A DNA stretch of 64,000 nucleotides, from the NCBI RefSeq assembly GCF_001684965.1, contig NZ_MAYG01000001.1:1302001-1366000 (forward strand), given 5' to 3'. Shown here piece by piece: positions 1 to 64,000 of the stretch (positions are counted from its first letter, which is position 1; every line of letters begins with the position of its first letter). The notes under the pieces are model-generated. The model was not told where the DNA came from. It saw only the letters and a list, made by a program, of their open reading frames with translations, and made no database searches. This stretch comes from Chryseobacterium arthrosphaerae (GTDB lineage: Bacteria > Bacteroidota > Bacteroidia > Flavobacteriales > Weeksellaceae). Made by a program: the position numbers and the translations under genes.

Positions 1-50
1 AATTCTTAAAAAATTAATACTGGCAGGCTTTTCAGAAAAAATTTAAGACT

Positions 51-58
51 TATATTTG
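51..58 (+). promoter_or_regulatory. Bacteroidota -7 promoter element
   Basis: TATATTTG is a perfect match to the TAnnTTTG element used by the Bacteroidota primary sigma factor. It ends only 7 bases before the ATG at 66, so the transcript would have almost no leader. I see no convincing -33 TTG. Confidence 0.55.
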
Positions 59-65
59 CAGGACA

Positions 66-428
66 ATGTTAAAATGGATTTCCATATTATGCTCGATGAT
101 GTATGTGCTGGCTACCACCAATGCGGGGGAAGTTCTTAAAGTACCTATGTTTGTAGAACATTATATGGAATATCATGGAAGCCTGTCAGAATTTGTTATG
201 GAGCACTATGACAATCATAAAAAAGATGCGGACTGGGATCTTGATCAGAAACTTCCTTTCATCAATCCGCCTATTGTACTCACGGTACATGCCCAGCTTC
301 CGGAACTTAGTTTTGAAATAAAAAAGCCTAAAGAAATTACTATTCCTCAAAAGAACAGTATCTATCAGGAAAAAGATTTTTCCAACCTTTATCTTTCCAG
401 CATATTCCAGCCTCCACGGCACTCTTAA
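66..428 (+). CDS. small exported protein upstream of metal efflux operon, unknown function
   Basis: A 120-residue protein with a hydrophobic N-terminus (about residues 4-20) that reads as a signal peptide. The mature part starts with a stretch rich in His, Tyr and acidic residues (about residues 28-50, several H-Y pairs) and continues as a polar, proline-containing tail with no recognisable domain. The start is supported by a perfect -7 element just upstream. Small proteins of this type are often found directly before CusA/CzcA genes in Flavobacteriia, which is from general knowledge. A role in periplasmic metal binding or sensing is inference from the His content and the neighbour. The gene is separated from the pump by 265 bases containing no other gene, so co-transcription is not certain. 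Confidence 0.6.
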   Translation: MLKWISILCSMMYVLATTNAGEVLKVPMFVEHYMEYHGSLSEFVMEHYDNHKKDADWDLDQKLPFINPPIVLTVHAQLPELSFEIKKPKEITIPQKNSIYQEKDFSNLYLSSIFQPPRHS

Positions 429-693
429 CTGATATCATATTTATAATCAATGTTTTACTATTTGCGTAAAACAGTCCATTTATTACATATCAATTAACCC
501 GTTGTGCCTTTAACATTCCGCCACAAAAACAGCCAGGATATTTAAAAAGCTTTAGCATGCTTTAAAAACCAGTTTCTATACACTGAAGTTTTTAATCGAT
601 ACAGGCTTTTGCCAAATGTTTTGGTTTTTTGTAGCTCACTCCAACTTTAGACAGTTGTATAAAGCATTCCGGGTTAGCAATTAATAATTTTTC

Positions 694-3600
694 ATGTTAA
701 ATAAAATTATTGAGTTTTCTGTAAAGAATAAACTCATCATAGCCTTGTTTACCATAGGTCTCGTTCTTTTTGGGATTTATGAAACCACCAAACTTCCCAT
801 TGATGCACAGCCTGATATCACCAACAATCAGGTTCAGATCATTACTACGGCTCCGTCTTATGGTGCTGCAGACATAGAACGTCTTGTTACATTTCCTATT
901 GAACAGGCCACCAGTAATATCAGCGGAATCACTGAACTCCGCAGCCTTTCACGTTTCGGGCTTTCACTGGTGACTGTAGTTTTTGATGATGAAACGGATG
1001 TATACTGGGCCCGTCAGCAGGTTCAGGAACGCTTACAGCTTGTGCAGGATAATATTCCTGCCGGAATCGGAAAGCCTGAGCTGGGACCTATTTCTACAGG
1101 TTTGGGAGAGATTTTCCAGTATGTGGTAAGAGCCAAAAAAGGGTACGAAAATGTATACGATGAAACTGAGCTCAGAACCATTCAGGATTGGGTGGTAAGA
1201 CGTCAGTTGCTGGGTACAAAAGGAGTTGCAGACGTCAGCAGTTTCGGTGGGAAGCTGAAGCAATATGAAATAGCCATCAACCCGAACAGGCTTCAGGCCT
1301 TCAACATCAATATCAATGATGTTTTTGCCGCCTTGGAAAAAAATAACCAGAATACAGGAGGCGCTTATATTGAGAAGAAAGAAACAGTTCTTTTTATCCG
1401 GAGTGAAGGGCTTCTGGGAAGTACAGAAGATATCGGAAACATCCAGGTTGCAGAAACCGGGGAAGGAATCCCTGTTCATATCAAAGATGTGGCGTCTGTA
1501 AAAATAGGGTTTGCCACAAGATACGGTGCAATGACCTATAATGATACCGGAGAGGTTTCCGGAGCCATTGTGCTCATGCTAAAAGGGGAAAATGCCAATA
1601 AAGTCATTGCCAATATCAAGCAAAGGCTGGAAAAGATCCAGGAATCATTACCGGAAGGCGTAGTCATCGAGCCATTCCTTGACCGGGCCAAAATGGTGAA
1701 CAATACCATCAGTACGGTAAAAACCAACCTTATGGAAGGTGCTTTGATCGTAGTATTTATTCTTGTATTGTTTCTGGGAAATTTCAGGGCAGGTCTGCTG
1801 GTTGCTTCCGTGATTCCTCTGGCGATGCTTTTTGCGATCATCATGATGAATATCTTTGGTGTGGGAGGAAACCTGATGAGTCTCGGGGCACTGGACTTCG
1901 GTCTTATTGTAGACGGTGCCGTCATTATTGTAGAAGCCGTACTGCATCAGCTGGCCCATAAAAAGCATTTCGGAAAAGACAATATGCTGAGCAAAAAGGA
2001 AATGGATGCGCAGGTTTCGGGCTCAGCCACTAAAATGGTCAACAGTGCTGTATTCGGGCAGATTATTATCCTGATCGTGTACCTTCCGATCTTTACCCTT
2101 CAGGGAATTGAAGGTAAAATGTTCAAGCCTATGGCCCAGACGGTAGCATTCGCCCTTATTGGCGCTTTCATTCTTTCTCTTACCTATATTCCAATGATGA
2201 GTGCCCTGGTTTTGAGCAGAAAGAAAAAGGAAAAAGACAATATTTCGGACAGGGTGATGACCAAAGTAGAAGCGGGCCATCAGAAACTCCTTATGAAAGC
2301 CCTTAAATACAAGAAAACCATTATACTTACCGTTCTGATTCTTTTTGCAGGCGCCGTATTCACTTTGTCTAAAATGGGAGGGGAATTTATTCCTTCTCTG
2401 GAAGAAGGTGATTTTGCTGTAGAAATGAGAATCCTTCAGGGAAGCAATATCAATGAAACGAAAAAAGTGACCACCCAGGCTTCCGGAATTCTTTTAAAAC
2501 AGTTCCCGGAGATACAGAAAATTGTTGTTAAAATCGGAAGTGCTGAAATCCCTACAGAGCCTATGCCTATGGATGCCGGAGATATGATCATTGTTTTAAA
2601 GCCTAAGAAAGAATGGACATCTGCCAGCTCATTCCCGGAACTTTCTGAAAAAATGAGTAAAGCCCTGAGCGTTATTCCGGGGCTGACCACCAGTTTCCAG
2701 TTTCCTGTACAGATGCGTTTCAACGAATTAATGACCGGAGCGAGACAGGATGTGGTTTGTAAAATCTATGGGGAAAACCTGGACAGTCTCACGGTGTATG
2801 CCAAGAAACTGGGAAGTATCATCAATACGGTAAAAGGAGCCCAGGATCTCTATATAGAACCTGTAGAAGGAGCTCCGCAGGTAGTCATTGATTATAACCG
2901 CCCTGAACTGTCACGCTATAATATTTCCGTGGCAGAGATCAACAGGGTGATCAATATGGCTTTTGCAGGCCAGACGGCAGGTGCTTTATACGAAGGAGAA
3001 AAGAAATTTGATATCGTTGTCCGGATGGATAATGAGCATAAAAAGGATATTACAAGTATTCAGAACCTTTTGGTACCTACTGCTTCCGGAGAACAGGTTC
3101 CGTTATCCCAGCTTGCCACGGTGGAACTTAAAGAAAGTCCTAATCAGATCCAGAGAGAAGATACCAAAAGAAGAATTATCGTTGGTTTCAATGCAAAAGG
3201 AAGAGATGTACAGACCATTGTAGAGGAGCTTCAGCAGAAAGCCGGTAAAAATCTTAAATTTTCTCCGGGATATACCATTTCTTACGGGGGCACATTTGAG
3301 AATTTAAATGAAGCTAAGGCCAGGCTCGGCGTTGCTGTTCCTATTTCCCTGGTGATGATCTTCCTGTTGCTGTTCTTTGCTTTCGGTTCTGTAAAGCATA
3401 GTTTGCTGATCTATACGGCCATTCCTTTATCCGCAATTGGCGGAGTATATTTTCTTGCGCTGAGAGGAATGCCCTTCAGTATCAGTGCAGGCGTAGGATT
3501 TATTGCCTTATTTGGGGTGGCTGTACTTAACGGAATTGTTTTGATATCGGAGTTTAACCGTTTGAAAAGTAACGGAGTAAGTAATACCAGCAGAATTGTA

Positions 3601-5031
3601 CTCATGGGAACCAGAATCAGGCTTCGTCCGGTACTGATGACTGCTTTTGTAGCATCTTTAGGGTTTTTACCTATGGCTTTAAGCAACGGAGCCGGAGCAG
3701 AAGTACAGAGACCTCTGGCAACGGTTGTTATCGGCGGTCTGATGCTGGCCACTCTTCTTACCTTATTTGTACTTCCTATTCTCTACGTCGTTTTTGAACA
3801 TATTAATAAAGACAAAATGAAATTCTCTAAAACAATCAACTATAAAAAACTGTCTGTGCTTTTACTCCTGCTTTCTTTCGGAGGCATTCATGCCCAGGAG
3901 AACATTACCTATGAGCAGGCTCTGGAAAAAGCTTTTCAGCAGAACGGAACCCTTAAAAATTCAAAATTAATTTCTGAATATCAGGATAAGCTGAAAGCCA
4001 GCTATCTGGATATTCCCCAGATGGAAGTTACCGGCGGGTTTGGACAGATTCAGGGAGAAGAAACGGACAATTCTTTCGGAATTTCCCAAAGGTTCAGCTT
4101 TCCTACGGTATATTCCAAAAGAAAGCAGATGCTGGATGCAGAATGGGCGGCAAGTGTGATCAGTCAAAACCTTACCAAAACACAGCTTACCAAAGAAGTT
4201 ACGGAGGTTTTCTACAGGATTCTGGTGCTTCAGGAAAAGAAAAAGGTGCTGGAATATATCAGCACGCTGTATCACAATTTTGCCGAAAAAGCAGCTTTAA
4301 GATTGAAAAAAGGAGAAGCCAATATCCTTGAAGAATCAACGGCTGAGATTCAGAAGGAACAGGTAAAGGTACAGCTGAATTCCCTTGAAAATGATCTGAA
4401 TATTGCAAAGCTTCAGCTTCAGCTGTTACTCCAATCCGAGCAGTCTTATCAGCCGGTTGCTGACAAGCCGGTGATGAATGTAGGACTTCAGATTTCAGAA
4501 GATCGGGTGAAACAGCATCCGGAACTTCAGTATCTGCTGCAGCAGATCAAAGTAGGTGAGGCAGAAGTACAGCTTGAAAAAAGCAGATTACTGCCTGAAC
4601 TTCTCATAGGGTATACCAACCAGAGTATGAAGAATATCAACAATAACCGCTTCAATTCTGTTCAGGTGGGTGTGGGAATTCCATTGTTTACAAAAGGACA
4701 GAGGGCTTTGGCTAAAGCAGCTCAGGCAAAAATCGCCATTACTGAAAACCAGTATCAGCGTAAGGAAATTGAACTGAAAAACAGATTGGGACAGCAGATC
4801 AGCAATTATATGAACCTGCAAAGGATCATTGAAAACTATGAACAGAAACAGCTTCCAAAGTCTGAAATCATCCTGCAGACAGCACAAAAGCAAATGGAAG
4901 TGGGTGAAATTGATTATCTGAACTGGGTGATCCTCGTCAATCAGGCCGTAAAAACAAAAGCAGACTACATCGATCAGCTGGAAAAGCTTAACCAGACCGG
5001 AGCGGAACTTAATTTCTTAATTTCAAAATAA
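694..5031 (+). CDS. heavy-metal efflux RND pump fused to TolC-like outer-membrane channel (CusA/CzcA-TolC)
   Basis: 1445 residues. Residues 1 to about 1040 are a complete HME-type RND pump: N-terminal membrane helix, periplasmic porter domains, and in the fourth helix the motif DFGLIVDGAV (about 400-409), the proton-relay signature of heavy-metal exporters. A second basic and hydrophobic segment ending in HAQ (about 1042-1067) looks like an internal signal peptide. The remaining 380 residues are an outer-membrane efflux protein with long coiled-coil helices rich in Gln, Leu and Glu. The normal RND C-terminus is cytoplasmic, so the extra hydrophobic segment would carry the TolC part into the periplasm, where cleavage could release it. 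This fusion is known in Bacteroidota. Substrate (Cu/Ag or Zn/Co/Cd) cannot be decided by eye. The adaptor gene follows after 7 bases. Confidence 0.92.
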   Translation: MLNKIIEFSVKNKLIIALFTIGLVLFGIYETTKLPIDAQPDITNNQVQIITTAPSYGAADIERLVTFPIEQATSNISGITELRSLSRFGLSLVTVVFDDETDVYWARQQVQERLQLVQDNIPAGIGKPELGPISTGLGEIFQYVVRAKKGYENVYDETELRTIQDWVVRRQLLGTKGVADVSSFGGKLKQYEIAINPNRLQAFNININDVFAALEKNNQNTGGAYIEKKETVLFIRSEGLLGSTEDIGNIQVAETGEGIPVHIKDVASVKIGFATRYGAMTYNDTGEVSGAIVLMLKGENANKVIANIKQRLEKIQESLPEGVVIEPFLDRAKMVNNTISTVKTNLMEGALIVVFILVLFLGNFRAGLLVASVIPLAMLFAIIMMNIFGVGGNLMSLGALDFGLIVDGAVIIVEAVLHQLAHKKHFGKDNMLSKKEMDAQVSGSATKMVNSAVFGQIIILIVYLPIFTLQGIEGKMFKPMAQTVAFALIGAFILSLTYIPMMSALVLSRKKKEKDNISDRVMTKVEAGHQKLLMKALKYKKTIILTVLILFAGAVFTLSKMGGEFIPSLEEGDFAVEMRILQGSNINETKKVTTQASGILLKQFPEIQKIVVKIGSAEIPTEPMPMDAGDMIIVLKPKKEWTSASSFPELSEKMSKALSVIPGLTTSFQFPVQMRFNELMTGARQDVVCKIYGENLDSLTVYAKKLGSIINTVKGAQDLYIEPVEGAPQVVIDYNRPELSRYNISVAEINRVINMAFAGQTAGALYEGEKKFDIVVRMDNEHKKDITSIQNLLVPTASGEQVPLSQLATVELKESPNQIQREDTKRRIIVGFNAKGRDVQTIVEELQQKAGKNLKFSPGYTISYGGTFENLNEAKARLGVAVPISLVMIFLLLFFAFGSVKHSLLIYTAIPLSAIGGVYFLALRGMPFSISAGVGFIALFGVAVLNGIVLISEFNRLKSNGVSNTSRIVLMGTRIRLRPVLMTAFVASLGFLPMALSNGAGAEVQRPLATVVIGGLMLATLLTLFVLPILYVVFEHINKDKMKFSKTINYKKLSVLLLLLSFGGIHAQENITYEQALEKAFQQNGTLKNSKLISEYQDKLKASYLDIPQMEVTGGFGQIQGEETDNSFGISQRFSFPTVYSKRKQMLDAEWAASVISQNLTKTQLTKEVTEVFYRILVLQEKKKVLEYISTLYHNFAEKAALRLKKGEANILEESTAEIQKEQVKVQLNSLENDLNIAKLQLQLLLQSEQSYQPVADKPVMNVGLQISEDRVKQHPELQYLLQQIKVGEAEVQLEKSRLLPELLIGYTNQSMKNINNNRFNSVQVGVGIPLFTKGQRALAKAAQAKIAITENQYQRKEIELKNRLGQQISNYMNLQRIIENYEQKQLPKSEIILQTAQKQMEVGEIDYLNWVILVNQAVKTKADYIDQLEKLNQTGAELNFLISK

Positions 5032-5038
5032 CAGCGTA

Positions 5039-6190
5039 ATGCATTTCAAAAAAATATCCATATTAAGCCTTGTTTCAGTACTTGTTCTTTCCTCATGCTC
5101 AAGCAAAAAAGAAGAAGAAAAAACAGTGTATGAAAACACAAAATTCAGCAAAAGCACTGAGAATACCGTTCACCTTACAGAAAAACAGGTACAGTCTGTA
5201 GGCATAACCACCACTTCCATTCAAAACAGAAATATGGAAAAACTGGTACGGCTGAACGGGAAAGCGGAAATTGCACCCTCTCATATCAGCTCTGTTTCAA
5301 GCATCATGGGTGGCCATATCAAGGCAATCAATGTGATCAATGGCAGCCATTTCAGTAAAGGGCAGGTACTGGCAGTGGTGGAAGACCCTCAGTTTATACA
5401 GCTTCAGCAGGACTATCTGGTAACGAAAGCACAGCTTGAGGCGGCCCGGTTGAACTTTAACCGCCAGAAAGATCTTAATACCAGCAAAGCCAGCAGCGAC
5501 AAAACCATGCAGGCAGCTCAGGCGGACTATGCCACATTAAATGCTACCTTAAAAGGGCTTGAAGAGAAACTCCGCATTATCGGAATCAATGCCAAAGGGC
5601 TTACCACCGGAAATATCCGCAGCAGGATCAATATTTATGCCCCGTTCAGTGGCTTTGTAAGCAAAATTCTGGTCAATAACGGTCAATATATCAACCCTGC
5701 AGATACTTTATTTGAACTGATCAATCCGGCCGGATTACTGCTGGAACTCAAGGTCTTTGAAAATGATGTCAATGATATAAAAGCAGGGCAGGAAATCCTT
5801 GTGTACAACAATCAGGATCCTGAGGTGAAATCCAGTGCGAGAATTATAAGTGTGGCTCCAAGTATTGAAACTGGAGGTTCTGCAACCGCTGTAGCCAGAT
5901 TATCTTCCGTGAATACTGCCTTTATAAAAGGAATGTACATCAATGCCGAAGTCAATATCAGCAGCCGTTATACCCAGGGATTACCCAACGAAGCCGTGGT
6001 TGCTTTTGAAAATAAAAATTATGTATTTGAAGACCTCGGAAAATCCAATTACAAATTGATCCCTGTGGTTACAGGAATTGCAGATGACCAGTTTACAGAA
6101 ATTATAAAAGCAGATTATTTGAAAGATAAAAAAATAGTACAGAAAGGGGCTTACAGTCTTCTGATGATGTTGAAAAACAAAGCAGAATAA
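5039..6190 (+). CDS. RND efflux periplasmic adaptor lipoprotein (CusB/CzcB type)
   Basis: 383 residues. The N-terminus is a lipoprotein signal with the lipobox-like end VLSSCSS, so the mature protein should be anchored by a diacylglyceryl Cys at about residue 20. It continues with the membrane-fusion-protein plan: a beta-barrel/lipoyl half (about 80-115), a long helical hairpin (about 120-185) rich in Gln and Ala, the second lipoyl half with the typical 'IYAPFSGFVSKILVNNGQYI', and a barrel domain. It couples the RND pump to the outer-membrane channel. The gene begins 7 bases after the pump-channel gene, so the two are one transcript, ending at a strong hairpin 18 bases downstream. Confidence 0.92.
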   Translation: MHFKKISILSLVSVLVLSSCSSKKEEEKTVYENTKFSKSTENTVHLTEKQVQSVGITTTSIQNRNMEKLVRLNGKAEIAPSHISSVSSIMGGHIKAINVINGSHFSKGQVLAVVEDPQFIQLQQDYLVTKAQLEAARLNFNRQKDLNTSKASSDKTMQAAQADYATLNATLKGLEEKLRIIGINAKGLTTGNIRSRINIYAPFSGFVSKILVNNGQYINPADTLFELINPAGLLLELKVFENDVNDIKAGQEILVYNNQDPEVKSSARIISVAPSIETGGSATAVARLSSVNTAFIKGMYINAEVNISSRYTQGLPNEAVVAFENKNYVFEDLGKSNYKLIPVVTGIADDQFTEIIKADYLKDKKIVQKGAYSLLMMLKNKAE

Positions 6191-6208
6191 TCATTCAGTA
6201 CCATTAAA

Positions 6209-6239
6209 ATAAGGGAATTCAGCAACAGAATTCCCTTAT
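6209..6239 (+). terminator. hairpin terminator after the efflux operon
   Basis: A perfect 12-bp stem (ATAAGGGAATTC and its complement) with a 7-base loop. It lies 18 bases after the adaptor stop. The following tract is A/T-rich rather than pure T. Confidence 0.6.
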
Positions 6240-6443
6240 GAAAATAATAAATTTGTATGAAAAAATTTCTTTTAAAACAAGCTTCTCTTATGCTTTAAAT
6301 GTTAAAAAATGAAATGATTTATGATTCTTAAAATTACTGTTAATTCCTTCTATACAGCAATACCGAAATGGCAGGAAATTTCTGCACCTGTTTTCAGGTA
6401 GTTTTCAGAAATACAGATCGCGAAATAGCGGTACAATGTATTC

Positions 6444-6941
6444 TTAATTCAATTCCAGCCTGGTGAAAAATGCTTCCAGGGCTCTCCAGTCCTGATAAGT
6501 AACCAAAAATTCTTTTGTACTTACCGGAATACCGGGAGTAAAGCTGTAATGATCACATCCAAAACACAGATCAATGTTCTCCCATTTATTGCCTTTGCAG
6601 ATAAATACGGTATGATGGGGTTCAAAACAATGGGCACCGTCCCAGAATTTGTCTTTTTTCTGATTTTTAATCATATCAATCATTTCCTGTCTTCGTTCCG
6701 GAGAGAGTATAACCTGTTTTTTGATGATATCACCATTGGGTCTGTTGTTTTTAAGCAAAGGTCTGATCTGTGTTATGGTCTTTTTACCAGGCTTTTCAAT
6801 ATCGAGTCTGAGATTTTCATGATTCGTCAGCAAAACCGTGTCTGCTTCTTTCAGATATTGTGCCAGGCTTTCATTTGCGTTTTGAGAAAAAACGGGTAGT
6901 GAGCCTAAGAGGAAGAATGAAATAAATAATTTATGCATCAT
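6444..6941 (-). CDS. secreted protein of unknown function
   Basis: 165 residues beginning with a clear signal peptide (hydrophobic core residues 5-15, cleavage probably after SQ near residue 20). The mature part is mixed alpha/beta in appearance, with a conserved-looking Cys/His cluster near the C-terminus: HCFEPHHT (about 103-110), then CFGCDHYSF (about 126-134). The close C-x-x-C and H residues could bind metal or form a disulfide, which is inference. I do not recognise the family. It stands alone between the convergent end of the efflux operon and the divergent gene at 7251. Confidence 0.7.
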   Translation of the reverse strand: MMHKLFISFFLLGSLPVFSQNANESLAQYLKEADTVLLTNHENLRLDIEKPGKKTITQIRPLLKNNRPNGDIIKKQVILSPERRQEMIDMIKNQKKDKFWDGAHCFEPHHTVFICKGNKWENIDLCFGCDHYSFTPGIPVSTKEFLVTYQDWRALEAFFTRLELN

Positions 6942-7250
6942 GATTTTAATCGAATTTTTCTTCTGCAGCGGTCATCAATAAACCCTATAATCGGATAGAT
7001 CAACCCTATATTGGCACCTTTTTCAAAAATGTAAATCCTAATGGATAAAGATAATAAAAAAGCCCGCCGGACTTACTATCCTCAGTTTTTTATAATCATT
7101 TGCCGGAAATTTTCAAAAAAGCTGACATTTGACATGTTTTTCAATATTACAGATGTTATTTGATGCATAATTAATTTTAAAATGATATTTTTAGCATGAA
7201 TAGTTTGAGAGGATTTTAGTTGCCTTATGAAAAGAATTTTTTTTGAAAAT

Positions 7251-9056
7251 ATGACAACAAAACCTTTGCACAATTTCCATATTCCTGTAATGGGACTGGC
7301 GTATACCATAGACAGCCCGATCCGTGTTGCACAGTATGGAATCTCTTCTGTAATCTCTATTATTGATGATGAGATCCTGGAAAAAATGAAAAACTTTTAC
7401 AACAAAAAGTTTAATCTGAATTATCTGGGAATCTCAACCAAAACAGAAGATTACAGAGCTAAAAGAATCACCGCCTATCTGGATATGGTGGATGATATTG
7501 TAAACGAAAAATTTGAATCTTTCAAACAGGAAATCAGCAGAAATACAGAGTCTTTAAAAGATTTTATAGCCATGCTTCCGAATACTTCGGATCTGAAGAA
7601 CAGTCTTCAGAACCTTCTCAGCCAGAAAGACAGCTGGAGCTCCGGTATCAAAAATTTTATTGAAGCCAATCTGAAACCGGGAAGTATAGACGTCAATATC
7701 ATGACAAAAGTGGATAAGGACAATTACAGCAGGAACGAACAGCTTCCTGTAATGTATAATGATGCCCATGCCTCCCTCCGCGGATTTGCAAAAAGTAAAC
7801 TGTCTTCATCGGTGGTGCTTTCTGCCGGAATGAATCCCCGCCTGTACAGCTATATGGAGGAGTTTGCAGATTTTTTTCCGGACGAAAACGGAACGATCAG
7901 AAAGAAGATCATCCTTAAAGTAAGTGACTTCCGTTCTGCCATGATCCAGGGGAATTTCCTTGCAAAAAAAGGATTGTGGGTTTCAGAATACAGAATAGAA
8001 TCCGGCCTGAACTGTGGTGGCCATGCATTTGCTACGGAAGGCATGCTCCTTGGCCCGATCATGGAAGAATTCAGGCAAAAGAAAAATGATCTGATACAAT
8101 CTGCCCACACCCTCATGATGACAGCCCTGAAACAGAAAGGAAAACCTGTTCTGACTCAACCTCTGGAGATGAAAATAACCGTTCAGGGAGGCGTAGGTAC
8201 ATCGGAAGAACATGATTTTCTGCTTCAGCATTACCATGCTGACAGTGTAGGATGGGGATCGCCGTTTTTACTGGTTCCTGAAGCCACTTCTGTAGATACC
8301 GAAACCAGGAATCTTCTTTTACAGTCTAAAGAGAAGGATTTCTATTTAAGTAATATTTCTCCTTTGGGTGTTCCTTTTAACACCGTACGGGGAACGTCCA
8401 ACGAAATATTGAAACAGCAAAAAGAAGCCAAAGGAAGATACGGAAGCTCATGCCCGAAAAAACTCCTGGCACTGAGCAAAGAATATTCTCCTGAAGGCAT
8501 TTGCACTGCGTCTAAGAAATACCAGGATATCAAGCTGAAAGAACTTGATGCTTCCAGGGAAACTTTAACGGAAGAAAATTATGACAGGAAAAAATCTGAA
8601 ATTACAGATAAGGCCTGCCTGTGTGTAGGACTTGTGAATGCAGCGTATATGGAGCAGAATCTTGAGATAAAAGGAGAGAAGCAGGGTGTTGTGATATGTC
8701 CCGGGCCTAATATTGCTTTTTTCGATAAAGAAGTTTCCCTCTCCAGAATGGTGCAGCATATCTATGGTAATGCTAATATACTTTCAGATGACAGGCGTCC
8801 GAATATGTTTATCAACGAGCTGAAAATGTATGTGGATTATCTGAGAAAGGAAATTACAGATTCAGTACAGATTACCCACTCCCAAACCAAAAAATGGAAT
8901 GCATTCAAAAAGAATATTCTTGATGGAATAGCCTATTATCAGGATCTTTTCAAAGAATCTCCGTTCTTCAGAAACCATTGGCAGGTGATCAGCCTGCAAT
9001 TACAGCACTATCAACTGGAACTTTCAGCCATTGAGATACCACAGGTTGAAAAGTAA
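7251..9056 (+). CDS. conserved protein, possible TIM-barrel oxidoreductase related to NPD/GltB-type FMN enzymes
   Basis: 601 residues from the ATG at 7251. An in-frame ATG at 7227 would add eight residues. I favour 7251 because the sequence MTTKPLHNFHIPVMG then starts a few residues before the first strand, as in related proteins I recall. The N-terminus (IPVMG, then YGISSVISI) resembles the opening strands of nitronate monooxygenase and glutamate synthase barrels. A later stretch, VQGGVGTSEEH followed by ADSVGWGSPFLL (about 330-360), resembles their phosphate-binding strands 7-8. Several Cys lie in the last third (SCPKK, GICTA, ACLCVG). No cofactor motif is certain. The gene stands alone, with a terminator 25 bases after the stop. 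Function unknown. Confidence 0.75.
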   Translation: MTTKPLHNFHIPVMGLAYTIDSPIRVAQYGISSVISIIDDEILEKMKNFYNKKFNLNYLGISTKTEDYRAKRITAYLDMVDDIVNEKFESFKQEISRNTESLKDFIAMLPNTSDLKNSLQNLLSQKDSWSSGIKNFIEANLKPGSIDVNIMTKVDKDNYSRNEQLPVMYNDAHASLRGFAKSKLSSSVVLSAGMNPRLYSYMEEFADFFPDENGTIRKKIILKVSDFRSAMIQGNFLAKKGLWVSEYRIESGLNCGGHAFATEGMLLGPIMEEFRQKKNDLIQSAHTLMMTALKQKGKPVLTQPLEMKITVQGGVGTSEEHDFLLQHYHADSVGWGSPFLLVPEATSVDTETRNLLLQSKEKDFYLSNISPLGVPFNTVRGTSNEILKQQKEAKGRYGSSCPKKLLALSKEYSPEGICTASKKYQDIKLKELDASRETLTEENYDRKKSEITDKACLCVGLVNAAYMEQNLEIKGEKQGVVICPGPNIAFFDKEVSLSRMVQHIYGNANILSDDRRPNMFINELKMYVDYLRKEITDSVQITHSQTKKWNAFKKNILDGIAYYQDLFKESPFFRNHWQVISLQLQHYQLELSAIEIPQVEK

Positions 9057-9081
9057 CCGTATTTTTAATTGTATAGATAAG

Positions 9082-9110
9082 AAAAACAGCCTTGGATAAA
9101 GGCTGTTTTT
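9082..9110 (+). terminator. Rho-independent terminator
   Basis: A 10-bp stem (AAAAACAGCC / GGCTGTTTTT) with a 9-base loop, running into T residues, 25 bases after the stop of the 600-aa gene. The rest of the 9111-9422 spacer is AT-rich and I see no gene in it. Confidence 0.8.
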
Positions 9111-9422
9111 TGTAATAATTAACCGGGTAAAGCCCTTTATTTTGTCACCGGATGTATGAATGTTTTTTATACATAAATTAGTGGTTTATAATGTCCTTGC
9201 AAATAAACAGATTGCTCAGGCTTTCCATAAACATCTGCGATATCTGTAAATCAGCTGGAGATGCTCTCATACATTGAACAAATATAAATCAGTCAGTATT
9301 CAAAATAAGCGAGCAAGGACCGGCTTTTTCATTTATAATAACTATGATGTGAATGGCTTTTTTAAATGCTTTTAAGACATAATATTCCTTAACTTAGAGA
9401 ACACTTAGTAACATTTATTTTT

Positions 9423-10367
9423 ATGGAAAAAAGAAAGATCAAAAACACAGATCTTGCCGTAGCTCCCATCAATTTTGGAGGCAATGTGTTTGGCTGGACT
9501 CTGGATGAACAACAGTCTTTTGATATACTTGACCGGTTTACAGAAGCCGGTTTCAATTTTGTAGACACTGCAGACACCTATTCATGGTGGGTAAACGGTA
9601 AAGGCGGTCAATCTGAAGAAATCATCGGAAAATGGATGAAAAGCCGTGCCAACCGTAAGGATATCGTACTCGCAACCAAAGTAGGTTCGGAAACGAAAGA
9701 ACATGGATTTGATATCAGCAGGAAACATATCTTACAATCCGTTGATGAATCACTGCAAAGACTTCAGACGGATCATATTGATATTTATTATACCCATTTT
9801 GACGATCATACCACTCCGGTAGAAGAAACACTTTCTGCCTATGATGAGATTATCAAAGCGGGAAAAGTACGCTATATTGCAGCCTCCAATCTGTCTCCGG
9901 AACGTTTGAAGGCTTCATTTGAGGCATCAGAAAAGTACAGTCTTCCTAAATATGTAGCATTACAGCCGCATTACAACCTGATGGAAAGAGAAGGTTTTGA
10001 AAAAAATTATGCCCCTCTGGCAGAACAGTTTAACCTGAGTGTATTCCCATACTGGTCTCTGGCTGCAGGATTTTTGACAGGTAAATACCGCACTGAAGCC
10101 GACCTTACAAAAAGCGCAAGGGGAGAAGGCGTAAGAAAATACCTGAATCCTAAAGGCCTTGAAGTCTTAAAAGCTTTGGATCAGGTGGGAGAGAAACATA
10201 AAGCTCCTCAAAGCACGGTTGCTTTAGCATGGTTATTAGCGAATCCGTTGATCACAGCACCTATCGTAAGTGCAACCAGTGCATCACAGCTTGAAACACT
10301 GTTCAATGCTCCCAAACTTGTACTGGACCAGGAAGATCTTGATCTGTTGAATAAAGCCAGCAACTGA
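9423..10367 (+). CDS. aldo/keto reductase
   Basis: 314 residues, full length for the AKR superfamily. The catalytic tetrad can be placed: Asp and Tyr in VDTADTYSWW (about 48-56), Lys in LATKVGS (about 82), His in YYTHFDD (about 123). The C-terminal cofactor loop has the usual 'APIVSATSASQLE' form binding NADP(H). It would reduce aldehydes or ketones to alcohols in the cytoplasm. Substrate not deducible. Monocistronic, with a terminator 28 bases downstream. Confidence 0.9.
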   Translation: MEKRKIKNTDLAVAPINFGGNVFGWTLDEQQSFDILDRFTEAGFNFVDTADTYSWWVNGKGGQSEEIIGKWMKSRANRKDIVLATKVGSETKEHGFDISRKHILQSVDESLQRLQTDHIDIYYTHFDDHTTPVEETLSAYDEIIKAGKVRYIAASNLSPERLKASFEASEKYSLPKYVALQPHYNLMEREGFEKNYAPLAEQFNLSVFPYWSLAAGFLTGKYRTEADLTKSARGEGVRKYLNPKGLEVLKALDQVGEKHKAPQSTVALAWLLANPLITAPIVSATSASQLETLFNAPKLVLDQEDLDLLNKASN

Positions 10368-10395
10368 TTTTCAACTTTCATATAGATTATAATTA

Positions 10396-10424
10396 AATCC
10401 GTTCAGTAAAATATTGAACGGATT
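10396..10424 (+). terminator. hairpin terminator after aldo/keto reductase
   Basis: A perfect 10-bp stem (AATCCGTTCA / TGAACGGATT) with a 9-base loop, followed by an A/T tract. Confidence 0.7.
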
Positions 10425-10476
10425 ATTAATTATTTCAGGTAGTATTATGATTTGTAAATGGCTGCCATTCATCAGG

Positions 10477-10526
10477 AACGGGCTTTAGCCCGTTTAATAA
10501 AAACAAGAATTCCAACGGCTTTAGCC
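10477..10526. repeat. REP-like hairpin pair (GGCTTTAGCC type)
   Basis: Two related hairpins lie in tandem: AACGGGCTTTAGCCCGTT (10477-10494, 7-bp stem and tetraloop) and GGCTTTAGCC (10517-10526). A core this regular, repeated within 50 bases of non-coding DNA, is typical of the extragenic palindromes seen in many Bacteroidota genomes. Confidence 0.5.
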
Positions 10527-10624
10527 AAAACCTGAAGAAAGATGCAAACAGAATTTTTTAGATATTTGATTTTCTTAATGCATACCCCCTTTGTATATCA
10601 TCCTATTTTGTAATCATCACTCCC

Positions 10625-10644
10625 TTTGTCATTCCGTAGGAATC
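10625..10644 (+). repeat. dispersed palindromic repeat GTCATTCCG-GGAAT, copy 1
   Basis: TTTGTCATTCCGTAGGAATC contains the palindrome ATTCC-GTA-GGAAT. The same 20-base unit, with one extra base, occurs in reverse orientation at 42392-42412. Two copies 32 kb apart in spacers indicate an interspersed element. Confidence 0.5.
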
Positions 10645-10722
10645 CAGCCTTTGTATTAAAATTTAAGAAATAAATTTTTTAAATAGTTTATGGAGCCTTA
10701 ATAATTCGTAATCTCAGCAGTT

Positions 10723-12570
10723 CTAATCAGAATACTCTTTCAGCAGTTGTCTGTAGCTCATGAGGATAGAAGATTTTGAAATAAACCCTATGAAATCATT
10801 GGCTTCACTCACTACCGGAAGATTCCATACACCGGTATTATCAAAAGTCTGAAGAATTTCCAGAGGTTTATCTTCACGATGGAGAATCGCTGGAGGAGCT
10901 TTCATCACCTGGATCACCGTTTGTAAAGAATCGGTTTCTTTATTGAAAAGGTAAGGCCTGATATCATCCAGAGTAAGTACTCCTTTCAGTTTTCTGTGAT
11001 CATCCACTACCGCAAAAATATTCTTGTTTCCGTTTTTCACAAGCTCAAAAAGCTCTGTAATAGACGCATTCTCATTGATGGTCTGTGAATATTGATCAAT
11101 AAAATCTTCTGTTCTCAATGCAAAAAGGAGGTTTTTATCATGCTTATTTGTAAAAATTTTCCCTTCGTCTGCCAATGATTTCAGTTCCGGAGAAATAGGC
11201 GAGAACCATTTGGCAATAAGATAGGACATTACAGAAACAATCATCAGCGGGATAAACAGGTCATATCCAAAACTGGATTCTGCAATCAGAAATATTGCAG
11301 TAAGGGGAGCATACAGAACGCCACTCATTGCTCCTGCCATTCCTACAAGAACAAGATTGGTAACAGGCACATCCGTGAAACCTATATGCTGGCAAACCAG
11401 CGCAAATAAATACCCCAGTGTACCTCCTGCAAAAAGTGAAGGGGCAAAATTCCCCCCGTTCCCGCCACTGAATATGGTAAAAGAAGTTGCAAATGCTTTT
11501 AAAAGCAATACCAGCACCAGAAATACAATGATCGTCCAGTCTCCGATTTCGAAATACCTGAAGAAACTGTTTTCAATGATCGAATAAGTATTTCCATTGG
11601 TAAAAGCCTTGACCGTTTCATATCCTTCCCCGAATAAAGGAGGAAAAAGAACACAGAGCAATGACAGAACAGCGCCTCCGAACATTGCTTTACGCATCTT
11701 TGAAAGTTGGAGTCCTTTGATGAAATGCTCCACTTTCTGGGAAATGATCACAAAATAACGGGCATACAGGCCGGTAACCAATCCCAGGATAAGATAATAG
11801 GGTACGTTTTTATAATTAAAGGGATCTCTGGTATAAAACCTGAAAAGAACATCTTCCTGAAGTAAAATCCGGGATAAAAGACTCCCGCAGACTGCCGCCA
11901 CCACCAAAGGAATAAAATCTGTAAAAACAACCCCGGTGAGCAGGATTTCAAATGCAAACATAATTCCTGCAATAGGTGCGTTGAATGCTGAAGCAATACC
12001 GGCAGTTGCCCCCGCTGCCAGCAACAGGGTACGTTCCTTGTAGCTGAGCCTGTAGGTTTGGGCATAATTTGATCCGATGGCTGCCCCGGTAACGGCTATC
12101 GGGCTTTCTAACCCGGCAGAACCTCCCAATCCCACGGTAATCGCACTCTGAATAACCTGTGAATACATTTTAACAGAAGCCACAATACTGGAATTCTGGG
12201 CAATTTCATACAGGATAGCCCCAATCCCTTTTCTGTCCTGGCCTTTGAAAAGGGTTAAAACGATCATTGTCGTCAGTACAATGCCCAGAAAAGGAAATAC
12301 AATATAAAATAAGATCTGGTATTCAAAGTGAACTTTATTGGTAATAAAATAATGGATGTTGTGTACCAGTGTTTTCAGGATGACTCCGGCAAGACCCGCT
12401 GTACACCCTACCAGAATTCCGGAAAGCACCAGAAACTGATTCCGGCTCAGTCTGTTGTTCAGCCAGTGCAGGATAAGCTCATAGCTGCGTGCTTTTTCTA
12501 ATCCGTATTTCTGGAAATCTCTTTTAAATTTAAGGAAACTTAGGTACTTTTTTTTGTTGTGAATTTTCAC
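10723..12570 (-). CDS. ClC-family chloride channel/transporter with C-terminal CBS domains
   Basis: 615 residues. The membrane domain (about 45-450) has the ClC landmarks GGSAGLESP (about 149-157, containing the external gating Glu at about 155), NAPIAGIMFAFE (about 197-208) and the anion-binding GGNGGNFAPS. The last 150 residues are a pair of CBS domains, which bind nucleotides and regulate transport. Two positions deviate from the well-studied transporters. The GSGIP selectivity motif is replaced by a KGIGA-type sequence, and the residue after the Glu of FAFE is Ile where the Escherichia coli antiporter has its proton glutamate. It sits in the inner membrane and moves chloride or another anion. 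Single gene, no clear operon partner. Confidence 0.9.
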   Translation of the reverse strand: MKIHNKKKYLSFLKFKRDFQKYGLEKARSYELILHWLNNRLSRNQFLVLSGILVGCTAGLAGVILKTLVHNIHYFITNKVHFEYQILFYIVFPFLGIVLTTMIVLTLFKGQDRKGIGAILYEIAQNSSIVASVKMYSQVIQSAITVGLGGSAGLESPIAVTGAAIGSNYAQTYRLSYKERTLLLAAGATAGIASAFNAPIAGIMFAFEILLTGVVFTDFIPLVVAAVCGSLLSRILLQEDVLFRFYTRDPFNYKNVPYYLILGLVTGLYARYFVIISQKVEHFIKGLQLSKMRKAMFGGAVLSLLCVLFPPLFGEGYETVKAFTNGNTYSIIENSFFRYFEIGDWTIIVFLVLVLLLKAFATSFTIFSGGNGGNFAPSLFAGGTLGYLFALVCQHIGFTDVPVTNLVLVGMAGAMSGVLYAPLTAIFLIAESSFGYDLFIPLMIVSVMSYLIAKWFSPISPELKSLADEGKIFTNKHDKNLLFALRTEDFIDQYSQTINENASITELFELVKNGNKNIFAVVDDHRKLKGVLTLDDIRPYLFNKETDSLQTVIQVMKAPPAILHREDKPLEILQTFDNTGVWNLPVVSEANDFIGFISKSSILMSYRQLLKEYSD

Positions 12571-12684
12571 CGGAGAAACATTTTAAACTGTTATCAAATT
12601 GATACAGCCCTGTAAATTTATGAAATATCTTACAAAAACCCGACAAATGCTCTTTTTAAATCTACAGTTTGCCGGATGATGATC

Positions 12685-13677
12685 TCACTCCACTTTTTTA
12701 TTTTTCCCCGAAAACAGCATTCCTGCAGCAATGGCTCCCACAATTCCTGCCCCTGCCATAATGAGTGTGTTGGAAGGGATAGAAAATAATGTCTTTCCAT
12801 CAATTCCCGTATTGCCTCTGGAAGGAGCCAGTATGTTTCCTGCTGTATTTTCATCTTTACGGTCCTTCTTCATGATCAGCCGCATACCGGCAGAAGAAAT
12901 ATACCGGATCATACCTGGAAATATTTCATATAAATTTTTAAAAACCACGGCAGACCAGTCCGGATATGAAGCTTCTGTCGGATTTTTAGCAGTTTTTACA
13001 ATAGAAGCTGCCAGCTCACGGGGATCAAATGCCGGTGGAGGAGTGCTCAGCTTTATGCCTGAATAGTTGGCTGCATGTTCTATTCCGGAAGATTTCTGAA
13101 ATCCGGGATAAAGCGCACAGATATGAATGTCCGGAAAATCAGAGACCTCTCCCTGCAAAGTTTCCACCATGCCGCGGATACCGAATTTTGAAGCCGTATA
13201 AGCGGTTCCGTAAGGTGCAGGCATCCAGCCGCCAATAGAAATATTATTAAGCAAGACGCCTCTTTTCTGTCGTTTAAAAACAGGAAGTACTGCATGGGCG
13301 GCATGCATATAACCTAAAAGGTTGGTTTTAATGATCTGTTCTGTAATCTCTGTAGGGATTTCTTCAAATTTTCCAAAAGCCAATACTCCGGCATTATTGA
13401 CCCAATAATCAATCTTTCCGCTAAACTCAAGAGCCTCCGCTACAAGCCTTGAAACTTCTTCTGCATCAGACATATCCGTAGGAACAGCAATAACTGAAAC
13501 TCCAAATTTCCTGCATAGTTCTGCCGTTTCATTCAGAGCGTCTTCATTACGTGCAGCCAGAACGAGATCTGCTCCCTGCTCTGCAAAGGCTTCTGCGGTA
13601 GCCTTACCAATTCCGCTGGAGGCTCCGGTGATGACAACTGTTTCTCCAAAAAAGGGAGGTTTTCTGTGATTTTTCAT
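12685..13677 (-). CDS. short-chain dehydrogenase/reductase with C-terminal membrane helix
   Basis: 330 residues. The N-terminal 250 form a classical SDR: TGASSGIG (about 17-24) for NAD(P), NNAG (about 93-96), the catalytic Ser in NISIGG and YTASK (about 160-164). After the Rossmann domain there is a basic linker and a Gly/Ala-rich hydrophobic helix (SIPSNTLIMAGAGIVGAIAA, about 300-320) ending in a charged tail, so the enzyme is probably anchored in the inner membrane. SDRs with such tails are known in bacteria. Substrate unknown. It lies downstream of, and convergent with nothing but, the ClC gene on the same strand, and no shared promoter is evident. Confidence 0.88.
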   Translation of the reverse strand: MKNHRKPPFFGETVVITGASSGIGKATAEAFAEQGADLVLAARNEDALNETAELCRKFGVSVIAVPTDMSDAEEVSRLVAEALEFSGKIDYWVNNAGVLAFGKFEEIPTEITEQIIKTNLLGYMHAAHAVLPVFKRQKRGVLLNNISIGGWMPAPYGTAYTASKFGIRGMVETLQGEVSDFPDIHICALYPGFQKSSGIEHAANYSGIKLSTPPPAFDPRELAASIVKTAKNPTEASYPDWSAVVFKNLYEIFPGMIRYISSAGMRLIMKKDRKDENTAGNILAPSRGNTGIDGKTLFSIPSNTLIMAGAGIVGAIAAGMLFSGKNKKVE

Positions 13678-13719
13678 AATATTATCGATTTGAGAGTGAT
13701 TTGAGATACTATTTTAACG

Positions 13720-14988
13720 CTATCCGTTCCCCGTATTCCTTTTCGGCATCAGAATAAGTCTGATGGAAGGGTTATTGGTAATAAACAACCGGAACCAGTC
13801 CAGTGCCAGCTGAACTTTACTTCTGAATCCTACCAGAGGAATAATATGAATAAAAAGCCAGGTAAGCCATGCGGTAAATCCTTTAAAGGAAGTCTTCGGA
13901 AGATCCACCACTGCATTAAACTTTGAAATAATTGCCATACTTCCCTTATCATTATACCGGAATGGCTCCAGCACCTTACCGTCTTCTATCCGTTTAAAAT
14001 TAGCCGCCAGATTCTTACCCTGCTGAATGGCCACCTGAGCCAGCTGAGGATGCCCGTTCGGATATTTTTCTTCAGAAAGCATCAGGCAGATGTCTCCCAT
14101 TGCGTAAATATTTGCAGTGTCTTCAACTTTATTGTAACCATCCACCAGCACCCGTCTTCCTTTTCCTATGCTTTTTTCCGGTAATCCTTTGATCTCTCTT
14201 CCCGTTACTCCGGAAGTCCAGATCAGGGTTTCCGTATCGATTGTTTTTCCATCGCTTAATATCACTTTACAGTTGATATAGTCTTTTACAGAAACATTCA
14301 AAAGAATTTTAACTCCTAATTCTTTCAGTTTATCATAAGCGGTTTGCTGAGCCAGCTTACTCATCGGAGAAAGAAGGGAGGGCAATGCATCAATCAGATA
14401 AATGCTTGAGAGATTTAACTTTATTTCCGGATACTCTTTTTTGGCAATATATTTCCCCATTTCAGCCAGCATTCCGGCCAGTTCCACTCCTGTAGGACCA
14501 CCACCGGCAATCACGATATTCTGCAGTTTTTCAGCTTCATTGATGTTCTTGTTTCTTGCTGCTTCTTCCAGCGTCAGTAATACATGGTTTCTGAGGTACA
14601 GTGCTTCTTCAATATTTTTCATAGGAAGGGCATGTTTCTGTACATTTTCCATTCCAAAAAAATTAGATTCCGTTCCCAATGCAAGAACGAGATAATCATA
14701 GCTGAGATTACCGGTGTCTGTTTCAATGGTTTTGTTTTCAGGATGCACCCGGATCAGGCTTCCCATATGAAATTTCACATTTTTATTTTCTGAAAACAGT
14801 TTCCGGAAAGGGTAGCTGATATTGGATGCTTCTATAAATGACGTAGCCACCTGATAAATCAATGGTGGAAAAAAATGGTAATTATTTTTATCTACCAGGG
14901 TAATTTTGAACCTGTTGTCGTTTTTGAGGGATTTGATCAGATTGATGCCTGCAAATCCTCCTCCTACGATCAGAATATGCTTTTTCAT
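13720..14988 (-). CDS. ndh: type II NADH dehydrogenase (NAD(P)/FAD-dependent oxidoreductase)
   Basis: 422 residues from the ATG at 14988, chosen because the FAD-binding motif ILIVGGGFAG follows immediately; the frame stays open for 109 codons upstream, but those overlap the divergent aldo/keto reductase. FAD motif about residues 5-14, NADH motif IVIAGGGPTGVELAG about 165-180, and the second FAD motif NIYAMGDICL about 295-304. The C-terminal 70 residues have amphipathic and hydrophobic stretches (WLTWLFIHIIPLVG) for peripheral attachment to the inner membrane. It passes electrons from NADH to quinone without pumping protons. The gene is divergent from the reductase at 15201. Confidence 0.9.
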   Translation of the reverse strand: MKKHILIVGGGFAGINLIKSLKNDNRFKITLVDKNNYHFFPPLIYQVATSFIEASNISYPFRKLFSENKNVKFHMGSLIRVHPENKTIETDTGNLSYDYLVLALGTESNFFGMENVQKHALPMKNIEEALYLRNHVLLTLEEAARNKNINEAEKLQNIVIAGGGPTGVELAGMLAEMGKYIAKKEYPEIKLNLSSIYLIDALPSLLSPMSKLAQQTAYDKLKELGVKILLNVSVKDYINCKVILSDGKTIDTETLIWTSGVTGREIKGLPEKSIGKGRRVLVDGYNKVEDTANIYAMGDICLMLSEEKYPNGHPQLAQVAIQQGKNLAANFKRIEDGKVLEPFRYNDKGSMAIISKFNAVVDLPKTSFKGFTAWLTWLFIHIIPLVGFRSKVQLALDWFRLFITNNPSIRLILMPKRNTGNG

Positions 14989-15200
14989 ATGAATGAATAT
15001 TGAAATGGTGTATTCAGTTTCATTCAATAACAGGACCAAAGAAGTTATAAAACAAACATTTAACATTAAATAAACATTTCTAAAATCCTTTGCCCAATCT
15101 GCTTTTCGTAATGTTTGAACTCCTTTTTTTTTATTTTTTATCCGGGTCTGCATGATGTTTGCTGCCTGTAGTATTAATCCAACACTTAAATATTTTTGAT

Positions 15201-16193
15201 ATGAAAACAGAGGTTTTAACAGATCTTCACCGATTGGGAATTGGTGGAGTAGCCATAGGAACAGCTTTTGAAAATATAACAGACGAACAATCCTTTGAAA
15301 TTCTGCAGGCAGCATGGGATGCCGGAATCAGGTATTATGATACTTCTCCCTGGTATGGCCTTACAAAGAGTGAAAGAAGATTCGGAAACTTCCTGAAGGA
15401 GAAAGACAGAAGCCAGTTCATTTTTTCAACCAAAGCAGGAAGACTGTTTCATGAAGTTCCTGAATCTGAAGTGCCACCCACCATGTGGAAAAATCCATTG
15501 AATTTTGATTTCCGGCATGATTATACGGCCGATGCTGTTAAAAGATCTATTGATGACAGTCTGGAAAGGACAGGACTTGAGCACATAGATATAGTATATG
15601 TTCACGATCTCTCTGAAGATCAGGTAGGAGACCGTTATCCGTATTTTCTTGAGCAGGCGAGGAAAGGTGCTTTTAAAATACTTTCCGAGCTGCGTGATCA
15701 GGGAATCATCAAAGCATGGGGAATGGGCGTCAATAAGATAGAACCTATTTTAGACTGTATTGAATCTGCAGATCCCGATATCTGTCTTTCTGCTACCCAA
15801 TATTCCATTCTGGAGCATGAAGATGCTGTAGACCGGCTTCTTCCGGCTGTAAAAAAAGCAGGCGTAAAACTGGTGTCAGGAGCAGGCTACAATTCCGGAT
15901 ATCTAGGAGGAAGGGAACGTTATAATTATAAGGAGATCATCCCGAAAGGAATGCATGAAAAAAGAGCCAGAATGTCTGCCATTGCAGAGGAATACAATAT
16001 CAGTCTGATTGATGCTGCCCTCCATTTTGTTCTTGCTTCCGATGAATTTGTTTCCATTATCCCCGGAGCCAGCCGGCCGGAACAGGTGAAAGATAATGTA
16101 GAAGCATTACAGGCCAAAATTCCTTACGATTTCTGGCAGGAGCTGAAAGCAGAAGGCCTGATTTATGAAAAGGCACAAATCCCTACAGAATAG
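15201..16193 (+). CDS. aldo/keto reductase, aldose/pyridoxal dehydrogenase-like
   Basis: 330 residues from the ATG at 15201. An upstream in-frame ATG at 15159 adds 14 residues that do not look conserved. Tetrad: Asp and Tyr in YYDTSPWYG (about 51-59), Lys in FSTKAGR, His in IVYVHDLS. The insert after Lys, with WKNPLNFDF and DYTADAVKRS, is typical of the AKR group that includes D-threo-aldose 1-dehydrogenase and pyridoxal 4-dehydrogenase. It is therefore probably an NAD(P)-linked sugar or vitamin aldehyde dehydrogenase. Divergent from ndh and single. Confidence 0.88.
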   Translation: MKTEVLTDLHRLGIGGVAIGTAFENITDEQSFEILQAAWDAGIRYYDTSPWYGLTKSERRFGNFLKEKDRSQFIFSTKAGRLFHEVPESEVPPTMWKNPLNFDFRHDYTADAVKRSIDDSLERTGLEHIDIVYVHDLSEDQVGDRYPYFLEQARKGAFKILSELRDQGIIKAWGMGVNKIEPILDCIESADPDICLSATQYSILEHEDAVDRLLPAVKKAGVKLVSGAGYNSGYLGGRERYNYKEIIPKGMHEKRARMSAIAEEYNISLIDAALHFVLASDEFVSIIPGASRPEQVKDNVEALQAKIPYDFWQELKAEGLIYEKAQIPTE

Positions 16194-16343
16194 AACAGGT
16201 CTTCTGATTGCAAAGGAAGCATATATTGTTTTGAATAAGATGGTTATCCGTAAATTTATTTTGTACGATCCTGAGTAAGCTTTTTTAAGACAGTTTATAT
16301 TCAAGTTCAGAATTTCTTCAAAATTTAATCATAGCTTTATTGC

Positions 16344-17027
16344 ATGAAAATTTTAATCATTGAAGACGAGACGGAGCTGGCCAGGAGTATCTCAGAATAC
16401 CTTTCCGGAGAAAATTATCTCTGTGAGACAGCCGGCACCTTCGGTGAAGCTATGGGTAAAATAGAAACCTTCGACTACGACTGTATTCTATTGGATATCA
16501 TGCTTCCCGGAGGCAGCGGGCTTACCATTCTGGAAGAATTGAAAAAACTTCATAAACAGGATGGCGTTATTATTATTTCTGCCAAAAATGCCCTTGATGA
16601 TAAAATTGAAGGCCTGAAACTGGGAGCGGATGACTATCTTACCAAACCTTTTCATCTTTCTGAGCTTATGGCAAGGGTATATTCCATCATCCGGAGAAAA
16701 CAGTTCAGCAGCTCCAATGTAATAAGCCAGAATGAATTACAGATTGACCTGCTGGCCAAAACAGTAACTGTACATGAGGAAATGATTTCATTAACGAAGA
16801 AAGAATTTGATCTTCTTATCTATTTCATCGGGAACAAAAATAAAGTTATTTCTAAAAGTACTCTGGCAGAACATCTTTCCGGAGACTTCGCCGATATGCT
16901 TGACAATCACGACTTTGTATATGCCCATGTGAAAAACCTTAAGAAAAAACTATATGATGCAGGATGCGGGCACTATCTTAAAACAGTATATGGGACAGGG
17001 TATAAGTGGGAAAGCCAGGATAATTAA
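16344..17027 (+). CDS. OmpR/PhoB-family response regulator
   Basis: 227 residues. Receiver domain with acidic pocket EDE at 7-9, phosphoacceptor Asp51 in LLDIMLP and Lys101 in TKPF. The C-terminal winged helix (about 130-225) shows the usual LTKKEFDLL and the final YGTGYKW. It is a DNA-binding transcription factor controlled by the kinase gene that follows after 31 bases. Its likely targets are the five co-directional genes downstream, which is inference from order. A near-consensus -7 element (TAGCTTTA) lies about 10 bases before the start. Confidence 0.93.
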   Translation: MKILIIEDETELARSISEYLSGENYLCETAGTFGEAMGKIETFDYDCILLDIMLPGGSGLTILEELKKLHKQDGVIIISAKNALDDKIEGLKLGADDYLTKPFHLSELMARVYSIIRRKQFSSSNVISQNELQIDLLAKTVTVHEEMISLTKKEFDLLIYFIGNKNKVISKSTLAEHLSGDFADMLDNHDFVYAHVKNLKKKLYDAGCGHYLKTVYGTGYKWESQDN

Positions 17028-17058
17028 GACAATTCATAACCCATAATTCATCATTATA

Positions 17059-18345
17059 TTGAAGCCTCTATTAACAAAAACCACCAAGCCCTTTCTGATC
17101 TACGTACTTATTGTGCTGATGATCAGTATTCCCGTGTATTATTTTGTAGTAGATACGATCTGGCAAAGTGAACTGGATGAACATAACCAGATCATTGTAG
17201 AGAAAACGGCTTATGAATTCAATCAACTGAAGCTTTCGGACGAAGCATTGGATAAAAGCCTTGAATTATGGAATCACATTCAGCCCGAAACAAATATTGA
17301 AAGAATTACTGCTGATCAGATTAAAAATGATACTGCCTATACCTACGAAAAACACTTACCTTTTATATCCGAACAAAAAAAGGAGCGCTACAGATGCCTG
17401 AAAAAGGTAGTATACGTTCAGGGCAAACCATATCTTTTTACAATACAGACCAACATTGAAGAGTCTCACGAAACCATAGCAGTCATTGCCATGATCACTA
17501 TATTTTTCTTTGTGGTTATTGTTCTTGGTCTTTTGTACCTGAACAGAAAACTTTCATCTTCTGTCTGGAAACCGTTCAGGGATACGCTGGACCGCTTGAA
17601 AACATTTAATCTCAACAGCCAGTCCAATATTGAATTTCCCACCTCGGATACAGTAGAATTTGAAGAACTCAATCAATCACTTTACAAACTGATAGAACGC
17701 AACGTTTCTACCTATAAAACCCAGAAAGAATTTACGGAAAATGCATCTCATGAGCTTCAGACACCGCTTGCCATCATCAAAAATAAACTTGATCTTTTGC
17801 TCCAGGACCAGGATCTGACCGAAAAACAGTACGGAATTGCAGAAGACATCAATAAAGCACTCATCAGAAGTTCCCGGATCAATAAAAATCTTTTGCTGCT
17901 GGCTAAAATTGATAACCATCAGTTTGATAATTCTGAAACGATAGCGCTGGACCATCTGCTTCGGCAAAGTACCAACGCTCTCGAAGAGCATTTTGAACAA
18001 AAAAACATTGCCGTCCAGCAAAATATAGCGGATGATGTACAGGTAAACGGAAACAGTATCCTGAGCGAAATCCTGATCAACAATCTTATCATCAATGCTA
18101 TCCGCCATACTTCTCCGGGAGGATCCATTATTATAAATCTGACGAAGTCTGTTTTTGAAGTGTCGAATTCAGGAACAGAAAAACTGGATCCGGATCTGCT
18201 GTTCAAGAGGTTCTCAAAACTTTCAACAGATAACAGCGGCAGCGGATTGGGATTGTCTATCATCCAGGAAATCTGCAGATTTCATCACTGGACCGTCAGC
18301 TATAGGTTTGAAAACAGCCGCCATATCTTCACTGTTAATTTATAG
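17059..18345 (+). CDS. sensor histidine kinase
   Basis: 428 residues, starting at a TTG codon (17059). No ATG precedes the first membrane helix in this frame, so TTG is the best start. Two membrane helices (about 11-31 and 140-160) enclose a periplasmic sensor of about 108 residues without recognised fold. The dimerisation helix has ENASHELQTP with His231. The ATPase domain has the N box NNLIINAIRH and the G2 box GSGLGLSI. There is no clear HAMP domain. It should phosphorylate the regulator encoded 31 bases upstream. The signal is unknown. The neighbouring transporter and envelope genes suggest an envelope or anion signal. Confidence 0.92.
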   Translation: MKPLLTKTTKPFLIYVLIVLMISIPVYYFVVDTIWQSELDEHNQIIVEKTAYEFNQLKLSDEALDKSLELWNHIQPETNIERITADQIKNDTAYTYEKHLPFISEQKKERYRCLKKVVYVQGKPYLFTIQTNIEESHETIAVIAMITIFFFVVIVLGLLYLNRKLSSSVWKPFRDTLDRLKTFNLNSQSNIEFPTSDTVEFEELNQSLYKLIERNVSTYKTQKEFTENASHELQTPLAIIKNKLDLLLQDQDLTEKQYGIAEDINKALIRSSRINKNLLLLAKIDNHQFDNSETIALDHLLRQSTNALEEHFEQKNIAVQQNIADDVQVNGNSILSEILINNLIINAIRHTSPGGSIIINLTKSVFEVSNSGTEKLDPDLLFKRFSKLSTDNSGSGLGLSIIQEICRFHHWTVSYRFENSRHIFTVNL

Positions 18346-18440
18346 TTAAAAAAAATACAGACTCCGGCAATTCAAAATTTCTTCTAAATCAGGTTACATC
18401 TTTGTAAAGAAAATACACTGAGGTATAAATAGATTTAGAA

Positions 18441-19475
18441 ATGATTTTAAAAATTGTGCTATTATTCGCCGGAACTGTACTGGCATTCTGGATCAGCGCT
18501 ATCTCTGGCGGTGGCGCAAGCCTTATCCTGATTCCGGTTCTTAATTTGCTGCTTCCCGCATCATTAGTACCTTTCTCTCTTACGATAGGGACATTTACAA
18601 GCTCTGCATCCCGGATTGCGGTATTTAAAAAGCATATCAACTGGAAAATATTTTTGTGGTTTGTTCCGTTTTCTATTCCGGCTGTATTAGCAGGTGCCTG
18701 TCTTATCAAATATGTCAACCCGAATTATCTACAGCTTATTGTAGCTTTCTTCCTGATTGCCAATCTTCCGCAACTTTTTGCTTCTAAAAATAAGACTGAA
18801 GAAACAGGAAAAGAATATCCAAAATCAGTATTGGCACTTATCGGCTTTTCTGCAGGGTTCATTTCAGGAATTACCGGGGCGGTCGGACTTCTTTTTAACC
18901 GTTTTTATTTAAAATTCGGGCTTAAAAAGGAAGAAATTGTAGCAACCCGGGCAGCCAATGAAGTATGTCTCCACCTTATCAAGCTGATCATTTACATTTC
19001 ATTGGGATTGTATTCAAATACAGCGCTGTGGCTGGGAATAGTTATTGCGGTGGCGGCAATCATGTCTTCGTATACCGTAAAATATATCCTTCCGTATCTC
19101 AGTGAAAACCTCTTTAAGAAAATAGGATACGGGGCGATGGTGGTATCCGGGATTATCTTATTCACAGGAACTTCCGGGAAAATCATTGAACAGGATCAGA
19201 TTGTAGTGAACCATTTATCTACCCGACAGAAAAATGTGTATTCCATGTCCTGGAGAGATACCAAAATGGTACTTGAATATAAGGCGAGTAAAGGATTTGA
19301 ATTTGAAAAGAGTATTCAGCCTGAGGATCTGTCAGAAAACCTTAAGGAAAAATACCATACTCTGATGGAGCATTATGATGAAGTTCGTATAGAGAAAGTG
19401 TATGCTTTCGGGAAAGCGATTACTCATGAGTTTTATTGTTATAAGAATAATGTGCTGACCAGATTTAAAGTATAA
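18441..19475 (+). CDS. TauE/SafE (TSUP) family permease with extra C-terminal soluble domain
   Basis: 344 residues. About eight membrane helices in the first 250 residues with the TSUP repeat signature near the start (AISGGGASLILIP, about 20-32) and again in the second half (AGFISGITGAVGLLFN). Family members export or import sulfite, sulfonates or other small organic anions. The last 80 residues, after the final helix, are charged and soluble, which is longer than the family usually needs. The gene follows the histidine kinase after 95 bases and is co-directional, so it is probably under the same regulator. Confidence 0.85.
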   Translation: MILKIVLLFAGTVLAFWISAISGGGASLILIPVLNLLLPASLVPFSLTIGTFTSSASRIAVFKKHINWKIFLWFVPFSIPAVLAGACLIKYVNPNYLQLIVAFFLIANLPQLFASKNKTEETGKEYPKSVLALIGFSAGFISGITGAVGLLFNRFYLKFGLKKEEIVATRAANEVCLHLIKLIIYISLGLYSNTALWLGIVIAVAAIMSSYTVKYILPYLSENLFKKIGYGAMVVSGIILFTGTSGKIIEQDQIVVNHLSTRQKNVYSMSWRDTKMVLEYKASKGFEFEKSIQPEDLSENLKEKYHTLMEHYDEVRIEKVYAFGKAITHEFYCYKNNVLTRFKV

Positions 19476-19580
19476 TCAGGAGTTTACGAGACTGGAAAAG
19501 ACTGCGCAGTTTTTCAAAAGCATCAGTATTATCCGGAGAGATAAAAAAAATAGAAAAAGTAATAAGAAAAGACCAACAGG

Positions 19581-20327
19581 ATGAGAACAGCAAATAAAGT
19601 AGCAGCCGTCACCATACTTTTCTGGCTCATGAAAATTGTAGCGACGACATTAGGTGAAACGCTCGGGGATTTTATTTCCATGACCCTCAATTTAGGGTAT
19701 GTGGTGGGTATTCTGGTTACTCTTGCATTTTTCGTCATCATAGCAGCTGTACAGCTCAATGTAAAAAAATACATACCGGCGATATACTGGCTGGTGATTA
19801 CAGGAACAACGACTTTGGGAACGGAAATATCGGATTTTATTGACAGGACCTTAAAAACCGGTTATCTTGTGGGAAGCCTGATCCTGCTTTCAGGGCTCTT
19901 GATTTCACTGTTCCTGTGGTATAAGAAGTATGGAAACCTTGAAGTGTATCCGGTTTTTGAGCGAAATAAAGAACTCTATTACTGGACGGCGATCCTGTTT
20001 TCCAATAGCCTGGGAACAGCTTTTGGGGATTTCCTGAGTGATAATCTGGGATTGGGTTATATGACAGGTGCCCTGATTACCGGGCTGATCATATTGATCG
20101 TCATTGCCCTTCATTATTTTACGAAAATCAATCATGTCCTGCTCTTTTGGATTGCATTTGTTTTTACCAGACCATTTGGAGCTACCTTCGGAGATCTTTT
20201 GACGAAACCATTATCGAAGGGTGGGCTGGATCTCGGTACACTCAATGCTTCACTGATTTCTGTTTTCCTTATGATCCTCATGATTTTTATTTCGCAGAAA
20301 AGGCATAACAATGCTTCCAAAGAATAA
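19581..20327 (+). CDS. four-repeat integral membrane protein (COG4705-like)
   Basis: 248 residues, almost entirely membrane helices. The sequence is four copies of a 55-60-residue unit. Each begins with a W- or Y-containing helix followed by a core such as TLGETLGDF, TLGTEISDF, SLGTAFGDF and PFGATFGDL, then a G-Y-x-x-G turn before the next helix. The Asp of each core (GDF/SDF) is invariant, so four acidic groups would face one another inside the membrane. This matches the uncharacterised family COG4705 as I know it. Transport of a cation or metal is a guess from the buried acids. It lies 105 bases after the TSUP gene and 31 bases before the outer-membrane barrel. Confidence 0.8.
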   Translation: MRTANKVAAVTILFWLMKIVATTLGETLGDFISMTLNLGYVVGILVTLAFFVIIAAVQLNVKKYIPAIYWLVITGTTTLGTEISDFIDRTLKTGYLVGSLILLSGLLISLFLWYKKYGNLEVYPVFERNKELYYWTAILFSNSLGTAFGDFLSDNLGLGYMTGALITGLIILIVIALHYFTKINHVLLFWIAFVFTRPFGATFGDLLTKPLSKGGLDLGTLNASLISVFLMILMIFISQKRHNNASKE

Positions 20328-20358
20328 TTTCTATCTCAATAATAAAAGATTAACCAGA

Positions 20359-22779
20359 ATGAATAAAACAAAACTGCTGTTTTTCCCAACATGTATGATG
20401 ATTTCCACTGTGATTTCCGCGCAGACCAATTCCGTAACGGCTTCGGGAAAAATTATCAATAAAGATAAAGCCGCTTTGCCATATGTGAATATTATTTTAA
20501 AAAAAGAAAAAGACAGCACCTTTACGGCCGGAACCATTACCAATGAAGAGGGTAGGTTTTCTCTTTCGGGCATAAAACCTGATCATTATATTCTGGAAAC
20601 ATCCATTGCCGGTTACAATACACAGCTGCAACCCGTTTTTATAGGAAGTCTTTCTGAATTTCTGGAAATTCCTGCCATAGAGCTGACCCCAAAGGAAGAC
20701 AGAGAAACCAAAATAGAAACAGTCACCATTACGGCATCCAAAAAGAATGAAATCGACAGCCGGCTTGATAAAAAAACATATTCTGTAGCAGACAACATCA
20801 GCCAAAGCGGAGGATCTGTGCTGCAAAATATGCAGAATCTTCCCGGAATTACAGTACAGGACGGAAAAGTACAGCTGAGAGGAAATGATAAGGTAACGGT
20901 ACTGATTGACGGCAAACAGACTGCCCTTACAGGCTTCGGAAGCCAGACCGGATTGGATAACATTCCTGCATCTGCCATTGATAAGATTGAAATCATCAAT
21001 AATCCTTCGGCAAAATATGATGCCAACGGAAATGCGGGGATCATCAATATCATTATGAAAAAGAACAGGCAGAGCGGATGGAACGGAAAAGCAGGATTCA
21101 CAACAGGTTTGGGCTCACTTTGGATAAGAAAAGAAAATCTTCCGGACATAAGACCACAGTATACACAGACCCCGAAAATCAATCCTACAGTATCTGTCAG
21201 TTATAGAAAAAATAAAGTCAATCTCTTTTTACAGGCAGATAATCTGTATACGGAAACGCTTAATAAAAATGAATTTGTAACCCGTACCTATGATGACGGT
21301 ACAGTGATCAATTCCCAATTAAAAAGAAACAGAAATACCAATTTCTTTACCACCAAAGCCGGAATCGACTGGAATATGGATTCACAAAATACATTAATGG
21401 TTTCGGGGATGTATGGAAGTGAAAAAATCATTGACCGTGGAGACCAGCCATTCTTTAACGGTGACCTTTCCCAACGTCTGCGTCTGTGGCAGTTCCTTGA
21501 AGATGAACTGAAGACTACTGTGATGGGAACAGCTTCCTATCAGCATAAATTCAAAGAGGCAGGCCATGTATTGAATGTTGGGTTCAACTATACTTTTCAC
21601 AGAGAGGACGAAAAATATTTTTATGATAATTATCTTCCGGCTTCTACGGGAACGGATGCGTTTAAGCTATTATCGGACGAACAGGTCTATGATTTCAATG
21701 TAGATTACATAAAACCGTTAAGATACGGGAGAATAGAGACCGGAATAAAGCTCAGAAGCAGAAGCATTCCTACCAATATGAATTTTATCCCGGGAGCGAA
21801 TTCCGTTCTGGATGTTTCTGCAGGAGGGAAAGCAGATTATAAAGAATTTATTCCTGCCGTCTATGGAAACTATGTATTTGAAAATGAAAAATGGGAAGCA
21901 GAGCTGGGGCTCAGGCTGGAATATGTAAGAATTGAATATGATGTGAATCCCAATTATCCTACATATAAAAGTGACGGATACAATTATACACAGCCATTCC
22001 CGAACTTCAGGTTGGCCTATAAACTGGATGACCGCAATAAGTTCTCCGTATTTTACAACAGAAGGGTAGACCGTCCCAATGAGGTTGATATCCGGATCTT
22101 TCCGAAATATGATGACGCAGAGATCATCAAAGTAGGAAATCCGGCCTTACGTCCACAATTTACCAATTCCATTGAACTGGGTTATAAGCATACCTGGGAC
22201 AACGGATATCTGTATTCTGCGTTATACCATCGTTTTGCCAACGGAACGATCACCAGAATTTCGAGTACCGTTCCAGGAAGCAACCTTATCTATGCTCTGT
22301 TCCAGAATGCGGGAAGGAGTTACAATACAGGGCTGGAAGCTATCTGGAACCAGAAAATATCCGGAGTTTATTCCTTTAATGTGAACGGAAACCTCTACCG
22401 GAATCAGATCAGTGCATTTTCTGTCCAGAACCTGTATCCGAAACCCAATATTTTCTCAGCAGAGAAACAGACTGCAATTTCCGGAAATATCAAAATGAAT
22501 CATGTTTTTCATTTTGCAAAAGGCTGGGATGCACAGTGTACCCTTGTATATCTGGCGCCGGACATTATTCCGCAGGGTAGGATACAGTCAAGATTTTCAA
22601 TGGATGCAGGGGTAAAAAAATCGATCCAGAAAGGAAAAGGAGAGTTGTTTTTCAATGCTTCGGATCTGCTGAATACAATGGTTGTGAAGAAATCTGTTCA
22701 GGGGATGGGATTTGCGTATACGAGCAATGATTACTATGAAACGCAGGTCGTACGGCTGGGTTACAGCTATAAATTTTAA
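20359..22779 (+). CDS. outer-membrane beta-barrel protein, TonB-dependent-receptor-like
   Basis: 806 residues from the ATG at 20359, which gives a good signal peptide (cleavage after ISAQ). Upstream in-frame codons overlap the previous gene. An N-terminal carboxypeptidase-regulatory-like domain (about 20-105, with the GKI..A.LPYVNI and NEEGRFSL signatures) precedes a TonB plug (about 115-235, LPGITVQDGKVQLRGND and the end INNPSAKYDANGNAGIINI). The rest is a 22-strand-type barrel ending in the aromatic KF. This is the OMP_b-brl_3 class of Bacteroidota. Ligand unknown. It is 31 bases after the four-repeat protein and 31 before the PAP2 gene. Confidence 0.9.
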   Translation: MNKTKLLFFPTCMMISTVISAQTNSVTASGKIINKDKAALPYVNIILKKEKDSTFTAGTITNEEGRFSLSGIKPDHYILETSIAGYNTQLQPVFIGSLSEFLEIPAIELTPKEDRETKIETVTITASKKNEIDSRLDKKTYSVADNISQSGGSVLQNMQNLPGITVQDGKVQLRGNDKVTVLIDGKQTALTGFGSQTGLDNIPASAIDKIEIINNPSAKYDANGNAGIINIIMKKNRQSGWNGKAGFTTGLGSLWIRKENLPDIRPQYTQTPKINPTVSVSYRKNKVNLFLQADNLYTETLNKNEFVTRTYDDGTVINSQLKRNRNTNFFTTKAGIDWNMDSQNTLMVSGMYGSEKIIDRGDQPFFNGDLSQRLRLWQFLEDELKTTVMGTASYQHKFKEAGHVLNVGFNYTFHREDEKYFYDNYLPASTGTDAFKLLSDEQVYDFNVDYIKPLRYGRIETGIKLRSRSIPTNMNFIPGANSVLDVSAGGKADYKEFIPAVYGNYVFENEKWEAELGLRLEYVRIEYDVNPNYPTYKSDGYNYTQPFPNFRLAYKLDDRNKFSVFYNRRVDRPNEVDIRIFPKYDDAEIIKVGNPALRPQFTNSIELGYKHTWDNGYLYSALYHRFANGTITRISSTVPGSNLIYALFQNAGRSYNTGLEAIWNQKISGVYSFNVNGNLYRNQISAFSVQNLYPKPNIFSAEKQTAISGNIKMNHVFHFAKGWDAQCTLVYLAPDIIPQGRIQSRFSMDAGVKKSIQKGKGELFFNASDLLNTMVVKKSVQGMGFAYTSNDYYETQVVRLGYSYKF

Positions 22780-22810
22780 CAGAATAAGTAAATTAATACA
22801 TGTGATTAGG

Positions 22811-23620
22811 ATGAAAAAGTATTTTCAAAAAACATTGATCTGTATCATAACGGTAAGCGCAGCTTTAGGCCGGATCAGCGCCCAGAACACGAAAGATACT
22901 GTTGCTGTTCACGAACCTTTACAGGATAGTATACCAGCAGCCGGTATTCAAAAAAATAAGCTGAATTATAAAACCCTGATCATTCCTGCAGCATTGATAG
23001 GCTATGGAGTAGCAGGGTTAGCAATGGATAATCTGAAGAACCTTAACAGCTCTACCAGGACTGAAATCAACGAACATCAGCCTGCCCGCATAAAGCTGGA
23101 CAATTATACCCAATATGCACCGGCAGCAATGGTATACGGATTCAATGCCATCGGAATCAAAGGAAAGCACAATTTAAGAGACCGTACCATTATCTATGCT
23201 TCTTCCCAGTTGATTGTTGCCGCATTTACAATGCCTTTGAAATATATTGTAAAAGAAGAGAGACCGGATGGGTCAAACACCCTGTCTTTTCCATCAGGAC
23301 ATTCTGCCACAGCTTTTTCTTCCGCCCAGTTTATGTTCAGGGAATATAAAGACACTCATTTCTGGCTGAGTCTTTCGGGATATCCGCTGGCTATTTTTAC
23401 AGCGGTATACCGGATGCTGAATGATAAGCACTGGCTTGGAGACGTAGTAGCAGGTGCCGGTTTCGGAATTCTTTCCACAGAGCTTGCTTACTGGCTGTTT
23501 CCAAGAATTGATACCCTGCTGCTTGGAAAAAACAAGCCTAAAAATGCGCTGACATCCACGATGGTTATGCCATTCTATCAGAACAAAACAGTAGGGATAG
23601 GTATTGTGAAAACTTTTTAA
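22811..23620 (+). CDS. PAP2-family phosphatase, exported
   Basis: 269 residues from the ATG at 22811, with a signal peptide ending at ISAQ. All three PAP2 motifs are present in order: the K-x6-RP motif in KYIVKEERP, PSGHS with the catalytic His, and the last motif in YRMLNDKHWLGDV. Such enzymes remove phosphate from lipid pyrophosphates or from lipid A on the periplasmic side. A lipid A or undecaprenyl pyrophosphate substrate is inference from its neighbours (two-component system and outer-membrane barrel), with which it is co-directional at 31 bases. Its C-terminal Phe and signal peptide suggest an envelope location. Confidence 0.88.
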   Translation: MKKYFQKTLICIITVSAALGRISAQNTKDTVAVHEPLQDSIPAAGIQKNKLNYKTLIIPAALIGYGVAGLAMDNLKNLNSSTRTEINEHQPARIKLDNYTQYAPAAMVYGFNAIGIKGKHNLRDRTIIYASSQLIVAAFTMPLKYIVKEERPDGSNTLSFPSGHSATAFSSAQFMFREYKDTHFWLSLSGYPLAIFTAVYRMLNDKHWLGDVVAGAGFGILSTELAYWLFPRIDTLLLGKNKPKNALTSTMVMPFYQNKTVGIGIVKTF

Positions 23621-23644
23621 TAAAAATGATTATCATTCATTACA

Positions 23645-24448
23645 TCATACAACCTTTGCCTTACGGATAACTTTGGCCAGTAATCCCGGAAAAAATCTTT
23701 TCAGCCAGGCACCCAATATTTCTTTACCGCCTATTGCCTTTTGTCTTTTCTGCTTTTCAATGGCATGAAGCATTTTTCCTGCAAAAACACCTACAGGCAT
23801 TCCCTGTTGTGTGGCATTATCCATTGTTCCCTGCTGTGATCCGTCTCCGGTGACGGCGTGTATAGAAATATCGGTTTGTATAAATCCGGGGCAGATCATG
23901 GTAATCTGAATATTATGATCATACAGCTCTGCCCGTAAGGCATCAAAAAAACCATGCAGGGCATGCTTTGCACCGGCATATCCGCTTCTCATAGGTGCCC
24001 CGAATATTCCCATCAGGCTGGAAACAACAGCAATCTGCCCGCTGCCATTTTTAATCATATAGGGAAGAACGGCTTTGGTAAGAGCTACGGTTCCGATATA
24101 ATCCACTTCTATTAAATGTTTATCCACTTCTATATCCGTTTCTATCGCTAAAGAACGTTGCGATAATCCCGCATTGTTTATAAGAAGATCAATTTTACCG
24201 AATTTTTCTATTGCTTTTGCAGCTATATCCGGCATATTCTTATAATCGGCAAGATCCAGGGGAAGTACGGCAAACCTGTTACCGGGAAGTCCTGCTTTTT
24301 CTGCTACAGTAAAGAGCTGTTCTTTTTTCCTTGATGAAAGAATGATTTTGGCCGTAGATTTTGATGCCAGTTCTTTTACCAGAGCTTCACCTATTCCTGA
24401 AGAAGCACCTGTGATCCAAATGACTTTATCATTAAAATAATGACTCAT
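23645..24448 (-). CDS. short-chain dehydrogenase/reductase
   Basis: 267 residues. Classical SDR motifs: TGASSGIG (about 13-20), NNAG (about 91-94), the Ser in VVSSLMG, and YAGAK (about 154-158). It resembles the DHRS7-like group of bacterial SDRs with a short basic C-terminus (LKRFFPGLLAKVIRKAK). NAD(P)-dependent alcohol or ketone conversion, substrate unknown. It starts 22 bases downstream of the flavoprotein dehydrogenase stop on the same strand, so the two are probably one transcript and may act on one substrate class. Confidence 0.88.
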   Translation of the reverse strand: MSHYFNDKVIWITGASSGIGEALVKELASKSTAKIILSSRKKEQLFTVAEKAGLPGNRFAVLPLDLADYKNMPDIAAKAIEKFGKIDLLINNAGLSQRSLAIETDIEVDKHLIEVDYIGTVALTKAVLPYMIKNGSGQIAVVSSLMGIFGAPMRSGYAGAKHALHGFFDALRAELYDHNIQITMICPGFIQTDISIHAVTGDGSQQGTMDNATQQGMPVGVFAGKMLHAIEKQKRQKAIGGKEILGAWLKRFFPGLLAKVIRKAKVV

Positions 24449-24470
24449 AGGAGTATGTTTATTATTAAGT

Positions 24471-26132
24471 TTATTTCAGTCCGGCAATATATTTCCCGGC
24501 TTTCATTCCTGAAAAGATACATCCGCCCAGGAAGGTTCCTTCCAGCGCCCGGTAGCCATGCATCCCGCCGCCGCCAAAACCTGCCGCTTCTCCTGCCGCA
24601 TACAATCCTCCAATGATACTGTCATCAGCCCTCAGAACCTGTCCGTTAAGATTAGTTTTAATGCCGCCCAGTGTTTTACGGGTCAGAATATTAAGACGTA
24701 CCGCAATCAAAGGACCATTTTCCGGATCCAGAATTTTGTGGGGAGCAGCCACACGGCCAAGTTTATCTCCGAGATAATTGCGGGTATTCCGGATATAGTT
24801 CACCTGGGTATCCTTAGAAAACTTATTGTCCAGTTCCCGGTCTCTGGCTTCAATCTGTGCTTTTATTTTTTCATAGTTTAAAAGATGATCTCCTGACAGT
24901 TGATTCATCCTAGCCACCAGATCTTCCAGATTGTCTGATACAATGAAATCTTTCCCATGCTCCTTAAACGCTTCTACGGGTCCCGGTGCTTTTTTGCCAA
25001 AGATTCTTTTAAGGAAGAGAGAATAGTCCTTATTGGTAATATCAGGATTCTGTTCTGAACCTGAAAGGGCAAATTCTTTTTTAATAATTTTCTGGGTAAG
25101 GATAAACCAGGAATAAGAATAGCCTGTTTCCTGTATATATTTTAAAGTTCCCAGTGTATCAAATCCCGGCAGAAACGGGGCAGGAAGCCGTTTTCCTTTC
25201 GCATCAAACCATAGGGAAGAGGGTCCGGGCAAGATCCGGATTCCGTGATTGGGCCAGATGGGGTTCCAGTTTTGCAGACCTTCGGTATAATGCCACATTC
25301 TGTCACGGTTGATAATATCAGCACCGGCGGTTTCTGCAATACCAATCATTTTTCCATCCACATAAGCCGGTACTCCGCACACCATGTTCTCAGGGGCTTT
25401 TCCAAGTCTTTCGGGCCAGTTTTTACGTACAAGCTCATGATTGGCGCCAATGCCTCCGGAAGCAATAATAATATTTTCAGCAGTATATTCAAATGATGAA
25501 ATTACATTTCTGTTGGTTTCAGCACCTCTTTCTTTATTATCATTCTCAAGGATATCTCCTTTTAAGCCTCTGACCTTTCCGTTTTCTACCATCAGCTCAG
25601 TGACTCTATGCCTGAATTTCATCTGTAAAAGTCCTTTTTCTTTAGCCTGATACGCTTTTTCCACAAAAGGTTTTACAACACCGGTTCCGGTACCCCAGCT
25701 GACATGAAAACGGGGAACTGAGTTTCCGTGGCCTGTTGCAGATCCGTCTCCGCGCTCTGCCCAGCCAACCATAAACATCAGCTTTATCCCAAGCCGGGAG
25801 ATATAGCTGTATTTCTCACCGGCAGCAAACTTCAGATAGGCTTCGGCCCATTGACGGGGCCAGTAATCTTCTTTACGGTCAAAGCCGGCAGTTCCTTTCC
25901 AATCCTGCAGGGCGAGCTCATAAGAGTCTTTGATGCCCATTCTCCGCTGTTGTGGAGAATTGATCAGAAAAAGCCCTCCGAATGACCAGAATGCCTGTCC
26001 ACCGATATTCTCTTCTGTTTCCTGATCCAATATAAGAACCTTTTTCCCGGCATTGGTAATTTCCATAGCGGCTGTAAGTCCTGCGAGTCCGGTTCCTATG
26101 ATGATGGCATCAGGCTGGAATTTTTCTTCCAT
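24471..26132 (-). CDS. FAD-binding dehydrogenase (KstD/fumarate-reductase flavoprotein type)
   Basis: 553 residues from the ATG at 26132; the in-frame extension upstream lacks similarity to any domain. Dinucleotide motif IIGTGLAGLTAA at about 12-23, then IGGQAFWSFGGLF typical of the COG3573 group. The C-terminal FAD contacts are in GGLYAAGEAAGFGGGGMHGYRALEGTFLG, near residue 520. The family is related to 3-ketosteroid delta-1-dehydrogenase and fumarate reductase, but these long members have no assigned substrate. First gene of a two-gene unit with the SDR downstream. Confidence 0.87.
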   Translation of the reverse strand: MEEKFQPDAIIIGTGLAGLTAAMEITNAGKKVLILDQETEENIGGQAFWSFGGLFLINSPQQRRMGIKDSYELALQDWKGTAGFDRKEDYWPRQWAEAYLKFAAGEKYSYISRLGIKLMFMVGWAERGDGSATGHGNSVPRFHVSWGTGTGVVKPFVEKAYQAKEKGLLQMKFRHRVTELMVENGKVRGLKGDILENDNKERGAETNRNVISSFEYTAENIIIASGGIGANHELVRKNWPERLGKAPENMVCGVPAYVDGKMIGIAETAGADIINRDRMWHYTEGLQNWNPIWPNHGIRILPGPSSLWFDAKGKRLPAPFLPGFDTLGTLKYIQETGYSYSWFILTQKIIKKEFALSGSEQNPDITNKDYSLFLKRIFGKKAPGPVEAFKEHGKDFIVSDNLEDLVARMNQLSGDHLLNYEKIKAQIEARDRELDNKFSKDTQVNYIRNTRNYLGDKLGRVAAPHKILDPENGPLIAVRLNILTRKTLGGIKTNLNGQVLRADDSIIGGLYAAGEAAGFGGGGMHGYRALEGTFLGGCIFSGMKAGKYIAGLK

Positions 26133-26254
26133 TTTTATGAGGTGTTTTTGTTGAATAATACTTGATCTAAAAGTATAAAATATTTGTACACCAATGCGGT
26201 AAGGAAGTTTAAAAAAATAAAATTTCTGATCAGAAGACAGTCTCTGCAAAACTT

Positions 26255-27370
26255 TTATGCTGTAAAATCAAATTCAGCCTGGGCTCCTAAATCTATCAGC
26301 TGCTCATAATCCTTTTGAAGCCATTTGTAATATCCGTTCCTAAAGAGAATCCGGTTACTTTTACTCAGTTTCAGTGCCTCAGCTCCAGAAAGATGATGCT
26401 CTTTTTTAAGCAAAGCAATAATTTTCATTTTATTCGGACCGATATCTGTAATGTATAAGTTGGCTTCTCTCCAGTCTGACAGGTCATTTATCTTTTCTTC
26501 AACAGCTTCTTCTGACATTTCTTCCTGGTTTTCGATCGCTTCATAAACTTCTTTCCAGAAAGGATTTCCAGAGTCTTTATAAGGTTTGAAATAGTCTGAT
26601 AAAGCTTTTTTATCCCATCTCACAGCATGCACATCATCTATTATTTTCTGAAAGTCTTCTAAAGAATCGGCAATTTTCAATGGTTCCCAATATCCCTGTC
26701 CGTGATAGGCAAAATATACCGGAAACCCGGCAGCATGTTCATTTAAATCAACAAAAAAAGGATCAGCAAAATAATTGGTAGCCAATACAATCCAATCAGG
26801 TTTGAAGTCACCCGGAGCATTTCCGGTAAGGTCTTTATTTTCAACCGAATTGTAATGATAACCATCCTGAAAATAATAGATCTGTTCTGGCACAGCATAG
26901 TTTTCAGGTAGGGAAAGTCCTTCTGTTATTATAGCCTTTTCAAGAAATTTTAAAATCTCAGGATAAGATGAGATTCTCTGAAACAGAATATCATTGCCTA
27001 TGGCTTTTTTATTATGTTCTCCGGGTGGTAAAGTGGCCTGTGCCTGATCAAAAGGAAACCTGCGCTGCATCCAATGCAAAAGATCCCGGTCCAGAACCTT
27101 CAGTAATTCTTTCTGTAAAACCCCATACGAACTTAGATAAACTTTGGGATCATTTTCTTTTTCTGATATGACAGCGACCTGTCCGCCGGAATCATCAGCT
27201 ACGGGAATATAACCGGGAAGAAATTCTTCAAACTGATACGTATCATACCGTTCCCGGACCTCTTCCCGGTTCCGGAATACACGCACCACACCAGCAACGA
27301 TCTCTTCATCAGATTCTTTGGTAAAAACTTTTATAAATTCCAGCCAATGGTTGGGAAAACGGATTTTCAT
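26255..27370 (-). CDS. SUKH (SMI1/KNR4) family protein with C-terminal L7/L12-like domain
   Basis: 371 residues. Residues about 25-75 read as the core of a SUKH domain (FEEFLPGYIPVADDSGGQVA and YLSSYG). A second copy lies at about 185-250, with DWIVLATNYFADPFFVDL and FPVYFAYHGQGYWEPLKIA. The last 55 residues (KIIALLKKEHHLSGAEALKL to LGAQAEF) follow the pattern of the ribosomal L7/L12 C-terminal fold. SUKH proteins are often immunity proteins of polymorphic toxin systems, but many in Bacteroidota are stand-alone housekeeping-like proteins. No toxin gene is visible next to it, so an immunity role is only a possibility. Confidence 0.75.
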   Translation of the reverse strand: MKIRFPNHWLEFIKVFTKESDEEIVAGVVRVFRNREEVRERYDTYQFEEFLPGYIPVADDSGGQVAVISEKENDPKVYLSSYGVLQKELLKVLDRDLLHWMQRRFPFDQAQATLPPGEHNKKAIGNDILFQRISSYPEILKFLEKAIITEGLSLPENYAVPEQIYYFQDGYHYNSVENKDLTGNAPGDFKPDWIVLATNYFADPFFVDLNEHAAGFPVYFAYHGQGYWEPLKIADSLEDFQKIIDDVHAVRWDKKALSDYFKPYKDSGNPFWKEVYEAIENQEEMSEEAVEEKINDLSDWREANLYITDIGPNKMKIIALLKKEHHLSGAEALKLSKSNRILFRNGYYKWLQKDYEQLIDLGAQAEFDFTA

Positions 27371-27599
27371 AAAGATGAAATAAGGTTAAATAATTCAGAA
27401 AAGGCCATCAACAGGCAGTTCTTATCTACGAAAATACAAAAAGTGGATTTATTGCAAAAAAAAGTAAGTCCTTATTCTGGGGTATGAACCAGGCACATTT
27501 AATGTTATTCTTATAACTCCTAAAATATTCTGATCCTGAAAAATCTTTCTAAAGGATAATTTCCTGTCATCAGTTACAGAAAGCTCAACAAAACATTTT

Positions 27600-27607
27600 T
27601 ATCTTTG
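27600..27607 (+). promoter_or_regulatory. -7 promoter element of rhodanese/TlpA unit
   Basis: TATCTTTG, a perfect TAnnTTTG. It overlaps an in-frame GTG at 27607, which therefore cannot be the start; transcription should begin near 27612, about 10 bases before the ATG at 27622. Confidence 0.65.
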
Positions 27608-27621
27608 TGAAAAATAGAAGT

Positions 27622-28050
27622 ATGAAGTATTTGCTTATTATTGCGTGCTTTGTCTGCTCTGTATTCAGCCAGGCACAGCAAAAACAGGATCCATGGAAAG
27701 AAAGCCAGCTGATGGATCCCGCCTTGCTGGCATCGAGAATTGAGAAAAAGAAAACGAAAGATCTGGTCATTATTTCGGTAGGGCCTGAAGCTATTATCAA
27801 AGGTTCTGTAGACATCGGCCCCACCCGTGAACCTGAAAATCTGGAAAAATTAAGAAATTACCTGAAAGATATTCCAAAAGACAGGGAAGTGGTTATCTAC
27901 TGCGGATGCTGTCCTTTCGTAAAATGCCCTAATATCCGTCCGGCTTTTAATTTACTGATGGAGATGGGCTTTAAAAATGCGAAACTTCTGAACCTTCCGA
28001 AAAATATCAAAACAGACTGGTTAGATAAAGATTATCCTACAAATGATTAA
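27622..28050 (+). CDS. exported rhodanese-like protein with unusual Cys-rich active-site loop
   Basis: 142 residues from the ATG at 27622, chosen because the upstream GTG lies inside the promoter. Signal peptide ends at SQA (about residue 18). The fold is rhodanese-like: LVIISVGP, a central insert, then VVIYCGCCPFVKCPNIRPA (about 92-110) where the active-site loop of a rhodanese should be, followed by the last helix and KLLNLP. The loop holds four Cys (C-x-C-C-x4-C) instead of one, suggesting redox or sulfur-relay chemistry in the periplasm, which is inference. The next gene, a thioredoxin-like protein, overlaps its stop or starts within two bases. Confidence 0.78.
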   Translation: MKYLLIIACFVCSVFSQAQQKQDPWKESQLMDPALLASRIEKKKTKDLVIISVGPEAIIKGSVDIGPTREPENLEKLRNYLKDIPKDREVVIYCGCCPFVKCPNIRPAFNLLMEMGFKNAKLLNLPKNIKTDWLDKDYPTND

Positions 28051-28051
28051 T

Positions 28052-28549
28052 ATGAAAATCCGCAGTACAGTATTATTTCTGATGATGGTATCAGGTTGGG
28101 TTTCTGCCCAGAAAGTTATAGAGATAGGGAAGAAGGCTCCCGAAATCACGATGGCTAAAGCAGACGGAAGCTCATTTGCTCTTTCTGCACTGAAAGGAAA
28201 GCTGGTGTTAATTGATTTCTGGGCTACATGGTGTGCTCCATGCGTTGAGGAGCAGCCTGAACTGAAAACCCTGTATGAAACATATGCAGAACAGGTAAAA
28301 AACAACCGGTTTGAAATCCTGGGAGTTTCTTTAGATAAAAATAAAGAGAGCTGGGAGAAAGCCATTGACCGTTTCAAAATCAACTGGATCCAGATCAGTG
28401 ATCTGAAATTCTGGAAAAGCCCGGTAGCAAAAACATATGAAGTGGATGAACTTCCTTTTAATGTCATTATAGACGGACAGGGAACCATTTTAGCCAAGAA
28501 CCTTCATGGTAAAGAACTCGAAGAGTTTTTAAATAAAAATCTGAACTGA
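28052..28549 (+). CDS. TlpA-family periplasmic thioredoxin
   Basis: 165 residues from the ATG at 28052; another ATG at 28043 overlaps the previous stop and is also possible. Signal peptide (VLFLMMVSGWVSAQ), then a peroxiredoxin/TlpA fold with the redox motif WATWCAPCVEE and a cis-Pro region in DELPFNVII. It is a thiol-disulfide oxidoreductase of the cell envelope. The tight coupling to the rhodanese-like gene suggests that it reduces disulfides or persulfides on that partner. A strong terminator follows after 24 bases. Confidence 0.9.
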   Translation: MKIRSTVLFLMMVSGWVSAQKVIEIGKKAPEITMAKADGSSFALSALKGKLVLIDFWATWCAPCVEEQPELKTLYETYAEQVKNNRFEILGVSLDKNKESWEKAIDRFKINWIQISDLKFWKSPVAKTYEVDELPFNVIIDGQGTILAKNLHGKELEEFLNKNLN

Positions 28550-28573
28550 AAAACTCTTATACAATACAAATAC

Positions 28574-28609
28574 AAAGAGTGGTATGATGGCATACCACTC
28601 TTTTTTCTG
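28574..28609 (+). terminator. Rho-independent terminator
   Basis: A perfect 13-bp stem (AAAGAGTGGTATG / CATACCACTCTTT) with a 4-base loop, followed by T6. It closes the rhodanese/TlpA unit. The 28610-28921 spacer beyond it is very AT-rich and I see no gene there. Confidence 0.9.
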
Positions 28610-28921
28610 ATTGCGATTTGTGTATTTAGAACCACCTTTACTAAGTCATTATTCTGGATAAAAAGGATACTCTGAGGGAAATCATATCACTTCTTATTTA
28701 TAATTCCTGATAGTTTTTTAATCGATATAAAAATAACAATTATATTTAAAATATCACTATATGTTGAAATAAAATATAAAAATTAATATTAGAACAATAT
28801 ATTCTTAATATTTAAAAATATTTCCACAAATTCCCCTTGTTACATTCAGACTTTAATCAACATTGATATACACTTAAAAGTCATTAATATACAGAAAAAT
28901 TCAGCGGACCATCCTTCTCTA

Positions 28922-28929
28922 TAATTTTG
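28922..28929 (+). promoter_or_regulatory. -7 element at near-leaderless distance
   Basis: TAATTTTG, a perfect TAnnTTTG, ends 4 bases before the ATG at 28934. The expected transcription start would fall on or beside the start codon. Confidence 0.5.
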
Positions 28930-28933
28930 GTCT

Positions 28934-29320
28934 ATGAAAAAGAACTTCTTCCTCCGTTTTGCGCTATCAGTTATATTGCTGATGCATAGTGTAGTCTCCA
29001 TTGTAAGTGGGGATGTCAACAATTTCGGACTCCGGTATCTGGATACGATAGGATTCAGTCCTATGGGGCTTTATCTGGCATGGGCAGTTAAGCTGACCCA
29101 TCTTATTTCTGCGCCGGCTCTCTGGTGGGACCGGTTCATTAAGCCTGTTGCTGTGTGTAATATCCTGATATTGGTTTTCGGGGTTTATTATGTTCATTGG
29201 GAAAATGGCTGGTTTGTGGTAGGCGGGGGCAGGAATGGTGTTGAATTCAATTTTCTGCTGATCTTCTGTTTTCTGAATCTTGTGTTCCCGGAAATCCGTT
29301 TGAAAATTTTTCAACGTTAA
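28934..29320 (+). CDS. DoxX-like small membrane protein
   Basis: 128 residues with four predicted membrane helices (about 7-25, 40-60, 68-85 and 103-120). The helix pattern, the HSV...SG near the start and the WDR loop between helices 2 and 3 resemble DoxX-family proteins. These are small inner-membrane proteins with poorly defined redox roles. Alone in its spacer, with a promoter directly before the start codon. Confidence 0.65.
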   Translation: MKKNFFLRFALSVILLMHSVVSIVSGDVNNFGLRYLDTIGFSPMGLYLAWAVKLTHLISAPALWWDRFIKPVAVCNILILVFGVYYVHWENGWFVVGGGRNGVEFNFLLIFCFLNLVFPEIRLKIFQR

Positions 29321-29340
29321 ATTATAATGTGTGGGTTATT

Positions 29341-29580
29341 AAAAACCACAAAGGCACAAAAGTTTTTTGAACACTTAAGTATTTTAAGTTATAAGTAAAC
29401 CGTTGATAAGTGAACTTAAGTTTTATGAAAACCTTTGATTTTCTTATGATTGAACCATTAAGGAAGAATAAGAAGATAAGAATATTAAGGTGAGCTTTGC
29501 TTTAAGAGTTGCGACTTAAAAAATCTTTGATTTTATCCTTAATTTATCTTAAACCTTCACTCTTCTTAATGGTTTAAAAA
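29341..29580 (+). repeat. interspersed AT-rich intergenic repeat, copy A
   Basis: This spacer carries the modules found again at 42003-42840, 52605-52800 and 57248-57640: a CACAAAAG...GAACACTTAAGTATTTTAAG block, a GATTTTC/GAAAATC-type hairpin, an ACCATTAAGGAAG block, a TTAAGGTGAGCTTTGCTTTAA block and a closing CTTCTTAATGGTTTAAAA. Here it is in + orientation. No reading frame of note is inside. Confidence 0.8.
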
Positions 29581-29666
29581 GATACTGGTTTACCATAAAA
29601 GTTAAAGCTTGATACAAAACGTGTAGTTTATAGACCTCTGATGGATTTTTGTAGCCTTTATATTTT

Positions 29667-29674
29667 TATATTTG
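29667..29674 (+). promoter_or_regulatory. -7 promoter element of LytS/LytTR pair
   Basis: TATATTTG, a perfect TAnnTTTG, 39 bases before the TTG start codon at 29714. Confidence 0.55.
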
Positions 29675-29713
29675 ACTGAGTGATATTACTTTGTATTTTT
29701 AATTATTATAGAC

Positions 29714-30787
29714 TTGAAATCTGAAAGAACATCCAAGTTACAGGTTCATTTGCTTTTCTGGATATTGTATTATCTGCTGGAAGCCTATCTCGACTTTTAC
29801 TGGTCCCGATATCAGTTCCCGGATTTCAAATGGCAAATACGGCTTCAGAACACGCTGATTCTGGAGCTTGGCTATTTTCTGATCAAAATGCCGCTTGCCT
29901 ATTCTCTATTGTATGTATATGAGAAAGTACATCTCAGGATTTTTTTTAAATATCTTCTCTATGTTCTGATTGTCATAATTGCCGTTCTGGGGCATCGTCT
30001 TTTTACCCACTATATTATTTACCCCTATATCTATGAAGCTATTGAAACATTGGATGGTAAACAGCCTTCCGGATTTATCAATGGTTTCGTGGCATTCAAC
30101 TCTTTTATGGATCTTATTTTTATGGTGGGGCTTGTATTTGGGGTAGAGATTACCAGACAGAAAAACCTTTTGAAAGATCAGATATCACAGCTGAAATCTG
30201 AAAAACTGGATCAGGAGCTGACGATGCTGAAAGCGCAGATCAATCCGCACTTTCTTTTCAATACCCTGAATAATATTTACGGTATGGCCTTAAAAAAAGC
30301 CGATGAAACTCCCGATGTCATCCTCCAGCTTTCAAAAATAATGCGGTATAATATCTATGAAGCCGCAGAAAAAAGGATTTCTATAGAAAAAGATATTGAG
30401 AATATTAAAGATTTTATACAGATCCAGAAAATCAGGCACCATCATCTTACCGTAAACCTTACGATAGATCTGGATAATCCTTCACAGGATATTTCACCTC
30501 TCATATTGATACAGTTTGTAGAAAACGCCTTTAAACATGGGGTTTCTGAGAGTCTGGGAGAAACATTTATTCATATTGATATCCAGCTTAGAAACGGTAT
30601 TCTTACCTATTTCATTGAAAATTCAAAAGAGGAAAAAGCCAATGAACATTCCACCAGAATAGGACTGAAGAATATCCGCAGACAGCTTGAGCTTCTTTAT
30701 CCTAAGCATCTGCTTTCTGTTGAAGATCAAAGCGATCGTTATATTGTAAAACTAATCATAGATTTCCATGGAACACCCAGCCGCTAA
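29714..30787 (+). CDS. LytS/YehU-type sensor histidine kinase
   Basis: 357 residues, starting at a TTG codon (29714). No ATG lies before the first helix. Four membrane helices occupy residues 10-145, then a short coiled coil, then the His_kinase domain of the LytS class: INPHFLFNTLNN with His179, followed by RYNIYE. The ATPase half has LILIQFVENAFKHG and GLKNIRRQLELLYP. It phosphorylates the LytTR regulator, whose gene overlaps its 3' end by 20 bases. The presence of a SusC/SusD pair 340 bases beyond suggests that this system controls nutrient uptake. Confidence 0.92.
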   Translation: MKSERTSKLQVHLLFWILYYLLEAYLDFYWSRYQFPDFKWQIRLQNTLILELGYFLIKMPLAYSLLYVYEKVHLRIFFKYLLYVLIVIIAVLGHRLFTHYIIYPYIYEAIETLDGKQPSGFINGFVAFNSFMDLIFMVGLVFGVEITRQKNLLKDQISQLKSEKLDQELTMLKAQINPHFLFNTLNNIYGMALKKADETPDVILQLSKIMRYNIYEAAEKRISIEKDIENIKDFIQIQKIRHHHLTVNLTIDLDNPSQDISPLILIQFVENAFKHGVSESLGETFIHIDIQLRNGILTYFIENSKEEKANEHSTRIGLKNIRRQLELLYPKHLLSVEDQSDRYIVKLIIDFHGTPSR

Positions 30788-31469
30788 AAAATACAATTGT
30801 CTTATTGTAGAAGACGAACCCATTGCCGCAGAAATTCTGGAAAATTTCATATCCAGAGATCCGGAACTGAATCTTGTAGGCAAATGTGCAGATGCAGTAT
30901 ATGCCAGCAGCCTCCTGAACAGGCATGAGGTAGATCTGATGTTTCTGGACCTTCATCTTCCCGTTGTAAAAGGATTTGATTTTTTAAGGAAATTAAAGAA
31001 TCCTCCATTCGTTATTGTAACCACTGCTTATCACCAGTATGCTGTAGAGGGTTATGAGCTGGATATAACAGATTATCTGATGAAACCTATTCCCTATGAC
31101 CGGTTTACCGCTGCAATAGGTAAATTCAAATATTTAATGGATGCAGAAGATGCATTGCTGGAAGTAGCTGACCGGGAATATATCTTTATCAGCAGCGGGA
31201 AAAAGCAGATCAAGATCATTCTGCAGGATATTTTCTATATCGAAAGTTTAAGAGAGTACATTAATATTCATACAAAAACAGAAACCCTAACCTTTAAAAT
31301 GCCCATCAGCAAAATAGAAGAAAGTTTAAACCCTAAACTGTTTACCCGTATCCATAAGTCTTATATTATTTCCCTGTCAAAAATTGAGATGAAATCGGCA
31401 AGCCTGATTCAAATCAATGGAAAAAAACTTCCGATAGGGAGGACTTACAAACCTTCTCTGGAACTTTAA
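30768..31469 (+). CDS. LytTR-family response regulator
   Basis: 233 residues. Receiver with EDE at 15-17, phosphoacceptor Asp61 (FLDLHLP) and the KPIPYDRF switch segment. The C-terminal LytTR DNA-binding domain (about 130-230) shows the typical YIFISSGKKQIKI, FYIESLREYINIHT, ISKIEESL, RIHKSYIIS and LPIGRTYK. Its start overlaps the kinase gene by 20 bases, so translation is coupled. Likely target is the SusC/SusD unit downstream, which is inference. Confidence 0.93.
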   Translation: MEHPAAKKYNCLIVEDEPIAAEILENFISRDPELNLVGKCADAVYASSLLNRHEVDLMFLDLHLPVVKGFDFLRKLKNPPFVIVTTAYHQYAVEGYELDITDYLMKPIPYDRFTAAIGKFKYLMDAEDALLEVADREYIFISSGKKQIKIILQDIFYIESLREYINIHTKTETLTFKMPISKIEESLNPKLFTRIHKSYIISLSKIEMKSASLIQINGKKLPIGRTYKPSLEL

Positions 31470-31554
31470 CTGTTATTTTGTAAAATACTGATATACATTA
31501 CAATAAATATCATTATTAAAAACTATAGATGAAGTCAACGTTTTTTACCACCCC

Positions 31555-31599
31555 GTCAAATCGAAATTTTGACACTACTCCTGTGAAAGGAAATTTTCC
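31555..31599. repeat. pair of short palindromes in the susC upstream region
   Basis: GTCAAA (31555-31560) pairs with TTTGAC (31568-31573), and GGAAA (31589-31593) with TTTCC (31595-31599). The surrounding CCACCCCGTC...CTCC text resembles extragenic palindromic elements of Chryseobacterium-like genomes. They lie upstream of the probable susC promoter. Confidence 0.35.
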
Positions 31600-31666
31600 T
31601 CCTCCGGTTGCAATCTTGCGATAATAAAAAGAGCAATTTCTCATTAGAATAAGAATAGGTATGTTC

Positions 31667-31674
31667 TACTTTTG
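31667..31674 (+). promoter_or_regulatory. -7 promoter element of SusC/SusD unit
   Basis: TACTTTTG, a perfect TAnnTTTG, 137 bases before the SusC start. The resulting long leader contains a GCTCAT/ATTACTCAT repeat tract. Confidence 0.5.
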
Positions 31675-31811
31675 ATTGTTAACGCATTGCTCATCACTGA
31701 TTGCTTATTACTCATATTTTAGTAGACGCTATTCCGCCGTTGATATATACCTTTCGTGATAATCTTCACCAATTATTGAATTTTGATCATACAACAAGAA
31801 AATCAATAATT

Positions 31812-34800
31812 ATGAAATATCAGTTAAAGCTTTTAAGTGCGGGAGTCGCTTTTTTTATAGGAAGCGAAACCTATTTCAGCCAGGCAAAGCAGGACACCCT
31901 TAAAACACAGAATATAGAAGGGATTGTAGTTACCGCACTTGGAATTAAAAGAGAGAAAAGATCATTGGGCTATTCTACACAGGAGGTGAAAGGCGAGGAC
32001 ATCAACCGGACTCCTACAACTAATTTCCTGAATAACCTTTCCGGAAAAGTAGCAGGACTTGAGATCAGACAGTCTACTAATTTCGGAGGTTCCGTAGATG
32101 CTGTTTCCAGAGGATACAAATCTATTCTGGGAGATAATCAGGCTCTTTTTATAGTAGACGGTGTTCCCATTATCAACCGGAATATCAATACCACAAGTCA
32201 GCTGAACGGATTTTCAGGCTATGATTACGGAAGTCCCGTTTCTGACATCAACCCGAATGATATTGAAACGGTAAATGTACTGAAAGGTGCCGCTGCAACA
32301 GCTTTATACGGTTCAAGAGCTCAAAACGGAGCCATTATCATCACCACCAAAAAGGGAAAGAAAAATACGCAGGGTATCGGTCTGGAATATAGCGGAAGTA
32401 TCTCAGTTTCCACCATTGACCGGTCTACATTTCCTGAATATCAGACCCAATATGGACAGGGATATGCCGGGAACGTATTTCAGGAGTACAATAATGCTCC
32501 TTTTGTTCATACGTTTCAGGATGCTTCCTATGGAGCCCCTTATGATTCCAATCTTATGGTCTGGCAGTATGATGCATTCATCCCGGACTCTCAGAACTTC
32601 GGAAAAAAGACGCCTTGGGTCATGGCAAAAAACGGTCCTATCACTTTTTTTGAAAAAGCCTTTAACCGCACCAATAATATTGCATTGAACGGCGGAAATG
32701 ACCGTACAACCTTCAGATTAAGCTACTCCAACACCTATGCAACGGATATCATGCCCAATTCGTCTCTGAGCAAAAATAATTTCGGAGGGAATGCTTCTTA
32801 TAAAATTACAGATAACCTTACAGCCACTATTTTTGCCAATTATATTGTCCAGAGCACCAAAGGAAGAAATACTACAGGATACGGAGATAACATCATGGGA
32901 AATTTCCGCCAATGGTGGCCAACCAATGTAGATCTTCAGTATCAGAAATACCTGTATGATACCTTCAGTAAAAATTATACATGGAATATCAAATCTCCGG
33001 TCAACCTTTCTCCTGCCTATTGGGATAATCCTTATTTTACACGCTATGAAAATTATCAGAATGACAAAAGGGAACGTTTTGCAGGCAACTTCAGCCTCAG
33101 CTATGATCTTTCAAAGAAAATTAATATTCTGGGAAGGGTAGGTATTGACGGTTATAGCATGATCTTAGAAGAAAGACGGGCTGTGGGGTCTGTTCCTGCT
33201 TTTTTCAGTTCCAATATCATAGAACAGCCTTCAGGGTATGCTGTAACCAATCTCCGCTTTACGGAAACCAATTATGACCTCATTGTCACCTATAAAGACA
33301 ATATTACTGAAGACCTCAGTATTCAGGCACTGGCAGGAGCTAATATCAATGCACAGTCAAGTTACTCCAATGCACAGACTACAACAGGAGGGCTTTATAT
33401 TCCGGGGCTTTACACGATATCCAATTCTGTAGCAAGTCCGGCAAGACCTATCATTACAGATACATCAAAATATATTTACGGGGCTTTTATCCAGGCTTCT
33501 TTAGGCTATCAGAACACCTATTATCTGGAAGGAACTTTCAGAAGAGATCAATCTACAGCATTACCAAAGGCAAATAATGCCTATTATTATCCCTCTGTTT
33601 CTGCGAGCGTAGTATTTTCCAATTTACTGAAACAGCAATGGCTGAGTTTTGGAAAATTACGGGCAGCTTATGCAGAAGTAGGTTCAGACACGGCAGCGGA
33701 CCAGCTGAGAAACAGGTTTATTGTACAGACTTCTTTCGGAAACATTCCTGTGTATTCCTACAATACGACATTGAGAAATGCCGATCTTCTTCCCCAAAAA
33801 CTGAAAAATTTTGAGATTGGAACCAATATGCAGTTTTTCAAAAACAGGGTCGGGATCGATCTTTCCTGGTTCAGAAATATCGCATTTGACCAGATACTCC
33901 CTCTGCCGGTTTCCCTGTCAACAGGTTCCGGGGCCAAAATTCAGAATACAGGAGAACTGACCACCAAAGGCGTCGAATTATCACTGAATCTTACTCCATT
34001 GAAATTCAAAGATTTCAGCTGGGACCTGCTTCTCAACTGGTCTAATCCGAAAACCAGAGTAACTGCTTTACGGGAAGGAATTGAAAATATAACCATTGGT
34101 GCATTACAGGGCGGAATCAGCATCAATGCATCACTCAACGAAGATTATGGAAGCATCTGGGGATCAGATTATGTCTATGATCCTAATGGAAACAAGATCG
34201 TGGGCAGAAACGGGGCATATCTTCATACGGATGATTCCAATCATAACTTCGGAAGCTTTCAACCGGATTTCATTGCCGGGCTGAACAATTCTTTTACCTA
34301 TAAAAACTTCAATCTCAGTTTCCAGATCGACTGGAAGAAAGGAGGAAAGATATTTTCCCTGGATCAGTACTATGGAACAGGTACCGGCCTTTATCCTGAA
34401 ACGGTAGGATTGAATGATCTTGGAAACCCCGTCAGAAATACCCTGGCCAATGGCGGAGGGGTCATTTTACCCGGAGTGATGCAGTATCCCAATAATCCCG
34501 GACATTATATTCCCAACACGATCCGTCTTGACCGTTCCATATCCAGCCAGTATTTGGGAACAGATCCCCCGACCGCAGCATTTATCTACGATGCAAGTTT
34601 TATAAAGCTTCGCCAGGTCTCTGTTTCTTATACTTTCAACAAAAATTTCTTAAAAAATTCAGGAATTCAGGGGCTTACGGTTGGCTTCACAGGAAGTAAC
34701 CTGTGGATAATCCATAAAAACCTTCCTTATTCTGATCCGGAGGCTGGAATCTCTTCGGGAAGCATTCAGGGATATCAGTCCGGCGTAATGCCTTCCACAA

Positions 34801-34835
34801 GGAATTTTGCATTCAATCTGAAAGTTAATTTTTAA
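31812..34835 (+). CDS. SusC/RagA-family TonB-linked outer-membrane transporter
   Basis: 1007 residues from the ATG at 31812, which opens a proper signal peptide ending near YFSQ. It goes directly into the TonB plug (EGIVVTALGIKREKRSLGY, about 37-55; KGAAATALYGSRAQNGAIII, about 155-175), without the carboxypeptidase-like N-terminal domain that most SusC proteins have. The last 800 residues are barrel strands ending in KVNF. With its SusD partner it should import a bulky nutrient, such as a peptide or glycan, across the outer membrane. No glycanase genes accompany it, so the substrate is unknown. The SusD gene follows after 11 bases. Confidence 0.95.
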   Translation: MKYQLKLLSAGVAFFIGSETYFSQAKQDTLKTQNIEGIVVTALGIKREKRSLGYSTQEVKGEDINRTPTTNFLNNLSGKVAGLEIRQSTNFGGSVDAVSRGYKSILGDNQALFIVDGVPIINRNINTTSQLNGFSGYDYGSPVSDINPNDIETVNVLKGAAATALYGSRAQNGAIIITTKKGKKNTQGIGLEYSGSISVSTIDRSTFPEYQTQYGQGYAGNVFQEYNNAPFVHTFQDASYGAPYDSNLMVWQYDAFIPDSQNFGKKTPWVMAKNGPITFFEKAFNRTNNIALNGGNDRTTFRLSYSNTYATDIMPNSSLSKNNFGGNASYKITDNLTATIFANYIVQSTKGRNTTGYGDNIMGNFRQWWPTNVDLQYQKYLYDTFSKNYTWNIKSPVNLSPAYWDNPYFTRYENYQNDKRERFAGNFSLSYDLSKKINILGRVGIDGYSMILEERRAVGSVPAFFSSNIIEQPSGYAVTNLRFTETNYDLIVTYKDNITEDLSIQALAGANINAQSSYSNAQTTTGGLYIPGLYTISNSVASPARPIITDTSKYIYGAFIQASLGYQNTYYLEGTFRRDQSTALPKANNAYYYPSVSASVVFSNLLKQQWLSFGKLRAAYAEVGSDTAADQLRNRFIVQTSFGNIPVYSYNTTLRNADLLPQKLKNFEIGTNMQFFKNRVGIDLSWFRNIAFDQILPLPVSLSTGSGAKIQNTGELTTKGVELSLNLTPLKFKDFSWDLLLNWSNPKTRVTALREGIENITIGALQGGISINASLNEDYGSIWGSDYVYDPNGNKIVGRNGAYLHTDDSNHNFGSFQPDFIAGLNNSFTYKNFNLSFQIDWKKGGKIFSLDQYYGTGTGLYPETVGLNDLGNPVRNTLANGGGVILPGVMQYPNNPGHYIPNTIRLDRSISSQYLGTDPPTAAFIYDASFIKLRQVSVSYTFNKNFLKNSGIQGLTVGFTGSNLWIIHKNLPYSDPEAGISSGSIQGYQSGVMPSTRNFAFNLKVNF

Positions 34836-34846
34836 AAACTATTACA

Positions 34847-36286
34847 ATGAAAAATACATTTATATTAGGCTCTTTTTTAACGGTATTCATGGCAGGATGT
34901 ACAACAGACGATGTGAATACGGATCCGCATGTTGCCTATTCTATGAGCCCGGAACCTCTGGTCACCTATGCCGAGAAAGAGCTGAGTGATTATATGAGCA
35001 CGCCCAGTGTGAACGAAAACAACTTTCGCCTTATCATGCAGTACTGGCAGGAAACAACCTATGTAAGTGAAAGCAATTATAACTTTACGGAAAGAAACGT
35101 ATCGAATACCGTATGGGCTGATAATTATGTAAATGTCCTTAATAATCTTAATAAAGCCAAAGAACTGATAGAACAGTATCAGCCGGTTCCTTCGGAATTG
35201 AGTGCATGGCCTGCTAAGAAAAAAAATCAGCTTGCCATCATAGATATCCTTTCAGTATATACTTTTCAGACGCTGGTAGATACATTTGGTGATATTCCCT
35301 ACAGTCAGGCTCTCAACCAGGAACAGTATCCGCTGCCTGTGTACGATGATGATGCCAAGATCTATGAACATCTTATCAGCCGTCTGAAAACAGATATTAG
35401 CAACCTGGAGGAAGGGAAAGGTGCTTTTGGAGCCGGGGATATTATCTATGGAGGCGATGTAGCAAAATGGGAAAAATTCGGCAACTCGCTTCTCCTGAAG
35501 CTGGGAATTGCAGTTTCTGATATCAATCCTACACTGGCGCAATCTACAATTAATGCAGCCATTACCGGTGGAATAATCACCGATGAGTCTCAGAATGGGG
35601 TTTTCAGATATCTCCCTGAAATATTCAACCTGAACCCGATATTTGAAAACCTTGTGGTTACGGGACGGGAGGATTTTTTCGGGGGAAAACCTTTTGTGGA
35701 TTTTCTTAATACGACCACAGATCCCAGGGTGGCTGAATATTTTCAGGACGTAAACGGGGAATACATCGGACAGGTGATTGGGGCCGGCGGAAACTTTTCA
35801 GACTTCTCTGCTGCAGGGATTTTTGCTTATACCCCAACGACTCCCGGAAATCTTATCACACATACTGAAGTGGCTTTTTATCTGGCTGAAGCAGCTGCCA
35901 GGTTTGGAATTGGCGGAAATCCTGAAACCTTATATCAGAATGCCGTTCAGGCTTCCTTCAGGGAATGGGGACTTACAGCTCAGGAAGCCCAGAATTATCT
36001 TACCATGAATCCCTATAATGCTGCCAACTGGAAGAAATCAATCGGGGAGCAGGCCTGGGTTGCCATGTATAACCATCCTGTGGTTTCCTGGAACTTTTAC
36101 CGCAGGTTAGATTATCCGGCTTTACAGGCGCCTCCTACAGCCATTGCCAATGCTGACGGAAAAGTCCCTGTGAGACTTCAGTATCCAACCTTAGAGGCAA
36201 CAACTAACGGGAGTAATTATGCCAAAGCATCCACAGCGATCGGAGGAGACAAACTGACTACCAGGGTTTTCTGGGACATCCACTAA
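34847..36286 (+). CDS. SusD/RagB-family surface lipoprotein
   Basis: 479 residues. Lipoprotein signal with FMAGCTTDD (Cys at about 18). The helical TPR-like body and the middle signature (LVDTFGDIPYSQALN, about 143-157) are those of the SusD_2 group. The C-terminal stretch AFYLAEAAARFG and the ending TTRVFWD also fit. It is the lid that caps the SusC barrel on the cell surface. Gene order and 11-base spacing give one transcript, closed by a terminator about 50 bases downstream. Confidence 0.93.
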   Translation: MKNTFILGSFLTVFMAGCTTDDVNTDPHVAYSMSPEPLVTYAEKELSDYMSTPSVNENNFRLIMQYWQETTYVSESNYNFTERNVSNTVWADNYVNVLNNLNKAKELIEQYQPVPSELSAWPAKKKNQLAIIDILSVYTFQTLVDTFGDIPYSQALNQEQYPLPVYDDDAKIYEHLISRLKTDISNLEEGKGAFGAGDIIYGGDVAKWEKFGNSLLLKLGIAVSDINPTLAQSTINAAITGGIITDESQNGVFRYLPEIFNLNPIFENLVVTGREDFFGGKPFVDFLNTTTDPRVAEYFQDVNGEYIGQVIGAGGNFSDFSAAGIFAYTPTTPGNLITHTEVAFYLAEAAARFGIGGNPETLYQNAVQASFREWGLTAQEAQNYLTMNPYNAANWKKSIGEQAWVAMYNHPVVSWNFYRRLDYPALQAPPTAIANADGKVPVRLQYPTLEATTNGSNYAKASTAIGGDKLTTRVFWDIH

Positions 36287-36337
36287 TATTTTTTTTATTT
36301 TTTTCATATCAATAATTTTGTACGACTTTTATTGTGT

Positions 36338-36363
36338 AACTGCTTCTGTTAAAGGAAGCAGTT
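36338..36363 (+). terminator. terminator of SusC/SusD unit
   Basis: A 9-bp stem (AACTGCTTC / GAAGCAGTT) with an 8-base loop and T5 within the descending arm and tail. Confidence 0.75.
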
Positions 36364-36518
36364 TTTATTATAATCATCCATTGCTATCATGATTTTAAAA
36401 GCCAATTCAAAAAATCCTTACCAATCAGTTCATAGATCACAGATCTTCATTGGTAGCTCTTTTTTCAGGATTTCCGGCTATTTCCCCACATTTGAAATAT
36501 AAATCATCATCAGCTGTC

Positions 36519-36710
36519 ATGGAAAGAAATAGAATTTTGAAAAATGCAGTGATATTCTTTTTATTATGGATGGCGGAGAATGTGGCTATCAGCTGTAAAG
36601 ACAACAAAAGTGCTGCCCCAACATCATCTGTAAACCATCATGGGCAGAAAGGATCGGGTACATCACAACATACTGTTGAAACAAAAGCAGAACTGGTGGG
36701 CAATTATTAA
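36519..36710 (+). CDS. small putative lipoprotein, unknown function
   Basis: 63 residues from the ATG at 36519. A basic start and hydrophobic segment (about 10-21) are followed by Cys at about 25 in VAISCKD, a weak lipobox because Ala, not Leu, is at -3. The remainder is short, polar and His/Ser/Thr-rich without a domain. A terminator follows after 64 bases, which supports a real transcript. A -7-like CACATTTG lies about 30 bases upstream. Confidence 0.4.
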   Translation: MERNRILKNAVIFFLLWMAENVAISCKDNKSAAPTSSVNHHGQKGSGTSQHTVETKAELVGNY

Positions 36711-36774
36711 AAACTACAGTAATAATTAGAAATATAAATGTAGTTGGTTGAATATTCTCATTTTGAATATGATC

Positions 36775-36808
36775 TGGCTTAATGAGTATCTGCTCTTAAG
36801 CCATTTTT
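36775..36808 (+). terminator. Rho-independent terminator
   Basis: An 8-bp stem (TGGCTTAA / TTAAGCCA) with an inner GAG/CTC pairing, followed by T5. It closes the small lipoprotein gene just before the convergent glycosylase gene. Confidence 0.7.
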
Positions 36809-36832
36809 ATTTTTTAATTCAGAAAGCATTGT

Positions 36833-37438
36833 TCAGGCTTTATTGGGTTTACTCACATATTTATTACCCTTCACAAAGAAACGCCAGGGCAGGAGAGCGT
36901 CTTCCTGTGCATAAGCAACCCCTATACGGGGGCCTGCTATAATTTCATCAGGATCATACCGAATTCCGTGGTCTTCTATCCAGATTTCATTTCCTGTCAG
37001 ATCTTTTTTATTAAAGTTTCTATCGATTCCCAAAGCTTTTGCTGCGGAACCCGGGCCTGAAGAAATAGCAGCTCTGGAAGCCGGCATACTGCGTCTGAGC
37101 TGCATTGTTTCTTTACCGATCAAAGGCTCTACAGCTCTGATCAGTACGGCATGAGGCTCATCTTTCACCGAAGTTACCACATTAAAAAGATGATGAATCC
37201 CATAGCATAAATAAACATAAGATACTCCGCCATGACTGTATAATGTTTCCGTACGGTCCGTCCGTCTGCCTCCATACGCATGCGAAGCCTTATCCTGTAC
37301 TCCAAAATAGGCTTCTGTTTCTACAATAATCCCGGCGGTAATGTTACCATTAATTTCTGTAAAAAGAATTTTTCCCAAAAGGTCCTGAGCCAGGAAAAGA
37401 ACATCCTGATCGGCATAATAGGAGCGTGGCAGTTTCAA
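36833..37438 (-). CDS. DNA-3-methyladenine glycosylase (AAG/MPG family)
   Basis: 201 residues, the normal length for bacterial AAG. Family landmarks: DLLGKIL near 20, VETEAY (about 40-45), the loop DKASHAYGGRRTDRTETLY with the DNA-inserting region, YVYLCYGIHHLFNVV (about 75-89), VLIRAVEP, and GPGSAAKALGI near 130. It removes alkylated purines and hypoxanthine from DNA in base-excision repair. Single gene. A perfect -7 element (37466-37473, minus strand) lies about 28 bases upstream. Confidence 0.95.
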   Translation of the reverse strand: MKLPRSYYADQDVLFLAQDLLGKILFTEINGNITAGIIVETEAYFGVQDKASHAYGGRRTDRTETLYSHGGVSYVYLCYGIHHLFNVVTSVKDEPHAVLIRAVEPLIGKETMQLRRSMPASRAAISSGPGSAAKALGIDRNFNKKDLTGNEIWIEDHGIRYDPDEIIAGPRIGVAYAQEDALLPWRFFVKGNKYVSKPNKA

Positions 37439-37465
37439 AATGAATAATTTTAACAGTTATTCAAT

Positions 37466-37473
37466 CAAAATTA
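37466..37473 (-). promoter_or_regulatory. -7 promoter element of DNA glycosylase gene
   Basis: On the minus strand this reads TAATTTTG, a perfect TAnnTTTG, with a leader of about 23 bases to the ATG at 37438. Confidence 0.6.
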
Positions 37474-37638
37474 ATGATATTTTTATTAAAAAAAGGAAGA
37501 AACAGGAGAAGGAAACATAAAAGATACCACAAAAAGTAAGATTTCAATTATAAGTGATGTATTTGGCATATCCATTGTTATTTTTATCACAACATCATTC
37601 ACACCACTATAAAAATATAGGTTTTGACACTTTCTATT

Positions 37639-37662
37639 CCCCGGAGCAATCCGGGGAGTTTT
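37639..37662 (+). terminator. orphan terminator, + strand
   Basis: A 7-bp GC-rich stem (CCCCGGA / TCCGGGG) with a GCAA tetraloop, followed by AGTTTTT. The T tract is on the + strand, but no + strand gene precedes it, as both flanking genes are on the minus strand. The rest of the 37439-37751 spacer holds no protein gene that I can support. Confidence 0.6.
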
Positions 37663-37715
37663 TATTAACATCAGATTTATTTTATAATGTAAAAATTTTA
37701 AGATCCAATAAAAAA

Positions 37716-37735
37716 GCCTCACATTACTGCGAGAC
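37716..37735 (-). terminator. terminator of dipeptidyl-peptidase gene
   Basis: On the minus strand GTCTC pairs with GAGGC (one G-T pair) around a 10-base loop and runs into T6. It lies 17 bases after the terminal TAA of the disrupted peptidase gene. Confidence 0.55.
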
Positions 37736-37751
37736 TTTAGGTTGTTTATTT

Positions 37752-39923
37752 TTATCTTCCTCCCGGAGGACAGTGTTCTTTTAAATATTTTGTGAACATG
37801 GTAGCCAGATGCAGCGATGTTCCTTCCCCTTCATCAATAGAATGCGTCCGGTTAGGATAAGACATCAGCTGGAACTGTTTGTTGTATTTTACCAGCTCAT
37901 TAATGTATACTTCCGTATTCTGATAATGTACGTTATCATCTCCCGTACCATGTACCAGCAAAAGATTTCCTTTCACATTTTTAGCATAGGCAAGAGGAGA
38001 ACCGTTGACAAAATCTTCCCTGTTTTCCTATGGAAGTCCCATATACCTTTCCTGATAGATATTGTCATAGAACAGTTGATTGGCCACCGGAGCAATAGCA
38101 ATACCGGTCTGGTAAATATCAGGATATTGTCCTAAAAGATTAAGGGTGGAAGATCCTCCGCCACTCCAGCCCCATACAGCAACTCTGGATGTATCTGCGT
38201 ACGGCCATTTTGCAAATAAAGCTTTGGCTCCCATTGCCTGATCCCGGATATTAAGCTGTCCTATTTTACGGTAAACAGATTTTCTCCATTCACGTCCTTT
38301 GGGAGCAGGAGTTCCCCTGTTTTCCAGAGAGACATACAGATATCCGTCTTCGGCCATATCACCTGTATATAAATAATTCCAGCCTGTATAGAAGCTGTCG
38401 GTTACGGTTTGTGATCCCGGTTCGCCGTATACAGTGAAGACAACAGGATATTTTTTGCCGGGATCAAAGTTTTTAGGTTTTACCACCCATCCGTCTAATG
38501 TAACCCCATCCTGTGTTGTGATCTGGAAAAACTCTGCTTTAGGTTTCGAAGGATCAGCTTTAATTGTTCTTTTCGGGGCAACAAGTTCCTTATGGTCAGG
38601 AAGAGATACAATGGCTCCTGCTGAAAGTGCATTCACACTGCTGTTATTAAACACTGCGATTTTACCATTGGGTGATATTGTATACTGGTTAGAGCCTGGA
38701 TAAGCTTCAGGAGTTAATCTCTGAGCTTTTCCTCCTTTCATACTCACTTTATATAAATATTTCTGAGCGGCATTATCCGGGGAAGCTAAAAAGTAAATCT
38801 GTTTATTCGGGATATCAAAAAATTCAGGTTTTATGACATCGAAAGCATCTTTGGTGATCAGTGTTTCCTTGCCATTCATATCTATTTTATAAATATGCCT
38901 CCATCCGTCTTTTTCAGAAAGCCATAAGAATTCTTTTCCATTGTCAATCCAGTCCCATCCACTCGGATCATTACTGTTCCATCGGGATTTTATATCAATC
39001 CAGGCGGCATCGGTTTCTGTATGAATGGTTTTACTCTTCCCGGAGAAAGCATCGGCAATGATAATTTTACTCTGATTCTGTTTCCTGTTCAATTGCTGCA
39101 GAATAACGGATCGGGAATCCAGCACCCATTCCATTCTGGGAATATAGTTTTGCACTTCATCACCCGCAATGTCTGCTTTCTTTGATGACTTGGCTGCCAG
39201 ATCATAAAACCATATACTGCATCCCGACGGATTTTCACCTACCTTCGGATATTCTACAGGAATGGTAAACGAATACAGACTATCCGTATTATTGATCATC
39301 AGAAAATTCTTTGTGCTACGGGCATCCAGCTTCCAATAGGCAATTTTGCTTCCGTCGGGAGACCACCTGAAACCATCCTGAGTGCCGAATTCTTCTTCAT
39401 AAGCCCAGTCAAAAGTACCATTGATCATTCTGTCTGTTCCATCAGAGGTAACCGGGGTAATCTGGTTGCTGGTAAGATCTTCAATATAAATATTATGCTT
39501 TGATACGTAAGCCACCTTTTTGCTGTCCGGAGAGAACTTTGTAAACATCAGTGAAGCTGCAGGTAAACTTTTCCCAAGCTGAGACAGTTTCTTAGTGTTT
39601 TTATCAAAAATCCAGTAGTCTCCGCGGGTGTTGTCACGCCATACTTTCTGAGTATTGGCAAAAAGCAGCAAGCTTTTCCCATCGGGAGCTACCTGAAAGC
39701 TTTGTACCTTTAACGGATGAGCGCTTCCGGCGGGGATCAGTTCATCAGTACTTAAAAAAATCTGGTTTTTACCGGGATCCAGTACATCCACAATTTCAAC
39801 ACCGTTTTTGGTGAATGAGTAATAGGCATTGCCATCAGAGGTCCATTGGATCTTCTGTGCTGCCCATGGAGACAGGCACAGAAAGTACAATGCAATGGCT
39901 GTTAGTTTTTTTATGTTCTTCAT
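37752..39923 (-). pseudogene. S9 family dipeptidyl peptidase IV gene interrupted by an in-frame TAG
   Basis: The intact design is 723 codons: signal peptide (ends near WAAQ), eight-blade beta-propeller (about 30-480) and alpha/beta-hydrolase domain. Codon 632 is TAG (38028-38030). Reading continues in the same frame without any shift, as ENREDFVNGSPLAYAKNVKG and on to the normal C-terminus. The nucleophile Ser (GWSGGG, about 586) is before the stop. The Asp (GTGDDN, about 658) and the His (NRTHS, about 693) are after it. The 631-residue product would lack two of three catalytic residues. So this is a recent nonsense pseudogene, a readthrough product, or a sequencing error. It follows the Xaa-Pro aminopeptidase gene by 14 bases, and both would degrade proline-containing peptides. 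Confidence 0.85.
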
Positions 39924-39937
39924 ATATACTATTTGAG

Positions 39938-41332
39938 TTAAGCCAGATGTTCAGCTCTGTAATTTTCAATTTCTTCAACAGTATTGATCAGTCCGTTCCC
40001 GAGAAGTCTGTAGCTGTCATCCGTAATCAGGAAATCATCTTCTACGCGAATTCCACCGAAATCCCTGTATTCATTTACTTTATCATAATTTATAAAGTCA
40101 GCATTTTTATTTTCAGCCTGCCACATATCGATCAGATCAGGAATCATATAAATACCCGGCTCAACCGTTACTACAAACCCGGATTCAAGAGCTTTGCCTA
40201 AACGTAAAGATTTAAGTCCAAATGTTTTGGTATCCTTTGGTTCTTCCTCCGTGTAACCGATATACTGCTCGCCAAGATCTTCCATATCATGCACATCAAG
40301 CCCCATCATATGCCCTAATCCGCACTGGAAAAATAAGGTATGGGCATGGTTTTTTACAGCTTCTTCAGCATTTCCTTTCATCAGTCCGAGGTCAATAAGC
40401 CCTTCTACCAGATGCTGGGAAGCTTTAAGGTGAATATCTTTAAAACGTATTCCCGGTTTCAGCAGACGCTGGGCATTGTGAAAAGCATTCAGAACCACTT
40501 CATACATTTCTTTTTGCTTTGTTGTAAAATTCTTGCTTACCGGGAAGGTCCTGGTGAGGTCACCCGCATATCCCATGGCGGTTTCTGCTCCGGAATCATT
40601 CAGGAACAGATCGCCTTCTTTCAGTGTGTTAAGGCGGTAATGATTGTGAAGAATTCCTCCGTTTATCGTTACAATCGGCGGATAAGACATCTGGCATTCT
40701 TTATTGGCCGCAAGATACTGGATAGCGTTGGCCACTTCATATTCTTTAATACCAGGTCTTGCCATGCGCATTGCCAGCAAATGCATTTCGTTGGATACAT
40801 TCACCGCCTGTTCTATCTGTGCAATCTCCTGAGGTTCTTTAACGGAACGCTGCTTGACAATCGCTTTGATCATTTCCACAGAAGGTTGCAGCGCTGCGAT
40901 TTTAAGTCCTGAAAGATCAGATAATAAAATCTTATTGGAAGACTGATAGGGGGGAAGGTAATGTACTTTTCTTCCGGAATCCTGTGCATTTTTCAGATAC
41001 TGGGAAAGCTCTGCATAGGGTGAGGTTTCCTGTACTCCGGATTTCAGGCATTTCTCTTTCAATGTTTCCTGCCTGCCCATCCATACAATATCATCAATGC
41101 TTAGTTCGTCCCCGAAAACAATTGTCTTATTCTCATCAATATCAATAATAGCGGCAATACGGGGCTCCTGGATCCCGAAATAATATAAGAAAGTACTGTC
41201 CTGGCGGAAATAATAAGGATTGTGTTCAAAATTAACAGGATTCTCTATATTTCCTAAAAACAGTAAGATTCCGCCGTTCACATTGCCTTGTAATACGGAT
41301 CTTCTGTCAAGATAGGTTGATGCTGAAAACAT
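39938..41332 (-). CDS. pepP: Xaa-Pro aminopeptidase (M24B family)
   Basis: 464 residues. The N-terminal domain (about 1-170) has FRQDSTFLYYFGI. The C-terminal pita-bread domain has the metal ligands: Asp in NDSGAETAMGYAGDLTRTFPV, His in CGLGHMMGLDVHD, and Glu in VTVEPGIYM and IRVEDD. It releases N-terminal residues before proline using two Mn ions. First gene of a two-gene unit with the dipeptidyl peptidase. A near-consensus -7 element (TAACTTTA, minus strand) lies about 30-40 bases upstream. Confidence 0.93.
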   Translation of the reverse strand: MFSASTYLDRRSVLQGNVNGGILLFLGNIENPVNFEHNPYYFRQDSTFLYYFGIQEPRIAAIIDIDENKTIVFGDELSIDDIVWMGRQETLKEKCLKSGVQETSPYAELSQYLKNAQDSGRKVHYLPPYQSSNKILLSDLSGLKIAALQPSVEMIKAIVKQRSVKEPQEIAQIEQAVNVSNEMHLLAMRMARPGIKEYEVANAIQYLAANKECQMSYPPIVTINGGILHNHYRLNTLKEGDLFLNDSGAETAMGYAGDLTRTFPVSKNFTTKQKEMYEVVLNAFHNAQRLLKPGIRFKDIHLKASQHLVEGLIDLGLMKGNAEEAVKNHAHTLFFQCGLGHMMGLDVHDMEDLGEQYIGYTEEEPKDTKTFGLKSLRLGKALESGFVVTVEPGIYMIPDLIDMWQAENKNADFINYDKVNEYRDFGGIRVEDDFLITDDSYRLLGNGLINTVEEIENYRAEHLA

Positions 41333-41502
41333 AGTATGATTACTTTTTTTATTAAAGGTTTAAAGTTACGATTTTGTACTGTTCATCATCATTTATTCTT
41401 TAAAATTAGAAGATTATCTGAATCAATGGTTAATTTTTCAGTTTAGTTTACCTATCTTTATTTATTATTTTTAGTTTATTATCTTTAGATTTCATTCTCT
41501 CT

Positions 41503-41997
41503 ATGCATTACAGGAACGACAAAATTATCATCCGCAAATTCACTCCCGAAGAATTTTCCTTATTCTCATCACTTTTTGAAAACAAAAACATAACCCGTTA
41601 TCTTCCTTATAAAACTCCTGAAGAGTACAGAGAAATGTTTGAAAAAGCTTTATCGGATTATGAGGAAGGACCATTCAGCCGGTGGGGAGTATTCAATACC
41701 GCAAACAATGATTTCATAGGAATGTGCCTGGCAAGAGTTTTTCTTGACCGTCCGGAACAGATTGAAATAGGCTATACATTAAGCGAAAACTACTGGGGAA
41801 AAGGCCTTGGTACAGAGGTATGCAAAGCTTTAATGGAATATTGCCGATCATTAAACACCAACAAAGATATTGTCGCCGTTACAGATCCGGATAATATCGG
41901 GTCTCAAAAAATCCTTTTAAAAAATGGATTCGTGAGAGAAGACAATCTGGTAAGAGATGATCGTGAACTGGCTTATTTTGTATTGAGCTCTTCTTAA
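41503..41997 (+). CDS. GNAT-family N-acetyltransferase
   Basis: 164 residues of the RimJ/RimL-like class. The acetyl-CoA pyrophosphate loop is in NYWGKGLGTEV (about 102-112). The preceding strand IEIGYTLSE and the later DPDNIGSQKILLKNGF are characteristic. It transfers acetyl groups to an amine, target unknown. A -7-like TATCTTTA precedes the gene. Copies B and C of the interspersed repeat follow it. Confidence 0.88.
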   Translation: MHYRNDKIIIRKFTPEEFSLFSSLFENKNITRYLPYKTPEEYREMFEKALSDYEEGPFSRWGVFNTANNDFIGMCLARVFLDRPEQIEIGYTLSENYWGKGLGTEVCKALMEYCRSLNTNKDIVAVTDPDNIGSQKILLKNGFVREDNLVRDDRELAYFVLSSS

Positions 41998-42002
41998 TTC
42001 CT

Positions 42003-42370
42003 CCTTACTGGTTCAATCATAAGAAAATCAAACTTTTTCATAAAACTTAAATGTACTTATCAACAGTTTGCTTATACTTAAAAATACTTAAGTGTTCAAA
42101 AACTTTGTGCCTTTTGTGGTTCAAAATATTTTAAACCATTAAGAATAATGAAGGTTTTAAGATAAGTTAAGGTAAAAATCAAAGATTTTTAAGTCGCAAC
42201 TCTTAAAGCGAAGCTCACCTTAATATTCTTATCTTCTTAACTCCCCCTTAATGGTTCAATCATAAGAAAATTACAGTTTTTCATAAAACTTCTGTGCACT
42301 TATCAACGGTTTACTTATAACTTAAAAATACTTAAGTGTTCAAAAAACTTTGTGCCTTTGTGGTTAAACT
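42003..42370 (-). repeat. interspersed AT-rich intergenic repeat, copy B
   Basis: The same modules as copy A, in reverse orientation, with a partial second unit (the CACTTAAGT block occurs twice, near 42090 and 42330). Positions 42050-42256 match 42614-42832 almost base for base as direct repeats. No coding potential is evident. Confidence 0.8.
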
Positions 42371-42391
42371 ATATTTTAATAGCCGAATTTA

Positions 42392-42412
42392 GATTCCTAA
42401 CGGAATGACAAA
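42392..42412 (-). repeat. dispersed palindromic repeat GTCATTCCG-GGAAT, copy 2
   Basis: Reverse-orientation partner of 10625-10644, differing by a single inserted base (CCGTTAGG instead of CCGTAGG). It lies between repeat copies B and C. Confidence 0.5.
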
Positions 42413-42515
42413 AAGTACAACAGAAGTAATATACAATTAAAAAATCAGAAATTTCAAACTTACGTGTACTTCTACGCGCAAGCTTTTCACTTTAAATACC
42501 TTAGATGTTCAGGAC

Positions 42516-42840
42516 TTTTGTGATTTTAAAAAACACTTTAGTGCACTTAAGAAGTTTAAAAATGATCCTGCATAAGTTCAGTACACTTAAGATGAAAATC
42601 AGAGGTTTTCATCTTAAGTGTACTTATCAACAGTTTGCTTATAACTTAAAAATACTTAAGTGTTCTTAAAAAACTTTTGTGCCTTTTGTGGTTCAAAATA
42701 TTTTAACCCATTAAGAATAATGAAGGCTTTAAGGTAAGTTAAGGTAAAAATCAAAGATTTTTAAGTCGCAACTCTTAAAGCGAAGCTCACCTTAATATTC
42801 TTATCTCCTTATTCCTCCTTAATGGTTCAAAAAAATGGAA
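42516..42840 (-). repeat. interspersed AT-rich intergenic repeat, copy C
   Basis: Composite of an 86-base module (42516-42601) that recurs inverted at 57347-57433 with about two differences, and a unit (42614-42832) that duplicates copy B. Together with copy B it fills the 946-base spacer before the sulfur locus. I see no gene in that spacer. Confidence 0.8.
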
Positions 42841-42908
42841 TATAGAAATTTAAATTCCGTTTAAAAAATTATGGAGAATATAATTACCCTCTTATCGGAA
42901 AACATTTC

Positions 42909-42923
42909 ATTTATCAGATAAAT
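42909..42923. promoter_or_regulatory. palindrome before the Rrf2 regulator, possible operator
   Basis: ATTTATC-A-GATAAAT is a perfect 15-base palindrome ending 20 bases before the regulator start. Position and symmetry suit an autoregulatory site for a dimeric repressor, which is inference. Confidence 0.4.
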
Positions 42924-42943
42924 TATCATAACTTGCAGGAATT

Positions 42944-43360
42944 ATGATGTCGAAACGGTGCAAATATGCGTTAAAAGCAATGGTCAGATTAGCAAGAAAT
43001 TATCATCAAGGCTTTCTGCCCACTTCTGTTATTGCACAGGATGAGAACATTCCTAAAAAATTTTTAGAGCAGATCCTCCTGGAACTTAAAAGAGCTAAAC
43101 TCGTCAACAGTAAGCAGGGTAAAGTAGGAGGGTATTACCTGCTGAAGTCTCCTGATGAGGTTTCATTAGCTGATATCTACCGTATTTTTGACGGTCCCAT
43201 TGCTCTTACCCCATGTGTATCTTTAAATTTCTATGAAGCTTGTGACGACTGCGTGGATGAAGCAGTCTGTTACCTGAGAAAAGAATTAATGATCGTTCGT
43301 GAAAAGACCAGAAAAAGCATGATGGAGGCCACTCTAACTAAGTTTATCAATAAAGATTAA
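42944..43360 (+). CDS. Rrf2-family transcriptional regulator (CymR/IscR-like)
   Basis: 138 residues. N-terminal winged helix with KCKYALKAMVRLAR-type opening and the recognition helix region IPKKFLEQILLELKRAKLVNSKQGKVGGY. Four Cys lie in the dimerisation segment (91, 100, 103 and 109), in a spacing that could hold an iron-sulfur cluster as in IscR, or serve thiol sensing. Because it is directly followed by the full cysteine biosynthesis locus, control of sulfur assimilation is the likely job, as for CymR in Firmicutes. Adjacent ATG codons at 42944 and 42947 make the start uncertain by one residue. Confidence 0.9.
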   Translation: MMSKRCKYALKAMVRLARNYHQGFLPTSVIAQDENIPKKFLEQILLELKRAKLVNSKQGKVGGYYLLKSPDEVSLADIYRIFDGPIALTPCVSLNFYEACDDCVDEAVCYLRKELMIVREKTRKSMMEATLTKFINKD

Positions 43361-43373
43361 TTTTTTTTCATTT

Positions 43374-43407
43374 AAATTCTACTATTTTGATAGGAGTTAT
43401 AGAATTT
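43374..43407. promoter_or_regulatory. nested inverted repeat at the cys promoter, candidate Rrf2 operator
   Basis: AAATTCTA (43374-43381) is the reverse complement of TAGAATTT (43400-43407). Between them lies a smaller palindrome CTAT-TTTG-ATAG (43382-43393). The structure spans the -33 region of the promoter whose -7 element is at 43412, so a bound regulator would block it. Confidence 0.45.
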
Positions 43408-43411
43408 TGTA

Positions 43412-43419
43412 TATATTTG
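43412..43419 (+). promoter_or_regulatory. -7 promoter element of the cys operon
   Basis: TATATTTG, a perfect TAnnTTTG. A TTG at 43387-43389 sits 22 bases upstream as the probable -33 element. The ATG of cysH is 24 bases downstream. Confidence 0.65.
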
Positions 43420-43442
43420 CAAGACTTAAATTTCAATAGGAT

Positions 43443-44156
43443 ATGGAAAACAATCTGAAAAATGAATTTGAAAAACTTCTGGAAGATGCTTCAGAAAGCG
43501 ATTTTCAGGACAATGGATTAGAGGTATTAGCCAGTAGATTCCCGGGTAAGGTGATCTTTTCCACCAGTTTCAGCTATGAAGATCAGGTGATCACTCATCT
43601 GATCAAAAACCTGGATATTGATATTTTTACTCTTGATACAGGCCGTCTTTTTGAACAGACCTACGAAACATGGGCCAACACCAGAGCCTTTTTCAAAAAA
43701 GAGATCAAAGCATATTACCCGGATACGGAAGAATTGAAAAAATTTGTCACAGAAAACGGACCTGATTCATTTTACCAGTCTGTAGAGCAGAGGAAAGCAT
43801 GCTGCACCATCCGTAAGGTACATCCGCTGAAAAAAGCATTGGAAGGATATCAGGTATGGATCACCGGTTTAAGAGCGGAACACTCTCCCAACAGGCAGAA
43901 TATGCCACAGCTGGAGTGGGATCCTGACAATAAAATCATCAAATTTCATCCGCTCCTTCACTGGACTTCTGAGCAGGTAACCGATTATGTAAAGTCAAAT
44001 AACCTGCCTTACAACCATCTTCACAAAAAAGGTTTTGTCAGCATAGGATGCGCTCCATGTACCAGAGCGATCAAAGAAGGGGAAGATTTCAGAGCCGGCC
44101 GCTGGTGGTGGGAAGATGCCAACAAAAAGGAATGCGGTCTACATATTCATCAATAA
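43443..44156 (+). CDS. cysH: assimilatory adenylylsulfate (APS/PAPS) reductase
   Basis: 237 residues. The cluster-binding cysteines of the plant/Bacillus-type APS reductases are all present (C120-C121 and C203-x-x-C206), and the catalytic Cys is C231 in KKECGLH. A [4Fe-4S] enzyme of this type usually reduces APS to sulfite and AMP with thioredoxin. That fits the absence of an APS kinase gene from the locus. First gene of the operon, followed after 11 bases by cysD. Confidence 0.95.
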   Translation: MENNLKNEFEKLLEDASESDFQDNGLEVLASRFPGKVIFSTSFSYEDQVITHLIKNLDIDIFTLDTGRLFEQTYETWANTRAFFKKEIKAYYPDTEELKKFVTENGPDSFYQSVEQRKACCTIRKVHPLKKALEGYQVWITGLRAEHSPNRQNMPQLEWDPDNKIIKFHPLLHWTSEQVTDYVKSNNLPYNHLHKKGFVSIGCAPCTRAIKEGEDFRAGRWWWEDANKKECGLHIHQ

Positions 44157-44167
44157 AAAAAGAAACA

Positions 44168-45076
44168 ATGTCAATACAACAATTAAACTACCTAGATCAG
44201 TTGGAGTCAGAATCCATTTATATTTTAAGGGAAGTTGCGGGACAGTTTGAGCGCCCTGCCTTACTATTCAGTGGAGGAAAAGACAGTATTGTACTCGCTC
44301 ACCTGGCAAGAAAAGCATTTCTTCATGGGAAAATCCCTTTTACATTTGTACATGTAGATACTGGGCACAATTTCCCTGAAGTATTGGAATTCCGTGATCA
44401 GCTGGTTGATCAGCTCAATGTGAATCTCGTTGCAAGAAAAGTTGAGGATACCATAAAAAGCAAAAAATTAACCGAAGCCAAAGGAAAATTTCCCAGCAGA
44501 AACTGGCTTCAGACCTATACTTTACTGGACACCATAGAAGAATTTGAATTTGATGCCTGCATCGGAGGAGCCAGAAGAGACGAGGAGAAAGCCCGTGCCA
44601 AAGAAAGAATATTCTCCGTGCGTGATGAATTCGGACAATGGGACCCTAAACTTCAGCGCCCGGAACTTTGGAATATTTTCAACGGAAAAATCCATAAAGG
44701 AGAAAATGTAAGGATATTCCCGATCAGTAACTGGACGGAGCTTGATATCTGGAATTACATCCGCAAAGAAAAGATTGCATTGCCCTCCATTTACTTCTCG
44801 CATGAAAGGGAAGTGGTAGACCTTAACGGACAATGGCTGGCCAATTCGCCTTACGTGCTTTTGGAACCGGAAGATATTGTCACCACCAAAAAAATACGCT
44901 ACAGAACCGTGGGAGATATGACCTGCACCGCAGCGGTAGAATCCAGTGCAGCTACAATAGATGCCGTAATCGAAGAAATTGTTGCCACCAGAATCTCCGA
45001 AAGAGGTGAAACCCGTATTGATGACAGGGTAACGGAAGCTGCCATGGAAGACAGGAAAAAAGGAGGCTATTTTTAG
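44168..45076 (+). CDS. cysD: sulfate adenylyltransferase subunit 2
   Basis: 302 residues from the ATG at 44168; the frame is open upstream only through overlap with cysH. The PP-loop motif LLFSGGKDSIV is at about 31-41, and the family signatures FVHVDTGHNFPE, CIGGARRDEEKARAKERIFS and the ending RKKGGYF are all present. With CysN it makes APS from ATP and sulfate. cysH lies 11 bases upstream. The gap of 100 bases to cysN holds an inverted repeat. Confidence 0.97.
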   Translation: MSIQQLNYLDQLESESIYILREVAGQFERPALLFSGGKDSIVLAHLARKAFLHGKIPFTFVHVDTGHNFPEVLEFRDQLVDQLNVNLVARKVEDTIKSKKLTEAKGKFPSRNWLQTYTLLDTIEEFEFDACIGGARRDEEKARAKERIFSVRDEFGQWDPKLQRPELWNIFNGKIHKGENVRIFPISNWTELDIWNYIRKEKIALPSIYFSHEREVVDLNGQWLANSPYVLLEPEDIVTTKKIRYRTVGDMTCTAAVESSAATIDAVIEEIVATRISERGETRIDDRVTEAAMEDRKKGGYF

Positions 45077-45087
45077 ATAAGCAATCA

Positions 45088-45146
45088 GCAATGAGTAATC
45101 GGATATACCGCATTTACTTATTAAACAGTAAAATATTACTCATTGC
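45088..45146. repeat. 12-bp inverted repeat between cysD and cysN
   Basis: GCAATGAGTAAT (45088-45099) and ATTACTCATTGC (45135-45146) are exact complements around a 35-base loop. Further TTACTCATTAC text follows at 45151. Similar GCTCAT/TTACTCAT text precedes SusC at 31686-31715, so this is a low-complexity interspersed unit. In the transcript it would form a hairpin inside the operon. Confidence 0.5.
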
Positions 45147-45176
45147 CTATTACTCATTACTTATAATTAAAAACGG

Positions 45177-46415
45177 ATGGATATATTAAGATTTATAACA
45201 GCAGGAAGTGTAGATGACGGTAAAAGTACCCTTATCGGAAGACTGCTTTACGATAGCAAAAGTATTTTACAGGATCAACTGGAAGTCCTTGAAAAACATT
45301 CTAAAAACAAAAATGAAGATGGCGTAGACCTCGCTCTTTTAACAGACGGACTGCGGGCTGAGAGAGAACAGGGAATAACCATAGACGTTGCTTACCGGTA
45401 CTTCTCAACACCAAAAAGAAAGTTTATTATTGCCGATGCTCCGGGCCATGTACAGTATACCCGGAATATGATTACCGGAGCATCCAATTCCGAACTGATG
45501 GTCATTCTTGTCGATGCACGGAAAGGAGTGATTGAGCAGACCAGAAGACATTCTATCATCGCTTCATTATTAAAACTGAAAAAAGTAGCCGTAGCCATCA
45601 ACAAAATGGATATGGTAGACTATTCGGAAGAAGTCTTTGAAACCATAAAGTCTGACTATTCCAAAATAGCGGAAAACCTTGGGCTGAATGATGTAAGCTA
45701 TTTCCCGATCTCTGCACTGAAAGGAGATAATATCGTTACCCCCTCATCCAGAACAGAATGGTATCAGGGGAAATCTCTTCTGGAATATCTGGAGCAGGTC
45801 ACTTTACACGAAGAAAAAAATAACGGAAGCCGTTTTCAGGTTCAGTATGTCATCCGCCCTCAGACAGAAGACCTGCATGATTACAGAGGATATGCAGGGC
45901 AGATTCTGAGTGGTACATTCAAAAAAGGAGATGAGATTCAGATTCTTCCGGCGGGCTTAACCAGTGAGATTTCCAAAATTGAAATCCACGGGGTAGAAAA
46001 GGAGGAAGCATTCGAAGGTCAACCGGCTGTCATTCATATTGCTCACGATCTGGATATCAGCAGGGGAGATCTTTTTGCGACCGGAGAAGAGCTTCCGGCA
46101 GTAGAAAAAGAGCTGGAGGTTCTTCTGTGCTGGCTTGATCAGAAACCACTTCAGCCCGGTAACAAATACCTGCTGCAGCAAAACAGCAGACTCGTAAAAG
46201 CCATTGTGAAAGAAGTAGATTACAAGATCAATGTCAACACGCTTAACCGTGAACCGATAGAGAGTGAAATCAAACTTAATGAAATTGTAAAAGTTACGTT
46301 GCGAACGGCACAGCCTTTGGTCTATGACAGTTTTATCAATAATAAAACAACAGGATCTGCAATTTTGGTGGATGAAACTTCTAATTCAACTGTTGCAGCC
46401 TGTATAATTCAATAG
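45177..46415 (+). CDS. cysN: sulfate adenylyltransferase subunit 1 (GTPase)
   Basis: 412 residues, an EF-Tu-like GTPase. P-loop GSVDDGKST (about 10-18), REQGITIDVAYRYF (switch I), DAPGH (about 87-91) and NKMD (about 142-145). Two beta-barrel domains follow. There is no C-terminal APS kinase domain, unlike CysNC proteins. GTP hydrolysis drives APS formation by CysD. cysE follows after 5 bases. Confidence 0.97.
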   Translation: MDILRFITAGSVDDGKSTLIGRLLYDSKSILQDQLEVLEKHSKNKNEDGVDLALLTDGLRAEREQGITIDVAYRYFSTPKRKFIIADAPGHVQYTRNMITGASNSELMVILVDARKGVIEQTRRHSIIASLLKLKKVAVAINKMDMVDYSEEVFETIKSDYSKIAENLGLNDVSYFPISALKGDNIVTPSSRTEWYQGKSLLEYLEQVTLHEEKNNGSRFQVQYVIRPQTEDLHDYRGYAGQILSGTFKKGDEIQILPAGLTSEISKIEIHGVEKEEAFEGQPAVIHIAHDLDISRGDLFATGEELPAVEKELEVLLCWLDQKPLQPGNKYLLQQNSRLVKAIVKEVDYKINVNTLNREPIESEIKLNEIVKVTLRTAQPLVYDSFINNKTTGSAILVDETSNSTVAACIIQ

Positions 46416-46420
46416 AAACA

Positions 46421-47251
46421 ATGGCAATTTCCGATAATTTAATTGAAAAAATTCATCAAAGCAAAAGCACTAATACCCACGGGTTCTTTGATAAAGTAAA
46501 GACTAAAAAATGGGTAAAAGATCTGTATGAAGTTCTTTTTCTTCCACAGAATGACAATACGGAAGATCACCTGAAGAAAAGTTTTGAAAACCTTCAGCAA
46601 ACATTTTCCACCCTTATCGGTGCTGTAGCAGAAAATAAAGAAGATACGGAAGAACAGGTGAACCGGTTTTTCAAAGCCTTACCGGCCGTGTATGATCAGT
46701 TGGTGCTGGATGCCCAATCAATTCTGGAATTTGATCCGGCAGCAGAATCTCTGGAAGAAGTATATCTTGCCTATCCCGGATTTTTTGCAACCTATGTTTA
46801 CCGGATTTCGCACCAGTTGTGGGAGCAGAAGGTCAGAATACTGCCCCGTGTCATTTCGGAATATGCTCACAGCAAAACCGGTATAGACATCCATCCCGGA
46901 GCCGTAATCGGAGAATCATTCTTCATTGATCACGGAACAGGAATCGTCATCGGGGAAACAACCGTGATCGGAAACCATGTTAAAATTTATCAGGGGGTGA
47001 CCCTGGGAGCTTTAAATGTGTCTAAGGAAAAGGCCAACCAGAAAAGGCATCCCAATATTGAAGACCATGTCATCATTTATTCAGGAGCAACCATTTTAGG
47101 TGGAAACACTACGATCGGCAGAGAAAGTGTCATCGGAGGGAATGTATGGATCACCCAGGATGTTCCGCCCAACTCTCTGGTCTATCATAAAAGTGAAATA
47201 AAAATAAAGGATAACAGTTCCTTACCGGAATCTTTAACCTTTGTTATTTAA
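46421..47251 (+). CDS. cysE: serine O-acetyltransferase
   Basis: 276 residues. An N-terminal helical region (about 1-140) precedes the left-handed beta-helix of hexapeptide repeats. Key pieces are GIDIHPGAVIGESFFIDHGTGIV, with the catalytic Asp-His pair, and GVTLGALN. It makes O-acetylserine from serine and acetyl-CoA, the acceptor for sulfide. It overlaps no neighbour, lying 5 bases after cysN and 29 before the cysteine synthase gene. Confidence 0.94.
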   Translation: MAISDNLIEKIHQSKSTNTHGFFDKVKTKKWVKDLYEVLFLPQNDNTEDHLKKSFENLQQTFSTLIGAVAENKEDTEEQVNRFFKALPAVYDQLVLDAQSILEFDPAAESLEEVYLAYPGFFATYVYRISHQLWEQKVRILPRVISEYAHSKTGIDIHPGAVIGESFFIDHGTGIVIGETTVIGNHVKIYQGVTLGALNVSKEKANQKRHPNIEDHVIIYSGATILGGNTTIGRESVIGGNVWITQDVPPNSLVYHKSEIKIKDNSSLPESLTFVI

Positions 47252-47280
47252 AACAGTAAAAAAATAAAAATTATATTGAT

Positions 47281-48192
47281 ATGAAATTTCAGAATGCATT
47301 AGAAACAATAGGAAATACTCCCATTGTAAAGATCAATACCTTGTTCAGTTCAGATCATGAAATCTGGATCAAGCTGGAAAAAAACAATCCCGGCGGAAGC
47401 ATTAAAGACAGAATTGCACTGGCAATGATTGAAGATGCAGAAGCAAAAGGACTTTTAAATAAAGACAGTACCATCATAGAACCTACCAGCGGAAATACAG
47501 GAATAGGACTGGCATTGGTTGCTGCAGTGAAAGGGTACAAACTTATCCTGGTAATGCCGGAAAGCATGAGTATCGAACGCCGCAAGATCATGGAAGCATA
47601 CGGAGCTGAATTTGTCCTTACTCCAAGAGAAAAAGGAATGAAAGGAGCTATTGAAAAGGCCAATGAACTCGCTGCAGAAACTCCCAATTCATGGATTCCG
47701 AAACAGTTTGACAACCCTGCCAACGTTAAAGTGCATACGGAAACCACTGCCCGTGAAATTTTAAATGATTTCCCTGACGGACTGGATTATATCATTACCG
47801 GGGTAGGAACCGGAGGCCATATCACAGGAATTGCAAAAACAGTAAAAGAAAAATATCCCAACGTAAAAGTATTTGCCGTAGAGCCGGAGCTATCTCCCGT
47901 ACTGAGCGGAGGAAGCCCTGCACCACACCCGCTACAGGGACTGGGAGCCGGATTTGTGCCTTCTATACTGGACATTACCCTTTTAGACGGAGTCATCACA
48001 GTAGGAAAGGACGAAGCCTATAAATATGCCATCGATGCTGCAAAAAAAGAAGGCCTTTTTGTAGGAGTTTCTACAGGGGCAGCTTTGGCAGCCATCGCAA
48101 AACATTTACCTGAAATACCAACTAACGCTAAAATCCTTACCATCAATTATGATACCGGCGAAAGGTATCTTTCTGTAGAAGGACTCTTCTAA
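47281..48192 (+). CDS. cysK: cysteine synthase (O-acetylserine sulfhydrylase)
   Basis: 303 residues. PLP-binding Lys in [11 protein letters not shown] (about 38-48, Lys at 44), the acetylserine-binding TSGNTGIG (about 70-77), and the phosphate-binding [10 protein letters not shown] (about 174-183). It replaces acetate on O-acetylserine with sulfide. The gene may equally be named cysM; family A is preferred from the SVEGLF-type C-terminus and length. Followed after 23 bases by cobA. Confidence 0.95.
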
Positions 48193-48215
48193 ATCCTTAA
48201 CTAACACCGACTTCA

Positions 48216-49061
48216 ATGAAAACAAATATAAAATCACCAAAGGTTTACCTTATCGGTGCAGGGCCCGGCAACCCTGAACTGATCACCGTAAAAGCAGTAA
48301 AAGCCATCTCTGAAGCAGATGTCATCTTATGTGACCGTCTCGTAAGTCCTGAGATCCTGGAAACTTACGCCAATGACAATACAGAAGTGATCTACGTAGG
48401 CAAAGAATGCAGCAAAAATGCATCTACTCCCCAATCTCATATCAATACTTTAATGGTGGAGTATGCCCGTCAGAACAAAACTATCGTAAGACTCAAAGGA
48501 GGTGATGTTTCCATATTCTCCAATATTCTGGATGAACTGCAGGCTTTAAAGCATAATCATATTCCTTATGAGATCATCCCGGGAATTACAGCAGCTTTAG
48601 GGGCAGCAGCCTTTGCAGCGATGCCTTTAACAGCAAGAGGATATTCAACTTCGGTACGGTTCCTGACCTATTATAAATCGGAAATCCTTGATGAAGATTA
48701 CTGGAAAGAGCTTGCTGCAACCGGTGACACCCTTGTTTTCTATATGTCGAAAGGAAATCTTACGGCTCTCGTAGAGAAGTTCAATGAACTTGGAATTTCT
48801 GGCGACAAAAAAATCGCAGTGATCGAACAGGCAACCACTCCTTATCAGAAAGTGTATACCGCTTCTTTTGATGATTTCAATACCCGTTTTGGCAACAAAA
48901 ACTTTGCTTCCCCCTCATTGGTTGTGATTGGCAGGGTGGTGAATCTGCATGAAGAATTTTCGTGGCTGGAAAATGCAGAGCAGGAAGGCCTTTATTTTAA
49001 ATCGGTGGAAAACGGAAGTCTGATCCCAACAACTCAAAATTTCTTTGAATATGCTGTCTGA
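48216..49061 (+). CDS. cobA: uroporphyrinogen-III C-methyltransferase
   Basis: 281 residues. SUMT signatures are VYLIGAGPGNPELITVKAVK (about 10-29), ADVILCDRLVSPEIL, RLKGGDVSIF (about 92-101) and GITAALGAAAFAAMPLTARG. It adds two methyl groups from S-adenosylmethionine to uroporphyrinogen III, giving precorrin-2 for siroheme. The GGDPFIFGRGGEE loop of most family members is altered here to GGDVSIFSNILDE. Its last 11 bases overlap the cysJ start. Confidence 0.94.
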   Translation: MKTNIKSPKVYLIGAGPGNPELITVKAVKAISEADVILCDRLVSPEILETYANDNTEVIYVGKECSKNASTPQSHINTLMVEYARQNKTIVRLKGGDVSIFSNILDELQALKHNHIPYEIIPGITAALGAAAFAAMPLTARGYSTSVRFLTYYKSEILDEDYWKELAATGDTLVFYMSKGNLTALVEKFNELGISGDKKIAVIEQATTPYQKVYTASFDDFNTRFGNKNFASPSLVVIGRVVNLHEEFSWLENAEQEGLYFKSVENGSLIPTTQNFFEYAV

Positions 49062-50760
49062 AACTAAATTAAATGTATTGAAACAAATATCCGGCGATCT
49101 TTCCCGTGATGAAGCGATCTGGGCCAGCGGATATCTGGCAGGTCTTGCCGGCGGAACTTTAACGGCAACGCTTCCGCCTCAGCAACAGGATATTCCTGTA
49201 CAGAATGCCGTAAAAAAAATAACCCTGGCCTACGGTACGGAAACCGGAAACAGCAAAAAACTGGCAACCGGTCTGGCAGGGATTATAAAGAAAAAAGGAA
49301 TTCAGGTAAAACTGGCTGATCTTTCCCAATACAAGCCTAAAGATCTGGCTAAAGAAGAATATTTCTTTGTTATTATCAGTACTCAGGGAGAAGGAGAACC
49401 GCCGATTTTAGCTAAAAAATTCTATGATTATATCCATGAGAATGAGCTCAGTCTCAGCAATCTGAAATTCGGGGTTCTGGCATTGGGGGACAGCAGCTAT
49501 CCTCAGTTTTGTAAGACAGGAGAAGAAGTTGATTACCGTTTTGAAATATTAGGAGCCCGGCGTATCATTCCATTGAAAAGATGTGATATCGATTATGAGG
49601 AAGAGGCTTCCCACTGGATAGAACATGTATTTGAAGCTGTTCATAAAAATACTGAGAACAGTTCTAAAAATAATGTTGCTCCAAAAGCTTCAAAAGGCAG
49701 AAAAAAGTACCTCGGAAAAGTTTCGGCGATCATCAACCTGAACGATATTACTTCTGAAAAAGAAACCTATCACATAGAAATTGAAACGGAAGACAGTCTG
49801 GTCTACCAACCCGGTGCGTCTTTAGGAATTATCCCCTTCAATTCAAAAGCTGTAGTAGATGAAATTATTTCACTGACAGGCATTGATCCGAAAAAACAGA
49901 TTGAAACGGCCAAAATTACGGGCAATGTAGAAGAACTTTTAAGCAAGTACCTCAACATCAGCTATCTGCTAAAATCCGTAGTGGCACAATACGCTAAAAT
50001 AACAGGACATTCTATCCCGGAAGTCCGTTTAAGCCTGCTTGATCTTCTGAGAATTTATCCGGTGAAAAATGCTGAAGAATTTGAAGAAGTCCTTCAGATT
50101 CTGACGGGTCAGGCTCCCCGGCTATATTCCATATCTTCTTCACCGGAAGCTCACGGAGATACAGAAATTCATATTACGGTGGCTAAATCGGAATTCTTTA
50201 TTGACCATCAGAAGCATAACGGATTGTGCAGTGGTCTTCTGAGTGAATTCAAAGAGGGGGAAGAGATAGAGTTTTACATTCAGGAAGCAGCACATTTTAC
50301 ATTGCCGGAACCAGATAAAGATATTATTATGATCGGCCCCGGAACAGGGATCGCTCCTTTCAGGTCATTTCTCTGGGAACGTGATGCCACAGGAGCAGAA
50401 GGCAGAAACTGGCTTTTCTTCGGAGACCGGAATTTCGTCTCAGATTTCCTTTATCAGACGGAGCTTCAGGATTTTCTTAAAACCGGCAGTCTGGCCCATC
50501 TGGACCTTGCTTTTTCCAGGGATACCGGAGAAAAAATATATGTTCAGCACAGGTTGGAACAAAAAGCCCAGGAAATTTTTCACTGGCTTGAAGGAGGAGC
50601 CACACTGTATGTATGCGGAGCTAAAGAGCCAATGAGCCGTGATGTGGAACAGACCCTCCTTAATATTATTCAGAAGGAAGGAAAACGCAGTAAAGAAGAA
50701 GCAGTTCATTATCTGGAAGACCTGGAACTCAGCGGCAGATATGCAAAAGATGTGTATTAA
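49051..50760 (+). CDS. cysJ: sulfite reductase flavoprotein subunit
   Basis: 569 residues from the ATG at 49051; an in-frame TTG two codons upstream is less likely. N-terminal segment SGYLAGLAGG, then an FMN flavodoxin domain (LAYGTETGNSKKLA, STQGEGEPP, LGDSSYPQFC, about 65-190), an FAD domain with RLYSISSSPEAHGDTEIHITV-type motif, and an NADPH domain (GPGTGIAPFRSFLWER, YVCGAKEPM). It moves electrons from NADPH to CysI. It overlaps cobA by 11 bases. CysI follows after 42 bases. Confidence 0.96.
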   Translation: MLSETKLNVLKQISGDLSRDEAIWASGYLAGLAGGTLTATLPPQQQDIPVQNAVKKITLAYGTETGNSKKLATGLAGIIKKKGIQVKLADLSQYKPKDLAKEEYFFVIISTQGEGEPPILAKKFYDYIHENELSLSNLKFGVLALGDSSYPQFCKTGEEVDYRFEILGARRIIPLKRCDIDYEEEASHWIEHVFEAVHKNTENSSKNNVAPKASKGRKKYLGKVSAIINLNDITSEKETYHIEIETEDSLVYQPGASLGIIPFNSKAVVDEIISLTGIDPKKQIETAKITGNVEELLSKYLNISYLLKSVVAQYAKITGHSIPEVRLSLLDLLRIYPVKNAEEFEEVLQILTGQAPRLYSISSSPEAHGDTEIHITVAKSEFFIDHQKHNGLCSGLLSEFKEGEEIEFYIQEAAHFTLPEPDKDIIMIGPGTGIAPFRSFLWERDATGAEGRNWLFFGDRNFVSDFLYQTELQDFLKTGSLAHLDLAFSRDTGEKIYVQHRLEQKAQEIFHWLEGGATLYVCGAKEPMSRDVEQTLLNIIQKEGKRSKEEAVHYLEDLELSGRYAKDVY

Positions 50761-50802
50761 ACAATGTCAGATTTGTAAAAATTTAAAAAAAGAAAACAAT
50801 TT

Positions 50803-52476
50803 ATGAGCAATAAAGATAACCTTTCCCCGGTAGAAAGGATCAAAACCAGCAGTAACGGGCTCAGGGGAAGTTTAAAAGAAAGCCTTTCAGATAACTTTAC
50901 AGGCGCCATCAGGGAAGATGACCAGACCCTGATCAAATTTCACGGAATGTACCAGCAGGACGACAGGGACCGAAGGGAAGAGCGTGTCTCCAAAAAACTG
51001 GAATGGCTGTATTCTTACATGATCAGATTAAGACTTCCAGGCGGCTTTCTGACTCCCGGACAGTGGATAGGTCTGAATGAAACCGCAGAAGATCATTCTA
51101 CGGGAACTATAAAGATTACCACCAGACAGACCATTCAGCTGCATGGGATCTTAAAATCTCATCTAAAACCTACCATTCAGAGTTTTAATCTTCAGCATCT
51201 TGATTCAATTGCGGCTTGTGGAGATGTCAACAGAAACGTGACCTGTACCGCCAATCCCTCCGAATCACCATTACATCAGCAGGCGTATGAGCTGGCAGGC
51301 AAGATCAGTGAAATGTGTCTTCCCAAAACCCAGTCTTATTACGATATCTGGATAGATGATGAAAAGATTATTGACAGAAAAGCTGAAGAAGACCCTTTGT
51401 ATCAGGACAGATACCTCCCGAGAAAACTGAAAATCGGGATCGCTGTTCCTCCCAATAATGATGTGGACGTCTTCATCAATGATATCGCTCTGATCGCCAT
51501 CATAGAAAATAATGAGATCATAGGCTACAATATTGCAGCAGGAGGCGGATTGGGGGCTACTCACGGAAATGAAGCCACCTATGCCCGTCTGGCTTCGGTA
51601 CTCGGGTTTGTAGATACAGAAGAAAAAGTATTGAAGGCAGTCTATGAGATCATCACAGTACAAAGGGATTTCGGAAACAGAAGTGACCGTAAATTATCAA
51701 GATTAAAATATACCATTGATAAACTTGGTATCAACCAGTACAGGGCTGAAGTGGAGAAAAGAACCGGATTCAGCTTTGAGCCGGCCAGGGCATTTAAGTT
51801 TGAACAGAGAAAAGACCGTTACGGATGGATCAGGAATCATGAAGGGAAATGGTTTTATACTCTCTTTGTAGAGCACGGAAGAGTCCTCAATACTCAGGAA
51901 TATCCTTTGAAAGCAGGCTTGCTCAAGATTGCCCAAACCGGTAAAGCCAATTTTCGTTTCACCTGTAATCAGAATCTTATTCTGGCAGATATCAGTGAAG
52001 AAAATAAACCTGAAATTGAAGCCCTTTTACAGGAATACGGAATTTCTGTTTATACTGAAAAAGCAAGTGCATTGCGCAAAAATTCTGTGGCCTGTGTTGC
52101 CTTAAACACGTGCTCACTGGCCCTGGCCGAAGCACAGCGCTATCTGCCTTCACTGGTTACCAGAATAGAGCCTATCCTGGAAAAATACGGACTTATACAG
52201 GAAGATATTACCATCCGTATGACCGGCTGTCCTAATGGCTGCGGAAGATCTCCCAATGCTGAAATCGGATTTGTGGGAACTGCGTATGGAAAATACAACC
52301 TGCACATCGGTGGCGACAGATTAGGAATGCGTCTTAATACAAAATATAAAGAAAATCTTGGCGAAGAAGAGATTCTTACCACTCTGGATGAGCTTTTCGG
52401 AATGTATGTAGAGAAAAGACTGACAGAGGAAACATTTGGTGATTTTTCATACCGTTATCTGCAAACTTTAAATTAA
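50803..52476 (+). CDS. cysI: sulfite reductase hemoprotein subunit
   Basis: 557 residues, full length. Two ferredoxin-like halves with the siroheme/[4Fe-4S] cysteines C-x5-C in CVALNTC (about 431-437) and C-x3-C in TGCPNGC (about 475-479). TTRQTIQLHGI (about 105-115) and RNVTCTANPSES mark the siroheme pocket. It reduces sulfite to sulfide with six electrons from CysJ. The next start codon, that of the cysteine-tailed small peptide, is only 4 bases after its stop. Confidence 0.97.
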   Translation: MSNKDNLSPVERIKTSSNGLRGSLKESLSDNFTGAIREDDQTLIKFHGMYQQDDRDRREERVSKKLEWLYSYMIRLRLPGGFLTPGQWIGLNETAEDHSTGTIKITTRQTIQLHGILKSHLKPTIQSFNLQHLDSIAACGDVNRNVTCTANPSESPLHQQAYELAGKISEMCLPKTQSYYDIWIDDEKIIDRKAEEDPLYQDRYLPRKLKIGIAVPPNNDVDVFINDIALIAIIENNEIIGYNIAAGGGLGATHGNEATYARLASVLGFVDTEEKVLKAVYEIITVQRDFGNRSDRKLSRLKYTIDKLGINQYRAEVEKRTGFSFEPARAFKFEQRKDRYGWIRNHEGKWFYTLFVEHGRVLNTQEYPLKAGLLKIAQTGKANFRFTCNQNLILADISEENKPEIEALLQEYGISVYTEKASALRKNSVACVALNTCSLALAEAQRYLPSLVTRIEPILEKYGLIQEDITIRMTGCPNGCGRSPNAEIGFVGTAYGKYNLHIGGDRLGMRLNTKYKENLGEEEILTTLDELFGMYVEKRLTEETFGDFSYRYLQTLN

Positions 52477-52480
52477 ATAT

Positions 52481-52561
52481 ATGGTTCATTTTCATCATCC
52501 GGACAAAAATAAAACTACTCAAACTCTTCTTTCAGGCAGACGAATGTGCATGTGTTGTTGA
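52481..52561 (+). CDS. 26-residue peptide ending in Met-Cys-Met-Cys-Cys, candidate cysteine attenuation leader
   Basis: The ATG at 52481 opens 26 codons ending in TGA. The product begins MVHFHHPDKNK and ends SGRRMCMCC, so three of the last four residues are Cys, encoded TGC, TGT and TGT next to the stop. The gene follows cysI by 4 bases and precedes the TonB-dependent receptor by 286 bases. Polycysteine leader peptides that sense cysteine supply by ribosome stalling are known upstream of cysteine genes in Mycobacterium. By analogy this could make the downstream receptor and fusion genes respond to cysteine. I found no unambiguous terminator with a T tract after it, so the mechanism is unproved. 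The His-rich start (HFHH) could instead suggest a metal-binding peptide. Confidence 0.6.
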   Translation: MVHFHHPDKNKTTQTLLSGRRMCMCC

Positions 52562-52604
52562 TTCTCAGATAACAATACTTCAGGCTGTTTCAACTTTTCA
52601 ATTC

Positions 52605-52800
52605 AAACCGCAAAAGTCACAATTTTTTTTAAAACAATTTAGTTCACTTAAGTAAGTTTAAAATAATACTGTATATAAAGTCCATAGAAGATGAAAATCT
52701 TTGATTTTCATGAAACTTAAGTGTACTTCATTTCCACAGAACGTATCACTTACAATACTTAAGTGTTTAAAAAAACTTTGTCTTTGTGGTAAAAAAATAA
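52605..52800 (-). repeat. interspersed AT-rich intergenic repeat, copy D
   Basis: Shorter copy between the small peptide and the TonB-dependent receptor. It contains CACTTAAGTAAGTTTAAA, a perfect hairpin ATGAAAATC-TTT-GATTTTCAT (52691-52711), CTTAAGTGTACTTC and the end module ATACTTAAGTGTTTAAAAAA. Orientation as in copies B and C. It occupies the leader of the receptor gene. Confidence 0.75.
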
Positions 52801-52847
52801 TTGTAAAAGTTCAGACAGCTTCATTCTCAACCTTAAAATGAAGATAA

Positions 52848-55724
52848 ATGAAAAACAAAAAACAGGGAAAACTTTTACCAAAAACAGGCATTATTGCCTT
52901 TACCTTTCTATTTTTTAATCTTGCAGAAGCCCAGCAGCAGCTTATAGAATTAAGCGGAATCATCAAAAATACAGGGACCCGGAAAGGCCTGGATTCTGTA
53001 AAAGTACAGATCGAAAATACTGAAGATACCTCATTTACAGACCCGCTTGGAAATTTTAAAATAAGAACAAGAGTAACCATTCCGTTCCGGCTTGTGATCA
53101 ATAAAGACGGCTATACTCCACAAACCGTTGAAGTTCTTTCTCCTTCCAGTAAAATATCTGTTGGGCTGAATCCTCAGAATACCATTATTGATGCAGTGGT
53201 CATTTCAGCATCCAGAACTCCTGAAAAAATACTGAGGTCTCCCATAGCCATTGAAAAGATTGATATCAGAACGATCAGGGAAAGCCCGGCTGCTTCCTTT
53301 TACGAAACCCTGGAAAATGTAAAAGGATTACAGCTGCTCACTTCCAGCCTTACTTTAAAGATCCCGAATTCCAGAGGATTCAATTCGCCTAATAATTTCA
53401 GGTTTATGCAGCTGGTAGATGGGGTAGATGTACAGTCTGCAACGCTGGGAGTTCCATTGGGAAATGCCATAGGACCTACGGAACTCGATATTCAGTCGAT
53501 GGAAGTCACTCCGGGTGCCGCTTCTGCACTCTATGGAATGAATGCCATCAACGGACTGGCAAGTCTTCAGACCAAAGATCCGTTTACTTCTCAGGGATTA
53601 AGTGTTTATTTCCGGGGAGGAGTCAATCATGTGGATAATATCAACCATAGAATAAGTTCATTGGGAGAAAGTGCCCTCAGGTTTGCCAAGGTTATTCATA
53701 AAAACTGGGCTGTAAAGATCAATGCGTCTTACTTCAATGGGACAGACTGGCTTTCCAATAATCTTACCGATCAGAACCCCAATTCACTTGTTACTGCCAA
53801 TCCGAATTTTTCATTACAGAATAATCCGGCAGAGGATCTATGGAATAAATACGGAGATGAAAGAAACAACAGGGTTGCCGTAAAAGTAGACTATAACGGG
53901 AAGGCAACCACATTCAATGTTTCCAGGACCGGTTACCTGGAAAAAGATCTTGTAAGTCCGGAAGTTAAAAATATTAAGTTTGACGCAGGATTATACTATC
54001 GTTTCGGCGATCAGTGGAAAGCCTCCTACGTTTACCGTTACGGATTATTGGACGGGACATTTCAGAGGGGAAATAAAATCCGTTTGCAAAACGCTACGGT
54101 GCAAAACCATAAGGTAGAGCTTACAGGGAAGGAACTTACTTTCAGAGCATATGTTTCTATTGAAAATACAGGAGATTCCTACAATCTAAAGCCGTTGGCA
54201 GACAATCTGGATCTGACGAATCTTTCCAATGCCAACTGGAGAAATATATTCCAGGCCACATTACAAAACAGCATCAATGCAGGAGTAAACCTTAATGACG
54301 CTTTTATTATTGCCCGCAGGGAAGCCGATAAAAACAGGGTAGTACCCGGAACAGCTGCCTTTGAGCAACTGAAAAATACCATTACCGGAATCAATAACTG
54401 GGACTCTGCCAATGCAGGAGTTGCAGGAGCTCCCGCAACAGGAGGAGCTAAACTTGAACAGAAATCCCGTTTTTACCAGACTGAATTAACGTATGACTTC
54501 AGCAGATTTGTAAAAATATTCAACCTCCTTGCCGGAATAGATTACCGTTTGTACAGCATTACTCCTGACGGAAATAATTTTGTTGATTTCAACAGACCGG
54601 TCAATGAAAGAAATATTCCTTTAGCCAACGGAACATTTGGCAAGGATGTGATTTACGAGAAATATGGAGCTTTTGCACAGATTACTAAGCTTTTCTTTGA
54701 TGATAAATTAAAATTAAACGCTGCTTTGCGTATCGACAGAAATCCGGAATTTGAAGCCAAGCTGAATCCGAGGATAAGCATTGTATATTCTCCTGTAAAT
54801 CAGCATAATTTCAGAGCCTCATTTCAAAACGGGTACCGTTTCCCTTCATTGTTTGAAGCCCTTTCATTTGTGAATAACGGAAATGTAAGAAGAGTAGGCG
54901 GGCTTTCAAAAGTAAACGACGGATTAGGGTATCTGGAAAATTCATACACCTTAGCATCCATTGACAGGTTTACCGCTGCCGTGAATGCTGATATGGACGG
55001 AGGAAAAAGCCAGAGCCAGGCTGCCCAGGACAATAAACAGCTTTTAGCCGTCGCCAGCCTTCAAAAATTACAGCCGGAAAAGATCAATTCATTTGAAATA
55101 GGATATAAATCTGTTTTCTTTAACAATAAACTGGTACTGGACTGGGATTTCTACTACAATATCTATGAAGGATTCCTCGGGCAGGTAGAAGTTGCTGTAC
55201 CCAAAAACAGTCAGGTAGGAAGCAGTACAGCTATTCTTGCTATGCTTGACAGAAGTAAGCAGGACCGCTACAGGGTATATACCAACAGCAACAGCACCTA
55301 CAAAAGCTACGGAACGTCATTGGGCATACGGTATAATGTGACAGGAAACTACAATATCAATACCAATGTATCTTATAATGATCTTGCTTCCAACAATACT
55401 TCAGACCTGTTCATTACGGCATTCAATACTCCAAAGTGGATGGTAAATGTAAGTGTGGGAAACAGAGAGATTGTCAAAAATATAGGATTCACAGTAGTGG
55501 CAAGGTGGCAGAGCGGTTTTATGTGGGAAAGTCCTTTAGCTTCGGGAGCAATTCCGGCTTATTACACCATTGATGCCCAGGCTACCTGGAAACTTCCGGA
55601 GATCCATGCCAATATAAAGGCCGGAGCAACCAATCTTCTCAACAGGCGTTACTTCCAGTATGCCGCAGGACCTGAAATCGGAGGTTTATATTATCTCGCT
55701 TTTACCTATGACTTAAAATTATGA
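52848..55724 (+). CDS. TonB-dependent receptor within the sulfur locus
   Basis: 958 residues. Signal segment ends near NLAEAQQ (about 30). A carboxypeptidase-regulatory-like domain (about 32-115) with LSGIIKNTGTRKGLDSV leads into the plug (about 120-260; VISASRTPEKILRSPIAIEK, GAASALYGMNAINGLASLQTK) and then a barrel ending in YDLKL. It should import a substrate too large or rare for porins. Its last 4 bases overlap the siroheme/permease fusion gene and it follows cysI, so a sulfur compound (sulfonate, sulfate ester or thiol) is the plausible ligand. That is inference from position. Confidence 0.93.
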   Translation: MKNKKQGKLLPKTGIIAFTFLFFNLAEAQQQLIELSGIIKNTGTRKGLDSVKVQIENTEDTSFTDPLGNFKIRTRVTIPFRLVINKDGYTPQTVEVLSPSSKISVGLNPQNTIIDAVVISASRTPEKILRSPIAIEKIDIRTIRESPAASFYETLENVKGLQLLTSSLTLKIPNSRGFNSPNNFRFMQLVDGVDVQSATLGVPLGNAIGPTELDIQSMEVTPGAASALYGMNAINGLASLQTKDPFTSQGLSVYFRGGVNHVDNINHRISSLGESALRFAKVIHKNWAVKINASYFNGTDWLSNNLTDQNPNSLVTANPNFSLQNNPAEDLWNKYGDERNNRVAVKVDYNGKATTFNVSRTGYLEKDLVSPEVKNIKFDAGLYYRFGDQWKASYVYRYGLLDGTFQRGNKIRLQNATVQNHKVELTGKELTFRAYVSIENTGDSYNLKPLADNLDLTNLSNANWRNIFQATLQNSINAGVNLNDAFIIARREADKNRVVPGTAAFEQLKNTITGINNWDSANAGVAGAPATGGAKLEQKSRFYQTELTYDFSRFVKIFNLLAGIDYRLYSITPDGNNFVDFNRPVNERNIPLANGTFGKDVIYEKYGAFAQITKLFFDDKLKLNAALRIDRNPEFEAKLNPRISIVYSPVNQHNFRASFQNGYRFPSLFEALSFVNNGNVRRVGGLSKVNDGLGYLENSYTLASIDRFTAAVNADMDGGKSQSQAAQDNKQLLAVASLQKLQPEKINSFEIGYKSVFFNNKLVLDWDFYYNIYEGFLGQVEVAVPKNSQVGSSTAILAMLDRSKQDRYRVYTNSNSTYKSYGTSLGIRYNVTGNYNINTNVSYNDLASNNTSDLFITAFNTPKWMVNVSVGNREIVKNIGFTVVARWQSGFMWESPLASGAIPAYYTIDAQATWKLPEIHANIKAGATNLLNRRYFQYAAGPEIGGLYYLAFTYDLKL

Positions 55725-57247
55725 CCGGAATGAGTAATTCATTATATCCCGTATTCTTAAAACTGGAAAACCTTTCTCTGCTTATTATCGGAGGGGGTAA
55801 AGTAGCCCTTGAAAAATTAGAATCCGTACTTGGCAATTCTCCGGAAACTTCCATAAAACTGGTAGCCAGGGAAATTATTTCTGAAATCAGGGAGATACAG
55901 AATCAATTTCCGGATATTACCCTTCACGAAAGAGCTTATGATGATCATGACTTTAATGATACCGATCTGGCTATTATAGCCGTTAATGATATTGCATTGG
56001 CAGCAGAGATCCGGACAAAAGCACAGCAAAGGAATATCCTGGTAAATATTGCAGATAAACCCGATTTATGTGATTTCTATTTAGGTTCTATTGTAAAAAA
56101 AGGAAGCCTTAAAATTGCTATTTCTACCAACGGAAAATCTCCTACCATTGCCAAGCGATTAAGAGAAACATTCACAGAAGCCATTCCGGACGAGATGGAT
56201 CTTGTTCTGGACAATATGCAGAACATCCGCCATCAGCTGAAAGGAGACTTTGATTATAAGGTCAGGGAACTGAATAAAATCACTACACAATATCTGTCTG
56301 ACGGAACTTCTTCCTCAAAACCGGATTTTGAGATTGAAAAGCTGATCAATATTACTAAAACAGCCCAGAGAAGAGCCAATATCTACCTGGCAATCATAGG
56401 ATTGATGCTTTTCTTCGGGATATTCGGGTTTGTGGTGTACCAGTTCGATCTTTCCGGTGATATTCAGCAGTTTCTGAGTAAAGACGGCCATATTTTCTAC
56501 TGGATGCTGTTTGCCGGTTTTATGGCAGAAATTGTAGCCGGATCAATGGGAATGGGCTACGGCGTCATCTGTACAACCATCCTGCTCTTGCTGAATGTGC
56601 CGCCTCCGGTTGTGAGTGCAAGCATTCATTCTGCAGAATCGTTTACCACTGCAGCCGGAGGATTCAGTCATTATAAACTGGGAAATGTTAATAAAAAAAT
56701 GGTTTGGGTCCTCTTTCCGCTGGCTATCGTTGGTTCTGTTATCGGAGCCTTAACATTATCGCATTACGGAGAACATTATGCCCATATCGTAAAACCTATT
56801 ATTGCATGTTATACCCTGTATCTTGGGCTCAATATCCTTAAAAACGCATTCAAAGACAAAAAACGGAATCCTGTAAAAAACAAACGTAGAACCAATCTGA
56901 GAGTATTGGGATTCATTGGAGGCTTCATAGACTCTTTTGCAGGTGGCGGCTGGGGACCATTAGTAACGGGAACACTGATCAAAGAGGGAAGGATTCCCCG
57001 CTATGTGGTAGGCAGCTCAACAGTGGCTAAATTTTTACTGACCGTCACCAGTGCCGTCACTTTTATCTTCACCATCGGAATCCACCATTGGAATATTGTA
57101 TTAGGTCTTCTGCTGGGAGGTGTTTTCACGGCTCCGTTTTCTGCAATGCTTACCTCAAAACTTCCTACCAGGAAGATGTTTGTAGTAGTTGGAGTAGTGG
57201 TGATCCTGATGAGTATGGTTACTATTGTCAAATCGCTGTTTTTATAA
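55721..57247 (+). CDS. precorrin-2 dehydrogenase fused to TauE/SafE (TSUP) permease
   Basis: 508 residues. Residues about 1-200 are a siroheme synthase N-terminal domain (CysG N / Met8p type): LLIIGGGKVALEKLESVL (NAD site, about 17-34), NDIALAAEIR, NIADKPDLCDFYLGSIVKKG and IAISTNGKSPTIAKRLRE. That domain oxidises precorrin-2 and inserts iron. After a linker (about 200-225) come about eight membrane helices with TSUP motifs MAEIVAGSMGMGYGVI and GFIDSFAGGGWGPLV. The permease could export excess sulfite or sulfide, or import sulfonate. Both ends of the chain concern sulfite reduction. The ATG overlaps the receptor stop by 4 bases, so they are translationally coupled. Confidence 0.9.
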   Translation: MTGMSNSLYPVFLKLENLSLLIIGGGKVALEKLESVLGNSPETSIKLVAREIISEIREIQNQFPDITLHERAYDDHDFNDTDLAIIAVNDIALAAEIRTKAQQRNILVNIADKPDLCDFYLGSIVKKGSLKIAISTNGKSPTIAKRLRETFTEAIPDEMDLVLDNMQNIRHQLKGDFDYKVRELNKITTQYLSDGTSSSKPDFEIEKLINITKTAQRRANIYLAIIGLMLFFGIFGFVVYQFDLSGDIQQFLSKDGHIFYWMLFAGFMAEIVAGSMGMGYGVICTTILLLLNVPPPVVSASIHSAESFTTAAGGFSHYKLGNVNKKMVWVLFPLAIVGSVIGALTLSHYGEHYAHIVKPIIACYTLYLGLNILKNAFKDKKRNPVKNKRRTNLRVLGFIGGFIDSFAGGGWGPLVTGTLIKEGRIPRYVVGSSTVAKFLLTVTSAVTFIFTIGIHHWNIVLGLLLGGVFTAPFSAMLTSKLPTRKMFVVVGVVVILMSMVTIVKSLFL

Positions 57248-57640
57248 ATGGTTTAACCACAAAAGTCACAAAAGTTTTTGAACACTTAAGTATTTTAAGT
57301 GACAAGCAAACCGCTGATAAGTCCACAGAAGTCTCATGAAAATCTTTGATTTTCATCTTAAGTGTACTGAACTTATGCAGGATCATTTTTAAACTTCTTA
57401 AGTGAACTAAAGTGTTTTTTAAAAATCACAAAAGTGTTTGAACACTTAAGTTATTTGAAGTGACAAGCTTTGCGTATAGAAAGTACACTTAAGGTTTGAA
57501 AATCTCTGATTTTCTTCTTTTAAACCATTAAGAAGTGGTTAAGAAGATACAGAGCTTCGCTTTAAGAATTACAACTTAAAAAATCTTTGATTTTCATCTT
57601 AACTTACCTTAATACCTTAACTCTTCTTAATGGTTTAAAA
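57248..57640 (+). repeat. interspersed AT-rich intergenic repeat, copy E
   Basis: The longest copy, in + orientation, containing the GAACACTTAAGTATTTTAAGTG block (57279-57301), the 86-base module 57347-57433 that is inverted at 42516-42601, a second GAACACTTAAG block (57440-57450) and the CTTCTTAATGGTTTAAAAA end. It fills the spacer after the sulfur locus. I see no gene in it. Confidence 0.8.
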
Positions 57641-57716
57641 ATATAGTTTAACTGCATTTGAAAATCTTGATTTTACCTTCAATTTCTTAATGGAAAAAAT
57701 GTCTAACTTTAATCCT

Positions 57717-58190
57717 ATGAAAACAAGTGCCGGTATTTTACTGTTTAAGAAAGAAAATAATGATCTGTATTATTTTCTGGTGCATCCCGGAGGACCATTC
57801 TGGAAAAATAAAGATGAAGGCGCATGGTCTATTCCGAAAGGAGAAATACTTCCTGATGAGGATCCCTTAGAGCGTGCCCTCACAGAATTTCAGGAAGAAA
57901 CCGGAACTGCTTTAACCGAAGGAGCGTTCACCGAATTGCAGCCTGTCAGACAGAAAGGAGGAAAAACGGTATATGCATGGGCTCTGGAAAGGGATCTTGA
58001 AACTGCAGGGCTTCACAGCAATACTTTTTCTATGGAGTGGCCTCCCAAATCCGGGAAGATAATGGAAGTTCCTGAAGTGGACCAATGGGAATGGTTTATT
58101 TCCGGAGAAGCCAGGAAAAAGATCAACACTGCACAGCTTGCACTGATCACGGAACTGGAAGAGCTATTAAGAAATAAGGATTTTATCTGA
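57717..58190 (+). CDS. Nudix hydrolase
   Basis: 157 residues from the ATG at 57717, where the conserved opening KTSAGILLF begins; in-frame ATGs at 57690 and 57702 lie in the end of the repeat. The Nudix box runs from GEILPDEDPL to EFQEETGT (about 41-63), with the metal-binding EFQEE present and Thr in place of the usual Arg of REUXEE. HPGGPFWKNKDEGAWSIPKGE is the signature of a family of small Nudix proteins acting on nucleotide diphosphate derivatives. Substrate unknown. Confidence 0.88.
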   Translation: MKTSAGILLFKKENNDLYYFLVHPGGPFWKNKDEGAWSIPKGEILPDEDPLERALTEFQEETGTALTEGAFTELQPVRQKGGKTVYAWALERDLETAGLHSNTFSMEWPPKSGKIMEVPEVDQWEWFISGEARKKINTAQLALITELEELLRNKDFI

Positions 58191-58281
58191 TTCACAAATT
58201 CTTCGTATTTAGCGTATAAATACTGAATCAGATCCAATGAAAAGTGCTTACTTTTACCCGTAACACTTTAAATCAAAAACC

Positions 58282-58509
58282 ATGAAAAAATTAAACAGAA
58301 AATCATTGAAAAACATTGCAGGAGAGCTGGGGATAGAACTGAACCTGCCCCTTCCTGTAGGAGTCTGCCTGGGAAACCTTATTTCTTTATGCCCTCCGCA
58401 TTCACATTGCAGAGCAGATGAGAGATGTTATCCTGATGTTGCGGGACCTTGTATCAATGGCCAGTGTCCTGCCGGTTATTCCTGCCGTAACGGAGAATGT
58501 ATCAGATAA
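58282..58509 (+). CDS. Cys-rich peptide with bacteriocin-like leader
   Basis: 75 residues. The first 15 (MKKLNRKSLKNIAGE) match the leader type of small bacteriocin-like peptides widespread in Chryseobacterium, in which the leader usually ends in Gly-Gly. Here the expected site is Ala-Gly-Glu. The rest is a short hydrophobic stretch and then eight Cys (29, 37, 43, 49, 57, 62, 68 and 73). The final block, CINGQCPAGYSCRNGECIR, has a knottin- or EB-module-like spacing, suggesting up to four disulfides or modified residues. No modification or ABC-peptidase exporter gene is next to it. The gene is followed by a strong terminator. Confidence 0.65.
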   Translation: MKKLNRKSLKNIAGELGIELNLPLPVGVCLGNLISLCPPHSHCRADERCYPDVAGPCINGQCPAGYSCRNGECIR

Positions 58510-58521
58510 AATTATTAATGT

Positions 58522-58560
58522 AAAATGCCTTTATCAAAACTGATAAAGGCATTTTTATTT
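58522..58560 (+). terminator. Rho-independent terminator
   Basis: A perfect 15-bp stem (AAAATGCCTTTATCA and complement) with an AAAC loop and T-rich tail, 12 bases after the Cys-rich peptide gene. Confidence 0.9.
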
Positions 58561-58578
58561 GTATTGACGATCAGTTGA

Positions 58579-59073
58579 TCATTTCACTTTAATACCGATC
58601 AATTGTAAGGCATTTGATGTCAGATAAATATCATCAAAAACAGTAAGCGATTCCACGTCGTCAAACCCGGCCGGCAGCAGATCATTTTTATTGAAAGACA
58701 ATTCTATGGAAGGATCATACGAAGCGACAATCCTCACCTTTGAATAACCATTATAATCTACTTTAAAGCCTTCAAACATGCAGTGCTTTTCCGCTTTCTG
58801 ATATTCTGCATATTCTTCAAAACCGGCTGTAGTAGCACTTGTTCCGTCATTATGTTCAAGCGACTTCCATGAGATGTAATTCTTGGGCTCTTTCAATACG
58901 GTTCCGTTTTCATCTACAGGAACAAACATTCCCAGACTAAGGGACTGTTTCAGAAAATTCGCATAGTTCTTCATCAAACTCAATATTTGAAGATCGGCAT
59001 ATCCTTCGTTCGAATAATATTCAATAACGAAAGTAGTCATCGGTATCAGCTTGTGTGAAGCATCAGTCGGCAT
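58579..59073 (-). CDS. cytoplasmic protein of unknown function
   Basis: 164 residues from the ATG at 59073 (MPTDASHKLIPMTTF); an earlier in-frame ATG at 59163 would add a basic segment that looks like spacer. No signal peptide or membrane helix. The composition is acidic and beta-rich, with PAGFDDVESLTVFDDIYLTS near the C-terminus. I do not recognise the family. A near-consensus -7 element (TATTTTCG, minus strand) lies upstream. Confidence 0.6.
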   Translation of the reverse strand: MPTDASHKLIPMTTFVIEYYSNEGYADLQILSLMKNYANFLKQSLSLGMFVPVDENGTVLKEPKNYISWKSLEHNDGTSATTAGFEEYAEYQKAEKHCMFEGFKVDYNGYSKVRIVASYDPSIELSFNKNDLLPAGFDDVESLTVFDDIYLTSNALQLIGIKVK

Positions 59074-59292
59074 AATTGGTCTTTGTCTTTTTTTGGGCGA
59101 AAATAATATTTTTATTTGCTTTACCCAACGGAATAGCATGATTTGGATGGAATTTATACCCATTCTGAATAACGATAATCCCGGAATACCTGTTATTTTC
59201 CTGTAGTTTTGAAGACCAGTAATATCATTTTAAATGTTATCCGGTATTAATTTTTTATTACATTTAGAAAATACAAATTCAAATCACATCGC

Positions 59293-59658
59293 ATGACAAA
59301 TTCTGAAGACTTTTTATATGTTCTGAAGTCAGATACGGAAGTGTTGGGTACCGAAATAGCAGAACAGGTAGCCGATAAGCTGGAAAAAGGTTTCTTTCTG
59401 GGTTACCGCCATCGTGATTATTGCGGAATGGCTATGAGCTACAATGAAGAACAGCATTTCCTTTATGGCGAATTATATGACGGGATCGATTTTTCATTTC
59501 CTCTGGTATTTAAAAGCAGAAAGTCATTTGTAGAATGGCTCTCTAAACAGTCCACAGCCTCTCTGGCCCGGCTGGATGCTGATGAGTTTTATCAGGGGAA
59601 TCAGATCATCACCAGAAAACGCCTTTTGGAATTTATCAGTGAACGATCACCGATTTAA
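59293..59658 (+). CDS. small cytoplasmic protein of unknown function
   Basis: 121 residues, acidic, no signal or membrane segment. The central part is GYRHRDYCGMAMSYNEEQHFLYGELYDGIDF (Cys/His/acidic mix; positions about 37-68) and the C-terminal half is helical (KSFVEWLSKQSTASLARLDA). I do not recognise a family. A -7-like TACATTTA lies about 30 bases upstream. The size and composition would suit an immunity or regulatory protein, but nothing in the sequence proves it. Confidence 0.6.
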   Translation: MTNSEDFLYVLKSDTEVLGTEIAEQVADKLEKGFFLGYRHRDYCGMAMSYNEEQHFLYGELYDGIDFSFPLVFKSRKSFVEWLSKQSTASLARLDADEFYQGNQIITRKRLLEFISERSPI

Positions 59659-59702
59659 CCTGGTCAGACCGAATATCTTCTTTCACTTATTAAAGTATTA
59701 AC

Positions 59703-60179
59703 ATGAAAAAACTCAATATCCAAAACATCAAAGAAATGCTCCGGTTTCCGGTATCTTTTAAGCTTGTGAACAGCTCTTGTATCGGTTTATGGTTTGTTTT
59801 TGTTTCCTGTAAACCTGATCCTGCCCCTGTAACCAGAACTTCTCAAAAGTCTGTAAAAACTACAGATTCTCTTTGCTGGAAGGATTTCCGGTATGGTGAA
59901 CTTCCTCCCGTAGGAGCATACGATGCCATTGACAGCCTGGTCAAAAAGTGGAATTTATGCTACGAACGTATTGAAGCCGGATGTGTCATTACAGACAGCA
60001 TCAAAAATCTGAAGAAGCAATATCAGGCTTCAAACAAGCTGTATTTCAAAAGTCTTGAAAAGAAACTGGGAAAGAACTGGAAGCAGGATTTTGATAAGGA
60101 ACTTCACACCTTAGACAGCATCAACTGGATCAGGATTAAACGGAAAATGGATTCTCTGAACCGCAGCGAAACTCATTAA
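59703..60179 (+). CDS. putative lipoprotein of unknown function
   Basis: 158 residues. Unusually long N-terminal region, then a hydrophobic stretch with FVFVSCKPD (about 32-40) that reads as a lipobox with Cys38. The rest is charged and helical (KNLKKQYQASNKLYFKSLEKKLGKNWKQDF). Function unknown. It starts 45 bases after the previous small gene, on the same strand, and precedes another unknown gene. Confidence 0.55.
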   Translation: MKKLNIQNIKEMLRFPVSFKLVNSSCIGLWFVFVSCKPDPAPVTRTSQKSVKTTDSLCWKDFRYGELPPVGAYDAIDSLVKKWNLCYERIEAGCVITDSIKNLKKQYQASNKLYFKSLEKKLGKNWKQDFDKELHTLDSINWIRIKRKMDSLNRSETH

Positions 60180-60273
60180 CCTTTAAGTTTCTGCCTTTTA
60201 TAGGATGAAAAAGCGGTTCCTGAAGCATTTAATTTAAAAGCGCTATCTTTACGTACACCAAAAAATTATTAAT

Positions 60274-60759
60274 ATGTCATTCATTACACCAGAAGGAGCC
60301 AGGAAGGCTCAGTTAGATTCATCAGAAAGGAAACCTGTAGCCAATGCACTGCTTGCAGGATCAGAAAACATTTCAAAATACAACAGCGGAGTATGTCATG
60401 ATGTGGTAGCGTATGCACTTTATATGTATGGTGCAAAAATAAGCCCTTCAGATCTTGCAGTGTCTGTAGGCCAGGGATGGTTAAACAAGTTTAATTATTT
60501 CGGAGGCGATAAATGGGACGGATATTCCATTATCCCTAAAGGAAAAGCTATCGGCTTCTACAGACTTGTTGATAAAACATTTTTCCATTCAGCCATTACA
60601 ACAGGGCATATGAATGATATCCGTTCTGTCAACGGATTCTCTCTGGGATCTGCATGGTCTGTGCCTGTGGATATGAAATGGGTTTTAGGAAAGAAAAATG
60701 AGGATGGAACCTTCAACTATGACGGAACCAAAATAGAAGTATATATCTCGCCTTTATAG
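60274..60759 (+). CDS. protein of unknown function with possible Cys/His peptidase-like core
   Basis: 161 residues, no signal peptide. NSGVCHDVVAYALYMYGA (about 38-55) places a Cys at the start of a helix and FFHSAITTGHM (about 108-118) gives a His on a following strand. That Cys-then-His order is the arrangement of papain-like (NlpC/CHAP-type) folds. A VGQGWLNKFNYFGGDKWDG stretch lies between them. This is only a fold guess. The gene is followed by a good terminator. Confidence 0.55.
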   Translation: MSFITPEGARKAQLDSSERKPVANALLAGSENISKYNSGVCHDVVAYALYMYGAKISPSDLAVSVGQGWLNKFNYFGGDKWDGYSIIPKGKAIGFYRLVDKTFFHSAITTGHMNDIRSVNGFSLGSAWSVPVDMKWVLGKKNEDGTFNYDGTKIEVYISPL

Positions 60760-60781
60760 TCAGATATAAAAAAAATAAAAC

Positions 60782-60809
60782 CTCCTTATATCTGTAAGGA
60801 GTTTTTTTT
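60782..60809 (+). terminator. Rho-independent terminator
   Basis: A 7-bp stem (CTCCTTA / TAAGGAG) with a 6-base loop and T8, 23 bases after the preceding stop. Confidence 0.85.
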
Positions 60810-60874
60810 ATGGTCAACAAGTGCATTATCCATCATCATTCATCAAAAAAATACACCTTTTGGCTGACTAAGGC

Positions 60875-61264
60875 CTAAGCATTACTGCATTTCGGGCAGA
60901 TACCGCTGATGATAAAATTATATTCTTCAGCAATAAAGTGCTCCGGCAAACTGATTTCCGGGATCGCATTTTCAATACATGTTACAGAATGACATTTTTT
61001 ACAGTTGAAATGAACATGATTGTGAAAATGTTCTTCATGGGTACATTTTCCGCTGCATTTCGCAAAGTTCACCACACCGTCCACATTGACTATTTTATGA
61101 ATAGCCCCTTCATTTTCAAGCCTTTCCAAGACCCGGTAAATAGTCACTCTGTTGCAAAGATCTCCTAACTTCTTCTGAATATCAGAGTGGGTAAGTGCTA
61201 CGTCCGAGTCATTGATCAGGTTTAAAATTTCTGTTTTTGCATGGGTATTTCTGACTTGTTTCAT
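60875..61264 (-). CDS. zur: Fur-family regulator, Zur-like
   Basis: 129 residues. N-terminal winged helix (about 1-65) with RVTIYRVLERLENEGAIHKI, then the dimerisation/metal half: HEEHFHNHVHFNCKKC (His cluster about 76-85, Cys88 and Cys91) and a final C-x-x-C (Cys123, Cys126). The two CxxC pairs form the structural zinc site. A Zur identity is preferred because the divergent genes are a MerC-like protein and a COG0523 GTPase, both typical of zinc regulons, and the intervening promoter region has twin operator-like palindromes. A Fur identity cannot be excluded. Confidence 0.85.
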   Translation of the reverse strand: MKQVRNTHAKTEILNLINDSDVALTHSDIQKKLGDLCNRVTIYRVLERLENEGAIHKIVNVDGVVNFAKCSGKCTHEEHFHNHVHFNCKKCHSVTCIENAIPEISLPEHFIAEEYNFIISGICPKCSNA

Positions 61265-61273
61265 ATTTTTAAT

Positions 61274-61286
61274 GCAACAAAGTTGC
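61274..61286. promoter_or_regulatory. operator-like palindrome 1 (Fur/Zur box candidate)
   Basis: GCAAC-AAA-GTTGC, symmetric and extended imperfectly to AATGCAAC/GTTGCGTT. It lies just upstream of the regulator start and overlaps a near-perfect minus-strand -7 element (CAACTTTG), so it would give autoregulation. Confidence 0.6.
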
Positions 61287-61306
61287 GTTATTTGATTTTT
61301 TATTTT

Positions 61307-61314
61307 TACTTTTG
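61307..61314 (+). promoter_or_regulatory. -7 promoter element of the MerC/COG0523 unit
   Basis: TACTTTTG, a perfect TAnnTTTG. A TTG at 61283-61285 is 21 bases upstream as the -33 element. Its last base begins operator palindrome 2. Confidence 0.6.
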
Positions 61315-61326
61315 CAACAAAGTTAC
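61314..61326. promoter_or_regulatory. operator-like palindrome 2 (Fur/Zur box candidate)
   Basis: GCAAC-AAA-GTTAC, a copy of palindrome 1 with one change, exactly 40 bp away. It covers the probable + strand transcription start and contains a perfect minus-strand -7 element (TAACTTTG, 61318-61325). Confidence 0.6.
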
Positions 61327-61352
61327 AATAAGAAAATTAAATCCCTGCGTTT

Positions 61353-61691
61353 ATGAAATCAAAAATTCTTGATGCTGTAGGAATCTCCGCTGCTGTTTTA
61401 TGCCTGATTCATTGCATTGTATTTCCATTACTGCTGATTGTTCCTCTCGGGATATCACACAATCCTTATATTGACTTAGGCTTTCTGATCATTGGAGCCA
61501 TTGTCGTTTTCAACGTCACTAAAAAAACAGCAAACCGGCAACTGAAGCTGTTATTTTGGCTATCTATTCTCCTGATCTCCATTTCTGTCATGACAGATCT
61601 GATCTTTGAAATCCATCTTCCTCTGATCTATGTGGGAGCTGCAGGACTCATTACAGGACATATCCTCAATTTTAAAAATCATCAACATTAA
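61353..61691 (+). CDS. MerC-domain inner-membrane protein
   Basis: 112 residues with four membrane helices (about 8-30, 38-55, 65-82 and 88-105). The first contains the MerC-type metal motif CLIHC (about 17-21). Family members carry metal ions across the inner membrane. In this position, divergent from a Zur-like regulator and followed by a zinc-type GTPase 4 bases downstream, uptake or handling of zinc is likely, although mercury is the classical substrate. Confidence 0.83.
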   Translation: MKSKILDAVGISAAVLCLIHCIVFPLLLIVPLGISHNPYIDLGFLIIGAIVVFNVTKKTANRQLKLLFWLSILLISISVMTDLIFEIHLPLIYVGAAGLITGHILNFKNHQH

Positions 61692-61695
61692 ATCT

Positions 61696-62898
61696 ATGAC
61701 TCAAAAACTGCCTGTAACCGTACTCAGTGGCTTTCTGGGAGCCGGTAAAACCACGCTGCTGAATTATATCCTTCACAATAAACAAGGCCTGAAAGTAGCC
61801 GTTATAGTGAATGATATGAGCGAAATCAATATTGATGCACGTCTTATAGAAAATCAGAATACACTTTCAAGAACGGAAGAAAAACTGGTGGAAATGAGTA
61901 ATGGCTGCATCTGCTGTACCCTCAGGGAAGATCTCATGACAGAAGTGGAACGCCTGGCACTTGAAAACCGTTTCGATTATCTGCTGATAGAAAGTACCGG
62001 GATCAGCGAACCTGTTCCTGTAGCCCAAACCTTTACCTATATTGATGAGGAAAGCGGAATTGATCTTTCCCGTTTCAGCTATATAGATACCATGGTAACG
62101 GTGGTGGACTGTCTTAATTTTATGAAGGATTTTGGCTCGAATGAATTGCTTGCAGACCGTCATCTTACCGATATGGAAGGGGATTACCGGACCATTGTGA
62201 ACCTTCTGACTGACCAGATTGAGTTTGCCAATGTTATCATCCTCAACAAAACTGATCTGATTGATGCTGAAACACTGGGCTTTTTAAAAGCTGCTGTCAA
62301 AAAACTGAATCCTGATGCTGTCATCCTTCAGTCAGAGTTTGGAAAGGTTGACCTGCAAAAGATCTTAAATACAAAACTTTTTGATTTTGATAAAGCCCAG
62401 GCTTCTGCCGGTTGGCAAAAAGAGCTTCAGGCCGGGCACCATACTCCTGAAACAGAAGAATATGGAATCGGCTCACTGGTGTTCAGAGATCAGAGACCTT
62501 TTCATCCTATGAGATTATGGGAATACCTTAATGACCGGTATCCTGAAGGAATCATCAGAGCGAAAGGCTTATTCTGGCTGGCTTCAAGACCGGATGATGC
62601 CCTGAATTTTTCTCAGGCCGGAGGATCTTTCCGTTTGGAAAAAGCAGGAGTGTGGTGGTGCAGTATGCCAATGAGCCATAGGATACGGTATGTTTCATTT
62701 ATAGAAAATCAGAAACTGATAGAAAACAGATGGGATAGGAAGTGGGGAGACAGGATCAACGAGCTTGTCTTTATCGGGCAGAATCTGGATAAAGATCAGA
62801 TCGTAGCCGATCTTCAGGGTTGTCTAATCAATGACCGGGAAAAAGAGCTGTTTGATAAAAAACAGAGTTTTGAAGACCCTTTTCCCCAAAATATTTAA
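61696..62898 (+). CDS. COG0523 CobW/ZNG1-type GTPase, zinc chaperone-like
   Basis: 400 residues from the ATG at 61696. P-loop SGFLGAGKTTLL (about 11-22), the metal-binding CxCC motif CICC (71-74), the second G motif in LIESTGISEP and NKTD near 200. The C-terminal CobW_C domain follows (about 260-380). GTPases of this type deliver zinc to client enzymes under zinc starvation. It is 4 bases after the MerC-like gene, so they share a Zur-like controlled promoter. Confidence 0.9.
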   Translation: MTQKLPVTVLSGFLGAGKTTLLNYILHNKQGLKVAVIVNDMSEINIDARLIENQNTLSRTEEKLVEMSNGCICCTLREDLMTEVERLALENRFDYLLIESTGISEPVPVAQTFTYIDEESGIDLSRFSYIDTMVTVVDCLNFMKDFGSNELLADRHLTDMEGDYRTIVNLLTDQIEFANVIILNKTDLIDAETLGFLKAAVKKLNPDAVILQSEFGKVDLQKILNTKLFDFDKAQASAGWQKELQAGHHTPETEEYGIGSLVFRDQRPFHPMRLWEYLNDRYPEGIIRAKGLFWLASRPDDALNFSQAGGSFRLEKAGVWWCSMPMSHRIRYVSFIENQKLIENRWDRKWGDRINELVFIGQNLDKDQIVADLQGCLINDREKELFDKKQSFEDPFPQNI

Positions 62899-63000
62899 AA
62901 TAAGTTTAATGCCAGAGACATATAATAATGAAAGCTATTCATAGATAATAAAAACACATTTTTTTTCATACACATATTTTACATTTTTAACAGGTTTGAG

Positions 63001-63034
63001 ACAAGGCGGATATTTTTTTCCGTCTTGTTTTTTT
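63001..63034 (+). terminator. Rho-independent terminator
   Basis: A 10-bp stem with one G-T pair (ACAAGGCGGA / TCCGTCTTGT), followed by T residues on the + strand. It separates the GTPase gene from the convergent LytTR regulator. Confidence 0.75.
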
Positions 63035-63042
63035 CTGAAAGC

Positions 63043-63753
63043 TCACAGCGTATTGCTTTTCAGTGTCTGAAAGACATATTCTTTGTAATTGGTTCCAATC
63101 GGAAGTTCCTGCTTTCCGATTTCTATATCATTCACTGTAAAAGCGGTTATTTTCTTTTGATTGATAATAAAAGATCTGTGAATACGTAAAAAATGATAAG
63201 GTTTCAACTCCTGTTCCATATCACTAATCTTGTGTTTGGTGACTATTTTTTGCTGGGCACAGTGAATGGTTATATAATCTTTGAAACTTTCCACATATAA
63301 GATATCATCAATACAGAGTTTATGGAATTTCCCACCGGATTTGATATAAATATACTGTTCTGCAACGGAAGCTGCCGGTTGTACTGGCTGTAATACCTGA
63401 ACGGTTCTCAGATAACGGTCTATAGCTTTGAAAAAACGGTCAAATGTAATAGGCTTTAAAAGATAATCTACAATATCAAGATCGTATCCTTCCAAGGCAT
63501 ATTCACGGTAAGCCGTGGTAATAACCACCGCCGGCGGTTTTTTGAGTGTTTTTAAAAAATCAATTCCGGAGATTTTGGGCATTTTAATATCCAAGAAAAC
63601 AAGATCTATGGGTTCTGTTCTCAGTACTTCCAGTGCTTTGATGGCATTATTGCAGGTAGCGGTCACTTCAAACATATCCAGTTTTTCAAGGTGTCCCTTC
63701 AACAACTGAATAGCCAAAGGTTCATCATCCACTAAAAGACATTTTATTTTCAT
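63043..63753 (-). CDS. LytTR-family response regulator
   Basis: 236 residues. Receiver with DDEP (9-12), phosphoacceptor Asp55 (FLDIKMP) and Lys of KPITFDRF. The C-terminal LytTR domain has YIYIKSGGKFHKL, YVESFKDYITIH, ISDMEQELKPYHFLRIHRSFII and LPIGTNYKEYV. It is the partner of the kinase whose stop lies 3 bases upstream of this start. Target genes are not visible in the window. Confidence 0.93.
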   Translation of the reverse strand: MKIKCLLVDDEPLAIQLLKGHLEKLDMFEVTATCNNAIKALEVLRTEPIDLVFLDIKMPKISGIDFLKTLKKPPAVVITTAYREYALEGYDLDIVDYLLKPITFDRFFKAIDRYLRTVQVLQPVQPAASVAEQYIYIKSGGKFHKLCIDDILYVESFKDYITIHCAQQKIVTKHKISDMEQELKPYHFLRIHRSFIINQKKITAFTVNDIEIGKQELPIGTNYKEYVFQTLKSNTL

Positions 63754-63756
63754 CCT

Positions 63757-64000
63757 CTAAGTTTTATTGATTCTAAGGTCCGTTATTGACAGTAAAGTTA
63801 CAAAAGTACTTTCATAAATAAAGGTTTTAAATTCATGGTTCCCGGGATAAACAAGCTCCAGCTGTTTATAAATATTATCCAGACCGATTTTATCACCTGA
63901 ATCATTATGTTCTTTAGCGGTAAATGTATTGCAAACCCTGAAATGAAAGTTTCCTTTATTCAGCAGAAGCTCTATATTAATAACCGGATTCCCGATATCT
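63757..64000 (-). CDS. C-terminus of LytS-type histidine kinase, cut by window edge
   Basis: 80 residues of the ATPase domain are visible, reading VINIELLLNKGNFHFRV, then GDKIGLDNIYKQLELVYPGN, ending LRINKT. The G2-like KIGLDNIYKQLELVYP is the signature of the His_kinase/LytS class, also found in the kinase at 29714. The 5' part lies beyond position 64000. It ends 3 bases before the LytTR regulator gene. Confidence 0.85.
   Translation of the reverse strand, partial: DIGNPVINIELLLNKGNFHFRVCNTFTAKEHNDSGDKIGLDNIYKQLELVYPGNHEFKTFIYESTFVTLLSITDLRINKT

What the first reader, a model, noticed from the sequence alone, without database searches (positions are those of the whole stretch)
52481..52561. 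Polycysteine-ending 26-codon reading frame inside the sulfur assimilation locus
Seen: an ATG 4 bases after cysI opens a 26-codon frame whose last five residues are Met-Cys-Met-Cys-Cys with the Cys codons next to the stop, upstream of a TonB receptor and a siroheme/permease gene. Known: polycysteine leader peptides act as cysteine sensors in Mycobacterium. Inferred: a similar attenuator or translational coupling control in Bacteroidota. The 286-base leader that follows also contains a perfect hairpin (52691-52711).
Basis: partly seen in the sequence, partly recalled or inferred. Interest (0 to 1): 0.85.

Follow-up and report, generated by a model that had tools for sequence, protein, structure and literature searches.

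The report
Cysteine-sensing leader peptide gates transporter
In Chryseobacterium and related bacteria, a tiny peptide gene ending in cysteine codons sits between a sulfur-assimilation gene and an outer-membrane transporter gene, and the RNA appears to fold so that a ribosome waiting for cysteine switches the transporter on.

Summary
The reading frame is real and conserved. Of 80 cysI loci, all 57 followed by the TonB-dependent receptor carry a short frame with a Cys-rich end; none of the 23 without the receptor do. The Cys residues are kept while their codons change synonymously.

Leader codons just before and at the first Cys pair with the receptor's start region, about 290 nt downstream in the window. 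These helices (P0-P2, inner P3) change together between clades and appear in the window's own unguided fold. In folding simulations a ribosome on the first two Cys codons opens the start region. Best reading: a cysteine-responsive translational attenuator of the receptor.

A second receptor family in the genus, behind a SAM-I/IV riboswitch where scanned, pairs its Cys codons with the receptor's AUG. Elsewhere in Bacteroidota, Cys-rich frames precede metY in 17 of 30 loci (2 of 30 on the opposite strand), often with terminators or SAM riboswitches.

Polycysteine leaders are known in Actinobacteria; this is a new variant in another phylum. Nothing was tested experimentally.

The parts
50803..52476 (+). 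cysI, sulfite reductase hemoprotein subunit; last gene before the leader
   Evidence: NCBIfam TIGR02041 760 bits, above cut-off
52481..52561 (+). leader ORF, 26 codons, ending Arg-Arg-Met-Cys-Met-Cys-Cys-stop
   Evidence: Cys leader in 57 of 57 receptor-linked cysI loci
52547..52558 (+). sensor codons Cys-Met-Cys-Cys (TGC ATG TGT TGT)
   Evidence: 44 distinct tails: 2nd Cys 44/44, 3rd Cys 43/44, middle Met 41/44, TGT/TGC synonymous changes (first and second Cys constrained by the search pattern)
52525..52536 (+). 5' strand of P0/P1 (UCUUC UUU.AGG), leader codons just before the Cys codons
   Evidence: window MFE; pair probabilities 0.92-0.98 except the UUU part at most 0.38; cross-species duplexes
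52831..52844 (+). 3' strand of P1/P0 (CCU..AAA, GAAGA), positions -17 to -4 from the receptor start codon
   Evidence: co-change between clades
52542..52546 (+). 5' strand of P2 (GAAUG, Arg-Met codons)
   Evidence: pairs with 52822-52826, probability 0.97-0.99
52822..52826 (+). 3' strand of P2 (CAUUC)
52582..52603 (+). 5' arm of inner stem P3, after the leader stop
   Evidence: pairs with 52799-52821; own versus swapped arms -19.2 versus -13.8 kcal at 14 clusters
52799..52821 (+). 3' arm of P3
   Evidence: 58 matches of 52600-52800 in the host genome, itself included; relatives carry other inserts (output partly cut)
52848..55724 (+). TonB-dependent receptor, proposed regulated gene
   Evidence: Pfam PF00593 and PF07715
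55721..57247 (+). siroheme-synthase N-terminal domain fused to TauE-type permease, overlaps the receptor gene end
   Evidence: Pfam PF13241, PF14824, PF01925

Best explanation
It is a cysteine-responsive translational attenuator of a TonB-dependent receptor. The receptor's initiation region (about -26 to -4 in the window) is held in a long hairpin with the leader codons just before and at the Arg-Met pair that precedes the first Cys. When cysteinyl-tRNA is plentiful, ribosomes pass the Cys codons, finish, and the hairpin re-forms, keeping receptor translation low. When cysteine is scarce, the ribosome waits on the first Cys codons, covers or opens the 5' strands of P1 and P2, and exposes the receptor start. 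Shown by computation: leader conservation, link to the receptor, the helices and their co-change. Inferred: translation of the leader, stalling on Cys codons, the effect on the receptor and its direction.
For: Cys leader present in 57/57 loci with the receptor and 0/23 without. In Soonwooa L111, where by my reading the receptor is reduced to remnants, the leader reads MCMRC; C. elymi L122, with no receptor, has no RMCMCC (sequences). Cys kept, codons vary. Leader:start duplex stronger with own partner than with swapped partners: -15.7 versus -13.7 kcal, 0 of 5000 permutations, 73 loci. One representative per cluster: 28 clusters p<0.0005, 15 median p 0.01, 9 median 0.02, 6 median 0.006. Clade-specific matching pairs include UUUUAGGG:CCCUAAAA, UUUUAGGA:UCCUAAAA, UUUUAGGU:ACCUAAAA, UUUUAAGU:ACUUAAAA. 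P3 co-varies too. The unguided window MFE (-74.8 kcal) contains P0-P3, and the start codon itself is paired with probability about 0.6. In simulation, start-region unpaired probability rises from 0.480 to 0.652 and 0.626 with a ribosome on Cys 1 and Cys 2 (68 loci). An independent second class pairs its Cys codons with the receptor AUG in the 7 loci examined. F. johnsoniae initiation is tuned by start-region structure (PMC6847099, passages).
Against: No expression data. The window's own duplex is only z -1.37 against shuffles. 10 of 73 loci have z above -1.5. The cluster test weakens with unlucky representatives: largest p 0.04 (15 clusters), 0.22 (9), 0.17 (6), 0.67 (3, median 0.18). A footprint on the third Cys or just past it opens the start little (0.565, 0.568), no more than one control footprint 33 nt upstream (0.572; the other control 0.506); a control footprint also gained more than 0.1 in 8 of 68 loci, and L003 shows no effect. 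RNAalifold gave no consensus structure on the joined alignments. L139 and L140 have other tails and other pairings.
Confidence: 0.72

Rival explanations
1. Transcription attenuation: the leader controls termination (intrinsic or Rho-dependent) before the receptor, as in classical amino-acid operons.
For: 12 of 23 Cys leaders scanned elsewhere in the phylum are followed by intrinsic terminators (L063, L074, L081, L082, L195-L198, L200, L202, L183, L220). Rho-dependent versions cannot be excluded by sequence.
Against: No plus-strand terminator in 52400-52900. In 19 of 73 loci only 12-41 nt separate the leader stop and the receptor start, with little or no room for a terminator. The pairing ends at the start region and has no U-run.
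Confidence: 0.13
2. Nascent-peptide arrest or metal/thiol sensing: the RMCMCC peptide itself stalls the ribosome on binding copper, zinc or a thiol signal, as CruR does for a TonB receptor in Bordetella.
For: A TonB receptor is downstream; Fur-family, MerC and CobW genes lie 8-10 kb downstream of the leader; Cys-rich ends can bind metal.
Against: No RAPP/RGPP in 73 leaders; Pro-Pro in one, L008, mid-peptide. Elsewhere in the phylum Cys leaders precede sulfur genes (metY, cysH, a sulfurtransferase) and adjoin SAM riboswitches. The middle Met varies; Arg-Met conservation can be explained by P2 pairing.
Confidence: 0.08
3. Simple translational coupling: the short frame only hands reinitiating ribosomes from cysI towards the receptor and senses nothing.
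For: The leader ATG is 4 nt after the cysI stop in the window and close to it in most relatives listed.
Against: In L085 and L134 the leader sits 285 and 244 nt from cysI yet is conserved. The Cys residues are kept under synonymous drift. The receptor start is 286 nt away in the window.
Confidence: 0.04
4. The frame encodes a Cys-rich peptide product (for example a modified-peptide precursor or metallophore) taken up by the receptor.
For: Chryseobacterium has Cys-containing modified peptides (search listing only).
Against: None of the 10 window proteins scanned matches a peptide-modifying enzyme in Pfam, though 4 of the 10 match nothing and the window left of 42 kb was not scanned. The N-terminal part is poorly conserved. 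Helices P0-P2 overlap the coding sequence.
Confidence: 0.03

Closest known systems
Polycysteine leader peptides of Actinobacteria (PMC1262725; Canestrari 2020, title only)
   Same: Short ORF with Cys codons near the stop, upstream of sulfur genes (PMC1262725 section 6 read, and passages; Canestrari seen only as a reference).
   Different: Another phylum, no sequence relation tested; here inside an operon before a TonB receptor, four bases after cysI, with a defined start-region hairpin. [quoted passage not shown] The Canestrari paper could not be read; I recall, unverified, that its mechanism may involve pairing of the Cys codons with the downstream initiation site.
erm-type translational attenuation
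   Same: A stalled leader ribosome opens a hairpin that hides a downstream start (abstracts in the listing; details recalled).
   Different: The proposed signal is cysteine supply, not a drug; the phylum's mRNAs lack Shine-Dalgarno sequences (PMC6847099, passages).
Classical ribosome-mediated transcription attenuators
   Same: Amino-acid codons as sensor; some of the phylum's metY and cysH leaders have terminators.
   Different: No plus-strand terminator in the window locus.
CruR-like RAPP arrest peptides before TonB receptors (PMC12992588, passages)
   Same: A short upstream frame controls a TonB receptor at translation.
   Different: No RAPP motif here; Cys-ending tail; an export signal was not tested for.

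Membership tests
Amino-acid-sensing leader peptide (ribosome-mediated attenuation) | Short conserved ORF upstream of a pathway-related gene with clustered codons for the sensed amino acid | tested here: met
   57/57 with receptor, 0/23 without; three Cys codons in the last five. That the receptor belongs to the Cys pathway is inferred from its place in the cys operon.
Amino-acid-sensing leader peptide (ribosome-mediated attenuation) | RNA structure coupled to the sensor codons | tested here: met
   P0-P2 between leader and receptor start, co-varying
Amino-acid-sensing leader peptide (ribosome-mediated attenuation) | Expression responds to charging of the cognate tRNA | not testable with these tools
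   needs reporter or ribosome profiling
Classical transcription attenuator | Intrinsic terminator between leader and gene | tested here: not met
   none on the plus strand in 52400-52900
erm-type translational attenuator | Downstream initiation site sequestered by pairing that a leader ribosome would disrupt | tested here: met
   computational only
Actinobacterial polycysteine leader family | Homology of leader or host operon | not tested
   resemblance only; not filed as a member
CruR/RAPP arrest peptides | RAPP/RGPP motif | tested here: not met
   0 of 73 leaders
Known Rfam riboswitch | Match above gathering score | tested here: not met
   no match in the whole window

The most novel reading that the evidence does not exclude
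Bacteroidota have a broad cysteine-attenuation regulon that was built repeatedly from Cys-codon leaders. The same sensor is wired to different outputs: start-site sequestration before TonB receptors, intrinsic terminators before metY and cysH, and arrangement in series with SAM riboswitches, so that one transcript reads cysteine charging and SAM together.
Probability: 0.55. Interest if true: 0.82.

Novelty: new variant of a known kind. Interest (0 to 1): 0.7.

Why it matters
Amino-acid leader peptides were described mainly in Proteobacteria and Actinobacteria; a 2010 survey stated that, apart from ermC, none had been shown outside those groups before its own Firmicutes case (PMC2965389, passage). 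A cysteine attenuator that controls an outer-membrane receptor, in a phylum whose mRNAs lack Shine-Dalgarno sequences, would tie nutrient import to tRNA charging. It points to a sulfur-related cargo for receptors of unknown substrate. It also gives a compact system for testing how start-site structure controls initiation in Bacteroidota.

Tried and rejected
Rejected: the 52691-52711 hairpin as part of the switch (repeat; 12 of 73 leaders). Intrinsic terminator in the window locus. Known riboswitch in the window. Peptide-product idea. RNAalifold on joined leader and start segments returned no structure twice, so pairwise duplexes and swaps were used. A first simple helix score was noisy: own 17.2 versus swapped 16.5, 4 of 2000 permutations at or above it. 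Start sequestration was looked for and not found in eight metY/cysH leaders that have no terminator (z from -1.07 to 1.18). In the cysH survey 5 of 30 loci had Cys-tail frames but so did 5 of 30 on the opposite strand (shuffles 2.2 of 30), so the count alone is no evidence there; four cases (L165, L166, L168, L183) look convincing by eye. Several MCMCC hits outside the family look like chance (L062, L064, L065, L069, L072, L073, L083, L084); L071 and L080 gave no printed row and were not assessed.

Corrections and dropped rows: one search guessed strands and took four loci the wrong way round (L170, L174, L205, L210); one search repeated it with the strands and gave the same counts; L181 has in-frame stops there and is unreliable. 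A looser leader criterion (3 Cys in 6 residues, about 300 nt) flagged 59 of 80 cysI loci, among them 6 of the 21 Chitinophagaceae-type loci without the receptor (these do not look like MCMCC leaders) and missing four of the 57. The leader pattern was widened after seeing L139 and L140. One search left out duplicate regions and L134, L139, L140 (cysI end not recognised); one search used 73 of 75; one search used 68 of 73 (longer than 480 nt left out). The output was partly cut.

Full report
Observation. The frame is exactly as described: ATG at 52481, four bases after the cysI stop, 26 codons, ending Met-Cys-Met-Cys-Cys. A Cys-ending small frame somewhere in 64 kb is not unusual (2 observed; 0-3, mean 1.25, in 20 shuffles), so conservation is the test. 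A pattern for RRMCMCC plus T[AG] is in 18 of 173 genus genomes and 0 in the reversed control. The looser pattern is in 71 of 320 family genomes with 1 control hit. Of 29 of those loci looked at, 25 follow cysI and precede the same TonB receptor; the other four belong to a second class described below. Of 29 genomes without the looser pattern that I searched, 21 gave no cysI at E 1e-100 and 8 did; all 8 carry a variant leader (RMCMCC followed by a few residues, or RMWMCC); a thirtieth genome, from another genus, has the plain RMCMCC leader.

Link to the receptor. The named cysI loci (80 kept of 312 relatives; the nearest are Chryseobacterium) gave 57 with the receptor after cysI and 23 without it (2 Chryseobacterium/Soonwooa, 21 Chitinophagaceae-type, my grouping by title). 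All 57 have a Cys-tail leader and none of the 23 do. The pattern was widened after seeing two divergent leaders (L139, L140); a cruder criterion also flagged Cys-rich stretches in 6 of the 21 Chitinophagaceae-type loci, which do not look like this leader. In Soonwooa L111 the receptor is reduced to remnants and the leader reads MCMRC (sequence, my reading). Two leaders lie 244 and 285 nt from cysI (L134, L085), so they do not depend on cysI. This marks the receptor as the regulated gene.

Sensor. In 44 distinct tails the second Cys is kept in 44, the third in 43, and the middle Met in 41 (Thr, Val, Phe otherwise). Cys codons switch between TGT and TGC (39:5, 29:15, 40:3). The pattern itself fixed the second Cys and nearly fixed the first; only the third was free to become Ser. 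Independent of that pattern, one locus has Trp for the first Cys (L053). The N-terminal part drifts.

Switch. The leader codons before and at the first Cys pair with the receptor start region. In 73 loci the mean duplex energy is -15.7 kcal with the own partner and -13.7 with swapped partners, 0 of 5000 permutations reaching the own value; against shuffled start regions the mean z is -2.67 and 63 of 73 lie below -1.5. Because relatives inflate such tests, I kept one representative per cluster: 28 clusters p<0.0005; 15 median p 0.01 (largest 0.04); 9 median 0.02 (0.22); 6 median 0.006 (0.17); 3 median 0.18 (0.67). The matching pairs differ by clade: UUUUAGGG:CCCUAAAA, UUUUAGGA:UCCUAAAA, UUUUAGGU:ACCUAAAA, UUUUAAGU:ACUUAAAA, UUCUUCUA:UAGAAGAA; the second helix is GAAUG:CAUUC, extended to GAAUGUGUA:UACACAUUC in L049 and replaced by GUGUAUG:CAUACAC in L051. 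An inner stem, P3, joins the end of the leader to the start region in the long-spacer loci (53 loci; own -19.2 versus -13.8 at 14 clusters, p<0.001; 6 clusters median p 0.0015). The unguided fold of 52478-52875 (-74.8 kcal) contains all of them; the UUU part of P1 is weak (probability at most 0.38), and the receptor start codon is paired with probability about 0.6. The window alone is a weak case (duplex z -1.37); the evidence is comparative.

Ribosome effect. A partition-function simulation on 68 of the 73 loci gives mean unpaired probability of the receptor start region of 0.480 with no ribosome, 0.652 and 0.626 with a footprint on the first and second Cys codon, 0.565 on the third and 0.568 just after, against 0.506 and 0.572 for two upstream control footprints. 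The first two Cys codons thus fit a sensor position; the third is no better than one control. With Cys 2 the gain exceeds 0.1 in 50 of 68 loci, with the farther control in 8 of 68; L003 shows none. Profiling in F. johnsoniae shows that start-region structure tunes initiation and places bS1 near -12 to -15 (PMC6847099, passages).

The sequence 52600-52800 has 58 matches in the host genome, itself included (40 of 84 candidates scored; several places match on both strands). It lies inside the P3 stem as an insert. The hairpin occurs within 2 mismatches in 12 of 73 leaders; others carry different inserts, and 19 of 73 have only 12-41 nt between leader stop and receptor start. The tip of the switch therefore tolerates insertions.

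Second class. In 7 of 173 genus genomes, 0 in the control, a leader ending MCMCCCF lies before another TonB receptor, whose start is 137-165 nt from the Met codon of that tail (L031 matches TonB-receptor families below their cut-offs; the others judged by eye). Four of the seven were scanned with Rfam and all four have a SAM-I/IV riboswitch upstream. In all seven the Cys codons themselves pair with the receptor AUG (-15.0 to -21.4 kcal), with a compensatory change in L232 (UUUUUAA:UUAAAAA for UUUCUAG:AUAGAAA). Against shuffles z is -1.65 to -2.30 for the four tested.

Phylum. A pattern scan of 296 genomes gave 23 places, 3 of them in the genus, against 2 in the control. Of 18 assessed, 9 have a sulfur gene next: O-acetylhomoserine sulfhydrylase (metY), cysH or a sulfurtransferase (L074, L063, L079 and L070 checked with NCBIfam, where L079 stays below its cut-off). 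A look upstream of metY without that pattern found Cys-tail frames in 17 of 30 loci, 2 of 30 on the opposite strand and 2.25 of 30 in shuffles, so a few of the 17 may be chance; for cysH the counts were 5, 5 and 2.2 of 30, no excess over the opposite strand. Of 23 leaders scanned, 12 (11 distinct places) have an intrinsic terminator after them. Of 20 loci scanned, 15 contain a SAM-type riboswitch; by their coordinates it lies upstream of the leader in 9 (the four receptor loci, L070, L166, L208, L213, L216) and between leader and gene in 6 (L074, L081, L082, L196-L198). L063 has two Cys leaders in series, each with a terminator, before cysH. Eight leaders without terminators showed no start sequestration, so their mechanism is open.

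Literature. Cys-run leaders are described for Mycobacterium, Propionibacterium and Bifidobacterium without terminators (PMC1262725, section 6 read). The experimental mycobacterial paper was seen only as a reference and is not held. F. psychrophilum operons for amino-acid biosynthesis were said to show clues of leader-peptide attenuation (PMC9723704, passage; its supplement was not available). Ten searches of the held open-access library showed no description of cysteine leaders in Bacteroidota or before a TonB receptor in the rows listed; several lists were capped, and most subscription papers are not held.

Verdict. A real, conserved cysteine leader. The most likely mechanism is translational attenuation of the receptor (0.72). 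It is a new variant of a known kind, with a plausible wider Bacteroidota regulon.

Noticed in passing
window 52607-52790: Copy of an interspersed repeat with complementary ends (ACCGCAAA...UUUGUGGU) and ACTTAAGT motifs; 58 matches in the host genome itself included, some clustered at C1:1965587-1966397.
   Followed up: partly
L063 1500-1840: Two Cys-rich leaders in series (MKIQNNNMMMCMCCSENEGLYATC and MNTITNMSIILLTSTACMMMMCCMQNFARGRLLYCL), each followed by an intrinsic terminator, before cysH.
   Followed up: partly
L074, L081, L082, L195-L198, L200, L202: Cys leader with terminator, with a SAM riboswitch between leader and gene where scanned (L074, L081, L082, L196-L198) and, in all but L082, a second terminator; metY follows in all but L082. 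Apparent two-input control of a sulfhydrylase gene.
   Followed up: partly
L031, L034, L042, L045, L231-L233: TonB receptor with Cys codons of a leader paired to its AUG; SAM-I/IV riboswitch found in the four scanned (L031, L034, L042, L045).
   Followed up: yes
L165 upstream of cysH: Two polycysteine frames (MCFSLAKKTVMAVCECCYYCCCSIVISGR and MQFTTTIKFLRMLCFNKCCCC) before cysH.
   Followed up: no
own genome, L059 and L060: SAM riboswitches directly upstream of two genes that look like other TonB receptors (by eye), without an evident Cys leader.
   Followed up: no
window 42944-43360: Rrf2-family regulator just upstream of cysH, a candidate transcriptional regulator of the operon.
   Followed up: no
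window 60875-62898: Fur-family, MerC-family and CobW-family genes side by side, possibly a metal-homeostasis group.
   Followed up: no
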